From NCBI GenBank assembly GCA_021030905.1, contig JAGFMI010000022.1, forward strand, positions 62,001-126,000: a stretch of DNA of 64,000 nucleotides, in the 5' to 3' direction. Shown in pieces: positions 1 through 64,000 of the stretch. The position numbers and the translations under genes were made by a program. The notes beneath the pieces are model-generated. The model saw only the letters and a list, made by a program, of their open reading frames with translations, did no database searches and was not told the DNA's origin. Numbering within the stretch: the stretch's first letter is position 1; each line of letters starts with the position of its first letter. Source of the DNA: Pyrenula massariospora. Taxonomy: Eukaryota > Ascomycota > Eurotiomycetes > Pyrenulales > Pyrenulaceae.

Positions 1-460
1 GTTCATGTGCTCAGTCACCTGAACCCGGTCATTGGCCTGCAAGGCTAGATCGCCAGCATCGGTCGGGGTGTATGCATAGAGTGCGGTAACAATCGACAAC
101 ACTTGTGGCCCATTATACGCCGGCGGTGGAGGGACTGGACTTGGTGCGGGCGCAAAGGATGCCTTCTCATTCAATTGTAGATTCGAGAACTGTGATGCTG
201 GTGTCTGGACGTTGCCGCTCGGGACGGGTGACTGGATAGGAGCATGTAACGGAGTTTGGCTGGGGAGCTGAGAGAGGATGGACGACAGCTGTTGTGGAGA
301 AATGACCGATGAATCTGCAAGAAATTCAAGCTCCTAGAAGATGTTAGCGATGCGAGTCCAACGGGTGTAAGAGATGGCGATGAGTCGGGAAGGGCAGAGT
401 TACCGTTCGTATTGTGCGAAGAGCCCGGTTAGTCAGGGCAACGGAGGCCTCGTTGGCCAT
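1..460 (-). CDS. SH3-domain protein, Lsb1/Pin3-like (3' end beyond left edge)
   Basis: Exon 1 is 404-460 and exon 2 runs from 333 to the left edge, separated by a GT-AG intron at 334-403. The N-terminus reads MANEASVALTNRALRTIRT and continues ELEFLADSSVIS across the splice. This closely matches the start of yeast Lsb1 and Pin3, which bind the WASP homologue Las17 in cortical actin patches. A Pro/Gln-rich linker follows, then an SH3 domain beginning ALYAYTPTDAGDLALQANDR, whose ALYAY and the acidic residues after it are typical SH3 ligand-pocket features. The second half of the SH3 domain and the C-terminus lie outside the window. By homology it should be a cytoplasmic actin-regulating adaptor. 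The family is clear; which paralogue it represents is inference. Confidence 0.85.
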
Positions 461-1973
461 GGCGTGCCGCGCGTGTAAACAATGATCAGGCGTGTGGTAG
501 CTGGCGAAACGTGTTGGAAGAGCCTGGTTCAGAAAAGACAGATCAAAGAAACGATGGAAAGTGGTAAGCACGGCGAACTGAGGTTGTCAGGTAGTTTCGG
601 GTTGAGTGGAAGTGCTGGATCACCAGACGGGTTTAGTGCGGGAGGCTTTGTGGTGTTGAGGCGCAGGGTTGATACGGCCGGGAATAAGCGCCAGAGATGC
701 TCATCAACCATTTATTACGAGGAGAGGCACGGAAGCTTCTTCTCCTCGCGTCGTTGGCCGCTTTTGGGCCGGGCTGACGAGCTACGGCAGGCTGGACGAT
801 CCTCCTACGAAGACTGCTCATGCCCGTGTGAAACATCCCCTTCTCGTTGATCCAACGCTCTCAGACTCAGGCTAACCGAGTCGCCGATGGCACGGATCTC
901 AGAATAGAAGCATCACAACAAACTAAATCTCCGCTCAGTCATCAGTCATTGTTCATCACATTGCTTTGAAGGTTGCCAAGCGGCCATCTATGAGTAAGGG
1001 GCATGCTTGACAGCTTACAGGTACCATACAAAAGACATCGCTTTTACTTACACTCCTCCAGAGCCGCTGGACAGCCCCAACGATCATTCCACTCCCGCCA
1101 GGACTTGCTACCTGCTCAGGGAATGCCTCTCAATAACCAGCCCACCGCTGTAGCTGTCAATCGCGAGCTACTTCCCTGATATTTCCCGCAGCTATAGTTG
1201 TAAAGTGACGCTCCCAGACGTGGCCCTTACTATGCAAGCAGCCCCAACAGCTTCCCAGATGAACGATCCACGGCTTTGGGACGTAGGCTTTAAGCAGCGA
1301 GCAGTGTCAACCGCCATAGCTGTAGATAAACTTCTGTCTGATTTTCAGCCCACAAACATATTGGAATCGTCAACATTATCCAAGCACGGACTCAGAGCCC
1401 GTAAGATAGTACGCACTAGACACCTATTGCAACAGAAGCAACCATTCCAGAGTAAGGCATAGAGCAAGAAAATCTCTAGACTTAACCAAGCATAAAGCCT
1501 CTATCAATGACCATAACGCTGAAGAAAGGCTGAAACAAGCCTTGATGCAAAATTGCTTGTCATAGATAATTGTCGATTGACGAGTGGATTGTGGACAGCG
1601 GGGGTTGCCGTCCCTATGTGCCCTCCAACCTTGGCAAGAGACTACCTATTTGACCCACGGTTGTTTACCTCCGCCCAAAGGACCGCAGAGACAACGTCTT
1701 GATCATCGGAAGAGTGGGCTGACAGCGTTTCTAGATCCATTCGACAATATTTCATAAGTTTATGTTTCATCTTAATAGCCCATCCCACTACCTATCATGC
1801 ACTTCAAAATCGATCGTGTCACCAACGACTAGAGCTTTGCTCTGTTGAGATGAAAAGAAAAGCCACGCCAAGATAATGGCTCATCAATAAATCAACGCGG
1901 CGATAATACTGATTACTAAAAGGTTCTCAAGTTAGTGGCGTCATTATATTGAAGCTCGACACATCAAGCCCAA
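461..1973. other. intergenic, no gene supported
   Basis: About 1.5 kb between the divergent starts of the SH3 gene and the short-chain dehydrogenase relic. Several open frames of 60-122 codons exist on both strands, but none shows a recognisable motif, splice pattern or fungal-like composition. It probably holds two promoters. Nothing else was seen. Confidence 0.5.
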
Positions 1974-3176
1974 ATGAAGTCATTTTTCGCCGGCAAGACC
2001 GTGTTAGGGCTGAGAAGGGATGACAGTCAGTCTCTCAAGACTCAGAGGACCCATAGGGAGACACTCTGAGACTAGAAAACAAGGGCTTTGAAGATGCCTT
2101 TCCGATGCAAGAAGTTCCTCGTGATTGGCGCGCCGTCTTTTGATGATCCCTCTCATAGAGTTCCCGGTATAACGAGGGCAACTGACGGTGATAGGCGTTG
2201 GTAAGAGTTTGGCTGAAAAGTTTGTCCGAGAGGGCAGCCAAGTAATCGCTGTCGGTAAGCGGAAGGAAAGACTCGAAAAACTCGTCCATCGCAATGGCAA
2301 AGACAAGGTTTCGGCGGTGCCTTTCGACGTCACCAATTTGGATGCCATTCCGAACTTTGTGACCAAGTGTAGGTCGCAAGAGAAGCGGGCGATTCCTGCT
2401 AACCACCCACGAGTGTGACAAAGGCGTATCCAGACCTAGACTCTTTCTTTCTCAACTCAGAAATTCAAAGAGTACTCGATTTCAAGAGGCCGGAAACCGT
2501 AGATTTTGTTGTCATAAAGGAAGAGATCGATGTCTGTCAGTTTCCCTCTCCTAGGACTTCTAATGACAACCCTAATTCACTTACGTCTCATACCTCTCCT
2601 TAACGAAAGGATTTCTACCATTCCTTCTTGAGAAATGGTCAGAATGATCCCTCACCTTGTAATACCCGCCCTAGTGATCCGCTTCCTCTTTTTCTGACTT
2701 TGCAGTACAACGTCTAGACTTGGAATTGTCCCCATGGTCAGGGCACCGAACTACTGCGCTTCGAAGGCTGCCTTGCATCAATTCATCCTCGTTCTCCGAG
2801 AGCAATTGAAGAAGAGATATGTCAAAGTCATTGAAGTCTTTCCTCCAGCGGTACAAATTACGTCCGCCCAGGGTTCCATCTGCATGTCAAATGTTAACGC
2901 GCAGCAGCCGAGCTACACCATAAGAAATATCAGCCCGATATCAAGAATGGCAACAGCATTGGTATTGCCTTGGAAGACTTCACAAAAGCGGTTCGCGTGT
3001 TCTCCCAGTTTTGGCGTCTAATTCACGTGTCACGAGCATACTTTGGACTCTCGGTGGGCAAAGAGCAGATCCCGATCGAGGCTGCCGAGCGCTGGTTCAA
3101 TCAGGTCGAGGTCCCCTGTCAGGCCGCATTTGATAATATCAAGGTACTTATGGCCACGATGGTCGAGACCGAGTAG
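1974..3176 (+). pseudogene. decayed short-chain dehydrogenase/reductase (SDR, DltE-like)
   Basis: Pieces of one SDR lie in order on this strand but in different frames. It starts MKSFFAGKTVL at 1974, then the glycine-rich cofactor loop is lost. Frame 2188-2418 resumes as KSLAEKFVREGSQVIAVGKR. Further pieces are TKAYPDLDSFFLNSEIQRVL from 2415, and APNYCASKAALHQF near 2743-2784, which carries the catalytic YxxxK (Tyr codon 2752). The end reads IALEDFTKAV then GKEQIPIEAAERWFNQVEV and stops at 3176. Frame shifts are needed near 2003-2188 (possibly an insertion), between 2890 and 2950, and between 3000 and 3050. The family is NAD(P)-dependent oxidoreductases of the kind often annotated DltE in fungi. 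An extra-intron model was tried but does not restore the glycine motif. I read it as a dead host gene. Confidence 0.7.
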
Positions 3177-4163
3177 AGCAGCAGATGGAACAGTAATCAT
3201 GCGAATGCGCAAAAAGTCTGAATTTGGAACGGAACGTTACACTACCACGCTAGGAGAAGAATACAGACTCCGACCGGGATGGAGAATGTACAACAAGGCC
3301 TATATTTATTCTTTCGTTTTAGATCCAAGTCAGTATCTCTTCCACTCACAGTTGTATACAAACGATACGTACTCCGTATCCCCAACCTTTTTGTTCACGC
3401 TTCTGCTGGGGCGTCAAGGCCTCTTGAACTACTGATCACACTTTGTGACACCGCCCAGATCTTCATATCAAGATGACGCGTTGTCTTGGTCTTAAAATGT
3501 TCTTTGGATTTCATCGGTAACGGCCGATGGAGATTATTCAATACTAGTCTCATCCAGCGAGTTTTCTTCTGAACATCCAGAAAGGATTCAAGCCGGCACC
3601 TAAACGGAATACAAGCTCGCGATCGCCTCTTAACCTTACACCCAGCGCCCGACCAGACACCATCTATTGGATCCTTCGTGAGAAAATCGCCAGCAGTGCA
3701 CGTGAGATTCGTAGGACAGCTTTTGAGAGAACACTCGGCGTCAACTGCGTATAACACCAGCACCTAAGAAGATAGCGAGACGGCCTCAGCGTGGTCTGAC
3801 CATCATCGCGCCTGCCTCACTGTGGTCTTACCGTCATCGCGCCTGCCTCTCATCACCACGTCCTCGTCAGGCCGGGTCTTGGCATCCTCTGGCCATTTCT
3901 CCCTCTCTTCCTCTCCTTCTCTCTCTCTCCACTTCCCATCCCACAACAAGCATTCCACCTTCATCTGCCTTTTACACTTCGCTTCTATCATCTTTGCAAG
4001 AAGCAATCATCTGTGCAAACTCTCAGTATTCACGCCTTTGTGGAACCTCCTTACAATACCACAATTTCCACTTGGTAAATTTTCCATCTCCCTTTACAAG
4101 CTTTACAACCGTATCCACTGACATCTCTAGGTGAGAAGCCAAAACTACAGTCGTTTCATCATC
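3177..4163. promoter_or_regulatory. upstream region of zinc-knuckle gene with pyrimidine tract
   Basis: No gene is supported. The part next to the downstream start holds a strong CT-rich tract around 3900-3950 on the coding strand, a common feature just upstream of fungal transcription starts, and a two-copy 31-base repeat (listed separately). Confidence 0.4.
3791..3852. repeat. tandem repeat, two copies, period 31
   Basis: Copy one is 3791-3821 and copy two 3822-3852. Both begin GTGGTCT and contain CATCGCGCCTGCCTC, differing at a few bases. It lies 5' of the zinc-knuckle gene; no function is implied. Confidence 0.8.
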
Positions 4164-6553
4164 ATGTCTTGGGAAAACTCCGCCACTATCTCAGGTCAGT
4201 TCCATTCTCGCGATCACACAGTCTTTAGATATTCTTGCAGGTTACCTTGAGCGTCATCCTCACCTCAACCTACATTTTATCTACCTTTTGATTTGTGCCC
4301 CCATCTCATCACCCTTGTCAAAGCATCCGTGGTGCCGATGATTGGAAACTATCTGCTGCTGCTATCTGAAAAGAGCAACTCTCGCGTGCTGCTGACTGAC
4401 CCTACCCTTGACCCACCTGTCACTCTCAGCTCTCCTAGCTTGGTACCGATTTTCATTGACTAATCTCCGCTCAGGTGGAAACACATGGACCTCTGACGGT
4501 AATCAGGGAGATTCTGGCTGGACTGCTACAAGTGATGCTCGTCAAGGCGCCTCTGGCTGGACTGGCTCTCCTACGGCCGACGCTGGCCAGGGCTGGATAG
4601 ACTCCGGTGAATTTAGCAACAACCAGGGCAACTTTGCTACCAGTGGTGGCTTTGGTGGCGACGCCAATAGTTTTGGAGAGGATGCGAACGCTTTTGGTGC
4701 TCTCGGCGGTGACAACGCCGGTGAATTTGGTGGCCATAGCGGCGGAGGGGACAACAAGTGCCGTAGATGCGGCCAGGAAGGGGTATGTTACATTCTGTGC
4801 GTACCTACAGAGACGTGCTGACTATATGTAGCATTTTGCCAAAGAATGCACAGAACCGCGTAAAATCGAATGCTTCAACTGCGGAGAAGAAGGGTCAGTC
4901 TCTATTGTCTTCCGTCAAACCCTGCTAAGCTTTGACCAGTCACTCGAAATCAGAGTGTACCAAACCACGTGTGTTTAAGGGCAAGTGCAACTTATGTGAT
5001 CAGGAAGATATGTCTCCTCTCACTGACTGGTGTCTTTGACTAACTCTGGATCACGCCACCGCAGCGAGGATTGTCCGACCCGTGTCTTGACTTGTCTAAA
5101 TTGCAAGAAAGAAGGTATGTTTACATGCTGTCTACTCCCTTCTCGCTCAGCTCTAAGTGAAGCAGGGCATGAGGCAAAGGATTGCACCGAAAACCGTGTT
5201 TTCGACCTCAACAACGTTCCTGATCGGACTTCACGCGAAGCTTGGGCAATGCTCGACGCTGCCAGCCGAGAGCGCGATCATGACGACTTCGAAACGGTAC
5301 CTACAAGCATTCTTGATATGATTTCATTAATTGACTCGACATGAACGCAGGCAATGAAGGTCCTTACAAAGGCTGACCGCACACTCACTTACGAAATGCT
5401 TGAAAGACAGTTTCGAGCAAAAAATTTCAATTACTATCTTATTGCAATGGTAAGCAGAACCCACCAAGCCAGCCGGTCCGAAGCGCGGTCTGCTGACTAT
5501 GTGTTGGACACAGGAGAAAGAGATTCCCGACACCTTTACCATCGTTAATCTTCAGGGGAAACTGGACTGTAAATACGCAGTCACCATCAGCAAGAGTATC
5601 AAAGCCCAGCGAAGCACTCACAAAGATCGTTGGCCATCAACACCTGAAGAAAACCTTGAGCGTCTTGCTGAGGCGGGCATTCCGATGGACCGAGGGGTTC
5701 CAAAATGTTCGAATTGCGATGAGCTTGGTCATCGTACGAGGGCTTGCCCGCAGGAACGTATGGCACGTGAGCCTATCGAGATCAAATGTGCAAATTGTGA
5801 GTCGTTCATCCAGGAGATAGTTCAAATGTTTATGCATGGCAGGCGATGACACCGGCCACACAACCCGTGCTTGTCCACAGGAACGCAAGTTGGGTAAAGC
5901 TCGGGAGCCCAAAGAATGCCGTCACTGTCAATCCACGGATCACATTGCGAAAGATTGCCCCAACAAGCCGCCTGCCATGGGTTGCCGCCAGTGTGAGTGT
6001 CATTTATATTATTGCTAACCAGAGGGTTTCTGATTTGAAGATAGGTGGTCAGGAAGGGCACAAGAAAGCGGACTGTCCAAACCCCCCCGACCCGGCTTTG
6101 ATCAAGTGTCGCAACTGTAAGCCTTTCACTTCTCCATATACGATGGAATACTAATGCTGAGAAGGTGATGAGATGGGACATCCCGCCAGAGAATGTCCGA
6201 AACCTCGTGACTTTTCGAGAGTCAAATGCAACAACTGCGGCGAGAGTTGGTTGTTCTTCCCCTGCTTGCGCTCTACTGACAATATCACAGTGGGCCACAC
6301 AGTCAAGCGCTGCAAGCAGCCGATCAAGGAAGACCCTGCAGGAGAAGCCTCTGGCTTTGAACCTCCTACAGGTAGCGAGAATCTGAACAGCGGTGGCGAC
6401 TTTGGCGGCTTTGATACTTCTGGCGGTTTTGACGCTGCTCCTACAAGTGGTGCTGACGGAGGCTGGAAGGACGCCCCTGCAGCTGACGCTGGCGGTTGGA
6501 CCGATGCTCCCGCTCCAACTCCCACTCCGATTATGACTGGCGGTGGCTGGTAA
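4164..6553 (+). CDS. ten-zinc-knuckle (CCHC) nucleic-acid-binding protein
   Basis: Twelve exons: 4164-4194, 4475-4782, 4832-4893, 4940-5007, 5055-5114, 5166-5296, 5351-5449, 5514-5796, 5843-5992, 6045-6116, 6165-6245 and 6291-6553, giving 535 residues. A Gly/Asn/Trp-rich N-terminus (about 100 residues) leads to four CX2CX4HX4C knuckles. A conserved spacer of about 130 residues follows, then six more knuckles and a Gly/Pro-rich tail ending GGGW. Knuckle cores are QEGHFAKEC, EEGHSKSEC, QEGHRSEDC, KEGHEAKDC, ELGHRTRAC, DTGHTTRAC, STDHIAKDC, QEGHKKADC, EMGHPAREC and EMGHTVKRC. CCHC proteins of the Gis2/CNBP type bind single-stranded RNA or DNA; the exact role here is unknown. Ten introns follow GT-AG. 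The intron at 5008-5054 appears to be AT-AC (see its own entry). Most introns fall inside knuckles. Confidence 0.88.
5008..5054 (+). other. probable AT-AC intron (U2-type) in zinc-knuckle gene
   Basis: The exon ends GAAG at 5007, the intron begins ATATGT at 5008 and ends GGATCAC at 5054, and the next exon begins GCCACCGCAGC. Joining gives QEGHRSEDC, a perfect knuckle core in frame. A branch-like GACTAAC at 5038-5044 puts the branch A 11 bases from the end. The canonical alternative (GTCTCC at 5012 to CAG at 5064) is also in frame but yields QEDIEDC, with no His ligand. The donor resembles the fungal GTATGT with G1 changed to A and the last G changed to C. It does not resemble the U12 donor ATATCCTT. 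Inferred from the protein; no transcript data. Confidence 0.7.
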
Positions 6554-7713
6554 ATATTCTCCGGCGCAGTCGTCATCGTCCTCAAGAGTCCCATTGCTTT
6601 GTCTTGCCCGTACATGGGCGATATGGTATTCCTGGCCGACTATCAGGGCTATCAAGCAAAATTGGAGGCCTCGAATGGTTTTCTTATGTGAAGTTGTTCA
6701 CGATTTGGGGCGCGCAAATTACGAGCTTCATAGCGACTGAATGTTGCTCATCTCAGTACAAAAAGAACTTGCGAACGGAGATTCTCTATCGAGCCCAAGT
6801 CAATTGAGGCGGCCGGAGTCATACAGGACGCAACAATTTTCCCGAGCTGCAGCTCATTGCCCCTAAACCCCCCGTGTGATTGCAAAGTAGATAGTCATGC
6901 GCATTAAATTCTACTTCAATATGAAACATGAAATAGACACTTTCTTTCTAGGATTGGCTTAGATGACATTCAAGTCAAAGCGAGTCGTTGCCGAAGACTT
7001 TTTCTTCGGTGACAAAAAGTCTAACCGATCCTGCACAACTGACAGTCGTGTGAGAATAGGCTAGGGAACCGAGTTCTATTCTTTCTGCGAGAGCGTTACT
7101 AAATAAACGTAAGTTTGGGGAATCCCAGTCATAAGATGATCGCGCTCAAGCCGTACGAAGGTCTTTTTCGATGCAGCGATTCATCGACAGGAAGGGTCGA
7201 GGACCAGAGCCTGGAGCAACAATCAGCAGCAGCAACAACTACGAAGCCTACATGAAAGGTTGCAGACTACCACCTACGCTTTCGACTACTCTACAGTCAT
7301 TAGGTGCGGCTCCTCCTAGAAATTCCGCGAATCTCGTCTTTCGAATACCCCTCTTCGAAAATCAATACCCACGATCGACATAGAAATTTTCGATTCCCTT
7401 TAAGCTTCGCTACGCGATAGCCGCAAAGCAGTCTTCAGAACGCGAGCGGTTATTGGTGGTATGTCTATCAAAGAAACTTTGAAGACCGTATATCTGAGTG
7501 TCAAATGTTGTTGAATGCCCTTCTCTTCTAATCCCAGCGAGATTACAGTACGCGAATCATGTCCGGTCTTCTAGCTGCATACTGCTAAATTCTATTGGCT
7601 GCAAAGGTCATGGAATACTTGGACTATTCACTGGCTTATGAAATGGTTTGCATGGCTCTCATTACTACCAGAGAGACTGCGAAATACTCGAGACCCATGT
7701 CAACAGCATCAAG
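6554..7713. other. 3' region and intergenic, no gene supported
   Basis: Follows the zinc-knuckle stop and precedes the monooxygenase start. A 70-codon open frame at 7171-7383 has no recognisable motif and no splice partner. Nothing else was seen. Confidence 0.45.
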
Positions 7714-9187
7714 ATGAAAGTGCTAGTCATCGGGGCTGGTAAGTACTCGGTTCTCCTCGTTCATCATTATGCCTAACAAACTTGACTTAAGGATCAACTG
7801 GTTTACTCCTGGCCCAAGGATTAACAACGGTAAATTTCCGACGGCATGCCAAAATCTAAGCTCACTTTGATCAAGTCTGGTATTGAATGCATCGTTTATG
7901 AACGCCATAGCATCGAAAGCTATCATAGCCGCCCGCGAGAATGGGGCATGAGCATGCACTGGGGACGTGAGTTCCTTAGTCAGGCTATCTCTCCTCGCTT
8001 ACGTCCAAGACTTGCTGAGATCAACTGCGACCCTTCTCAGAAGAACTTTGACACAGGCTATCCTCAGCTTAATGGAAAAACTGGAGAGATACTGCTGCGT
8101 CTGGGTGCGGGAAATTCGCGGCGAGTATCTCGAAGAAAGTTGAGGAATTTGCTTTCCCAGGATATTGACGTCGAGGTAGGATTGGCTCCATTGAATCGTT
8201 GCGCACATTCTAATCTTTGTTAAAGTATGATAAGAAGCTTATCAACATCTCCTATGAAGATGATGAGGTCGTAGCACATTTCGCAGACGGCACTAAGGCA
8301 CGAGGAACCTGCCTTGTAGGTTGCGATTCTGCGAAATCCGTAGTACGAGAGCATCTGGTGGGATCTGAGGAAGCGGCATTGATCAATTCTCCTATTACTA
8401 TTATGAATTTCACTACTTTCTATGACTCAGAGACTGCCCGGGACTTGAGGACGGTCCATCCGACCATGAGCATTTGCTATCATCCTGAGCTCAACAACAT
8501 GTTCGCACTAATTAGTAAGCACAGCCTGCCCCAACGCTGATGCAGATCACAGCGATTGACCACAGCAGTCCAAGATGTCCAGGATCCGGAAAACCCAGAA
8601 ACCTGGAGGTACCAATTAATGCTAACATGGAAGGGGGCACCTACCAAAGAGCAACTCGCCGATCCCAAAGACCGCATCAAGCTATTCAAGGAACGAGGTG
8701 CCCGGTTTGCTGAGCCATTCCGCACCGCTGCCCTCAAGCTGAGCGATGACCTCGTTGTTCCCGTTGACAAGGGGCAGTATTGGATTCCGGTATTATGGGA
8801 CAACCATGGCGGGAAAGTGACGTTGGCAGGCGACGCCGCTCATCCAATGCTGCCTCGTATGAATACCTTGAACTAGCTCTTATGCCCACTAATGGAGCCA
8901 CAGATCGTGGCCAAGGGCTCAACAACGCTCTTCAAGACGCTGCGTATCTGGTGGACACATTCAAAGCGGTACAGGCTGGCGAGAAGTCACTGAGTCAAGG
9001 CATTACAGCTTATGAAGATGAGATGCGCCCGCGCGCTGGTGAGGAAGTTCAGACTACTTTGAAGCAGGCCATGCTTGCACATGACTGGGATCGATTTATG
9101 CAGGCGCCGATTTTCAAGATGGGACTTGATCAGCAGAAACAGAAAGAGAAAGAAGGACTTCCTGGAAATTCCAAAGACCAAGACTGA
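7714..9187 (+). CDS. FAD-dependent monooxygenase (salicylate-hydroxylase-like)
   Basis: Six exons: 7714-7738, 7792-7829, 7876-8175, 8226-8514, 8569-8856 and 8904-9187, total 407 residues, all introns GT-AG. The N-terminus MKVLVIGAGSTGLLLAQGL is a Rossmann GxGxxG FAD loop. The segment LAGDAAHPMLPHRGQGLNNA, restored by the last intron, is the GD motif that contacts the FAD ribityl chain in group A flavoprotein hydroxylases. Such enzymes use NAD(P)H and O2 to hydroxylate aromatic or polyketide substrates; the substrate here is unknown. No other biosynthetic genes flank it, so it is probably a stand-alone catabolic or detoxifying enzyme. No signal peptide is visible. Confidence 0.85.
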
Positions 9188-9511
9188 GACAGGGGTAAAT
9201 AGCTTTGTTTTAATCAACGTCAAATTAGTGTGAAGGCAATGCTCGAAGTCGATTTGACGGATTTGTAACCGATGGCGCAAGAAAAACTAGGCGCTTCGCG
9301 ACGATTCTTATAGGATTTAAAGACTATGAGTGTCTGTCTGGGGACGCCTTTCTTTCTTTCCATGATGATACTCTCCAAGATTTAGTGTCGCAAGCAATAT
9401 GCAGCATGAAGCAAAAGGGGATGTTTCCCCCGTTTGGTCTTTCTCGACAAAGCACGGGGTATGAACGACGCTTGATCCTCCACTTTTTCGCTTAACACCC
9501 GCCAAGTCCAA
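9188..9511. other. convergent 3' region
   Basis: Lies between the monooxygenase stop and the convergent eS28 stop. It should hold both 3' untranslated regions. No further feature was seen. Confidence 0.5.
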
Positions 9512-9843
9512 CTACCTAAGTCTCCTAGCTTCTCTCTCGGATTCTAACAGGCACAGAATGTCATCGACTTTCACTATAGGACATAGGTGAGCGTTATATC
9601 TAGTGTCACAGGGTAGAATATCTTACCAGGCCCCTTGACATTTCGGATGATGCTTCGGCTTGTGTCGTCCATGAATTCAACACGCACTTGGGTGACACCT
9701 CCTCGAGAGCCTATAGCAGTCAGCAATCAGCAATTGGACTTGGACGCTCATTTAGCACAAAATGAGAAGGAAAGGTTCGTACCTGTCCGACCGAGGACTC
9801 TGGTGACCTTGACAAGTTTGACAGGGACCTTGCCCGCATCCAT
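9512..9843 (-). CDS. RPS28: 40S ribosomal protein eS28
   Basis: Three exons on the minus strand: 9783-9843, 9627-9710 and 9512-9573, giving 68 residues. The protein starts [20 protein letters not shown], continues [19 protein letters not shown] and ends [12 protein letters not shown]. This is the near-invariant eS28 sequence, and the length matches the 67-69 residues usual in eukaryotes. It is a small OB-fold protein of the 40S head near the mRNA exit channel. Both introns (9711-9782, 9574-9626) are GT-AG, and the early intron is typical of fungal ribosomal protein genes. It shares a 490-base divergent upstream region with HIS1. Confidence 0.97.
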
Positions 9844-10335
9844 GGTGGGCTATTAGATGGCGCAGAGCGGCAACAGGTTCGGATGAATGATTTTTATGTC
9901 TGTAGGACGCAATCGCGACGGAGATGGTCTTTTCCGTGATGTTTCTTCCTGTTGCGAGGCCGGCGGAAAATGATGTGGTGGAGAGCGGAGGACTTGGAGA
10001 TGGCAGCTTTTCACGGAGGATAGGGCTAGGGCTCGGCTGATCCTGCCCCTCCTGCCGACCGCCTATTAAACGTCTCCTGCGAGTACATGTGCTGAAGGAA
10101 TTGCAAGGTTCGTCGATCCTCTTCTTGCGCATACGGTGTTTTGGCTAATTTCACGTCTGATAGATAATTGCCTGGTAGTGGTTTCCGCAGCTTATGACAT
10201 ATAGATCACGTCAAACCTAGCCCCAGCGCCGTGTACAGATGTCCCTGTCGCTGTCTCGTCGCCTTCTTCCAGCACGACTCTAATTTTAAACCGTCTTGAG
10301 TATTCTACGGCCTTCCGGACTCTTTGAACGTACTC
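9844..10335. promoter_or_regulatory. shared divergent upstream region of RPS28 and HIS1
   Basis: This 492-base stretch separates the divergent starts and must carry both promoters and 5' untranslated regions. No specific operator can be assigned. An open minus-strand frame overlapping the eS28 start continues into it without any known motif. Confidence 0.5.
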
Positions 10336-11396
10336 ATGGATCTCGTCAATCATCTCTCAGACCGTCTGCTGTTCGCGGTACCCAAGAAAGGCCGCCTCCA
10401 AGCTGCGACTCTCGACCTTCTTTTAGGATCAGATATCCAATTCCGCCGAGAAACCCGGTTGGACATTGCCCTGGTCAAGAATCTTCCCATAGCACTCATT
10501 TTTCTCCCAGCGGCAGATATACCAACCTTCGTTGGCGAAGGTCGGGTCGACCTCGGAATAACAGGAAGAGACCAGGTTGCGGAACATGATGCTCATCTCG
10601 TGCAGGGGGAAAAAAGCGGAGTGGAGGAGGTCATGGATCTTGGCTTTGGAAAATGTAGGCTACAAGTACAAGTCCCCGAGAAAGGTGAATTCCAAGATGC
10701 GAGTCAGTTGGTTGGCAGAAACATTGTTACAAGCTTCACTGGACTTGCAGAAGATTACTTCGCAAAACTTGAAGGTCATCCAAGCAGAAAAGGGAGCATC
10801 AACGGCGAGGGAGTGCTTAGTGGGCCCAAGTTGCGGACACGGATAAAATTCGTTGGTGGAAGTGTTGAAGCTGCGTGCGCATTAGGCGTAGCAGATGGTA
10901 TTGTAGATCTTGTTGGTAAGTCGTACTCATGCTGAGGAGTTACGTGCATATGAGTAATTGCGAAACAGAATCGGGCGAAACTATGAGAGCAGCGGGTCTG
11001 AAAGCTATAGACACCGTTGTCGAGAGCACAGCAGTCTTGATCAAATCAAAGAATACATTAGACCAGAAGCTGGTAGATCTTATCACGGCAAGGATTCTAG
11101 GTGTTATCAGTATGTGTTGCAATCTATTCACCTGCGGAGATCTTCCTAATTATGTTGTAGCCGCTCAGAGATATGTTCTTTGTCAATATAATATCGCACG
11201 GTCAAGGCTGGCCGAAGGTGCACGCATCACACCTGGAAAGCGTGCTCCAACAATCACTGCCCTTGAGGAAGCAGACTGGGTCGCAGTGAGCGCCATGGTG
11301 GAGAAGAAGTCAGTAGCTACTGTCATGGACGAACTAACGACCGTGGGTGCAACAGATATCTTAGTCTTAGACATAGCCAATTCGAGGACTGGATGA
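10336..11396 (+). CDS. HIS1: ATP phosphoribosyltransferase, histidine step 1
   Basis: Exons 10336-10915, 10969-11109 and 11161-11396 encode 318 residues. The start MDLVNHLSDRLLFAVPKKGR aligns with yeast His1 from its first residue, so the ATG at 10336 is preferred. Hallmarks are FLPAADIPTFVGEGRVDLGI, TRIKFVGGSVEAACALG, ESGETMRAAGL (spliced) and the C-terminal regulatory domain PGKRAPTITAL. The enzyme joins ATP and PRPP to make phosphoribosyl-ATP, the committed and histidine-inhibited step of histidine synthesis in the cytosol. It is the long, His-regulated form, which carries the C-terminal ACT-like domain. Both introns are GT-AG. Confidence 0.97.
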
Positions 11397-12121
11397 TTGA
11401 TCGTTTTGCAAATGTTTGGCTTGGGATGCTTAGTGCATGGCTGGTGTTTCGAGATTCGCGCAATAGAAAACCGGAGTCCTTGCGCCTTAGATTTTGCTAC
11501 ACGCTTGAATCAATACTGCTAAAGTCTCAGATCAGGAGGCGCCCTCCTTGCCTCATGCTTCCATTCGAGGCTGGGTGTCAAAAGTCATGGCGCGTCCAAT
11601 ATACGCCTTGCGGGCGCCAATGCCAGAAATTAGATGCGCCACGACTTCTGACACCCAGCCTCAATTGTATCTCAATGCGTAGATGTTTGGAAAGATTCTT
11701 CGCTTCCACCGGCCATGAATAGCCCGGGGGACGCGGCAGGCCCTTGTGCCGATCCCGCGACCTGGTGGCTTCAACCCTGCGCAGATCTTTCCCCATCGCG
11801 AGATTAACAAACGCCTTGCAAACCAACAATTTGGTCTTCGGAGGGCCGCGGGACGGCAGGCCATGATCGCAAAGCTTGATCTGTCTTCTCACGTTCGGGA
11901 GGGTTCCATTCGTGATTCTTTGTTCCAAGTCCTGAATCTTCAACATGCACCTACTATTTTCAATGGAGTTCCAGGTCGGCACAATTCTAATAATTACCAA
12001 CAATTAGTGAAAAGGTGGGCCAGCTCTTGAAGTTGGAATTAGCTGTTCTCGTCTTGTGTAAACTACAGCCCAAGCAAGCGCCTCTTCTTGTCCTGCCTAG
12101 CGACTTTCCTGCCTCGAAAGC
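11397..12121. other. intergenic with a long imperfect hairpin
   Basis: 725 bases between HIS1 and the small membrane protein. Apart from the inverted repeat at 11567-11662 no gene or motif is supported. Confidence 0.5.
11567..11662. repeat. inverted repeat, 30-base arms with 36-base loop
   Basis: The left arm 11567-11596 starts GAGGCTGGGTGTCA. The right arm 11633-11662 is its reverse complement with three mismatches, all transitions. It lies 170 bases downstream of the HIS1 stop. It could be a strong 3' hairpin, a small foldback element or an inverted duplication; no target-site duplication was seen at its outer ends. Confidence 0.8.
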
Positions 12122-12544
12122 ATGTCACGAAAATTTTCCTTCGCAACCGCCAACCCAACGTCGCCTACCGAACCTACCACCGCCCAAGACTCCCTCCTCA
12201 CACGGATTTTCCTCGCTCCGCTCCTCTTCGTTTCCTTCCTCTTCTCGCTCTTCCTCGTCGACCGCGACACCTCCGGTAGTGTCTTTGGGACCTCCTCGCC
12301 GTCGTCCTCACGAGATGGTGTATCTTCGCCCAAGAGTGAGAAGGATGAGAGGTATTACCATAGCCATCAGAGGAAAATGATGAGGAGAGAGATCGGTGAT
12401 GCGTTTGAGATGAGGAAGAGGGTGATGGTGGGGCTTTGTGTGGGGATGGGAGTCGCAATTGCGGGATTCGCGTGGGTGATGTTGAAGATATGGGAGGTCT
12501 GGGACACGGGGCGGTTGCATGGATGGATAAGTGCCGTACGCTGA
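12122..12544 (+). CDS. small two-span membrane protein, unknown
   Basis: Single exon, 140 residues, starting MSRKFSFATANP. A hydrophobic span IFLAPLLFVSFLFSLFLV is near residues 29-46 and a second, VGLCVGMGVAIAGFAWVML, near residues 103-121. A Ser-rich, charged middle loop (SPSSSRDG, KSEKDERYYHSHQRKMMRRE) joins them. Codon use and length look like a real gene of the kind conserved but unnamed in filamentous ascomycetes. I do not recognise a named family. The two spans suggest an organelle or ER membrane protein with both ends on the same side. Confidence 0.6.
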   Translation: MSRKFSFATANPTSPTEPTTAQDSLLTRIFLAPLLFVSFLFSLFLVDRDTSGSVFGTSSPSSSRDGVSSPKSEKDERYYHSHQRKMMRREIGDAFEMRKRVMVGLCVGMGVAIAGFAWVMLKIWEVWDTGRLHGWISAVR

Positions 12545-13018
12545 AGGCTAGACGAGGATTTAGGATCCAAGATCGTATGGATTGCCACGGCTCAGAGACT
12601 TTTGGGGGGGCCTAGAAACCTTGCGAGACGCAGATCTAATCCTTCGCTTTCCTGATATAGCGAGACAACAAACCCCCTGGGAGCATCTTAAAACCCAAAA
12701 CGCAAAGTGGGGAATCCGAGATTGAAGCTCTCGAGGAGCGATGCAGATCTTCGGCTAGCAGTGCGAGGATGGGATCGATATCGAAAGTAAACTACCTCCA
12801 CCAGTCCTCAAGAGAGTTCCCTACTTGTACAAAAAGCGCAGACTCCGGCATATCGCGTGACCGACCATTGAGCATTACATAACTCATACCAACAATTTAT
12901 AAACAAGATTTTCCCATCAAGTGGTGACCAATTGTCTCGGACAATCAAATCATGAACGCAGCTTCCAGAGTGCGCGAGAACGACAACATTCGAGCACATA
13001 TCAGGTCACACGGAAATC
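12545..13018. other. convergent 3' region
   Basis: 474 bases between the ends of two convergent genes, holding their 3' regions. Nothing else was seen. Confidence 0.5.
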
Positions 13019-14924
13019 CTAAGCAATCTTCTGGGCGAGTCTACTCCTTGCGACCTGTAAATAGACACTTGTCAGCACGGGATTTGAACGTGGCAGAAAT
13101 AGATGACAACACTCACCCAGCTCCTGAACCTCTTGCCGAATACATACGCCGGCACTGTCAACAGATTTGCCGCCAACACAATCCCTGCTATACTATTGAA
13201 AAAATTCTTTGGCCCCATCTTAAACAACAACCCGTTTGCAGAGCCAGTTGCCACAAATGTCATGACCGCCTTGAAGAAATTGATCGTCACGAACGCCTGG
13301 TTCGCGTCGCGCGGATGGCAGTCGATGACATATGTCAGCGCCGCCTGGGTCGCAAAAGGCACGCTGAAAGCCTGCAGCGATCCGAGAACGAGGAGAACCC
13401 AGAGCGGCGCGCCAGCTTGGACGGCGTAGCCAGATCCAACGAAAGACGCGGTTGAGGCGGGAATCGCGATGATTTGAAGGAGAAGGCGGAACTCGGGCTC
13501 GAAGACGCCGTTGTTGCGTCTTGAGAGGGCCTTGGCTAGGAAGTCTGCGAGGAAGCCGGCTAGAGGGGCGGAGAGTAGAGAGACGATGAGGAAGGGAATG
13601 TTGGTGAGGCCGACTTGGGAGGGAGAGAAGCGATAAGGTGATTGGCTGAGGATGGTGTTGAAGAGAAGGCTTTGGACAACGAGGGCGGTGAAAGCGATAC
13701 CGTAGACGAATGTGGAGTAGAGGACTGCGGGATAGATGATTAGAGGCACTGGTTTGATAACGCCTTTCCAGAAGGAGTCTGAAGAAACACGGCCGGAGAA
13801 AAGCCTTAGGCGTTTCGAGTAAGCCACACGAGACGGGGTTGAGGTGCTGATCTCAACTGTTGTGATGTTGACATTCGCCTTTTCTTCGGGCTCTGCGACA
13901 GTTGTAGGCTGAGGGCGAGCCCCCTTCCACGCAGTCTCGAAAACAATAAAATATGTCAAAGGAAGAAGAATGAGGTAGATTATTGCGCATATGCCGAATG
14001 TAGAGAGCGGGCCGAGTGATTCAATAATGAATCCCGAGATGATTTGACTGGAAACATTCAGTATGAAGTAAAGTAGATTAGGAAGTTGCTTACCCTCCCA
14101 GAACTCCGGTTGCCAGCATCAGCTGTTTATCACATCAATATGGGCTCAGAAAACCGTTGCTCGAGACATACCGTCCAGATTCCAAGGCGCTTTCCGCGCT
14201 GATGAACGAAGAACAGATCTGACACTGTTGACGTAACCAGAGTTTCCAGAGGGGCGGATGCAATGCCCTGCACTATCCTCATGGCGGCTAGAGAGGGAAA
14301 GGACTTATCCTGTTAGCCGGACATCGTAATTCCTGAGCAGGGTTGGACGCACCGTAGCGAGGTATCCCCAAGCGCAGGTAATCAGAAGTACCGCAGTCGA
14401 TATGACAAAAAATGGTCGCTTTCCCCAGACACTGGCTCCAGACGCAGTGAAGAAGGTTGTAAATCCGGTCCAGAAAGCGAGGAGCCCGACCATGAACAGA
14501 GAGATGGTGTCGATCGATACTCTGAACTGTTTTGTGAGGATGAACAACCCGGGCGTAAGCATCGGACCCAAGCTTGATTTTTCATCAGCATTGCCTCGTG
14601 GTAGCTGAAGTTGACTTACGCAACGGTGACTGCTGAGCTGATGGCTAGGAGAGTCATGATGCCGTTCTTCCATGTCGCAGACCAATTGAGAGGGTCGTTC
14701 GGATCATCACTGGGTTGTGGTTGTAGAATGATATGCCCCTCTCTTTTCAAATGGCTTGCATCGTCATTGATCGCACCCATTTCGAATTCTGCAAAAGCTT
14801 AGTGTTACTTGAATCGAATGAACACCGTGGAGTCAAATCGGTACTGACCTTGCTCTTTGGCAGTAATGTTTGCCGTCCCTGGCGGGTTCGCCATGTGCTT
14901 GTCATTTAACACGCCAAAGGCCAT
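13019..14924 (-). CDS. major facilitator superfamily transporter (DHA1-like)
   Basis: Seven exons on the minus strand: 14849-14924, 14573 acceptor-side exon 14353-14572 preceded by 14620-14788, then 14172-14309, 14094-14122, 13117-14047 and 13019-13054; 532 residues. The cytoplasmic N-terminus contains DPNDPLNWS, a hallmark of fungal drug:H+ antiporters of this branch. The loop SDLFFVHQRGKRLGIW matches MFS motif A-like loops between spans. About twelve hydrophobic spans are visible, with a charged middle loop (TVAEPEEKANVNITTVEI). The likely role is plasma-membrane efflux or uptake of a small organic molecule by proton coupling; the substrate is unknown. One exon (14094-14122) is only 29 bases. 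It is divergent from nothing close and convergent with the small membrane protein. Confidence 0.85.
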
Positions 14925-16256
14925 ATTGAAAGAATTTTTTATGCAGTCGTCCAAATAGCTGGAACAGCTAAGCAACAGCAACACTTTCTTGAAGATTGCA
15001 AGAGCTCGACGAGATGACTTGATAGCTGTGATGTTAATTGAGTCAAGACAAACTAGAAAACAGAGACCCAGCTCGACAGAGAATAACAGATAGAGAGAGC
15101 GCTATGAATCTTGATTAATCAACAAGAAGAGTGCGAAGGACAAGAGGCACACTATCTTCCATTACTGCGAGCCTAGTAATGAAACGTAGAGAGCACCAAA
15201 TCAGACGCCGGAACAGATCGCGGAGGGCATAGGCAAATGTCAGCCGTCAAGAACTGACGAGCCGAGTCTTCGAAAAGAGGGGCGCCACCCATAACCAATG
15301 GCAGCAGTGGACGGTTCAATAAGAGAACAATACATGCTGCCAAATGCAAGCTTTGAGTCACCGGAGGAGCTTTTTCATGCCTGAGGATCTGGGGGTAGAA
15401 TGTGGGCAGCCGGCGCAAGAGGTTGCGCCTAGATCTCCAAGACAAAGCATATTCATTTTGATTCTCTGGCACATGAGGTTGCTGACAACCACAAAAGATG
15501 TCTTGTCAGAGCCCCGGTCGGTCTGAATTACATTTGATCTGGCCCTGCCCTTAAGAGCAAGGTCTTTGGTGCCACTCTCTTAGTGGATAGTGAGATGGAG
15601 AAAAGAGCTGTGGACCATGTCCCAACACCTTGTCGACGCATTGTAGCGACCGGAAGCTGAGACGCCAAGAAAAGATTAATAGTGATGCCGAGAACCCCTT
15701 GACCAGAAATGACACAGCAGCGGTCAGCAACAAATTACCACGAGGATTGGTGTGAGAGAGTTTGCGGCCGGTGGCTTTCTAATGCAGATCTCGTTGAAGC
15801 CGGGCTATTCCTTGATTGTGATCAAGTCGCGGAAAAGCAATAGGAAACAATGTGAGACGCCGCCAAGCCTGGAACGAAGCCGAAACCCGAATTTCTGCTT
15901 CGGGATTTCAAGCCTATCAGCCCTACCAGATCAGATAATCGATGAGACTAAGCATAGATCACAGATAGAGAACCGACCTCACTTATCTTCGTTCACTGGC
16001 TTGTTAATCAGCCTCAGTTTCCCGCCCTGTTTCCCGAGTCCCGGCCGATAGGTATGTATCTGGGGTGAAATTCCGAATACTAGTCTGATAAGGACAGGAT
16101 CTGACCGGCGTTATATTCTTGTGGTATAATTGCAAGTCTATCACCGCGCGATCCTATGAACAATGGGAAAAAGTACGCTAGATGTCCAAACGCCCCCTAG
16201 AAGACCTCACTCTGACCAGCTAGAAAGAGATGACTCAAGCCGTTCTACCAGCCTCT
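14925..16256. other. 1.3 kb intergenic, no gene supported
   Basis: Lies upstream of the MFS gene and downstream of the unknown secreted/membrane protein. A 99-codon minus-strand frame at 15173-15472 shows no motif. Nothing else was seen. Confidence 0.45.
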
Positions 16257-17900
16257 TCATGATGTACGGGGGCTCACAACGAAATAACCACATGGGTAGC
16301 CGACGTTTGGATGGCTAGGGTCTTTGATCACATGAGCTGCCGAGGAACCGTAGTATTTGTCGTTGTTCCTCTTCTTGCATTCTTTGATGGTGTTGTAGAG
16401 TGTTCCACCCGGCCAGTTGGACCAACCAAAGAGGTCATTGCATGGGATGGCTTTGTCACAGGTGTTGACAAATTTAGCGTCCCACTTGTCGCCGCCCTGG
16501 TGGTCAATCATGTCTCTTCCTGCCGGTAGCGATTTCTGGGACCCTTTGGTGCATTGACTATTCATCGATTTGACCAAGCCATCTCCATCAAGCTCCCAGT
16601 TATCCTCAATGGCGTCCGCTGGTTTCTGGGGGCCAAAGCAGAATTGGTCCTGGAGTTCATTCTGGACATCTGGGATATCAGCCAGGTCGACAAGACCTGA
16701 CCGAGCAGGTGGCAGTTGGAAGCCAGCTTTATCACACTTAGGAGCGTCATTCTTGTGTTCGTTGTCATTGGTCATCCACAGGAACTGGCGAAAGTTGCCG
16801 CTCTGATAGACGTCGGTCTTGGTTGTTCCACCTGGCTGGAAAATTATCCATTCAAAGGCTTTGGCGTTCGGGTGACCAAACAGACGATTGAGACCAATAT
16901 TTTTATTAACACTGGCTGCAATAACCTCTGCCTCCTTTGGTAAGACGTCACAATAGCTGGCGTAAGGGTAATCGCGGCTTTCAAGCTCCGTAGAATTTTC
17001 GAGCGGTACCACAGTACGGTCGTGGAATTGGGAATTGCCTTCGGGGCATGGCTGACCGGGCGCTGGCATAGGAGATCCGTCGTCCTGTTGAGGGCCGACC
17101 TTAAACCCCCGAACACCCAGATCATTAAGATCAACCGTTCTGTTCTCTGGTGGTAACTGGTCAGGAGGAGGTGGTGCTTGAAACATTGGCCTTCCTTCAT
17201 TATTTGCGTTGGCAGCGTATATTAGGAGCGTTATCGCAAGACCTGCAATGACTATCACAAGTGAACAAACTGCTATCTTTCTAAAGCATGTCAGTAAAAG
17301 AGATAACGTGCTGCACATAACACCTTACAAGGCATATTCGACTCTCTCTATCGTAATGGCGCGTCTTAGCACCTCGACAGCTGATAGTGCCGCAGCGTTC
17401 TGTGCCCCGCCAGCTTCGATGTCAAACGGTTGCAATCTTTGCGCTTGCATAGCATTCGTGAAGGCATTTCGAACCAGGCCAGCAACGACATTCCGCTGCT
17501 CCGCGTCACTTGGAGCGCCGTTACCGTCAGTCCTTTTAGAGTATGTCCCGTCTTGCTTTCTGCCTTGACGCCGTGCTAATTCTGTTCCTTCCACTATACC
17601 TGGGGTAACACCCCAGGTCGCCACGGCGATTTTACATCGGCCATCCTGCAGCTTCTTCCACATAGGGTCATTGGATGGGGCTCCTTGATCATCCCGGAAT
17701 ACATGAGGATGACGAAGATAAGTGCTGCGGGCCTTTTGGGGAACAATATCTTTCATTATCGCGTTCCATTCTTCCGTTGTTGGGTATTCATACCCGGCTT
17801 TTCCACAGTTTCCTGGACAAGGGGCATCAGATGCCGGGCACTGCTGCGCGACTGCGTGGCAAGCAACGGACAGATAAATGAATGAAAGCCCGGTCTTCAT
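16257..17900 (-). CDS. unknown secreted/single-span membrane protein, 531 residues
   Basis: Exons 17329-17900 and 16257-17280 join through a 48-base GT-AG intron. The N-terminus MKTGLSFIYLSVACHAVAQ is a signal peptide. Residues about 20-190 form a Cys-containing domain (CPASDAPCPGNCG). The splice creates a strongly hydrophobic span LKIAVCSLVIVIAGLAITLL at about residues 191-212. A Pro-rich spacer (APPPPDQLPPENR) then leads to a second large Cys-rich domain with WDAKFVNTCDKAIPCNDLFG and a tail ending YFVVSPRTS. The signal peptide plus central span suggests two separate domains on opposite sides of a membrane. I do not recognise a family. The N-terminal NGAPSDAEQRNVVAGL and the tail could guide a profile search. 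Confidence 0.7.
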
Positions 17901-19111
17901 AGTCTCGTGCTAGTACAATGATTTTTCGAACGGAGATAAGCGGCCCTGTAAATCTATCAAAATCAGATGAAAGGAAGAAACTGCATCTCCATGGGAATAT
18001 TATATGAAAGATCCGCCCAATCCAGCAACGAGAGATAGGAGATTATCGATCATGAAGGCTAGCACGGCCACGATTTTGAAATGGCCCATACATCCTTCTC
18101 TCATCGTTAAACGTTTTGCGCGCCCAAAAAATAGCACATACCAACCTAATTTGAGACCTATATTGTCGCTTTCAAGAGATTTCGACCTCTCGACACTAGT
18201 AGAATAGATAAGTCGGACCCACATGCCAGGCTCTGGATGCAGTTTCGTTGCACGCTGCCACAGCATGGTGCCCCTTCAATGGATGCAGAGACCCTTTATT
18301 TTTTTTTCAACGGTGACACTGCACAAACATGTGCGGCGACATGTAGGCAAGGCTCTGAGACTAAAATATGGAGCATAACTTGATCACCAATGTTTAGAGG
18401 ATTCTCAGATTCAAATGCACCGACGGGCAAGGTCAACCGTTGTTGGCTTTTTGTTTCATAGGTTGGGCTGGCTGACGGAAGTTCTCCGATCCTTGGGGTC
18501 CGGAGTCCCGGTCTTGGAGTTTCCAGTGCTGGTGCAATGACGGATAGGGGAGATCGGATTTCTAAAGCTTGTGGCCTTGTTGAAAATAGGTCCCACAGAA
18601 TGGTAGATGTAAAGGTCAACATAAGCTGATTTAGTCATGCCATGTCAGATGGTTCCAGCCCTAGTACAAACCGTCCATTTGCGTTTAACTATGGTTTGGA
18701 GTTGGTGCTAAATGCGCAGATATCAATTCGCCAGCAGAGAAAATGTCCCTACACGGCCATGTTGTGCTCATGGAAAATCGTCCATTGTTCCAGAAGAAAA
18801 TAACACCTTTTGACTCGTTCCACCTCAACCGTATCTCTCGTAGCATGAGATGCCAACGGAGACAGAGTTCTCTCCAACACGGACTGAAAAAATTCCGTCT
18901 GGAAATTGTGCTTTGAAAACTTCAGCGCATCGCTTAGTAGACGTGACGGGCCCAACGCAGCAGATTCAACCCCTCTTTTCAGCAAGCACGAAAACAGAGA
19001 GATCACTAATCCTCACCGTGATATCACAAACTCGTAGCTCGATGTAATCTCGGTTACGACGAAAACGAAGGCAAAAGGCCTGCCGCCACATTTCTAAGCG
19101 GACCATTGTTT
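17901..19111. other. 1.2 kb intergenic, no gene supported
   Basis: Contains a short T-run near 18297-18307 and minus-strand open frames of 60-108 codons without recognisable motifs. It may hold the promoter of the gene at 16257-17900 and the 3' region of the sulfotransferase-like gene. Confidence 0.45.
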
Positions 19112-20188
19112 TCACCATCTGCCGTATCTCATCCACCACCCCCAAGCAACTGCTGCGGGTAGACCAAACATCAACACCTTCTTAATGATTGGAACAGCTT
19201 CTATGATAATAGTCTTCTTGACAAACTCTCTTTGAAGATACGCGCGATCATTCACCCTCGGAAACGGCCTTGCCAGACCCGTCTTCGTATCCCTAGGAAT
19301 TGACTTGCCCAGGAATTCGCACAGTGGTTCCCAACCCTGCTTCACTCGATACTCGAGCAACTGTTCTTTTGGCACCATAGCCCTGACCATGTCGTTGTGC
19401 TCAAGATACTTCTCTCTCCCAAATTTTGGCCAGTCTTCTAGAAAATTAGTATAATCACACCAACGGTGGAGCATTCGGAGGCGTGGAGTCGGCTCATCTT
19501 CACTGCGTTTTTGGCCATATAGAATCCGTCCCAGAAGAGTCTTCGGAGGGCCGAACCAGCGAGAGAGATAGTAATGGGCAGTCTCCATCATGGAGTGGTA
19601 GACCTCGTCGGCCGAATCGCGTACCGTGAGGACGACTTTGGCGTCAGGATAGGCCGCGAAGAGTTCTACGGCAAAGGTCACACACGGCAGGTCAGTCACA
19701 GCCTGTTCACGAGGTTAGGAAATCTTTTTTGTATGGTCATTGCAGCCGTTGACAGATACTCGGAGAAGGGCAATAGTGATCCAAGAAGCTTAAAGGCGGT
19801 GTGTGTGAAAGCCTACCATGCAGTGTCCCAAGAGCTGATCCCACTCACTCCTTCCGTAGGTCTTCCCCGTCTTCTCTTTCAAATCCATTGCTTCGATCCA
19901 CATGTCACAATCGGGTGGATTTTCCGTGGTCGCCGCCACGGCGTGGTACACATCTTTGTATCCTAGCTCGAAGAGTGCTTGCCTCAACGCTGAACCGTGT
20001 TAGCAGAATTTTCAGAAGCAACATCCAAGCACTATCGTACACATAGTCCCCGTCCGTGACATCCCCAGACAGAGAACCTCCATAGGGACTACACGGGAAC
20101 ATTTCCGACGGTCAATATTTGTCGGTTTGTCCAGCGAGTAGACCGGTCTCCCAAAGTCTCTATTTTGAGCACCACGATTCTCAGCCAT
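19112..20188 (-). CDS. fungal sulfotransferase-family P-loop protein
   Basis: Exons 20041-20188, 19816-19989 and 19112-19701 encode 303 residues. The start MAENRGAQNRDFGRPVY leads to EVLCLGMSRTGTMSLRQALF. This PAPS-binding loop is restored by the first intron, whose donor gives Ser across the splice. Later YPDAKVVLTVRDSADEVYHS matches the 3'-phosphate-binding strand and helix of the family (Sulfotransfer_4-like, common in fungi). The C-terminus ends in a hydrophobic stretch KVLMFGLPAAVAWGWWMRYG, suggesting membrane anchoring. The acceptor substrate is unknown, and activity has rarely been shown for this fungal group. Both introns are GT-AG. Family assignment is strong; the reaction is inferred. 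Confidence 0.85.
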
Positions 20189-20784
20189 GATCTCGGAACT
20201 AGATATATTGTTGGCGGATTGGGCTTCGGAAGGATAAAGTATACCGTCTCTCTTTCTCTCCGTGTTTCGGCGTAAGATCTTCTTATATCTCTGTCAATGT
20301 GACACTGTTGGTACGATTGGGTAGAGCATTAACAAGTTCATACCGGCGGAAAAAGTTGAACCTGAAGGTTGGCATTTGGGTAGAGGTGAGAGAATCACGT
20401 CCAATCCTTCGTTCATCGCGGTAGCGCAGTGTCACATCTTTGGGGTGCAAAGACGACTGTTGGGAAGCAACATGCGGTTGAAGTTGAAAGAGTATGCCTT
20501 AAGAATATGCATCTTCGTGTTGGAAAATCGGCCGCTTAGATTAATGCACAACACACCTTCGACAAAAACCCCATGATCACTCCATCGTTGACATTGTTTG
20601 CGGTTCGGACCTGAATTGCTCTTACATTTTAGTGCTCTTACGTTTCAGTGCTCTTGCTCAAAATTACTAGTAACGTCCCACTGATTTCGCGGATAATAGG
20701 TAAAGTCATGAGTAACCTTGAGCAGGGTCAGCAGGGCAGCTTGTCTTACTTGGACGTCTACGTGATAACCTAAGGCATGATAAT
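20189..20784. other. intergenic with a 16-base direct repeat
   Basis: Near 20618-20657 the unit GCTCTTAC(A/G)TTT(T/C)AGT occurs twice, followed by a partial third copy. No gene is supported in this 596-base stretch. Confidence 0.5.
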
Positions 20785-22565
20785 CTACAAGCGAGCCCTG
20801 ACCTTACCGCTGCGTTCTTCTTCCTCTAGTTCCTTCTTCGCTCGTTCCTTCAACATCCTCCTCAGCAGCTTTCCACTCGCGCTCTTCGGCACCTCGTCCA
20901 CAAATTTAACGCCTCCTCTCAATTTCTTGTGATTCGCCACCCTCGCATCAAGCCATTTCCTGACTTCTTCCACGTCCCCATCCTTCACCGCCTGAATCCC
21001 TCCTTTCCTAACAACGTACGCTCTCGGCACTTCAGTCCCAAGAACTTGACTTTCTACACCAACTACGCAGACATCGTCTAGAATTGGATGATCGATCAAG
21101 TATCCCTCCAATTCGGCAGGAGGTACCTGGAATCCTTTGTACTTGATGAGCTCCTTTACACGGTCCGTGATGAAGAAGTTGCCATCCTTATCCTGATAGC
21201 CAACGTCTCCAGTCCTGAACCAGCCATCTTCGCTTAAGCAATCGCGTGTCTCAGCAGGCTTCTTCCAATAACCCAAAAAGATGTTCGGTCCTTTCATGTA
21301 GAGTTCACCAATTTCACCAACGGCCTTTTCCTGTGGCTCGCCTGACGAAGTTTCGTTTGAAGGTGTCATGTATTTGGCTTGCATATTCGGGTTCAGCTTT
21401 CCAACAGAGCCAATAAGCCTATCCCAATCTTCCCATTGCTGTGTGTGAGACGTCGGACTTGTCTCACTCAGCCCGTATCCCTGCTTTACCTTGAGACCAG
21501 TCCTCTTGTAGCATGCCTCGACAAGTTCCCGTGTCAATGGCGCAGCCCCGGAATTTATCATGCGTATCGAAGAGAGATCATATTTTGGAACGCACTCGTG
21601 TTTAGAAAGAAGGAGCACTATGGGAGGAACGACGAAGACAAAGGTTATCCGGAAGTATTGAATGGTAGAGCAAAAAGCCTCGATTGAAAATTTCGGAAGA
21701 ACGACGGTGTGAATGCCAAGGTAGATGCCACCATGAATGATGCATGTTAGGCCGTAGATATGGAAAAATGGAAGTGTCGCCAGTATCCTATCTCCTTTAC
21801 CATCGGCTCCGCCATTCCACGAAAGGTGTTTGCCTTCAACAGTAGTGTTTTGCACACAATTGCCCACGATGTTTCGATGAGTCAGCATCACGCCTTTCGG
21901 TACACCTGTCGTCCCGCTCGAATACACTAGGAAAGCAAGATCTTTTGCGGGGTCTCGAGGTTTCGTTCTTCGGTATCTGGTTGCTCCAGATATGTTGCGA
22001 ATCGACGAAAAATGCTTGAATCTTCCGCTTCGGTCTCTCTCATCTCCAACGAGGATTATCCGATCTTCGCTTAGTCCAACCATCTTTGCTGCCTCCTTCG
22101 CGTTCTCCAGATGTGCAACTTGCGTGACCAGTGCTTTCGCACCGGAATCTCTGAGTTGATACGCTAATTCTTTGGCGGTATAGCCAGGATTCGCGGGTGA
22201 CACGACTCCTCCGGCCCAGTGCGTTCCCCATGTTATTGATGGCGTGTCTATACAATTAGGTGTGTAAAGCGCAAGAACGTCATTTCGCTTCCAGTTCCAG
22301 ATAGACCTGAGCCCAAGACCAAAGGCGTGGGCCGTCGCCTTTACCTGGGCGTAGGTATAGGACCTCTTTGTGAGGGCGTCTTGATATAATACTAGACCAG
22401 AGACATTTCTGTTAGCCGGCAATTGAAATTGGCTTGACCCTGGGTTATCATGCGAATATACTGACTTTTGTCCTCTGGGTAGGGTCTCTCTTTACGCTCG
22501 AACAAAAAGGTCCAGAGGTCAACATTTGGTATCTGCACATCGGGGTATGGCGACGTCGTCGGCAT
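20785..22565 (-). CDS. 4-coumarate-CoA-ligase-like acyl/aryl-CoA synthetase
   Basis: Exons 22462-22565 and 20785-22408 give 575 residues. The donor at 22461 (GTATAT) was chosen because it alone joins in frame. Adenylate-forming core motifs are in order: YSSGTTGVPKGVMLTHRN (A3), TLPFFHIYG (A4), QGYGLSETSP (A5), DGWFRTGDVGYQDKDGNFF (A7), DRVKELIKYKGFQVPPAELE (A8), and KSASGKLLRRML with the catalytic Lys (A10). It activates a carboxylic acid with ATP and transfers it to CoA. The protein ends ARL, a plausible peroxisomal PTS1 variant, which points to beta-oxidation-like use of phenylpropanoid or fatty acids. The substrate cannot be read from sequence. Length is normal for the family. Confidence 0.92.
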
Positions 22566-23333
22566 GACTAGCGAACAAATATGAAAAGGAAAGACTATCG
22601 AATTTCACAGCATGCAGATTTCAATTTAATTATGTATTAGGACCTTCTGGCATAACATTTGATGATATTTATGCTCACGATAAATTACAGTGCAGTCACG
22701 GCGAGACTCACAATTCCTAGCAAGATAAAAAGCAAGACTCAACGGCGACAACATTGTGAAAAAGAAACGAGCGGGACAGCATGAGGTCAGCGGCCATCAA
22801 CCGAATTAATCCTTGCCAATTCCCTCAAACGAGTGACGATCTCCTCGTCCTGTGTCGTGCCTCGGCTACCTTCCCGTCTTGTCCGAGGGCGTGGGATGAC
22901 TTGGCTATGGCAAGACGAGTCGGCATACGAACCGAAATTATAATACCGACTGCTTCTTCGTAATACCGGCGCCTGTGGTCGTAAGTGAATTCGTTAATGG
23001 CAAAGTGCTCTAGCAACCTATCGGGCGAATTGTTGTAGCGATCTAAAGCCTCAACGGGAAAATACTACTACCATACCCTGATGTCAGAACGAACTTGGTC
23101 TGAATTTGTTTCGCAATTTCACTTTGGCATTTTGTATTTCAAGGTATTCACATTGTAGCTTGAAAGTGAGACCTTACTTGGAAAGCCATCACTGGTTCCC
23201 TATAACTTATAAGAGTGACGGCCCTTTCAATGATAGCGATGCATACGTAGTAAAATCTACAAGCTCGCTAATACTCCCAAACCCTTCACGCTGATCGAAA
23301 GGTAAGTGGATACTGTACATATGTCCAACATGG
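22566..23333. promoter_or_regulatory. upstream region of the CoA ligase, with a possible small gene
   Basis: Carries the promoter of the CoA-ligase gene and the 3' flank of the BIG1-like gene. A possible small minus-strand gene (22825-23189) lies inside it and is listed separately. Confidence 0.45.
22825..23189 (-). CDS. possible small gene or gene relic, unknown
   Basis: A two-exon model (23178-23189 and 22825-23064, GT-AG intron of 113 bases) reads MAFQYFPVEALDRYNNSPDR and then LLEHFAINEFTYDHRRRYYE, 83 residues in all. The composition looks protein-like rather than random. Just beyond, in another frame, EEIVTRLRELARINSVDGR stops at 22787. So either the model is incomplete or the gene is frame-shifted. 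No family is recognised. Confidence 0.3.
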
Positions 23334-24459
23334 TCATTGCGCTTTTTTCTGCGCTGCAGGTCCCATATCCTTATCGAAAGCTGCATAAGTCACCTCAAGG
23401 CTAGCAACGCCTCTAACCGCCACAAACAAGATCGACAATAAGAGGATTGCGACAAAGCCTCCCATGAAGAGACCTAGAGACGCCTGTAAGTTACTTTGTA
23501 GACATGTCAAGAAGGTCCAGGTAGGCTAACCAGGACCAAAGAATTGGTATTTCTCGAACAATGGCCCATCCACAACGGTCTGATTTTGGACCTTTCGAGC
23601 CTTGTGGGATTGGACATCTCGCCTGAGGTCAATATGCATGGATTCCTGAAACTCCTCATTCATCTCGGAAGCGAAGTATTCCCCGTCGTTGTTTTGAACA
23701 TTCGAGCCGGAGGCTGGAGGAGTGGTGACATAAAGCACGGTAAAGTTTCTCGCCGGTAGAAAGTCGAGAAATGTTGATAATTCAGCGTCTCCAATCGTTT
23801 TGTGTTAGCGTGATGGACAGAAAATGATGAGTATTGATCAGACGCACCATGTTGAGCGAGGCTTTTCGGTCTGTCTTGCCCCAAAGTAGGAAAGTTGAGT
23901 CTTAACGCAATTTTCTTGTTTTTATTCAACTCAGAATATCCACTGTCTGATGCAATTGATAAGCATGAATGTGATGAACCCGATGATCAAGCCTATAGGA
24001 GCAGTGAGGGCATACCCCAGCGGTCTGTCGCATCTTCCACGCCACAAGCGTTCCGCAAGGAATCCTCCAGCTCATGAATGTCTATCACGCCAGCAACTTC
24101 ATTGACGGATATGGACGATCTAATCGATGTGTCCTTGCCCGTCATATATCTATGTAACGAAGGCGCAGTCTTCTTTGAAGAATAGTCGGCCGCATTAACA
24201 CCGGCGGCAGACACAAAAATGTAGTAGTTGGAGGAGCAGGAGGATAAAGTCTGAGATAATTGTTTCGAAAGGGAAGACGAAGATTCGATCGGTCGTGGGG
24301 ATAGTAGAAACCTGCTAGATGTAAGCCCAAAATTGACAGGTGCATTGAAGGCGGCGCTCACTCTGAAGTTGAAAACATGAAGAACGGCGATGTATCTAAG
24401 AAGGCATCGCCATACCCGATAGAGAGGGCCAACAAGCCCAGACTTGGCAGCATTCGCAT
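23334..24459 (-). CDS. BIG1/Voa1-like ER membrane protein (V-ATPase assembly, wall glucan)
   Basis: Five exons: 24362-24459, 24016-24311, 23848-23946, 23531-23788 and 23334-23473; 296 residues. A signal peptide (MRMLPSLGLLALSIGYGDAF) is followed by LDTSPFFMFSTSE. The lumenal domain then runs through CSSNYYIFVSAAGVNAADYS, FTVLYVTTPPASG and MNEEFQESMHIDLRRDV. A C-terminal span GLFMGGFVAILLLSILFVAV follows, with the cytosolic tail EVTYAAFDKDMGPAAQKKAQ. This architecture and tail match fungal BIG1 and the related Voa1/S1 proteins. Yeast Big1 is an ER protein needed for beta-1,6-glucan; Voa1 helps assemble the V0 sector. Which role applies here is uncertain. All introns are GT-AG. The start could also be the Met at 24453. 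It is head to head with RRP17. Confidence 0.82.
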
Positions 24460-24859
24460 GTTTGCGGAGTGTTAAGGATCCGTATATTGGACCTGAAAGG
24501 GAAGAAGGGGAGTCGGTCTTCTGTAGATGACGATGCTGGAGATACAGATAGCAGCGTGGAGCTTGGGGTCGCGCCGCACTTAAGGCAGCTCCAGGCGAGC
24601 AGCTCTCCGCACCGTGGCATGTTTTCGCGAGCGCCTCGAACCTTGGTGAATATCTTCCACCCAAGAGTAGGCACAAGCTAGAAATTGGTATCAATATATC
24701 CCCACAATCACGTAGAAATTTTACATCCAAATATGTCGATTGAGTAGCCATAGCGATTGGAACGCTTCTCCGCATTCGATTTGGAGCTCTTTTCATCCAC
24801 CTTTGCACAAGAGACTTGCATTTTACCGACAGACAGCTATTACCTCTCCACGCGCTCTC
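24460..24859. promoter_or_regulatory. shared divergent upstream region (BIG1-like / RRP17)
   Basis: This 400-base stretch separates two divergent start codons and must hold both promoters. No specific site can be named. Confidence 0.5.
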
Positions 24860-25582
24860 ATGGGTCCACCTCCTCTGAAGAGACGTAAGATAGCGCCTGT
24901 CATTGAGGAAATCAACTTCGACGATTCTTCTCGTCATGAGTACCTGACCGGCTTTCACAAGCGAAAGCTCCAGCGCACAAGACAAGCGCAGGAAGCTGCC
25001 GAGAAAAGAGCGAAAGCGGAGAAGGTTGAGGACAGACGAAAGGTACTAGCCATTCGACTTGTGCCTTTAGTGTCAGCTTACTGAAGGAACATTCAGATAC
25101 GAGAGGAGCGGAAAGCGGAGCTTGAAAGACATGTACAAGAAGTCGAATCGCTTTTGCGGTCATCAAACGCCGACCATAGCCCCGTCAACGATTCAGACGA
25201 AAGTTCAGCGGAACTAGAGTTATCTGAATGGAATGGACTCGCTGAAGATACCCCTCATCCGTCGATCCTTGAACACGAAGCCGAGTACCTAGATGAGGGC
25301 AAGTATACTACGGTGATGATCGAGGGGATGGACGCATCAAGAGACGGTTTCTTGGAGGCACATGATGACTACTCTGATGGTAGCGACGAGCAGCACTTCG
25401 TATATAGACAAAAGGAGCCCTCCAAAAAGGTACAGGTCCATCATGTACCGAAAGACGCAAAAGCAAAGGCGGAAACGAAGCGACAGAAGTTTCGGTATGA
25501 GAGTAAGGCAGAGAGAAAAGTAAACCGCCTAAAGGAAAAGGCAAAAAAAAGTAAACGAGCAAGAGCTCGCAAAGCAGGTTGA
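24860..25582 (+). CDS. RRP17: rRNA-processing protein RRP17 (Nop25/NOL12 family)
   Basis: Exons 24860-25042 and 25097-25582 (GT-AG intron 25043-25096) encode 222 residues. The start MGPPPLKRRKIAPVIEEINF is followed by HEYLTGFHKRKLQR, the conserved core of the Nop25/NOL12/Rrp17 family. A long charged helix (EKRAKAEKVEDRRK, EERKAELERHVQEVE), an acidic middle part and a basic tail (KAKKSKRARARKAG) complete it. Yeast Rrp17 is a nucleolar 5'-3' exonuclease that trims 5.8S and 25S rRNA 5' ends in 60S assembly. The basic tail fits nucleolar targeting. Confidence 0.9.
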
Positions 25583-25823
25583 TTCCTATGCGTACCGACC
25601 TTTCTTTTTGGGAATGCTCATGATTATTGTAGTTGAATGGTCGGGTCTATGAAACAAAAGCAAGGCTGACGGCTCCGTAAACTCAACACCAGAATATGAT
25701 TGCTCACGCAGGCCGCAAACCCGTGGGAAACCCAACACCTCATCCCAACGCTCAATAATTGGGTCAAGCAATCTTGCAAGCCGGCACGGGGAGCCACCAT
25801 GCCAGATGCCTAAGGCGTCCAGC

Positions 25824-26647
25824 TCAGATGTTGCCCATGCTCACTTCCAGTTCTTGTAGCTCCTTCTGGAGATCGGTGTACTTCTTTGACATTTCCTCGT
25901 ACTTGCCCTCCCACTGATCACGAGCAGCCTCTAAAGCCTGTACTTTGCGTTCGTAATGGCCCGCTTTGACATCGGTCTGACGGAGTCTACGGCAAGGTGT
26001 TAGTCATCCTCAGAGCATGTGATATCCAAGTTTGGGGGTGTCTCACTTGTCGTTCGTCTCTCTCAAACTCTTGTCAGCCTCTTCAGCCTCTTCTTCGAGC
26101 AGCTGTAGCCGCCGTTGTAGAGCCTCCGCCTGGGTTCCGTGCTGAGCACTTTCGGTGGCGACTTTCTTGTGCTCCTTGATGCCTTCTTCGAGCTTCTCAA
26201 CCTCAGCTTCTAGCAGGCCATTCCGGTGGGTGAGTGAGGTGATCTCTTGTTCTTTGGTGAGATTCTCTTGCTCTAGGACTTTGACTTTTGCCTTGAGCTC
26301 CTCGACTTGCGACTGTGCCTCGTCCGCCTCAATGCGGATGGCATTCATCTTCTGTTCAAGGATCTTAGCAACTGACATGATGACAAACAAGAATGTAATT
26401 TAGGTGCAATGTTGTGGAAGCGTGGGACGGGTTGATGGATGGATAGGGTGATAGACCACTTGTTGGGATTGTGGTGGGTAAGGGGTGTGTGGTCGTGCTT
26501 GTAAGACGTGTGCCACAGGTAGACAGTAGGGACGCCCGCAGCGGGGAATCGATGAGAACTGGCGGCCTCCATCGTAGAGGGACAATCGAACACCTGTGAG
26601 GACGCCTGTGATTCTAAACACTCACTTACCTCCTTGATTCGATCCAT
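25824..26647 (-). CDS. tropomyosin
   Basis: Exons 26630-26647 (MDRIKE), 26047-26351 and 25824-25986 give 161 residues. The protein is one continuous coiled coil: KMNAIRIEADEAQSQVEELK, LEQENLTKEQEITSLTHRNG, EALQRRLQLLEEEAEEADKS, and a tail ending ELQELEVSMGNI. It matches fungal tropomyosins (S. pombe Cdc8, yeast Tpm1) in length and heptad pattern. It lines formin-nucleated actin cables and the contractile ring. The 18-base first exon and long first intron (26352-26629) follow fungal orthologues. The second exon stays open upstream into the intron from ATG 26378, giving a possible alternative N-terminus MSVAKILEQ (see findings). Confidence 0.95.
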
Positions 26648-27052
26648 GGTGACTAGATGTTCCAAATTACTCAAGCTTCCTTGTCTTGATGCTTAGCTAT
26701 GCAGTGGTGGACGAGTGAGTAGAAGATATCGCAGATATCCAAGGTCTTCCTGTGAGATGCTGAAGACTGTTCAGAACCGCTGATTTTATGCAGAACTTCG
26801 AAGTCTAGAGAGGCAACAGTAGATCTGAAGCGTCCTTGCTGCGGCCGTGCGTCAGCCCTGGTCTAGCATTCGACCCCACCAACGCCACCGACAGCCCCAG
26901 CTTAATTCCAACGGCTGTTACCGGTTGCTCGGGGCAACCGTTGATGAACAATATCTGGACTCGCCCTCTCCAATGATCCTCCACTGCTTCGACGATTTGT
27001 CATTGACTGATAAGCCTACAAGCTACATGAGGCGCAGATCAGATCCGTCACG
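26648..27052. promoter_or_regulatory. shared divergent upstream region (tropomyosin / 27053 gene)
   Basis: This 405-base stretch lies between two divergent start codons. No specific site can be named. Confidence 0.5.
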
Positions 27053-28429
27053 ATGCTCGCGGCGCGTGATCAGGAGAATCTCGTGCATGCTCACCAAGCC
27101 GCCGCGGGCGGCAAACCGTTGAACCAAGGGGCCCGGCAATTCCAACCTAAAACCCCAGGTACTAGGGCACCGAAGACGCCTTTTCGAACACTGCTCAACG
27201 ACGAGAACAATCCTCTCGCGTTTAATGGCGCCAAGGCTAATGGAGGCAACGGAGGGATCAAAGGGAACCAAAATCTGTTAGGGACGGGAAAGGAGGGAAA
27301 GCCTGAGAAAAATGTCTTTGCTACGCCGATAGGCCAAAAGACGAGAGCTCCGCTAGGTCAGAAGACTACAAATGCCAAAACTAGAGCCTTCCAGACACCT
27401 TCAGCGCCTCTGACAGCAAAGCCACAGCCGAACAAGACCAACAAGAGACCTTCCTCAGTGAAGAAAAAGGTCAAAGTGACCGTCCAACCGCAAGTAATCG
27501 CTGAAGATATCTTGGGACAGGATTCCGACTCTGACGTACCGGAGCCCGAGTATGCTCCTCCTAATCCAACACCTCTGCCGGACCCGCCGATGGATCTTGG
27601 CTATGACGATACGTTTCCGCAATTCAAAGGTAAAAATTTCATGCGAGGATTTGGACAACTGCACGCGGAGCCGCGGGATGAACACGGCGTGGCACTTAGT
27701 CTTCGCGAAGAAGAAAAGAGATTTCAAAGAGCTCTCGAAGAGGAAGATCGGAGAATGATGAAAGAGATTGAGGATGATGCGAAAGAGCTTGAAGCTAAGT
27801 TCCGTGCTGAGCTTGTCAAGCCAGCGGTTGACCGCCAGGTTGATGAAATGATCCGGAAGGGGAACGAGAGAATGAGACAGGAACAAGAGCTAGAAAACGC
27901 TCGGAAAGCTGTTTCAAGCACGGACGTGAAGTCAGCAGCTCGTGCTCTCGGTTCCAAGCATCATGGCTCTATCCCTGTAGTTCGCGCTCACGCCCCTACA
28001 CAGTCGTCATTGCAAAAGAAGACCAGGCCTGCTTTTTCTGTTCTAGGAGCAAAATCTCAACCTTCGGCGGCGAGGGCAACGAACTCAACATCTGGGCCTC
28101 TCAAGACTCCTCTCGAGGCAACCTCACGCAACACCCTCGGCTATTCCAAGGGCCGTAATGTCTCAAGCACTGTCAAGAAAGCAACTAAACCCACGGAAGA
28201 ACTAGAAGTGATCGACCAGAGCAAAATCTCGCCGTGGACGTTCAGAGAAATGTATGGTGAGCCACCCATCGGATCGGAAATGTGGTATCGCATGCAGGAT
28301 GTGAAGATGTTCGAGGAGCTAGTACAAGGTGACGACGACGAAGGGGATTATATGGCGCCGTTTGGAAATGCTGAAGACGAAGAAGAACTCTTCCAGCTAC
28401 CGATGCCGGATTTGAAGTTGGATGATTAA
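27053..28429 (+). CDS. disordered, TP-rich protein, unknown (possibly securin-like)
   Basis: Single exon, 458 residues. The N-terminus MLAARDQENLVHAHQAAAGG is followed by KPLNQGARQFQPKTPGTRAP, then repeated KTP-type sites (APKTPFRTLLNDENN) that could be kinase targets. A Lys/Pro-rich region, an acidic patch (DSDSDVPEPEYAPP) and a charged coiled coil near residues 210-290 (REEEKRFQRALEEEDRRMMK) follow. The C-terminal part contains KISPWTFREMYGEPPIGSEM and a very acidic end. The overall layout (basic disordered N-half, acidic C-half, a QEN box near the start) recalls fungal securins, but no defining motif proves it. It looks conserved and nuclear; treat the function as unknown. Confidence 0.65.
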   Translation: MLAARDQENLVHAHQAAAGGKPLNQGARQFQPKTPGTRAPKTPFRTLLNDENNPLAFNGAKANGGNGGIKGNQNLLGTGKEGKPEKNVFATPIGQKTRAPLGQKTTNAKTRAFQTPSAPLTAKPQPNKTNKRPSSVKKKVKVTVQPQVIAEDILGQDSDSDVPEPEYAPPNPTPLPDPPMDLGYDDTFPQFKGKNFMRGFGQLHAEPRDEHGVALSLREEEKRFQRALEEEDRRMMKEIEDDAKELEAKFRAELVKPAVDRQVDEMIRKGNERMRQEQELENARKAVSSTDVKSAARALGSKHHGSIPVVRAHAPTQSSLQKKTRPAFSVLGAKSQPSAARATNSTSGPLKTPLEATSRNTLGYSKGRNVSSTVKKATKPTEELEVIDQSKISPWTFREMYGEPPIGSEMWYRMQDVKMFEELVQGDDDEGDYMAPFGNAEDEEELFQLPMPDLKLDD

Positions 28430-29746
28430 GGGTACAAATGTCGCTGTGGAGGCCGTCGTATTCGGCATCACATAGAAATTGCACTTTGTGAAATTATTTG
28501 GAAGCTCAAAGAGTGAAAGGTGCCTTAGAACAGTCTAGGGAGTTTTCTATTCATAACGAACTTCTATTGAGGAACATCAGTCTATAAGACAATTAGAGCC
28601 GTATGGTCACTGTGTATAGTCATTAGATGAGGCTGCGAGCAACAACATGTCACCTTTCAGGCATGCTAGCACCTACATACTCACGACTCCATATAGGCAA
28701 TTCTTTGGAAGACAATAAAATCAGTCGATTGATTTTGCACCTTTGATAGTGTCTCAACCACCTCCGTCTCCTATAGCCATGATGTTGAAGGCCGCTGCTT
28801 CAAAAAGAGAGAGCCTGGCTGCGGTGAGATGATTACAATTGAATGAATATCGACTGCCGACATTGTAGGTTAGTTTGAAAGAAGCTGAATTCAAGTATCA
28901 GAGCTGAAGAGTCCTGTGAAGCAACTTCTTCATATCAAGAATCTCCGATCTAAGAGGATCTTAGAGGCACGTTCTTAGCATATTTCATGCACCGCATGTG
29001 CGTTCCGTATTTTGTTTGGACAGGGGGTGGAGCTTCCCCGCCGTCGAAAATCAGCTTTCACATCAACGTCAACCATACCTCTTCTTGAAGCCTTTCTCAC
29101 CTAGAGCGAGGAAACGTACAGTTTTCGAGTACCACCAATGCCCAACAAATCCCCGCTATTTAACGCTGAACTCTACTCGGCCGTATCTACGTCGCCTTTA
29201 ATCCCAGAATCGCTTTTCCATCCGCCGAGATGAAAACTTCAATTCGTACCTGAGATGACTTTGCGCTCAAGAAGCTACGCAACGCGCTTTGCGTAGTTTG
29301 ACTTATCTTCAAGTGCCTCTATTTGAATCTCACTGATGAGCCGTTAGCGACTGTTGTTGTCGCCGTAGACAAGTAAAAGTCTCCCAGTCCGCTTACTTTC
29401 CTATTTGCCAGCATGTAAACAATGTCAAGAGGAAATCTCCTATGCAAGTTCAAAAAATCTGCATTAGCGCAGAATGCATTCCTCAAAACGCTCAATATGA
29501 GTCAATATGAGCCAAGCAACGGCTTAAGCTGGCTATGTTGGCGTATTTTGAGACTTGTACCCAAGTATCGTCAGATATTCTTCATCTAAGTCCTCCTGAC
29601 CGGTGGTGGCCTCCTTCTAATGTAGTGAATCCATGCTTGCTCTTCACTTGAGTCTCACCAGGTCTCCCAACAGAAATGTCTGCGTCTAACGCCAGGTTCT
29701 GTGTTCCATTCTTCAACGGTTTCGAAACCCAGACAATACTGCAGAT
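28430..29746. other. 1.3 kb intergenic, no gene supported
   Basis: Lies between two co-oriented genes. A short near-repeat (AATATGAGTC / AATATGAGCC) occurs at about 29496-29515. A 67-codon frame at 28998 has no motif. Nothing else was seen. Confidence 0.45.
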
Positions 29747-31024
29747 ATGTCTACACTAAATGACACTCTTGATTTCGAAAACCGAGGTCCGAAGGAAAAT
29801 CTCGTCATCCCCGTCAAGGCGATAAGCGGCTGCTTTATAGCGGTTATCACGATTGTCGTTGTCCTTCGGTTGTGGGTGCGCTTGAAAGTGGTCAGACAAT
29901 CTGGAGCAGACGACGGTATGACTATAAGTTCCGCTGCACTTGGGTCCGGTGCTGACAGCATTAGTCTTAATGACCGCGGCAGGCATCATTGCAAACGGCG
30001 TGAATATTCTGAGTATCTTTGGTAACCCTCCCCCCCTTCCCCCCTCTAGCTCTGTTATCTTTGACCACTGACTAGTAAAGCACTCAAAATGGGTCTCGGA
30101 TATCACTTGCGAGATTTAACCCCAGGAACAGCCGATGAATCTAATCTCAAAAGAGAAGAGACCCTGCTCAAAATGATACTCGGTGGTACACTAGCTTTTT
30201 ATACCGCCCTCCCTCTCGCGAAAATCAGTATCAGTCTCTCCTACATCCAGATCTTCGGAGTGCATCGGTGGTTCAGGAGGCTTATGCACTTTACAGTGGG
30301 TTTGCTCATCGCAATCTGGACTTATACCCTGTTCACAACGATTTTTCAATGCAAACGAATATCTGACGTGTGGAACGTTTCTACCAAGCGCCGATGCATA
30401 GATGACTGTATGATGCAATACGTTACGTCCATCTTGCACATTCTCATAGATGTGCTACTTTGCCTGGTGCCTCTGCCGCTGGTTTACCGACTGAACATGC
30501 CAATTGCTCGGCGCGTCAGCGTTAGCTTTCTTTTCGGCATAGGTTTACTGTAAGTCAAATATACTACACATTTGCTGTCATGGTTTTCTGACGAGCTGAA
30601 CAATAGCACTGCTGTGGCCGGCGTGCTCCGCCTGAAAGGTCTTGACTATGCCCTAGACGGAGACTTCACGTACAACCTCGCTCTGGAGATTATTTGGTCC
30701 ACCGGGGAACTTCACATTTGCATCATCTGCGGCAGTGTACCTAGCTTGAGGCCGCTTTTTGCTCGCTGCTTGAGAATAAAAGCAGATACTATGCAGATTC
30801 CGATTATTTCGGCCGCGCGAACCCCTACAGATCCTCCTGCTCCGGCTACTGCTCTGACGAGGATACACAAGACTACACATGCGACGCTTGAGAACAGGCC
30901 CCGGGACGGCGATGAGCAACGAGTAGCCTACAACTGGCGCGTGGAAGGTGGAAGCGATCTAGAAGGGACTGGGGTTATCGACGGCGGTTGTCAAGAGCTT
31001 TCTTTCGGCGGTGGCATGCGATGA
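29747..31024 (+). CDS. PTH11-type rhodopsin-like integral membrane protein
   Basis: Exons 29747-29915, 29959-30021, 30081-30549 and 30607-31024 give 372 residues. The third exon starts after TAAAG because only that acceptor keeps frame (FALKMGLGYH). Around seven spans are visible, including VKAISGCFIAVITIVVVLRL, LVLMTAAGIIANGVNIL, TLAFYTALPLAKISISLSYI, LLIAIWTYTLFTTIFQC and IDVLLCLVPLPLVYRL. The family carries the fungal rhodopsin-like domain seen in PTH11-related proteins, thought to sense surface or chemical cues at the plasma membrane. Typical family features are the conserved Cys in CKRISDVW and the ELHICIICGSVPSLRPL segment. The long polar C-terminal tail is cytosolic. The family is large and mostly uncharacterised; there is no CFEM domain. 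Confidence 0.85.
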
Positions 31025-31594
31025 CCCTCAAAAGGGGCCTTGAGAATACACTACAGTCAAGTTTTGATATGGGCAGAACCTCGTAAAACTTGAGGGAGAC
31101 TTGAAGATAGCGCCACTAGTCTAACTGTAGAGCAATTTCCAATATAGACGATCAAGACAGACCAGAAGACTTGAAAATTCGGCAAGGTCCAGGCTGCGCT
31201 CCTGAACGTTCTCCGGCTTCGGCTGGAACATTCTACATACCCTTCGAAGCTTGATAAGACATTTCCATCCTAGCTCGCCCAATTTTCCTTGCTCACCTTT
31301 TCTAAAGCTGCAATCAGGAATCCTGTATCCATGCAACCCATCCTTAGAGTTAAAGCCATTATCAACATGACTCAATAATACCTCTTGCATCCTTGTTCAT
31401 TCTAGCACTAGTAAGCTTGTTTAGACATATTGTCCCTCCTATACTCATCTCATTTAACCTATGTCGGTGTAAAGTTCCGGCATGCCTTGTGAAGACACGA
31501 CTCGAGATTTTTGAATAACGAGCGCTTGTAATGGATGCCGTTAGATACGCCATATCATGGAGATTTGGTGTCTGCTTTGAGCGATGCTTCCGTT
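31025..31594. other. convergent 3' region, no gene supported
   Basis: 570 bases between the stops of the PTH11-like gene and FCF1. Nothing else was seen. Confidence 0.5.
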
Positions 31595-32506
31595 TCATTT
31601 CTCGGGAGCATCAGGGAGCCGCTCGATTACATACTTGCCCCTAGCCACACTCATTATGGGAACACCGGGTATCTTGCGGATCCTGCGCTTAAGATCTCGA
31701 GCGCGTCTGTTAGCGCTTGGATGAAGGTCGATGCATCAGATGGACGTACCACGATCGTTTGTTGCTACGATATATATCTTGTTCTTCATAACCCTATCAA
31801 CTATGCAGTCGTCTGCGTACAAATTGCGGTGAGTGCATTTCAACCGCTCCCATCGCTCATCTCGAGCGATACGGAGGGCAATACGGAATTTAGAAGATAA
31901 TTTTTCGAGCTCACCCATGACACAATCAGTGACAACGGGGACGCACTTTGCATAGAGCAAGTTCATCATGGACGGCAGAAGCTCCAGCTTCTTCTGAACA
32001 GTGTGGCTAAAAAAATTGGTATCGACAAGAACTGAACTGTAAATCCACATCAACATCGGGAAGATGGATATCGGGCGTGGCAGGACTTACTAGGGAGGAA
32101 CTAAGGCGGTGTTGTACTGGAAGAAAAGGGCAGACGAGACTTGAGGTCTGCATTTATTAGCGTTGTGCTCGCTAGTGTCGACTGCTAGCAGGTTTCGTAC
32201 ATCTCTCGGACAAGCTCATCGCCCTTGGCCTTCTTCTTGAGGTTGGCTTCGGTCTCGGCCTTCTGCTGGTTCTTCTTTCTAGGGCATGTTCAGTAAATGC
32301 ATATGTATTGGAGGCGGCGACGAACAGGCGAGCATCTCTCTGCCCTATTATCCTCTTGACCTATGATCGATCAGCGGCCATTTTTGGGGGCACCAGAGTG
32401 GGAAAGAAGGTTCGGAGGTGGGGAGAAGGTTGTGCCCCGGGGGTGGGGGTTTGTTAGGAATTGCTCATACCGCTGCAAATTTACGGGTCTTCTTCTGAGT
32501 CCCCAT
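31595..32506 (-). CDS. FCF1: rRNA-processing PIN-domain protein FCF1
   Basis: Six exons: 32471-32506, 32326-32360, 32201-32278, 32091-32147, 31750-32036 and 31595-31695; 197 residues. The start MGTQKKTRKFAAVKRIIGQR and a Lys-rich N-terminus lead to SVLVDTNFFSHTVQKKLELL, VTDCVMGELEKL, DDCIVDRV and IYIVATNDRDLKRRIRKIPG. The Asp residues in LVDTN, ADDC and ATND mark the PIN active site. Yeast Fcf1/Utp24 is the endonuclease of the 90S processome that cuts pre-rRNA at A1 and A2. All five introns are GT-AG. Its length is close to the yeast protein (189). Confidence 0.96.
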
Positions 32507-32937
32507 CGTGGTGTATGAGACTGAGTTCGTATATTCAAGACATTCAGACATTTTCTGGTGGAGAAGTCGCTGTGCCAACAAAAGCGGCTAGCGTGGTGGG
32601 CCGCTGCGCCTCGGTGGCCGGACGGAGAATCCAAACACCAGAAACCAGGTCTTTGGATCCTTTCTCTCTCTCTCAACACTGAAGCAAGAGAAGGGCAGGG
32701 CCTTCTGCACTGGATACGCACCATCACTCGCTTTTCCAACCAGTCATCTCTCGCTTGCATCGCTTGGACTCTTGTCGACGGCTCCGTCCGCACCCTCGTT
32801 TTCGATTCCTCTGCAAGGGGTCACAACCTGCAGGTGATCTTGTCCAACCTACCGAATCCTCATCGCTGCACCGTCGGCGTACGGGATTGACAGGACAACG
32901 GCAGCTTCTTGCCTAGAATACGCATCAAGCAGGACAG
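32507..32937. promoter_or_regulatory. shared divergent upstream region (FCF1 / CSI2-like)
   Basis: 431 bases between two divergent starts, presumed to hold both promoters. No specific site can be named. Confidence 0.45.
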
Positions 32938-34062
32938 ATGCAGCTCTCCAGGATGTTACAGTGTCGGCAATCCCTATCGCCCGCCTCTCTCCTGGTCCTC
33001 GCCTTTTCAGCTCTCCTTCCCTACGTTCTCGCTCAAGGCGACAACAACAATCTTCCAACCCTTGCCACATCCGCCGACAACAATAATGGCCTACCTACAG
33101 CAGCAGCGACGTCAGGATCTAATTCCGCTTCTGCCTCTGCGACAGAATCTCCCTCAAACACCGACTCTGATACTTCCGCAACCACAACCCTTGGCAAGTC
33201 TTCTAGTGCCGATGATTCTATGCCAACACTTTCCTCGTCCTCCAGCGATGATAATGGCCTTCCAACACTCGCCGGCGGCTTCAATTATCCTCCGCCATCA
33301 GTCCCACCTACAGCCGATGCCCCATACATGCAACGCTCCAACCTCCCTGAAGGCACTGTCTTTATTGCCGTGGGAGCTGCAATTGGCTTCGTCACACTCG
33401 CGATCTTTGCCTGGCGTATACTCGTTGCTTGGTCCATAAATCGGTCTGTTAAGCGAGCTGCTCTTGCATCGTACGCTACCGACACAAAAGCACTTCTCTC
33501 GGGGAGAGGCTCTCCCGGCCACAAAACCTCGACTTACCATGATCACCGAAATGTCTCGCCAACTTTCAACGAGAAAGTACGGTCCTCGTCTCATCCAATC
33601 TCCAAGGGCGCGACCCCTAATAGCAGTCTCTTCTTCTCCCCTACGGCTGGGGCAGGGATGCACACCAACACTGCAATGGCTCAGCGTAATAGCGGCTATC
33701 TTCCGGCAGGCTACTACGCCTCCGGCAACGCGTCTCACAACTCATCGAACCAAACTGGGAACAACGTCCCTCCAAAGTCATCTGGGAGCTACGGCAATGG
33801 GCCCCCTCGCTTCCCAGTCAACGATCCTAGTCCACCCGGCTCGCCTGGCTATGCCTCCTCAAGAGCCGGCTTGTCTACCGTTGGCCATAGCGGCGCTTAT
33901 GAATCGAGCAGCACGTTAAATTTGAGCAGCACAACGGGTGGAAGGGCACCAAGTACTTATTTGGATGATTTGATGAGTGCGCCTGTGCCTCCTCAGCATC
34001 GGCATGAGGCAAGGCATGGGAGGGTCAGTCAAGATAGGCAAAGGAGGAGATACAGGGACTAA
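32938..34062 (+). CDS. CSI2-like chitin-synthase-complex membrane protein
   Basis: Single exon, 374 residues. A signal peptide (SLLVLAFSALLPYVLAQ) is followed by a Ser/Thr/Asn-rich outer segment that repeats NNxLPTL. The conserved APYMQRSNLPEGTVFIAVGA then enters the span AIGFVTLAIFAWRILVAWSI. The cytosolic tail is long, Ser/Pro-rich and disordered, ending in a basic run (QDRQRRRYRD). The juxtamembrane YMQRSNLPEGTVFIAVG is the family signature of fungal CSI2 proteins. Yeast Csi2 is linked to Chs3 chitin synthase function and bud-neck sites. The Ser/Thr-rich outer part suggests heavy O-mannosylation, as in wall sensors. Homology is clear around the membrane; the exact job is inferred. Confidence 0.8.
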   Translation: MQLSRMLQCRQSLSPASLLVLAFSALLPYVLAQGDNNNLPTLATSADNNNGLPTAAATSGSNSASASATESPSNTDSDTSATTTLGKSSSADDSMPTLSSSSSDDNGLPTLAGGFNYPPPSVPPTADAPYMQRSNLPEGTVFIAVGAAIGFVTLAIFAWRILVAWSINRSVKRAALASYATDTKALLSGRGSPGHKTSTYHDHRNVSPTFNEKVRSSSHPISKGATPNSSLFFSPTAGAGMHTNTAMAQRNSGYLPAGYYASGNASHNSSNQTGNNVPPKSSGSYGNGPPRFPVNDPSPPGSPGYASSRAGLSTVGHSGAYESSSTLNLSSTTGGRAPSTYLDDLMSAPVPPQHRHEARHGRVSQDRQRRRYRD

Positions 34063-34691
34063 GCCTCACCGTTATCTTGTCCAGAGAGAGTTTGGCCGTT
34101 AGCTATGGTCTTAAAAAGGAGAAGAGACCTGTACTAATCTCAAGAGACCTAAGGCTGGAACATGTGGTTCTTTTTGCATATATCGGCGGGTCGGGAGGTA
34201 TTTGTCATATCTAGGAGCAAGGAGCTTACTTAGTTTAGAGCGAGGTGCTATTCTTGACCGCATTATTAGCCAAAAGATGAAATTTCATTTTTATAAATCC
34301 TCAATTCTTGCCTCCACACTCCAGTTTTTGCAGATTACTGATGCCTGGAAACATGTGTGCCGAGCTTCGTAGCAAACTTCCACCTTACACGGGTCCTGAA
34401 CACACCTTTTGCAGAAGACTGTAAAATATAGGTAGTTGTCAGCTTGATTCACTGTTCGCCGCTAGACGCTTTTCCTTTGTACTTGCAAAGGTGTGCGACT
34501 TACGGGCTCGTCTCCGGAGGTCATTACACAGTGAATTGAAAGAGACTTGTGACTGTTTGTACATATGGCACAAGGTTCTTGTGCACTAGCAGACGCTACG
34601 TTGAGGTTGGATGCCCATGAGATAGAAGTCGTGCCACTAAAGGGCCGGTCCTTCCCAACAGCATGTCCTGAACGAGGCACGTAACTGGTCC
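34063..34691. other. convergent 3' region, no gene supported
   Basis: 629 bases between convergent stops. A 98-codon minus-strand frame at 34462-34758 overlaps the mS29 end in another frame and has no motif. Confidence 0.5.
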
Positions 34692-36487
34692 TTATGCCGT
34701 CACCCTCAAACCGCCTTTCAGTACCTCCCCCACAACCCCTCCACCAGCCAACGTCCACTTCTCTCCTACAAGCTTATCATCCACCTTCTCCCTCAGCATG
34801 CCACTCCGCGCCGCGTACTCCAACAACGCCCTTGTCTCATCCTTACTCAACCCCTCCAGCTTCACAACCTCCGGTCTTGCCAGGTCGCGCCCCTTCAGCC
34901 TCGTCATGCTCTGCTTCACCTCCTCGGGACATTCCGGCGTGTCGCGCGTCGCTTCCCAGAAGTCGGTCTCACTACGTGCGGATTCTGGAACCGGAGAGGG
35001 AGTGGCGTGCCAGACGAGCTGTCGACTCGCAAGGGTCGGCGTGGCGCCAAGCGTGTTGATGAAGAACTGGGGGTCTACTTGAGGGCTTTCACCGGTGGCG
35101 TACCAGGAGAGGTTGAGGACGCGGGGATCGTACTTCGTGTACGGTGCTGCAGGCGGAATGGCGTGGCCTTTATTATAGGCTTCAATTTGTGAAAGCAGGA
35201 CAGTGAGTGCTGGAATTGATGGGGCGTTCGAGGCGGTCAGCGAGGATAGAACTAGCCCTCCGTTAGGGAGGGTGGGAGGTTCAGACGCTAGTGCGTTTTG
35301 TGTGCAAGTAATTGGATCCCACGCAGAGACTGGTGGGCAATTGAATAGGAGTGAGAGAAACAGAGATATTGTTTGAAATTGGTGTGCGTGTATGGGCTTG
35401 TAGTCAGGGTCGCGATACTTGCTGTCAAGCATCCAGTGGTTCAGGCTGTCGACAGTGATAAGAATTGGTGGCCGTCGCTGGGGTCCAGTGGCAGGTTGAA
35501 TGCTGGTTATTTCACGCCAAAAAGCTCGCCATGCGTGAAATGCAAGAGCCTGGTCCTGGGCGCCGAGCTCGCAGAGACGAAGCAGAGAAAGGTTTTCCTG
35601 AAGTGGAATAGGAAATTGAGGGTGTTCTTGCGACAAACTAAGCTTCGAGAGAACATCGGAATTGGCGTTCATTGTGCGACGGAGAAGTACAGACAGCAGG
35701 CCAGGCTGCGTGTACGCTTGTGGAGTGGTGTTCGCAAGGGGAGAATATGACGAGGTATTGAGGATATAGTCTTGAGCTACGAAAATGTCAACGTACTGTT
35801 TACGCCGAACATTCGAATCTCCTTACCTTCAGGGATGGAGATGACCACCCAGTCGTTCATGAAAGCTAGGGCTTGAGCTTGAGCAAGCATGACACTTTTC
35901 CCCGTAGCCCTCTCACCAGTGTATATCCTTCGGTAAGTCTTTGGCTCTTGACTCTGGGTAACTTCCTTGATCATCAAACCAAGTTTTCTTGTTTCTTCTC
36001 TAATCAACGTCGCTGGCCTCGCAAAAAACTTCCATTTTTGAGTGGTTTTGAACGCCCCCTCGGCCATCAATTGATCCACTACAGGCTCTTTGAAGCATAA
36101 TACTTTGCCCACAATCCCATTTTCAGTCATATTATCTTCACTCAAATTCCTAAGGCTATAGACAGAGAGCGCGCTGGTGTTGCTCAGCACGATTCTTCTC
36201 TTTTCTTCCCTGCGCTGGCCTGGTTTTGGTAGGACTGGCACCACACGAGACTTCTTTGTCAGTCTTGCACCCCGAGACTCACGTGTGGCTTCCGTTCTGG
36301 CTTTGGTGGGTTGAGCTTTTGCAAATAATAACGGAGTTGTACGCAGCTTGCGTGTATGATCGCTGCGAGGAATTCGTGTCATAGTCGTTGTTGAGGGCAA
36401 TAACAGAAGAGGTGCAAGAGGTGAATTTCGAGCACTAACAGCTGCCATTCTTGCACGGCACGCAGCGCAAATCGAGCTGCCCATCAT
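34692..36487 (-). CDS. RSM23: mitochondrial small-subunit ribosomal protein mS29 (DAP3/Rsm23)
   Basis: Exons 35827-36487 and 34692-35776 (GT-AG intron 35777-35826) give 581 residues. A basic N-terminus rich in Arg/Ser/Thr fits a mitochondrial presequence. The P-loop GERATGKSVMLAQAQALAFM carries the GxxxxGKS GTP/ATP-binding motif, and WVVISIPEAQDYILNTSSY is formed across the splice. ILITVDSLNHWMLDSKY is the Walker B-like region. This is the DAP3 fold of mS29, which sits in the head of the mitoribosome small subunit. The protein is longer than yeast Rsm23, mainly in the N-terminus. The open frame extends upstream to another ATG at 36535; I chose 36487 because the presequence then starts MMGSSICAACRARM, but this is uncertain. 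It is head to head with RRS1. Confidence 0.9.
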
Positions 36488-36743
36488 GGGAAGCTTTTCA
36501 AAAAGGAATTGACTCGTGAGCCAACAGCAAATCACGCAAGGATGTGTTTTGGCAAGGTATCAAGAAAGCTTCCTGCAAAATTAATAAAGCTCCGCAGCGG
36601 CCACCTTAGCCAATCGAGGCAATGGTTTGCCTGGGAAAGCAGCTCTCGAAATCTTGGCATTCCCGGCGCACATCCCACCACGGACAACGCCTTCATCTTG
36701 CTCGCATTCTTTGCAGAGGTCGCATGCCATCAAGTCAGCGACC

Positions 36744-37497
36744 ATGGAGCCGGCTCCAGATATTCAGATGTCTGGTGCACCGTTGGACATCTCCACCCTC
36801 TCTCTGACCAAGTCTCCGGCCGAAACAGAAAAGCTGTCAGTCTCTTCATTCAACAGCCTACAAATCCTCTCTGATGTTATCAAGGTCTGTTAAAGTGACG
36901 AAGCCAACGCCATACACCTTCGACCTTGGCTATCTCCTCGCAAATGACCCCAATCCCCTCGTCCTCGGTCCCAATCCTGCTGCAAATTCCTCCGCAGTGA
37001 ATGGCGCCCTCGACGCCACCGCCCGCGACGGTGCCCAATCTCTCATCAATCAGCTCCTCACAGTCTGCCCCATAGAAAACACAACCGAGGGTCTTCTTAT
37101 GTCTCTTCCTCCTCCGAATCTCCAACTTCCCCGGATGAAGCCCCTACCAAAGCCCAAACCTCCAACCAAGTGGGAACAATTTGCTCGCAAGAAAGGGATT
37201 GGAAAGTACAACACCTCAGCTGGTGGAGCAGCTCAGGAGGAAAAGAGAAAGAACCTTGTCTTTGATGAGGAAAGCGGGGAATGGGTTCCACGATGGGGAT
37301 ATAAAGGCAAGAACAAGAAGGCCGACAGTGAATGGTTGGTTGAGCTTGATGATAAGGTGCAGGAGAAGGAAAAAGAGCTGAGTGATGGGAAAACGGTGAG
37401 AGGGGAAGGGAGAAGGGAGCGAATGGACAGGGTGAGGAGGAATGAGAGGAAAATGCGCGCTAATGAAGCGAGGACACGGAAGGGTCGCGCAATATAA
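36744..37497 (+). CDS. RRS1: ribosome biogenesis regulatory protein RRS1
   Basis: Exons 36744-36835 and 36885-37497 joined by a 49-base GT-AG intron, giving 234 residues. The splice makes ETEKLSVKVTKPTPYTFDLG, matching the family start (EKP-IPYxFDLGNL). Further hallmarks are LLANDPNP, LINQLLT, LPRMKPLPKPKPPTKWEQFA, RKKGIGKY and FDEESGEWVPRWGYKG, then a basic tail. Rrs1 with Rpf2 recruits 5S RNP (uL18, uL5 and 5S rRNA) to pre-60S particles in the nucleolus. A reading that starts at ATG 36874 without splicing is also open, but lacks the conserved N-terminal join. Confidence 0.95.
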
Positions 37498-38109
37498 CGA
37501 ATGTAGGTTCTGCTGTGCTAGTCAAGCGTCGGAAAAGCATTGGGCGGCGTTTGTTCCTGCATTTACGCGTGCGGTGCACTCCAACAATGGGGCAAAGTAT
37601 TAGGGTCCGAGGTCATCCGAGCATAAGTTTAGGTGAGGCAAGATGGTAGTTTATTCTCTTCTGAAAGATAAATTCTGGTCTTTGAAAATTCACACTAATA
37701 TACAGGGGTAATCATCTGAGCTCGTCGAGACCTTGGGAGAAGGAGAGGCGTCACTCCCACTGAGAAGTATCATAAGAATAACAAGCAAGAACTTGTTCCA
37801 AATGGACGGTATATCCATCACGCTGTAGAAGCCACAGTATACAGGAAATCCTTGTTTCAGATCGTGCTATGCAAAAGCGATGCGCCAGTCAACAACGCAA
37901 AAGATATCAATATCGGACATGCATGCGTAGGCGAGGAATATCGTGATCGTATGGCGTCATAGTATCGAGAGAGATCAGAGTCTTCAGGGGTCAAGATCTT
38001 GTTCCCAGCCAACCTCTTCTTCCTTTTCTTCCTTTCCCGTTCTTTGATAGCGTGTACGGGGACCCCGCTTGTGTTTAGATAGGCCCATGTAGGCGAATAG
38101 CCGGGTATT
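37498..38109. other. convergent 3' region, no gene supported
   Basis: 612 bases between the RRS1 and RhoGAP stops. Nothing else was seen. Confidence 0.5.
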
Positions 38110-40363
38110 CTAAATTTTGATGGGAGATAAAGGGGGGCCCAACTCTGGAAGCGTCGACTCGGAAGCCATGTGAGTTGGCTGTGGTCGTGCTTGATCGATG
38201 GATATTTTGCTCTGACTGGTCGATCTCGATCCATTCATCCTGTGATGGGACCTTGGAGCCTGATTTGACTGAGTAGCCGAAGCCACGCTGGACCCCTGGT
38301 GTCCGCTGTCTTCTGATGACGAGATTGCGCGTTCCTCCGCCATTGCCACTTCGTTACCCACCGATGTTTCAGCCTGCCATCGATATTCCTCATCGAGAAA
38401 CTCCTTTTCGGTCCAGCAGCCTTGCCAGCAATTCTTCCAATCATTGACGAGAAACTGGAAGCAAAAGCCATCAATTTTTAGACAGGGCTGAAAGCAGACG
38501 CACAGATTGCTATAATTCATTTTGTTCTTCGCAGAAAATGAGTTTAAAAGGCTCAGATGGCATGTAATTGCAAACAAGAGATAATAGTTGAATGGCGGTA
38601 GGCTAGATAGCTCGTCCTTCAAAAGCTGCGGCGTACTTGTTGCTCCCATGCACTGTTCCGCAACTTTCGTCTGCACAGTCTTTGGAAGAATCTCATCAGG
38701 AAGATCTCTGAGCCATGCTTTGAACATAGAGCCTATCGTGTTAATGTCGTAAAGATCAGGTTCGTCAAATAGATTTATGTCGTGCTCTAGAGAAGAAAAT
38801 TAGAACAAGATTGCGAATTCGCCAGAACACTTACCCAAGTCAAATCTTTTCTGCCAGTGCTTAACGTCTTTTCCACTTCCTGGTACGCGATACAGGCCCT
38901 CTTCTTCACAGCCGTTCATGTTCAAATAGCTAGCGACAATTAGCAAAGATTCCCGTCTAGAGAGAGCTTCATACTCGATGCAACGCCAAGGAAGGGCCGG
39001 CATCCAAAATTCCGTCTTATCCTTCGACAGATCCAAGCGCTTGGCAATCCTTGTCCGTCGTGTTTGTTGAATAAGGGGCATGTTGATAACGGTACACACG
39101 TAATTCTCTTCAGGCACATATTCCCGCTCAGTGCTGCTGCCACTGCGGGTAATTTTGCCGAAAAAGCCCTTGCCTGCTTTCCCTAGTCTGTCTGCAGCTC
39201 CTTTTGAGGTCAGCTGCAAGTTCGAAAGCAACTGAGCACCTGCACCGTCTTTAAAGGAGGAGGATATTCCCATGGTACTCCCCGAGCGTGTATCCTTTCT
39301 TAGATTTGTGCTGTCTAAATGCGAGGAAGGTTGACGATCTGCAGATCGATTTCGTGTAGTAGTATTGCTGACCTCTTTGAATGCCCTTTCTCTACTTGCG
39401 TGTAGTGGGGCGGTCTTCAAAGGCTCTGGATACTGGGGATTTGCCTGCTGGTTGGCATTCGATGTGTCGATCTGAAGTGGTTTAGGGCTTGGTGCTTTGG
39501 GTCGTACATTTTCGTCCGCTCTGATCGACTGTGAGCGTTTGAGCAGGCCTCCAAATCTAGGTTTCCCTCTCTTTCCGGTATTATAATTCTGCATATTTTC
39601 TTGAGTTGGTTTTGCGGAGCTCTCTGGGCTTGTTACATAATAGTCTTCGCGTTGATCAAGTGGAGCCCTTGTTTCTGAGCCTGTTCTCAATGAGCTCCTC
39701 GTTCTTGACAAGGATAGGGTATTGCTTACCATGTCTTCTCTGGGCAGTCCTTGGCAGATCAGGCGTCGAACCCCGCGCTTTTGTATTCATATATGGGTTG
39801 CGGTCCTTTGAACTCGCCCGGCTATCATTCTGTCTTTCGACTTGGTTACCATTCCGCTCAGGCGAGTGAAGCCGGTGTGAAGATTTTGATGCCATCAGGT
39901 TTGAGAAAAACGATTTAGAGGCATCACGGCCATGTTTTGGAGATGTTTTTGGAGGCGAAGGAGGATACTGCGGTATAGCTGTAATCGGTGAAGCTGGGTC
40001 GGGAGGAGCTTCTGAGCTTTCCAATTGGGTCTCAGGAAAAATTTCTGTATCGGTCACTGGTCTGACGGTGGGTTTCTCGATCAGCGGGGACGTGTGGGCG
40101 GAATATGGGGACCTGGGGCTGCCAGGGCTGAGTGTTGAAGGGCTTAATGGCTGTCCAGAGTCTGTCGTCTTACCCGTTCTAGGAGACCCCAGATTTAGAG
40201 AGGGCGGCGTTCCTGATTTAGGCATATCGGCCAAATTCTTCTTTCTCTTTTTCTCTTCTTTGTATCGGTCGAGGGATTTCGTTGCTTGCGTTTGGTGCAC
40301 GGACGTGTAGAGAAACGCACAAGCAAGCCGAAAGGGGTCGACAACTTCGCCTTTGTCTTGTAT
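38110..40363 (-). CDS. RhoGAP-domain protein (5' exon unresolved)
   Basis: Exons 39730-40363, 38835-39680 and 38110-38786 read in frame for 718 residues. The first of these begins at a splice acceptor (CAG ending 40364) as IQDKGEVVDPFRLACAFLYT, so at least one exon lies upstream. A candidate ATG at 40767 could join through a 281-base intron, but this is unproven; the first internal Met is at 40225. The N-half is disordered, Ser/Pro-rich and basic (SPSPKPLQ-type patches). The RhoGAP domain starts near LPWRCIEYEAL. It carries the arginine finger in EEGLYRVPGSGKDVKHW, LFDEPDLYDINTIGSMFKAW, LRDLPDEILPK, and NKMNYSNLCVCFQPCL. It should switch off a Rho-type GTPase in polarity or wall signalling; the target is unknown. 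Confidence 0.85.
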
Positions 40364-41621
40364 CTGAGGACGAATTCGGCTCGTTCAGTAAACTATAAGA
40401 GGGTTGCCGCTTGCTAAGCAGGCGAAATAGGAATGGAAGTGTTCGCGCGAAGCTCCTGTGGACCTTGTCAACCCTCCCAAAAAGTCTCTTTGCCTTCCTT
40501 TTGTTCAACGGTATTGTTGAGGCACTGGCCCGTAAGGTATTATAGAGCGTAATTGGCAAAGGAAAAATATCGAGGACGTTTCGCTGGGCGTGCAATAATC
40601 GGAGGACAGCCGGCAAGAAAATAATGTAAATTGGTGTTGGTTACACCACAGATCTCAGGATGACACGCAAGGTCGGATGGCTGGTGGGTCGAGTCTCGGA
40701 TGTTGGATGCTTCTCGCTCGCAGTCCGAGGTTGAAGAGATATTCTTTAGATTAATCCGACGTAACAAGGTTATTGAGCTTTCCCTTTGCCCAACAAATCG
40801 ATACAGCCAGGCTGTATTTTGCTTTTCAACGAAACCTCTAGGGACCGACAGTATGCGGAGACCTGCTCCGTACTCAATCGTGGCATGCGATTTTTGAGGG
40901 TCACGATTCGTGTTCGTACTTGAGAGGGATCCGAATATGAATGCGAGTTTTCAGCTTCGAAGACTTTCAACGAAGGGCTGTTCACAGACACATTCCTGAT
41001 AATAATAGCACAATGCAGGTGCGGCTCTAATCCCAGAGTTCAGGGGATGGCCTCGTGGGCAGGCTGATGTAAGTCGCGGGTAGCAGCGAGGCGACTGCAA
41101 TTGGTAGATGGTGTCGAGGAGGGCATGTGAGGAGGGAAGGTGTAGGATTGGTCCTTGATGTGCGAATAGCAATCATCCAGATCAATGATTTTTTGGAGGT
41201 TCTGCTGCAGGGAGAGGGCGGGAGCGGTGAGCTGTCTTTTGGCCCTACACTGAAGATAGCCTGGCGTACATAAGACAGCTGTGACAGTGCATTAGCAGGC
41301 GGGATGAGTCGCCAGGCCCGTAAAGGTACCAAGGACGGGCGTCCCTAGGAGTCGAGGACCGCTTACGACGTCGCGGGTGGGGGGCGATGACTGCTGTGCC
41401 TGCGTGCGCGAGGGACGCCTTGGGTCAGGCTAAGGGGGTGGGTCGAAGTGTCGTCGTCTTTCGAAAGGCTGTTCGGAGGTGGTACTGTATAAGGGGCATT
41501 GGTCAATCAGGCTGTGGGAAGGGGGGGTCCCGTTTGGAGGTTGGGGTCTGGGGCTGTCAGGAACCGACCAAGCAGAGGCGATCCCAATGATCGTCCTTTG
41601 CTCAAACGGTCGATGAACGCA
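40364..41621. other. region 5' of RhoGAP, partly its missing exon
   Basis: About 1.26 kb. Minus-strand open frames at 40218-40616 and 40540-40767 could hold the first RhoGAP exon or its 5' leader. The rest, up to the degraded coding stretch from 41622, shows nothing recognisable. Confidence 0.35.
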
Positions 41622-42130
41622 TGTTGGCTGCCGCTAGGGTAATTTAACGTGTACAGTATCTGATGAGATGTCCTGATGCTTCGAAACTCCTGAACTCGCC
41701 ATCCGACCTAACCTCTGGCGCCATCCCGCCCAAACGACCAGGATTACTACCTCGGGCCCAAAGACGTCGCTCGTCTATTCTGTGTTTGGGATTATGCAAC
41801 ACGATCCCAAATCCAAGACAAGCCTCTCACCTCCGCTGACCCGCACGAGACTCCCTCGATCAGATAGGCACCGAATCTCCCGAGGGCGTGGGCCACAACC
41901 TTCCGCCAGGCACCCGACAGTTCGACCCAGACCTACTCGTGGCTACTATTGCATTGCATTCGAGTCAGCATTATCCCTCGAATGGTGCAGTGGCCACCAA
42001 CGCCATCTCCACCCGACCCGGCCCTCAATTTTCGCCAGATCGTCCTCTCGACGCGGCTGTTGCAGGCTCTACGGGAGAGCCGCTGCAGGGGGCCAATAAT
42101 TGTCCGTATGAGATCTTCCTGCCGCCAGCC
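41622..42130 (+). pseudogene. unrecognised coding stretch with a frame break, upstream of BET2
   Basis: A possible start MLAAAR (ATG near 41622) could join by a GT-AG intron ending at 41742 to DYYLGPKDVARLFCVWDYAT. This runs to ADPHETP and then meets a stop near 41870. One base out of frame, DQIGTESPEGVGHNLPPGTR and QFDPDLLVATIALHSSQHYP continue and stay open into the BET2 start. Both segments look coding. So either a broken gene lies here, or a sequence error hides an N-terminal extension. No family is recognised. Confidence 0.35.
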
Positions 42131-43357
42131 ATGGCCCTTGTTTCAGGTCCGGGGAGAGGTGGTAGCCTCGGACATCACCAAAATTTCTCGGATGCCACGC
42201 CCAACGAGATGGCCCTCGCAGTCGAGAAACATGTTGACTACATTAAGAGCTTAGATACTGTGGGTAATCGAGGTCTCTGCTGGCCATCTCGGTCCCTTGT
42301 TAATGATGGCTTAGCGGAGAGATGAGCTCGAATACTGGCACACGGAGCACCTACGCCTAAATGGCGTCTATTGGGGTCTCACCGCACTACATCTGTTGGG
42401 GCATCCGGAGGCCTTGCCTCGGGATGGAACTATCCAATTTGTGCTATCATGTCAAAATGACGATGGTGGCTTTGGTGCTGCTCCTGGCCACGATTCTCAT
42501 ATGCTTTACACCGTCAGTGCCGTTCAGATACTGGTGACCATTGACGCCTTGGACAGTTTGAGTAGACCGGGCCGAGGCGGTGTCGAGAATATAGTCAACT
42601 GTGAGTTGTGTTTTTCTCTTTGTCTACTATTTTCTAATCGTCAGACATCTCCAAGCTCCAGAACCGCGAAACTGGAAGCTTTGCTGGTGATGGATGGGGC
42701 GAGACAGACACGCGCTTTCTGTACGGGGCTTTCAACGCCCTGTCTTTGATGGGTAGGCTACATACTGTCGATGTGCAAAAAGCAGTCTCTCATGTCCACG
42801 CCTGCGTCAATTTTGACGGCGCATACGGCGTTTCCCCGGGAGCCGAGTCGCATTCTGGTCAAGTCTTTACGTGTGTCGGCGCCCTTTCCATTGCTGGCAG
42901 ATTGGACCTCGTAGATAAAGATCGGCTCGGGGGCTGGTTGAGTGAACGGCAGCTACACAATGGAGGACTGAATGGCAGGCCTGAAAAATTAGAAGATGTG
43001 TGCTACAGCTGGTGGGTTCTCAGTAGTATGGCTATGATTGACAGGCTACATTGGATTGATCGTGATAAACTTATCGCCTTCATCCTCTCCTGCCAGGTAC
43101 AGCTCCTTTCTCATGCACAGGCACGCTATCTAACAGACTAGGATCCCAAAATGGGCGGTATTGCTGACCGGCCAGGAGACATGGTCGATGTGTTCCACAC
43201 ACACTTTGCCATCGCCGGGCTCAGTCTGCTCCAATATCCTGGACTTGGAGAGATAGACCCTAGACAGTACGTTCTGAACGCTCTTTCTGGGGAGCTATAC
43301 TGATGAGCCCGCAGCTGCATGCCTCGAAGCTCCACGAAAAGAGCACTCGGTGAATGA
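42131..43357 (+). CDS. BET2: Rab geranylgeranyltransferase beta subunit
   Basis: Exons 42131-42259, 42315-42600, 42645-43096, 43142-43266 and 43315-43357 give 344 residues. Conserved blocks match yeast Bet2: [99 protein letters not shown], and [20 protein letters not shown]. The zinc ligands (Asp and Cys in EDVCYSWW, His in VFHTHF) are present. The last exon makes [14 protein letters not shown]; the usual Tyr before CMP is His here. The subunit, with an alpha subunit and Rab escort protein, adds geranylgeranyl to Rab C-termini. The start at 42131 is chosen by family length; upstream sequence is open in frame. Confidence 0.93.
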
Positions 43358-44124
43358 AAGGTCATTTTTAGATGGGTCGTCATTGCTCGTATGCCCATGG
43401 AGCCCCTCGAGCCATCTAATAGCCTGCTTCCAACGTCCATGGGAGCCAGGATACAAGGCACGAGGAGATGAATGTTCTCCATGTCTATTTCCGCTTCATC
43501 GCTCTATGTTGGTCTCGGGGAGATTGGATAGGCATGGAGTCACAGACTTTGATATGTAGAGAAAAGTCGGGTGTGTCACAAATAATTGTTGGTCGAATCT
43601 TGATCCAACGTTATACTTGGTATTGGATGGAATCTCTCACCATGACCCGACACCGCTTCATAAGATTTTCTTAGACAATGGTCAGGTAGGCATCTCTTGA
43701 TTAATCTGTGATTTCCCTTGGTGTTCGGTTGATGTACGGCTCTCCTCCAACTTACGTTCTTATCACTGCTGCCCGTCACGTGGACGTGTTGGTATCTGGC
43801 GGCCGCTGGAGAGCGTGTGAAGCCGAAGTCGCGGGCGATGGCAACAACGCCTCTGCTGCGCTCTTTCTTCAGCTCCTATCCCTCAAACCACTCTCTCGGG
43901 CTCGACCTTCTCTATCCCTACCTTAATTCATCCCGTCTCCTTCTTGGCTTGTTCGTCCATCGCTTCTTGCCGTCCCTGCCCAGTAGCAGCGGCAAAGCTG
44001 GGGCAGCGGGCTGCGCCTTTTCCCTTTTCCCATCACCTGCCGAGTGTTTCCCGCAAGAGGCATTCAGTCTGGACTTCACGGTCGCTTCCCTGATGTCGGT
44101 GGAGTTTTGGAGCTCCTGGCCACC
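43358..44124. other. intergenic, no gene supported
   Basis: 767 bases between BET2 and the C2H2 gene. Pyrimidine-rich sequence precedes the downstream start around 43860-43990. Nothing else was seen. Confidence 0.45.
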
Positions 44125-45914
44125 ATGTCATCTGGACTTCTCAATTGCAGCATTTGCCCGAAGAAGCCTAATTTCAGCGACACTTCTCACTTACTGACTC
44201 ACGTGAGCTCAAAGGGCCATTTGTCTCACCTCCATAAACTACAAGTTTTGAGCCATCAGGAGATTGAGGCAGGGCAGAAGCTTGCCATCTACAACAACTG
44301 GTATCATACTAATGGCATTGGTCAATTGCTCTCAGAACGACTGCTACAGAAGCAATCTAAAAAAGCTAAATCACGAACGAAAAGCTTCCCTACTATAGGT
44401 ACCGGTCAGAATCGGAGACCTAGGACTCTTCTTAGAACAGCAACAACCGGTACATTCGATTTAGACCCGAGCGTGCGTTCAGATCAAGGCTCAATCTCGG
44501 GTTCCCTCGGGGAATCCAGTGACTATCTTGGCCGGCCACGAAGGTTGAGCACCAGTTTGAGCGCCAACGTTTCTGTCAAATCTGATGATGACACGGACTA
44601 TGACTCAAGTCCTACGGACAGGTACAGGTGCGAGTGTCTCCTCCCACATTACATCAAAGCTCACAAAGTCCTGTCAGCCGTCGGCGGAGCCGAAAAACGA
44701 AGCTTATCTTATCCCACCTGGCTGGTGAGGAGTCCGACGAAGAAAACGTTGTGGATATTGACGGTTTTGGGACCTGGGAAGAGGAAGATGATCAGAATAA
44801 ACTAAAAGGTGTTTTCTGGCCGGGTATGAGCATCTTTGACGCTGCGCCCGAAGAGATGAAGAAGAAGAGAAATCAAAAGAAGGATGGGTCATTGTTGAAG
44901 CAGATGGAGAGGACATCAGAAATTGTGGAGCCGCGCGAAGTCATTTTCACACCCGCGGGCGGTTTGGCCAAGGTTCGCGAAATTACAGGCATGGTCGATG
45001 ATAGTAGCCCTCTTCCAGGTGAAACGCCTATTCCCAAAAAAAAGATGCCAAGATCCAAACGACCTGCCCTTGCTCAAATCGACAAGAACGTTCCCCATCG
45101 GCCAAAGCGAGGTACACGAGCAACTAAGACACATTCAGCACGTGACGATGATCCATTCGCCCCTGAGAGTCGACGCTCGATGAAGCATGGTCATGCATCT
45201 TCCAGGCAAAGCTCGCTTAATCAGAGCTCACATTTCTCACCGACCGAGGATGAAAACAGAGAGTTCAGACTGACCGTTGGCGGACTGCGATCACGGCCTG
45301 GTGGATTTACAGTTTACAAAGATCAGCGCGACTTTCAGCATGGTGTGTCACGGCTGCCTCAACAGTCTTCAGATGGTCTGCCAGACCTTAGAATGCCGGC
45401 TTTGACATATAGCCCCGGCAACATCGCTAAGCCTGAGCTAAGCTTACTTAACATGCCGGCCTGGCTCCGCCCTCCCCAGTCTGAATCGAGATCATATGGA
45501 ATTTTCTCTCCCGAGAAACCGGAGCCGGCAAGAACTCGCTTGCCTTCGGTGTTTGAAAACAACGTCAGTAGAGCATACGGCGATCATCTCACCAACCAAT
45601 ATCACATGAGCATGTCTCATAGCGCTTTTGGTTGGGATGGCGCGCCTTCACCTTCTTACGACTATGGTGCAACACAAAACAACCAACCTCCTGGAACTAT
45701 GGCACCAGCGACCTATAACACCCTACCAGCCTCTCATGATGGTAACGGCTATGGAATCAACCCGCTCAGTTTAGCCTTTCAGCAGCTTCAACACCCAATT
45801 GATCATATGGTGGCGGCACCACAAAATTCACACAGCCGGATCAGCTCTCAACATGGTCTGACTGTCTCTCCAAATGGTACACTCACCGACCCAGGTATAG
45901 AGTTCCAGTGTTAG
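44125..45914 (+). CDS. C2H2-type zinc-finger protein, unknown
   Basis: Exons 44125-44621 and 44660-45914 give 583 residues. The start has a good context (CCACC before ATG at 44125). The N-terminus LLNCSICPKKPNFSDTSHLL continues THVSSKGHLSHLHKLQ, a single Cys2His2 finger of the kind seen in fungal proteins of unknown role. The rest is largely disordered: a Ser-rich stretch, the acidic EESDEENVVDIDGFGTWEEE, FWPGMSIFDAAPEEMKKKRN and a Gln/Asn/Pro-rich tail. The intron 44622-44659 is only 38 bases; it is needed to join the two frames (PTDSSQSPVSRR). A nuclear, DNA- or RNA-binding role is inferred. Confidence 0.75.
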
Positions 45915-46563
45915 GTTCTTGTGCCGTTGGACGCAGATTGAAGTGATGATGGCCATCAACATGTTCCATACACACATCTGGGCCCACATCCCCATTTATC
46001 ACTTGGCATTCATATTCATACTTTCTTGCACAGACCGAGAGTCAAGGTTGTGCCGCTCGCTCGGGGGTTGGGAAGCAATCTAATTACGCGGCATGCGGTT
46101 GACTTACTTTATCGGAGTTATGACGGGGCTTAAGCACAGCCGAAGTTTCATACCGTCATTCAGAAAGCTCGGTATCTTTTGTTCCTTAACGAGATGACCG
46201 GCGTATGAGTAGACTTCGGGCTGCCAATTAGGTATGCCTCGGAGGAAAGCAGGAGGCGGAAATGGCTCGTGGATGAACTTCCTTGCAATCATATAATACG
46301 ATTGTAAATAGAAATGCTAGACTTGTCCAATAAACATTAACACTGTGAGGCGGCAAGAAGTTTTCGATATAAAAAATATCTTCAGTCGCCAATCAAGAGG
46401 TATCGATGATACTAACAGGTGCCAGGCGAGGACGAGGGGGAGGCTCGCAAGATATGACGTTCCGGGGTTTAGCCGAGACTTTACCCTTGACGCGCTCCGG
46501 ACGCGTTTGGCAAACCTCCTGCAGACAGCCCCAAAAAAAATTTAGCTACCCTTCCGAGCGAGC
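45915..46563. other. upstream region of MSH3 with a possible small ORF
   Basis: Holds the MSH3 promoter and a minus-strand 62-codon frame (46104-46292) that looks protein-like and is listed separately. Confidence 0.45.
46104..46292 (-). CDS. possible small protein exon, unknown
   Basis: Reads MIARKFIHEPFPPPAFLRG then IPNWQPEVYSYAGHLVKEQK and IPSFLNDGM. A GTATGA donor follows FLNDG, so it may be the first exon of a short spliced gene divergent from MSH3. The Pro/aromatic composition is unlike a chance frame. There is no family match. Confidence 0.28.
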   Translation of the reverse strand: MIARKFIHEPFPPPAFLRGIPNWQPEVYSYAGHLVKEQKIPSFLNDGMKLRLCLSPVITPIK

Positions 46564-49500
46564 ATGGAAGTGACGAAGAAAAAGCAGCAAACGCTGTCAA
46601 ATTTCTTCAAGAAGCCTATTGGTGGAGTACAATGTTCTCGAAGCCCTGACCAGAAACTTCCTCGCACGCCTGACCAAGATGACCTTGACACTCCTCCCAG
46701 AAAAAGGCAGCGAAAATCCGAAGAAAAAGAGGAACGGTGCCCAGCTACACCAACAGAAAAGCCGAAACTTGTTGCAATAGATCCTAATGGTCAACGCAAG
46801 AACGCACGGACTGCTCAGTATCTTTTCTCATCTTCACCGTTGCAAGAAAACGCCAGAGAGGAGCCTCTAGATGTCGATGCCAAACGAAGGAAAGAGCAGC
46901 TGCATGCTAAGTTTGTGAAGAGGCTCGGGAAACCAGATAGCATCGCCGAGATCAAACGTCGCAATCACACACTTGTAGAAAATGGGGAAGATGAGCACTC
47001 TGGGGAGGGCTCGGGATCAGAAGGCGTTGCAGATGAACCAAAACCCGCTACTAACGCTCGCAAAAGTGCGACGAACAGGAAAAGCGCGAGCAAGCTTACG
47101 CCTATGGAGATTCAAGTTCTCGAAATTAAGAGAAAGCACATGGATACCATTCTCGTAGTTGAGGTGGGCTACAAATTCAGATTCTTTGGGGAAGATGCTC
47201 GGATCGCTGCCAAAGAGTTGAGCATCGTTTGCATACCGGGAAAGTTCAGATATGACGAGCATCCGTCAGAAGCACACTTGGACCGATTTGCTTCCGCTAG
47301 CATCCCGGTCCATCGATTACATGTTCACGTCAAGCGCTTAGTGGCTGCAGGGCACAAAGTTGGTGTTGTCAGACAGCTTGAGACAGCCGCACTCAAAGCT
47401 GCGGGTGATAATCGTAACGCTCCGTTCGTACGGAAGCTCACAAATTTATACACTAAAGGCACATACATCGACGACGTCGAGGGTGTTGAACAACCTGGAT
47501 CTTCCCCCTCAATCGCTGATTCATCCACAACAGGCTTCTTACTGTGTTTGACAGAAACGAACGCAAAAGGTTGGGGTGACGATGAAAAGGTTAGAGTAGG
47601 AATTGTTGCTGTGCAGCCAGCTACAGGGGACATTGTTTACGACGATTTTGAGGACGGCTTCATGAGGAGCGAAGTGGAAACCCGGCTCTTACATTTGGCT
47701 CCTTGTGAGCTTCTCATCATCGGTCAAGTCTCAAAAGCCACAGACAAGTTGATCCAACACCTCTCTGGGAGCAAGAGGAATGTATTTGGCGACAAGCTTC
47801 GCGTCGAGAGAAAAGAGAAGCCGAAGACCATAGCTGCACAGTCCCATATTCACATATCCTCCTTTTATGCCGACATGATCAAAGCTGCCCAAGCAGAGAG
47901 TGATTTTCATGCTCATAGCTTACTCGAAAAGGTTCTCAACCTACCGGAAAACGTCATTATTTGCCTCTCTTCCATGATCAACCATATGCAAGAGTACAGC
48001 CTGCAGCATGTCTTCGACCTTACTAACTACTTCCAGCCATTTTCGGCCAGGTCGCATATGCTGCTAAACGCCAACACGCTCTCAAGTCTAGAGATTTATC
48101 AGAACCAGACAGATCACACCGTGAAAGGTAGCCTTTTTTGGACCTTGGATCGGACACAGACTCGCTTTGGTCAGAGGCTACTTCGGAAATGGGTCGGTCG
48201 GCCTTTGCTTGACAAAGCGAGGCTAGAAGAACGAGTTGAGGCGGTAGAGGAATTGCTCGATGAGGAGCGAGCAGGGCTGACAGAGCGGATCAAAAAAGTG
48301 CTTTCGAGATGCAAAACGGATTTGGAGAAAACGCTAATTAGGATCTATTATGGCAAATGCAATCGCCCTGAATTGCTGAACGTACTTCAGGCTCTACAAG
48401 AGATCTCTACAGAGTTCTCAACTATTACAGCAACGAATTCTGGTTTCAAGTCAAATTTGATTACGTCTGCTCTGAGTTCTCTGCCGTCCATCTTGACCCT
48501 GGTAACTAGCCATCTCGACAAGATCAATCTTTACGCAGCGAAAGGTGATGATAAGTATGCTTTCTTCACATCAGACTCTGAAACTGAGGACATCACTGAT
48601 CACAAACTTGGAATTGCATCTGTTGAGCAAAGCCTGGATGATTACCGTCAAACGGCAGCTGAAAAGCTCGGGCGCAGGACACCAGTCAATTATGCAACTG
48701 TTGCAGGCATCGACTTTCTGATTGAGATTGAAAATTCTTCAACAACAATCAGGAGAGTTCCAGCGTCTTGGGTCAAAGTCTCTGGCACAAAGAAACTATC
48801 GCGTTTCCATCCTCCTGAAGTTGTTAACCTAATTCGAGAACGAGACCAACACAAGGAATCTTTGGCCGCAGCATGTGACGTGGCATTTTCCAATCTACTT
48901 GCTGAAATTGCTCAGTCATACTCGATACTACGGGACAGCGTGCAATCACTTGCTGTCCTGGACTGTCTAATGGCGCTTGCATCAGTGGCAAGCCAGCCCA
49001 GTTACGTGAAACCCTCTTTCGTTACTGAGACAAAATTGGAGATTAGAGGTGCTCGTCATCCGATGATAGAACAAATCCTAGTTGACTCCTACGTTCCAAA
49101 TGATACCAATCTCTCCATGTCCGGAACCCGAGCAGTTCTTCTTACGGGACCTAACATGGGAGGTAAATCAAGTTACGTTCGATCGGTCGCTCTAGTCTCA
49201 ATTATGGCACAGATTGGCTCTTTCGTGCCTGCCGAATCCGCCACGTTAGGCCTTCTCGATTCAATATTCACACGTATGGGTGCTGAAGACAACATGGTGA
49301 AAGGAGAGAGCACTTTCATGGTTGAACTTGGTGAGACGAGCGAAATCCTACGAGCGGCTGGCGAACGATCTTTGGTGATACTTGATGAACTAGGGCGAGG
49401 CACGAGCACGCATGATGGGGTCGCTATTGCGGAGGCAGTCTTAGATTACGTTGTGAGCGAGCATAGGGGGTTGTGTGCCTTCATAACGCACTACCAAAGC

Positions 49501-49863
49501 CTAGCAAGGATGGCTGAGAGATTCGAAGGCGCCTCGTTAAGAAACCTTCACATGAAGTTCCATGAGGAGATCCTCAAGGTCGAAGCTGGGAAACCTGTCG
49601 ACTCAAGGATCACATTCCTGTACGAAGTTGGCGAAGGAACGGCCCATCGCTCATACGGGTTGAACGTGGCCAGACTCGCCAATGTTCCTGAGAACGTGAT
49701 AGAGGTTGCAGCGGACAAGAGTGCCGAGATGGAAACGCAAATGCGAGGCAAGAGTGTCCGAGGGTTGATTGGCATGTTGGATCAGCGGACAGAGAGTGGT
49801 ATGAACGAAGACCAAGAAGCTAAATGGCTAGAGAATTTGGTAGAGGGAATCGGGCAGCTATAG
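46564..49863 (+). CDS. MSH3: DNA mismatch repair protein MSH3
   Basis: Single exon, 1099 residues, longer than the yeast protein (1018). The N-terminus has a PCNA-binding PIP box QTLSNFF at residues 9-15, then a disordered basic region. The mismatch-binding MutS domain starts near residue 180 ([30 protein letters not shown]). Lever and clamp domains follow. The ATPase has Walker [18 protein letters not shown] near residue 860, [18 protein letters not shown], Walker [17 protein letters not shown], and the dimer helix [20 protein letters not shown]. With MSH2 it forms MutSbeta, which recognises insertion-deletion loops. MSH3 rather than MSH6 is indicated by the [10 protein letters not shown] region and the lack of the MSH6 Phe-X-Glu wedge. 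Confidence 0.97.
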
Positions 49864-50313
49864 AGCTTCGTTGAGTTCCTGAATGCTGTAGCAAAGCTAT
49901 ACATAATTCGTGAAAATTACCAACATAGCGTACCCTATAGAATCCATTAAAGTCTGTCCCGAGGAACCTGTTCGACCTCCAGTGGTAATTCTAAATGTGG
50001 TTTAACCTCAGCGTCATTTTAGGTTGAGCAGAATTAGGTCGCATTATTTCACTTAACTATTCGAACCGAGTGGACGACATACCTTGATCATTCCTTTCCT
50101 TCTACTGACATTACCAAAATCGTTTTCACTGACCTTATCTACGGATTGCCAAGTGCCAGAAACCTTCAATTACTGCTGATATTAACTTCCCGATCATGCC
50201 GGCCGACAGTGGAAACCGACCCCAGATGTATCGCAGTTGACCATGATGGCTCAGCTAGTGATGTTCAGTGAGCCTTGCAAATGTATCGCAAGCGACCAAG
50301 ATAATGTGCATGC
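49864..50313. other. intergenic, no gene supported
   Basis: 450 bases between MSH3 and the TDT transporter, both on the same strand. Nothing specific was seen. Confidence 0.5.
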
Positions 50314-51552
50314 ATGACCAAGCTCGTTCCTAACGATTCGAAGAATTTTAGTGGACATCCGCTTCCGGAGAGAATGGACAGCTCAAGTTCCCATCACGCC
50401 AACGGCATGCCGGACGTTGAGAAAGAAGCAGGGCAACCCTCGCCCTTGAGAACGGCTTCATCTCTACCAAAGTCCAGAATCAATCACTTCACGTGGGCGT
50501 GGTACTGCTCGACCATGGCGACGGGTGGCATAGCTTTACTCCTCTCCTCCCAACCGTATACATTCCGGGGCTTAATCACTATTGGAACCATTGTCTACAT
50601 CTTCAACCTAGCTCTCTTCACTTGCATTACAGCCGCCATCACAACACGCTTCTTCCGCCGAAAAGGCTCCCTGGGGCGCTCCCTTCGCCATCCCACCGAG
50701 TCGCTCTTCTTCCCCACCTTCTGGCTCTCCCTCGCAACCATCATCTCCGGCATGGAGAAATATGGCGTCCCGTCCACCGGCGCCTGGCTGCCCGTCGTGA
50801 TCCGCGTCCTCTTCTGGATGTACGTCGCCTGCACCTTCCTCGTCGCCGTCCTGCAGTACTGCTACCTCTTCACGGCCAAGAACCACACCATCAACGACAT
50901 GACCCCCTCATGGATCCTTCCTGCTTTCCCTATCATGCTGACGGGAACGCTGGCGAGCGTTTCCGCCGGCCACCAGCCGTATTGGTCGGCGCTCCCGATC
51001 ATCGTGGCCGGGGTCTCTTTCCAGGGCTTGGGCATGACGGTGTCCATTCTCATGTACGCGAATTACGTCTCGCGGCTCATGCAGTACGGGCTTCCGTCCC
51101 CGAATGTCCGGCCCGGGATGTTCATTGCGGTGGGACCTCCGTCCTTCACCGCGCTGGCGTTTATCGGGATCGCAAGGGCGGTGCCGAGGGATGTGAGCCC
51201 GTTTGGCGATCCGGCGATTGCGTACGAAGCGATCAATGTGGTCGCGGCCTTCAACGCGGTGCTTTTGTGGTCTGTGAGTTTTTGGTTCTTCAGCATCTCG
51301 CTCGTGAGTGTGCTGGCGGGGGTGAGGCAGATGAGCTTCCATCTGACGTGGTGGGCGATGGTGTTTCCTAATGTTGGGTTTACGATTGCGACAATCGAGA
51401 TTGGGGAGGTCTTCCAGAGTGATGGGGTGAAGGGGGTTGGGTCCGGGATGACGGTGCTACTTGTGGTGATGTATTTGTTTGTGCTTGTGCATAATGTAAT
51501 GGCTGTTGCGAGGAAGGAAATTGTTTTCGCAGGGAGAGATGAGGATGCCTGA
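50314..51552 (+). CDS. TDT-family C4-dicarboxylate/malate transporter (Mae1-like)
   Basis: Single exon, 412 residues. A polar N-terminus of about 55 residues leads to SRINHFTWAWYCSTMATGGI, the entry to span 1 typical of the TehA/Mae1 (SLAC1-fold) family. Ten hydrophobic spans follow, among them FWLSLATIISGMEKYG, WILPAFPIMLTGTLASVSAG, PGMFIAVGPPSFTALAFIG, and FHLTWWAMVFPNVGFTIATI. The family conserves the GPP and PxG-like turns lining the anion pore. It is likely a plasma-membrane proton-coupled malate/dicarboxylate or sulfite-type anion carrier; the substrate is not readable from sequence. The codon third positions are strongly G/C in the middle of the gene, unlike neighbours. A second Met at 50374 is an alternative start. 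Confidence 0.88.
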   Translation: MTKLVPNDSKNFSGHPLPERMDSSSSHHANGMPDVEKEAGQPSPLRTASSLPKSRINHFTWAWYCSTMATGGIALLLSSQPYTFRGLITIGTIVYIFNLALFTCITAAITTRFFRRKGSLGRSLRHPTESLFFPTFWLSLATIISGMEKYGVPSTGAWLPVVIRVLFWMYVACTFLVAVLQYCYLFTAKNHTINDMTPSWILPAFPIMLTGTLASVSAGHQPYWSALPIIVAGVSFQGLGMTVSILMYANYVSRLMQYGLPSPNVRPGMFIAVGPPSFTALAFIGIARAVPRDVSPFGDPAIAYEAINVVAAFNAVLLWSVSFWFFSISLVSVLAGVRQMSFHLTWWAMVFPNVGFTIATIEIGEVFQSDGVKGVGSGMTVLLVVMYLFVLVHNVMAVARKEIVFAGRDEDA

Positions 51553-51788
51553 GGGGCTTGGTAGAGACTAGGTTTTTGTTATTGTGCTGCATACACATGG
51601 TAGATAGTAGACCTAATGATACATAGGACTTAGGGCTCTTGGACGCTCGTTGCGGTTCAAGGATTAATTGAAACCCGTGGTTATAAGTAGTTTCAAGTTT
51701 TGTTCATATATACTTCTGATATAGTCAAAGCTATGTACAAGAAGTTCCTTCGCAGTCCTAACACGAACCCATCGAGTATCCTCATACC
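51553..51788. other. convergent 3' region
   Basis: Short gap between the TDT and GH131 stops. Nothing specific was seen. Confidence 0.5.
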
Positions 51789-53001
51789 TCACAAGCACTG
51801 CGAATAATAAGGATTTAGAACCGTGCAAGTAGACCCTACACGAATATGTCAGTTTCTTCAAGTCTATAGTAGAGCACGAGGCTAACGCTTACCGGAAGCA
51901 CACGTCCCTGAGCCCGTCCAGCCCTGTCCACCACACTGCCCATACTTCGCAATCGACCCTCCACTTGCAGCGCTGGTCGTCACCGGCGCGGCACTTGTAG
52001 TTGTCTGGAGCGTTGTCTTCACGCTCGTCGTCGACGTTGACGCCGGTTTGCTCGTGCTCACAGCTGTGGTCGTGCTCCCGCTTCCACTCCCACCAGCAGC
52101 GCCGCCAGGTCCGGAGACGGAAGTCGTCAAGGAGCCGGACTCGATGTACACGCCGCTGTAGTACCAGTCCTCGACATCGGGGGAGGTCAGCGAGGAGCTC
52201 ATGGGCAGGCGGAGGACGCCCAAGTGCCAGTCTGCGCCGTTGGAGGAGGTGGAGACGCTGACTGGGCCGGCGGTCTTTACGAGGGGGTCGGAGCCGGTGC
52301 TGTGGTAGAAGGTTACGGTGTTGCCGGAAAAGTCCTGTAACTAGGTTAGATTGCCCAGGGAGATGCGAAGATGATGGAAACGTACGATTCCGTAGGCGAT
52401 GTTGTGCCATACGTCCGCGTCCCAGGTCGTAGACCAGTAGCTGACTTGGTTGACCATCCACCGTAGGTTGGTGTCTGAGGAGCCTTGCTCGCTGCTCAGA
52501 AGACCGTATTTCATCTCGGTGAAATGCGATTCAAAGAAATTGACTTGGTGCTCTAATGCCGAACTCGGTGGGTTCGTCCCCGTCCGCTTCATGCTGAAAT
52601 GGTAGTAAACTAGGCCTTGGTTGATGGGGGCGGTGGTTTGGGGGATGAGTTCGGTGCGGCGCATATTCTGTCCATTCCAGTACGAAGTGCTATCGATTGT
52701 AATTTTGACGCCTTGTTTCGACGATGTATCGGCGGGGTTCTTGTAGCTGGAGGCAAGGTCGACGTATTCAGTGACGGCGCCGCTGCCATGGATATAGTAT
52801 TGGTATGGGCCAACCTCGCTCGACCACGACCCTGGCGAAGTCGTAAGGATAACATCAAGATCAGAATGGTCTTTGTCACATACATTTGTTAAGGTCAGTG
52901 CTGGATGTCAGGTCATTGAAGCGGCCATCCCAAAGGACAGTGCCCGCCAGGGTAGAACCAACGAGACTGGTGGCCGCAAGTATGAGTTTTGCCACGCCCA
53001 T
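51789..53001 (-). CDS. secreted GH131 beta-glucanase with C-terminal CBM1
   Basis: Exons 52884-53001, 52386-52831, 51893-52334 and 51789-51835 give 350 residues. A signal peptide (MGVAKLILAATSLVGSTLAG) is followed by the GH131 core: TVLWDGRFNDLTSSTDLNKW, VGPYQYYIHGSGAVTEYVDL, STSYWNGQNMRRTELIPQTT, QVNFFESHFTEMKYGLLSSE, and DWHLGVLRLPMSSSL. A Ser/Thr-rich linker leads to a cellulose-binding CBM1 module (YGQCGGQGWTGSGTCASG, then STCTVLNPYYSQCL) with its four Cys and aromatic binding face. GH131 enzymes cut beta-1,3/1,6/1,4-glucans. All three introns are GT-AG; the last splits the CBM1 in the Gly codon after CAS (phase 1). It begins the plant-wall cluster. Confidence 0.94.
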
Positions 53002-54189
53002 CGTGATGAACCGGAAGACAAGAAGGAGGAGAGAAACAATTAGGACTTGAATATCAAGGCAAAAAGGATTGGAAACGCGAACTTCACCGCATATGAAGGC
53101 ACGACACTACAGGTCGTTCTCTTCAGCTTTTACATTGCCTACCTTGCTTTTGAGCCTCTTGGAGCATGTCCGTTTCAGCGGTAAATCTTGGCGGCCCTGC
53201 TTTCCGCATTTTTCTGATCTACCTCGTTTGGATATGATTGCGGACACCAAATCCGGCAGGCAACCCTCATAGAGGCTGTGCGGTCGAGAGCAGACCAAGT
53301 GAGGCCGGTGTGGATAAGCTCATATGGGGTCACAGGCAAGTCGGCCGTTTCAAAGGACGGGCTGCATGGATGGCGCAATAATCTGGAATGAAGAGCAATT
53401 ATTGGAGCAAGGGCATCTGCAAGATTTCCGTACCTGAAGATCGTCCACCTCTAGGAGTTCGCGCGGAAGAAAGCGAAAAAAAGCCCTGGACGGAACTCTG
53501 ACAGCGATAGCTTTGTAATGACAACAGTGGATGACATCCAGTGGCCGGGGTTCGCAATTTACGGCAAAATCAACCTTGGCAACAACTATGCAACGTCGAC
53601 CAGATAGATTCAATATTATGCCGTCTCCGGAAATGTGTTTGAGAGACCCTGGGCAGCAGTTGTATCGAGTGTCCGCATGGGTTGGCTCTTGCACCTCCAA
53701 CGCACCAGATCATACCTTCCTACGCCTACCTCTTCTAAAGGAACGCAGGGAAATCGAAGCATTCCGGAGTAAGCCCACTGAATAATGTATTTTCAGCTGG
53801 CAGTATGATGTTGGACATGTTTGACAAATCTTGATCCATGTTTACCGCGTCTGGCGGCCTCCCGGCCCGCACATCAGTTGTTATTCTCTCTCAATTATCT
53901 CTTCACGCTTACCGGAACTTTGCCGTTGGCTCTTACCGATTCGCTCTAAGAGACTATTTGGCGTTATGGGTCTGGATCAAGCTTTCTGTACAACCCTACA
54001 AATTGCCTATTTCGGGAATACGGAACCAAATATTGTATTTACTCCTGACGGCAAACAAGTAATGTCCGTCTCTCACAGTACGCCTTTCTGAAACCCTATT
54101 TCAATCAAGTCTTTTCTGTTCCCTCCATCTTTCAACGACCTTGTTCCTCTTCCTCTTCCCCTGGTCTCTCTCTGCCATCCGGACTCAGC
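53002..54189. promoter_or_regulatory. divergent upstream region of GH131 and AA9-1
   Basis: About 1.2 kb between divergent secreted-enzyme genes; it must hold both promoters. The stretch before the AA9 start is CT-rich (54120-54175). No gene is supported. Confidence 0.5.
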
Positions 54190-54911
54190 ATGAAGGTCTC
54201 CGCCACCCTTGCTGCGCTCACAGCGCTCGCTACCCAAACCTCAGCTCATTGTGAATATATCCGGAAAAGCCGTTTTCTCCCAATTTGCTGACTGTAGATC
54301 TAGACATTTTTGAGTATCTCAACAGTTACGCCCAATATCAGTACATCAGACAAAACACCAATTACAATTCCCCAGTTACCGACCTCACGAGCAATGACCT
54401 GAGGTGTAATGTCGGTGGCGAAACCAGTGGTAGTACCCAGACAACCAGCATCGCAGCCGGTAGTGCGGTCAAGTTCACAGCAGACGTAGCAGTCTACCAT
54501 CAAGGTCCAGTCTCATTCTATATGTCGAAAGCTCCATCAACAGCAGCATCGTACGACGGGTCCGGGGCATGGTTTAAGATCAAGGATATCGGTCCTACCT
54601 TCGATGCTTCTGGGACTGCGACCTGGGACTTGGAGCAGTCTTACTCCGTCACTATTCCAAAGTCACTGCCTAATGGTGACTACTTGCTTCGCATACAGCA
54701 GTTGGCCATTCACAACCCGTACCCTGCTGGTATCCCGCAGTTCTATATCTCGTGTTCTCAGATTACCGTCACTGGAGGAGGCAGTGGCTCGCCGTCGCCG
54801 ACTGTCAAAATTCCAGGATTTATCACTGGAAAGGAGCCAGGTTACACCGTGAATATCTACAACAATTTCCACAACTACACGGTGCCGGGGCCAGCGGTCT
54901 GGTCGGGGTAG
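54190..54911 (+). CDS. AA9 lytic polysaccharide monooxygenase 1
   Basis: Exons 54190-54250 and 54298-54911, 224 residues. A signal peptide [19 protein letters not shown] ends just before His, so the mature protein starts with the copper-binding His1 (HYLDIFEYL). The intron splits the codon right after this His. Further AA9 hallmarks: [20 protein letters not shown], the second Cu His in [13 protein letters not shown], the [20 protein letters not shown] segment with Gln and the axial Tyr, and the C-terminal YTVPGPAVW. It is a single-domain enzyme without CBM. It should oxidise cellulose or hemicellulose with electrons supplied by the CDH two genes downstream. Confidence 0.95.
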
Positions 54912-55790
54912 ATGGACCTGGATCTGGACTTGGTCAGATACGATGGAGTCAAACGTGACTAGCAAAAGATAGGGTTCGAAGATGGGGTTTAGTTCAATTA
55001 CGGATTCAATCTCGAATCTCTCTGGATTATATTCTAGCGCATAGCATTGTATATAAGTCCAGATCTTGTCCTATGTGTTCAGTCTGAGCAAGAGAGGCAT
55101 AATTAGCAGTCTGCACCCCTGGCGTGCCTTGGGTGATATTTCTTGGCAAACCTGTGCCTAGCGTTCCCCACATTGACCTGCGCTGTCAAGGCTTTGGACA
55201 GCAGACTTCTTCACAACAAAAAGGAAGACTGAGAAGCTGACTTGCTCACACTCTGACTTGTCGCCAAGATTCAGGGAAGTTCATGGGAACTTGGGTCTCT
55301 TTCTTCTGACCTTTCATGCTCTCCATCTCGGCCTTCAAAACGTGGTTTGGTAATTTTCCTTTTGTTTTGAAGCAAATAATAGCAGTTTCAGGCACACGCG
55401 ATAAGATCTAGACGCTGACAGGGCAAGAATGCACCCAACAAGTGCAGCCATTCTCAAAAGGGCGCGGGGCGGTCATTTGCCGCCAGTCTGTTGAGGTGTA
55501 AAGCATTGGCAATCTTCATCACTCCGCGACAACCTCAATTTTCCGTCAATCGCCAAGGTGGGTCCTATATTACAGCTGCGAGCTAGCCTGTTTATACACT
55601 CTGTACTATCGGATCTCCGGGAGCTGGGATCGGGCTGGAGTTCGCTCACGGTTATTTCGAGCGTTTCAACAAGAGACAGTACAAATATGCTTGTAAGGTC
55701 CGGCAGTTCTAAGAGATGTAGCCCCTACAGCCATAAGCCTCTCCCTCTTCCGCTCTCCTCTGCTACTATTGTTGCCGTTAGACGTCCATC
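54912..55790. promoter_or_regulatory. upstream region of AA9-2
   Basis: 879 bases between two co-oriented LPMO genes. CT-rich sequence precedes the second start (55740-55785). No gene is supported. Confidence 0.45.
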
Positions 55791-56651
55791 ATGAAATCTC
55801 TTGCTCTTGTTCTTGCTGTTGCTGTGCAAGGCGTCTTTTCGCACACAATCTTCACTCAGCTGAACGGGAACCCTGTTAGCTACGCGATCAGAGACCCTAG
55901 CTATGATGGACCGATCACAGATGTGACATCGAACGACATTGCGTGTAACGGGGGGCCAAACCCGACGACTCCGTCGTCAGCGAAGATCACCGTGGCAGCT
56001 GGCTCGCAGGCAAAGCTGACTTGGAGGCACACCCTCACTAGCGATGCCTCGGACGTCATTGACTCATCCCACAAAGGTCCAGTCATGGCATACATGAAGA
56101 AAGTCAGCAATGCAGTGACAGATGTTGGGTATGGCTCTGGATGGTTTAAAATTGCTTCGGACGGCTTCAGCAACAATGCTTGGGGGGTTGACCGCCTGGT
56201 GATTGCCCCAGCTCCAGGGGACCTGAACCTTTTCTGACAGGCTCGATCCAGATTGCCAATCAGGGAGTGCAGACTGTCACGATTCCATCATGTCTTGCCC
56301 CAGGCGATTACCTGCTCCGTGGCGAGCTCATTGCCCTGCATGGTGCAGGCTCTCAAGGGGGTGCTCAATTCTATGTATGTTACCATTGTTGATCTCCGGG
56401 AGAAGAGAAGCTAACTCTGGCTCAGATGGAATGTGCGCAGATCACGGTCACGGGAGGCTCAGGAGCGAAGAGCCCTGCCACCGTCAGCTTGCCGGGCGCC
56501 TACAAGGCCACAGACCCAGGAATCCTCATCAACATCTATTACCCAACAGTCACCTCATACACGGTATGTGATGAAGAGTAAAATCTTTTCCGCAATATGG
56601 AAGACTAATAGTCAATTCTAGCCTCCTGGACCAGCTGTCTTCTCGTGTTAG
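55791..56651 (+). CDS. AA9 lytic polysaccharide monooxygenase 2
   Basis: Exons 55791-56198, 56252-56374, 56426-56563 and 56622-56651 give 232 residues. The signal peptide [17 protein letters not shown] leaves His1 at the mature start (HTIFTQLNG). Hallmarks are [20 protein letters not shown], the copper His in [25 protein letters not shown], and [18 protein letters not shown] (formed by the 56199-56251 intron). [20 protein letters not shown] and [15 protein letters not shown] carry the second-sphere His and Gln and the axial Tyr. It ends PPGPAVFSC. The acceptor CCAG at 56251 was chosen because it alone gives this family-typical join. It diverges from the first LPMO, so the pair probably differ in substrate or regioselectivity. 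Confidence 0.94.
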
Positions 56652-57893
56652 ATGAAGGGCGACAACGAGAATTCGATAGCAGCACTTTGGAGTTCTGAGC
56701 GACGGCACTGGTGGCTGGTAACTTTAGAGATTGAACACGGTTAAATCAGAGGTTCCATTCTGCAAAGCCCGTCTGGTAACATTAGTGCACTTCTATCCAA
56801 CAGACGCCAGGAACGAATCAACTGCTGTAGAAGTTCTGACCTTGTCCTTGTGGACCAGGATGCTAGATATGCGGCGGCAGCGTGATCGAGGTGTCATGAC
56901 ACATTCTCAGCCCTTTCCATACGATGCCGAGTTGTCTAGATAGTAGAGCGCTACCCTTCCCACCATTCTGATGCGTTCGTAGTTGACTTTGATAGTGACC
57001 CCCTCATTTGAAATGACCCTTATCGATAGCCCCGGATCAACCGGACCGAAGCGAGTCTCCAGCAATCCGCCCATTCGTGGGTTCACGGCGCCAAATGAAA
57101 TGACGGTCTGACACCGGCGACCACTATATGACCCGGTCCTGCAAATTAACTTCACTTACTAGTTCCCTCTATTGTTGTTTCTCCGAAACATCTCTCGTTC
57201 AGCAACCGACAGTCGAATGGTAGACATGGGCTGTATTGGCGCGGGATGGATTCTCCACTGCAACTAGACATTTCCCGAGCTTTGCCTGTCTTTCCGCTGA
57301 TTTGTTTCCGTGTGTCTCGTTGGCTAATTGCCATGAACATACCTGGAGGTTTTTCTATCTCCGCCCTATCGTTACAGGATCACCAATTATACCAAGTTTT
57401 AAGCCTTTCAGACCTGGCCGCGGGCGCCTAGACCCACATCTCGAAGCCTATCCGTGATCTCGAGATACGATTTTGCCAGAGATGCCGCTATGGAAAGCAA
57501 CCGCTTACTGCTCGCCTGTCATGCTGGACTCGTCCGCCCCTCCTACCGATACATATCCAATAGCACCTAGATCTAGCTCTGGTATCCGCCTTACGAGGTT
57601 CCGCCGGACCGTATACTCTACCCTGTGTTCTGTCTAGAATTTCTATTCCTTTTCCGGGAGCATTCATCCACGCGTACATTCATTTCATACCTCGGGTTCG
57701 AGTGCTAGTATCGCCTTTGCTTTCTTTGTCGGCAAATTTCCGCCGTTTCCTGTTCCAGTGTTCCCCATCTGTGGGTCTTTCGCGTTCTTTTTTAATAGGG
57801 TTCTCTTCCCTGTTTCTTTCTTGGCTTTTCCTGCAGCCTCTCAATACCATCTGCGCACAGTTCAACAAGTTCTGTCCATCAGCCACTAGAACG
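56652..57893. promoter_or_regulatory. upstream region of CDH
   Basis: 1.24 kb. A GGCTAA at 57322-57327 matches the XlnR/Xyr1 core and lies about 570 bases before the CDH start; one short match proves little. A strong CT-rich tract (57711-57840) precedes the start. No gene is supported. Confidence 0.4.
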
Positions 57894-60610
57894 ATGAGGT
57901 TCTCATCAGGACTTCTTGGCGGCCTCGTGGCCTTCGCCGGATTGGGTATGTGTGAAGAAGCCTCCCTTCCAAGGAAGGAAAAACTGACACATGATCAGCG
58001 AGCCATGCCGTGCTTGGGCAAATGACAATGTACACCGAGCCCAACACCAAGATCACCTTTGCAACACAACCAGGTACTGTCACTTGGGGCTATGCTCTCC
58101 CACCGTCAGCTGTCACTTCAGATGCCACAGAGTATATTGGGTACATTGTAAGCAAAGACCTCGAAGTATCTTACTTCCACTGACAAGTATAAATAGCAAG
58201 GTCCATTGACGACCAATGGAGGATGGGCTGGAATAAGTCATGCCGGTTCGATGCCCGGCGGTCTGTTGCTTATGGTCTGGCCTAATAACGGCAAGATTCT
58301 GACATCTTTTCGCTATGCCACGTATGCCCCGTAAACATGACTACGATCGCACTCGAAACTAACAACGCATCTAGGGGCTACGTTGACCCGAATCTGTACA
58401 CGGGTAACGCCACTGTCACCCAAATCTACACATATGTCAATTCGACGACTTTCACCCTTATATATCGCTGCCAAAATTGCTGGTCTTGGACCGTTGATGG
58501 AACCACCGGTAGCTCAAGCACTTCCTCGGGGTTTCAGCTTATTGGTTGGGCACAAGCCAATGAGTATCCTCTGACGCCATCTGATCCAAATTCCGACATG
58601 ATCCAGCATGAGAATCAAAATCTATTTGGTGCATTTCCAACGTCAGCAACTCAAGCCTCTTACTCCGCATGGGCCACGAAAACGCTCTCGGGGGGTGGTG
58701 GAACCACATCGAAACCTACTACAAGCCCCACATCGTCCCCGACAACTATCACAACATCGAAAGTCACAACCACTAGCGTAGCCGGAACCCCAGTTCCAAC
58801 GACAACATATGACTACATCGTGGTAGGGGCAGGTGCTGGGGGTCTTCCACTCGCAGACAAGCTTTCTGAGTCCGGAAAGAGCGTGCTTCTCATTGAGCGT
58901 GGTCCAGCCTCATCAGGCAGGTGGGGAGGGACTCTGAAGCCCAGCTGGCTCAGTGGCACCAACCTGACAAGGTTTGACGTGCCCGGGCTTGACAATCAGA
59001 TCTGGCATGATTCTGCCGGCATTGCCTGTGCAGATATCACAACGATGGCCGGTTGTGTTCTTGGCGGAGGAACGGCGATTAACGCTGGGCTTTGGTGGAA
59101 GCCTCCAGCTCAGGATTGGGACACCAATTTCCCCACAGGATGGAAGAGCACTGACGTCTCCGCTGCCGTGAGTCGTGTTTTCTCAAGGATTCCAGGTTCA
59201 TACAAACCATCCATGGATGGCCAGCTGTACCTACCGTGGGGTTATAATCTGATTGGAGGAGCGCTTGCCAGTGCAGGGTGGCAGAACGTTACTGCAAACA
59301 GTGTCCCAGACTCCAAGGACAAGGTTTTCACCCTCGGACCGTTCATGTACTCAGGAGGCGAACGTGGCGGCCCAATGGCAACCTACCTCGTAACTGCAAA
59401 CGCCCGGAAAAACTTCAAGTTATGGCTCAACACTGATGTTCGAAGGGTTGTTCGTTCAGGCGGACATGTTACCGGCGTCGAAGTGTCAGCATACGCGGCT
59501 GGAGGATACGGTGGTGTCGTCAAAGTCACACCCGGGACTGGACGGGTCATTCTTTCCGCAGGCGCTTTCGGCTCAGCTAGAATCTTGATGCGATCGGGCA
59601 TTGGCCCTCAGGATCAGCTACAAGTGGTTCAGAATAGCGCGATCGACGGCAAGACGATGATCAACAGCACCCAGTGGATAAATCTGCCCGTTGGATACAA
59701 TCTCGACGACCATGTGAATACTGATATCGTTATCTCCCACCCGAGCATAAACTTCTACGACTATTATGGTGCGTGGAGCAACCCGATCGCAGCGGACAAG
59801 ACGTCGTATCTGAACAAGAGAACCGGCCCTATCGCTCAGTCAGCACCGAACATTGCTCCTCTCTTCTTCCAAAGTGTCACTGGTGCAGACGGTGTCAAGC
59901 GTCAACTCGAATGGACGGCGCGGTGTGAAGGTTCACTGGGCGCACCTGACAACAATTCCATGACGCTCAGTCAGTACCTCGGCAATGGCGCCAAATCTCG
60001 AGGTCGAGCCACCATCGGAAGCGATATGACTATGTCGCCTTCGACAGTTCCATACCTTCATGACCAAAATGATGTAGCCACGGTCATCACAGGCATCACC
60101 AACATCCTCAACATCCTCAAGACGGTAAAAAATCTCAGCATCCTTCAGCCTGCGACCGGTGTCTCGGTCACTGACTTTGTCAACAACTATGGCGTTGCCA
60201 CCTCGAGTCGAACGGCCAATCACTGGGTCGGTACTGCAAAGATGGGCACGGATGACGGTCGAGGCATGGTCAGTGGAGTTGCCGGCACAGCAGTCGTCGA
60301 CACCAATACGAAGGTGTACGGTACCGACAACCTCTTCGTGGTCGACGCATCCATCTTTGGCGGGATCGGGTCGACGAATCCGAGTGCATTCATCGTTTCG
60401 GCGGCGGAACATGCATCGGAGAAGATCTTGGCGTTGGCGGCGCCCGCAACAGTTGCGAAGTACGGACAATGTTTTGGGAACACCTATACGGGCAGCTCGG
60501 TGTGTGCCAGCGGTGAGTATTCTGATCCTCTTCCATCATGCTTTGCTGACCATAACTCGGTAGGCACGACATGCCAAGTGAAGGATATCACCTATGGGCA
60601 ATGTTTGTAG
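57894..60610 (+). CDS. cellobiose dehydrogenase, class II, with CBM1
   Basis: Exons 57894-57945, 57999-58147, 58197-58321, 58375-60512 and 60564-60610 give 836 residues. Order: signal peptide (MRFSSGLLGGLVAFAGLASH), AA8 cytochrome domain (GQMTMYTEPNTKITFATQPG, the CQNCWSW disulfide), and a Thr/Ser linker. The AA3 GMC flavin domain starts TYDYIVVGAGAGGLPLADKL with the FAD GxGxxG; CVLGGGTAINAGLWW, the catalytic His in TANHWVGTAKMG and Asn in GSTNPSAFIV follow. A C-terminal CBM1 (KYGQCFGNTYTG through TYGQCL) completes it. CDH oxidises cellobiose to the lactone and its heme donates electrons to LPMOs. Last intron splits the CBM1 at the same Gly codon and phase as in the GH131 gene. Confidence 0.96.
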
Positions 60611-61956
60611 ATCGATGAGTGGAGGCGACTTGAGTGATTACTGTAGCGCCCTGCTTCATGTCCACTAATATCCATGCACGTGCATTTCAGCCTGGTGCTC
60701 TGTGATGGACCAATTGCGACATGTCGAGTACGAGAGCCTATGCCTCGATAGGAAGAGTGAGCGTGCTCTCGTCAGCACTCTCCAGTCACGTATTTCGTAC
60801 GTCTGAGCGTGCCTTCCTTCCCTGTCTCGCGGAAACGGGAAGACGGCGTCCTTGGCAGGCTATTCCGCTCTCGGCTAGTGGAGAAAGGTGCGGACCGTTC
60901 CGGAGCCTTTCCAGCAGTCGATCGTCTTCTTCCAAAGTCTTTTTCTGTCTTATCAATCCCCCGAGTGTTGCTGCATGGTTCGGCGGACGAGTCGGCGGAG
61001 CGGGTCCGGAGCTTGGCGGCTTATTTCCAGTTGGCGCGAGCCTTGCACAGGCCACCCGCTGCCATTCCCTTGTCCCCACCCTCCCCCCAACCGGACTTTT
61101 TTTTTCTCAACCGTTGCACAAGCCACCCGCTGCCACTCCCTTGCCCCCGCCCCCCCCCACCCCCTCCCCAACCGGACTTTTTTTTTTCTCAACGTATGAA
61201 ACAATTCTACCACCTAAGGGGGTGAAATTGAAGTCCAAACCATCTAACGGAATTAGGTGCGATCAGCGCGCAGCAAAATATCTTGCTATAGTCTACATAA
61301 TAACCATACTTATATTTATTATACCTTGTGAAGTCTTGGAGATACTTTTTCTGTATAATCATTGTGTCTAACTGTATATTTATCTAATAGAGGCTGGGGA
61401 CAGCCTATGAACGGTTATTTGGAAGTTTGTTTGCTCTATATGGATGGACAATGACGTAGTGGTCCGGGCTTCGATTTCATCCTCTTACACCGTGCCAGAG
61501 AAAAATCTTCTTTTCACTTTCCTCTCACAGGTTGAGCCGTCGGATAAACACTTCCCTTTGCGGCTTTATGCGGACCTTGGTGGGTCCTACGACGTCAGCG
61601 ATGATTCACACTGCGCTGGATTTCTAATGATGCTTTTGGCTGAGCAAAGACGCCCAACAGATCAGCGCATGTAAGGACCCCCATGCCATTGTGCGTTTTC
61701 TCATTAGCTTCTGCAAATCTCTTCTTCATTTAGCTGGATTTTACTTTTCAAAGACTGACTTATTAAATCGTTTCTCCGTTCGCTGATATCTTCATTTTCC
61801 GCTCCGCTCTTAAACCCGTTCTGCCCTAGTTTTTCAAGCTTTTATTTCTTCTGTACCGTAGCTTCTTATAGCTATCATCACTACAATAGTCTCGCTGAGG
61901 GAGCGAGGTTAGACCTTGTTTTTTGACAACTCAACTCCTGACGGGCACAATTCACG
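60611..61956. other. intergenic with tandem repeat and AT-rich stretch
   Basis: 1.35 kb between CDH and the ABC transporter. It holds a two-copy pyrimidine/T-rich repeat (61043-61193), then a distinctly AT-rich stretch at about 61250-61400. No gene is supported. Confidence 0.45.
61043..61193. repeat. tandem duplication, two copies of 71 and 80 bases
   Basis: Both copies begin TTGCACA and contain GCCACCCGCTGCCA, then a C-run, AACCGGAC and a T-run ending CTCAAC. Copy one is 61043-61113 and copy two 61114-61193; they differ mostly in the lengths of the C and T runs. Confidence 0.85.
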
Positions 61957-64000
61957 ATGTGGGCGTCGCATCCAGACGAGATGCTTCGGCGGCAGGCGGA
62001 GCCAGAAGGTACATCCCTCGTCGCGCGATTTCTACGGAGCGCTAAGCTATCTCCTAATCCTAGGAACGCCGGCTCCGCTCCACAATCAGCAATCCAGACA
62101 TGATGGCCGCAACCCAGGCACATCCACCGAGAGTGACGAGACGGCTCTTGGAATTACTCGCGCCGGAACATGGGGAGAAAAAGATGCCGTTCCTCCCATC
62201 AGCCACGAAGAGGCGACGCAAGATTTCGAGACACTTCGCAAAGAACTCTCCGAGGTAAGCCAGCAACGGACAAGGAGCAGGGCATCGACTATCCGAACCA
62301 AGAGCCATTTGTCGCACACACAGACCAATCGAACAAACTCAAGGAGAACTAGAACAAGAGACTCGACCGTCTCTGACGAAGGTCCGATTTCCAGTGATGC
62401 GATCGGGGAAGGCAAAGATTTTGAATTGGATGGGTTTCTGAAGGAGGGACATTTTGAAAAGAGGACTGAAGCCGGAGAGTCGGCTAAGAAGGTTGGAGTC
62501 ATCTTCAAAGACCTTTCCGTGAAGGGATTTGGTGCGACCGCTGTGCTCGTGAAAGATCTACCGCAAGCGATTCTTGGGACGTTTGGTCCTGATTTCTACC
62601 ATTTGATCTGCCGATTCATTCCTCAACTCGATTTTGGGCAAAAACCACCAACTCGGACTCTATTAAACGAGTTCACAGGTGTTGTGAAAGATGGAGAGAT
62701 GATGCTGGTTCTTGGACGCCCCGGTTCGGGATGCACCACCTTCCTCAAAGCTATTGCCAATGACCGCGCCTCTTATGCGGAAGTATCAGGGGACGTCACA
62801 TATGGTGGCATCTCTGCTGAGGAACAAAGACGCTCGTACAAGGGTGAAGTCGTTTACATGCCTGAAGATGACCAGCATCTTCCTGCCCTTAACGTATGGC
62901 AGACGTTGAAGTTTTCCCTGATGACCAAGACTAGGAAAAACTATGCCAGCGACATCCCCGTGGTCATCAACGCACTTCTTAGAATGTTTGGCATAACGCA
63001 TACTGCGGGAACATTGGTGGGAAATGAGTTTGTAAGAGGTGTTTCAGGGGGTGAGCGTAAGCGTGTCAGCATTGCCGAGACACTCGCTACCAAATCGGCT
63101 GTTGTGTGCTGGGATAATTCAACCCGTGGCCTCGACGCCTCCACCGCCTTGGATTATGCGCGATCGTTAAGAGTGATGACCGATATCTCAAATCGGACGA
63201 CTTTAGTCACCCTATACCAGGCAGGGCAAGAAATATATGACCTGATGGACAAGGTTCTTGTAATTGAAGAGGGCAGATGTATCTTCCAAGGTGCAGCAAA
63301 TGAGGCCAAAGCCTACTTTGAAGGCCTCGGATTCTTTTGCCCACAGAGACAGACTACTGCAGATTTCTTGACGTCAATTGGCGATCTGAACGAACGGCAG
63401 TTTCAGACCGGTCGTGAACGCGAAGCACCAAAAACTGCAAAAGATCTGGAAGAGGCCTTCAGACACTCAAAGCAATACCAGAACGTGCTAAGAGAGGTGA
63501 AAGACTACGAGCAGCAACTCCAAGAAAGCGAACATGCTGATGCTCGCCAATTTCAGTCCGCTGTCGGTGAGACCAAAAGTAAGCATGTGTCGAAAAGTTC
63601 CAGTTATACTGTTTCATTTCCCCGCCAGGTGTGGGCCTGCACTCTAAGAGAATTTTGGTTGCTATGGGGTGACAAGACCACCCTCTACACGAAAGCTTTC
63701 ACTTTAGTTTCTATTGGTCTCATTGTTGGCTCCCTCTTTTATGGTGAGAGCCTTGATTCGTCTGGCGCCTTTTCCCGGGGTGGTGCGCTTTACATGTCGA
63801 TTGTTTTCTTGGGCTTCTTGCAATTGACCGAGTTGATGAAAGCGGTGTCAGGTCGGGACGTTATTTCCAGACACAACCAGTACGCCTTTTATCGACCCTC
63901 GGCCGTCGCGATCGCCCGTGTCATCCTCGACTTCCCGGTCCTTCTTGTGGAGGTCATTGTCTTTGGAATTCTCATGTATTTTATGAGTGATCTGGATGTG
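61957..64000 (+). CDS. PDR-type ABC (ABCG) transporter, N-terminal half, runs off right edge
   Basis: Exon 1 is 61957-62008 (MWASHPDEMLRRQAEPE) and exon 2 runs from 62064 to the edge without a stop. A Ser/Arg-rich N-terminus leads to the first nucleotide-binding domain. This has Walker A VLGRPGSGCTTFLKAIAN, the signature EFVRGVSGGERKRVSIAE, Walker B-like SAVVCWDNSTRGLDAST and the LVTLYQAGQEIYDLMDKVLV switch. The start of the first membrane domain (LYTKAFTLVSIGLIVGSLFY) follows. Cys replacing Lys in the Walker A (GSGCTT) and Asn in place of Glu in WDNS are normal for NBD1 of PDR proteins. Such full-size transporters export drugs and plant defence compounds at the plasma membrane. Neighbouring plant-wall genes suggest, but do not prove, a plant-associated role. 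Confidence 0.95.

Follow-up and report, generated by a model that had tools for sequence, protein, structure and literature searches.

The 47 nt at positions 5008–5054 of the window (the whole stretch of 64 kb that was analysed) very probably form a short AT-AC spliceosomal intron that a filamentous fungus, presumably an ascomycete, excises with its ordinary U2-type spliceosome. Judged from its sequence, this intron, the fourth of a gene whose protein carries ten zinc knuckles, is a convincing new case of a rare intron kind that was already known. The features on which the discussion is based are the following, in window coordinates.

4164–6553, plus strand: whole gene model, with 12 exons, 11 introns, 535 aa and ten CX2CX4HX4C zinc knuckles (PF00098)
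4940–5007, plus strand: exon 4, which ends one base into the Gly codon of knuckle 3
5008–5054, plus strand: predicted AT-AC intron (intron 4), 47 nt, phase 1
5008–5013, plus strand: its donor, ATATGT, equal to the GTATGT of introns 2 and 5 but for the first base
5038–5044, plus strand: its branch motif, GACTAAC; the branch A is base 5043, 11 nt from the end of the intron
5051–5054, plus strand: its acceptor, TCAC, in which 5053–5054 is the first AC downstream of the branch motif
5055–5114, plus strand: exon 5, which begins with GC and CAC, giving the Gly-His of knuckle 3, and contains the start of knuckle 4
5115–5165, plus strand: intron 5, GTATGT...GCAG, the canonical counterpart within the gene

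Gene Model and Zinc Knuckles

The gene model is complete, and its spliced product is a CCHC zinc-knuckle protein: besides the ten motifs, a Pfam search recognizes ten stretches of zf-CCHC (PF00098) with a score of 150.4 bits (E = 3.9e-45), the cut-off being 20.8. Comparison of knuckles 1–4 with the sequences of solved structures returned 28 matches at E values up to 0.01, the best being yeast AIR2 (2lli, E = 4.4e-11) and most of those ranked below it retroviral nucleocapsids, whose presence is expected because the zinc knuckle is a small motif. The fungal relatives of the ten-knuckle protein presumably go under the name CnjB.

The junctions of the model were placed by hand. Seven of the ten introns besides intron 4 are well fixed because they lie inside zinc knuckles; introns 1, 6 and 7 are fixed by the reading frame alone. 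All ten are GT-AG introns, nine of them 45–64 nt long and the remaining one (intron 1) 280 nt. Intron 5 occupies in knuckle 4 the same place that intron 4 occupies in knuckle 3, interrupting in phase 1 the Gly codon that precedes the His. A different place is shared by introns 8, 9 and 10 (window positions 5797–6164), each of which splits, also in phase 1, the codon for the second Cys of a knuckle. Intron positions thus recur with the knuckles, as if the gene had been built from duplicated intron-bearing repeats.

Splicing Signals of Intron 4

The earlier note, made from the same DNA, had proposed the AT-AC intron with the ends, donor and branch motif given above, and both its coordinates and its letters proved to be right, as did the distance of 11 bases between the branch and the end of the intron. 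Joining 5007 to 5055 yields CNLCDQEGHRSEDC, the third of the ten knuckles, with the CX2CX4HX4C pattern exactly restored as had been claimed; if the intron is retained, a stop is reached after 166 residues. The last exon base is a G and the donor carries on with TATGT after its first base; 8 of the 9 positions of the U2 consensus are matched (5–9 of 9 in the other ten donors of the gene). The likeness of this donor to the fungal GTATGT is also borne out: but for the first base, its six bases are identical to the donors of introns 2 and 5. There is a G at +5 and a T at +6, and the CC of U12 donors is missing. A G at +5 is reported for the U2-type AT-AC introns of sodium-channel genes, and a T at +6 is said to aid recognition by the U2-type machinery (PMC2831892). 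The distance of the branch A from the intron end falls within the peak of 11–14 nt reported for the introns of Trichoderma (PMC4324775). Intron 4 combines frame-restoring AT and AC ends, a U2-like donor with G at +5 that lacks the U12 consensus, and a U2-type branch motif at a normal distance, all of which are among the features by which a U2-type AT-AC intron is recognized.

The predicted pairing of the donor with U1, calculated for an 11-base U1 5′ end and with intron 4 as the sole AT-AC intron folded, amounts to −0.2 kcal/mol, the weakest value among the 11 donors of the gene (−2.6 to −8.4 for the others). Several rival donors pair more strongly, for example the one at 5030 (−3.7) and the GC donor at 4981 (−6.4). 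The low energy probably reflects the mismatched A with which the intron starts, as it breaks the helix; such an effect would apply to other AT-AC introns as well.

It is known that a contact between A and C at the first and last intron bases can replace the usual G-G contact. In the mechanism that we propose from the sequence and from established knowledge, U1 would pair with AG on the exon side and.UA.GU on the intron side of the junction, tolerating a mismatch at intron position 1, U2 would bind the branch at GACTAAC, and U6 would read UAUGU, the same letters that it finds in the GUAUGU introns of this gene. In the second step the A-C contact would then take the place of G-G, and because of this replacement the first AC past the branch would be used. 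The product of this splicing path would retain all ten knuckles.

Alternative Splice Pairs and Chance

We have tried GT-AG, GC-AG and AT-AC pairs separated by at least 35 nt between positions 4945 and 5113, while keeping the other introns fixed. A full-length frame is preserved by 19 of the 95 pairs tested (8 GT-AG, 1 GC-AG, 10 AT-AC), and all ten knuckles are preserved by a single pair, 5008/5054, in agreement with the AT-AC reading of the earlier note; each of the nine canonical pairs in frame loses one or two knuckles. One of these nine had been singled out in that note as the only GT-AG alternative in frame. The statement that it removes the His of the knuckle is correct, but its uniqueness was too strong a claim, because nine canonical pairs within 4945–5113 keep the full-length frame. 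The alternative in question is:

5012–5064, plus strand: rival canonical intron GTCTCC...GCAG, 53 nt, in frame (533 aa), which takes out the His of knuckle 3

If this weak-donor intron were spliced in place of intron 4, the product of 533 residues would be left with nine knuckles, the third (CNLCDQEDIEDC) being dead. Its GT-AG ends, the preserved frame, the GCAG acceptor and a branch A located 21 nt from its end are all in its favor, and we infer that a pair of this type is the one that standard gene finders would choose; nevertheless, its removal costs the His of an otherwise perfect knuckle, and the Pfam matches to zf-CCHC over knuckles 3–4, which otherwise comprise two stretches with 34.8 bits, shrink to a single stretch whose 18.6 bits fall short of the cut-off (20.8). 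Furthermore, its donor agrees with the consensus at only 4 of 9 positions, compared with 5–9 for the ten canonical donors of the gene model, and gives a U1 duplex energy of +0.7. On balance we consider the use of this pair improbable.

An explanation of a different kind is that the intron at this place is an ordinary GT-AG one, and that the terminal A, the terminal C, or both, stem from mistakes in sequencing or assembly, as might be suspected from the fact that intron 5, at the matching place of knuckle 4, reads GTATGT...CAG. This explanation requires a separate error at each of precisely those two bases that touch each other during splicing, in a gene model that is otherwise intact. An error in the donor alone is of no help, as the frame that results from splicing 5008 to the next AG (5064) runs into a stop. 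We regard errors of this kind as very improbable.

The AT-AC intron can also be reached from the knuckle itself. If knuckle 3 is real, the length of the intron must be 47 nt; among the 13 registers examined that preserve the knuckle (with donors from 4998 on) none has GT-AG ends (0/13), and the only one with AT-AC ends is 5008/5054. The registers 5009/5055 (TA-CG ends) and 5010/5056 (AT-GC ends), in which the CX2CX4HX4C pattern is kept with an Asp before the His, were rejected on the basis of their ends, as we know of no class of splice sites with TA-CG or AT-GC ends.

The presence of some AT..AC pair within 13 registers is by itself common (5,523 of 127,880 start positions, or 4.3%). The more specific pattern ATATGT..AC with a length of 47 nt occurs at 2 places in the two strands of the window, and only at intron 4 does it include a CTRAC branch. 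A first-order Markov simulation of 3,837,180 positions produced 28 instances of ATATGT..AC, of which 2 had CTRAC; the corresponding chances per 13 registers are approximately 9.5e-5 and 6.8e-6 (the latter from two events), figures that serve only as a guide, since the patterns were picked after the site had been seen. The pattern of intron 4 exceeds chance. A looser scan for AT-AC introns in both strands of the window returned 14 intervals, two of which start at the donor of intron 4. Two others were considered as candidates and discarded for want of coding support: 29924–29974, where one frame is open over the join but meets a stop 16 codons further on, and 25588–25682, where no frame is open across both flanks.

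The Spliceosome Probably Involved

AT-AC ends are also found among U12-type introns, and intron 4 might in principle be removed by the minor spliceosome. The distance of its branch from the intron end is compatible with this reading, as it lies within the reported U12 optimum of 11–13 nt (PMC3584512), and so is the detection of minor snRNA genes in a fungus; the publication in question ascribes a minor spliceosome to many fungi, but found these genes in only one fungal species (PMC7072748). However, the donor of intron 4, ATATGTCT, does not obey the U12 rule RTATCCTT, in which one C may be T (PMC2846911), as the earlier note had observed in stating that this consensus is absent. Scored against ATATCCTT, the donor matches 5 of 8 positions, exactly as many as that of the canonical intron 5, the missing ones including the CC. 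The best match of the intron to the U12 branch consensus TTCCTTAAC is 6/9, a value that lies inside the range of the ten canonical introns (4–7 of 9) and below introns 1 and 6 (7/9). In addition, neither in Ascomycota nor in Basidiomycota did a large survey find convincing minor introns (PMC10639083). We have rejected a U12-type intron on the basis of donor and branch, and the chance that it is correct after all appears to be minimal. An Rfam scan of the 64-kb window gave no matches at the gathering scores, a result that says little about the genome. Removal of intron 4 by the U2-type (major) spliceosome is likely, based on its sequence and on this survey result for the two phyla.

In yeast, which is without a minor spliceosome, AT-AC is described as second only to GT-AG in the efficiency of junction pairs, and the product of one AT-AC protointron has been cloned and sequenced (PMC6726248); the ranking reportedly goes back to Parker and Siliciano in 1993. 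Elsewhere it is stated that the U2-type spliceosome recognizes AT-AC introns poorly, and a table in the same publication lists none in S. cerevisiae or S. pombe (PMC7367187).

Other Genes in the Window

The proteins encoded in the window include an AA9, a cellobiose dehydrogenase, a GH131, HisG, MutS, RRS1 and DAP3; together with long reading frames free of introns, they suggest a filamentous fungus, probably of the Ascomycota. Comparison of the AA9 protein with solved structures (31 sequences) did not narrow down the clade. Genes for GH131 (minus strand), an AA9 monooxygenase (plus strand) and cellobiose dehydrogenase (plus strand) are found within approximately 8 kb at 52341–60610, and constitute a possible small cluster for the degradation of cellulose; AA9 enzymes are known to receive electrons from cellobiose dehydrogenase. 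At 61913–64000 there is the start of a PDR-type ABC transporter (ABC_trans_N, ABC_tran, ABC2_membrane), which runs past the end of the window. Long intron-free reading frames are also present in the window: for example, the frame at 46546–49863 extends without interruption over 1,105 residues, contains MutS domains I, II, III and V, and probably represents MSH3.

Relation to Known AT-AC Introns

These results can be compared with what has been reported on AT-AC introns in other organisms. The earlier note called U2-type AT-AC introns very rare, and this is accurate for fungal annotations, in which AT-AC introns represent 0.019% of the total (PMC7072748); a share of this size sets a low prior for reading intron 4 in this way. 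In RNA-seq data from Trichoderma longibrachiatum 69 of 14,305 junctions are given as AT-AC (PMC4324775), and in human fungal pathogens the reported share of AT-AC junctions ranges from 0.09 to 5.19% depending on the species (PMC6176087). In Fusarium graminearum AT-AC is among the non-canonical sites listed; Sanger sequencing served to check seven genes that have such sites, with no indication of whether an AT-AC case was among them (PMC3577648). With AT-AC introns counted across several fungi, intron 4 belongs to a rare but known kind. The introns of T. longibrachiatum and F. graminearum are of the same kind and come from filamentous fungi, a likeness that is drawn at the level of kind and without comparison of genes or sequences (PMC4324775, PMC3577648). 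A literature search, limited largely to papers with open access, returned no description of an AT-AC intron in the gene analysed here.

Outside the filamentous fungi, the closest parallel is with the AT-AC type II introns of sodium-channel genes (for example, SCN4A intron 21), which share with intron 4 the AT-AC ends, the G at +5 and the lack of the U12 donor consensus (PMC2831892). In contrast to these, intron 4 is 47 nt long, has a fungal CTAAC branch and resides in a fungal host; the likeness is one of description, and the splicing of intron 4 is predicted. The AT-AC protointron of yeast SUT635 and the alternative AT-AC junction of RPL30 are further examples of such ends being used without a minor spliceosome, but they are non-coding or alternative (in SUT635 both GT-AG and AT-AC are used), while intron 4 is predicted to be a normal coding junction (PMC6726248). 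Finally, in a GFP reporter studied in Arabidopsis an AT-AC and a GT-AG intron compete and only the AT-AC product codes correctly, a situation similar to that of the intron 4 region (PMC5473141). In that transgene the GT-AG intron is nested inside a U2-type AT-AC intron (PMC5473141), whereas the rival of intron 4 is shifted downstream, by 4 nt at the donor and by 10 nt at the acceptor.

One could go further and suppose that the AT-AC junction has been kept because it is slow, such that together with the in-frame GT-AG rival 5012/5064 it acts as a switch between a ten- and a nine-knuckle RNA-binding protein, with the truncated product of 166 aa on retention, and that this switch is conserved across a fungal clade; we consider this idea highly speculative and most unlikely. 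A search for orthologues gave one pattern match in a collection of viral contigs and 37 in a collection of genome contigs, with no confirmed relative in either; this absence says nothing about conservation because neither collection is fungal.

With regard to its significance, intron 4 would represent a clean natural swap of the first and last intron bases in a lineage that is thought to be without a minor spliceosome. Since a GT-AG intron is present at the matching place of the next repeat, the swap would offer a convenient natural experiment on the origin and the tolerance of A..C ends. There may also be a practical consequence: gene finders that admit only GT-AG and GC-AG introns would probably mis-call the exon structure at intron 4, and thereby lose a knuckle from the predicted protein.
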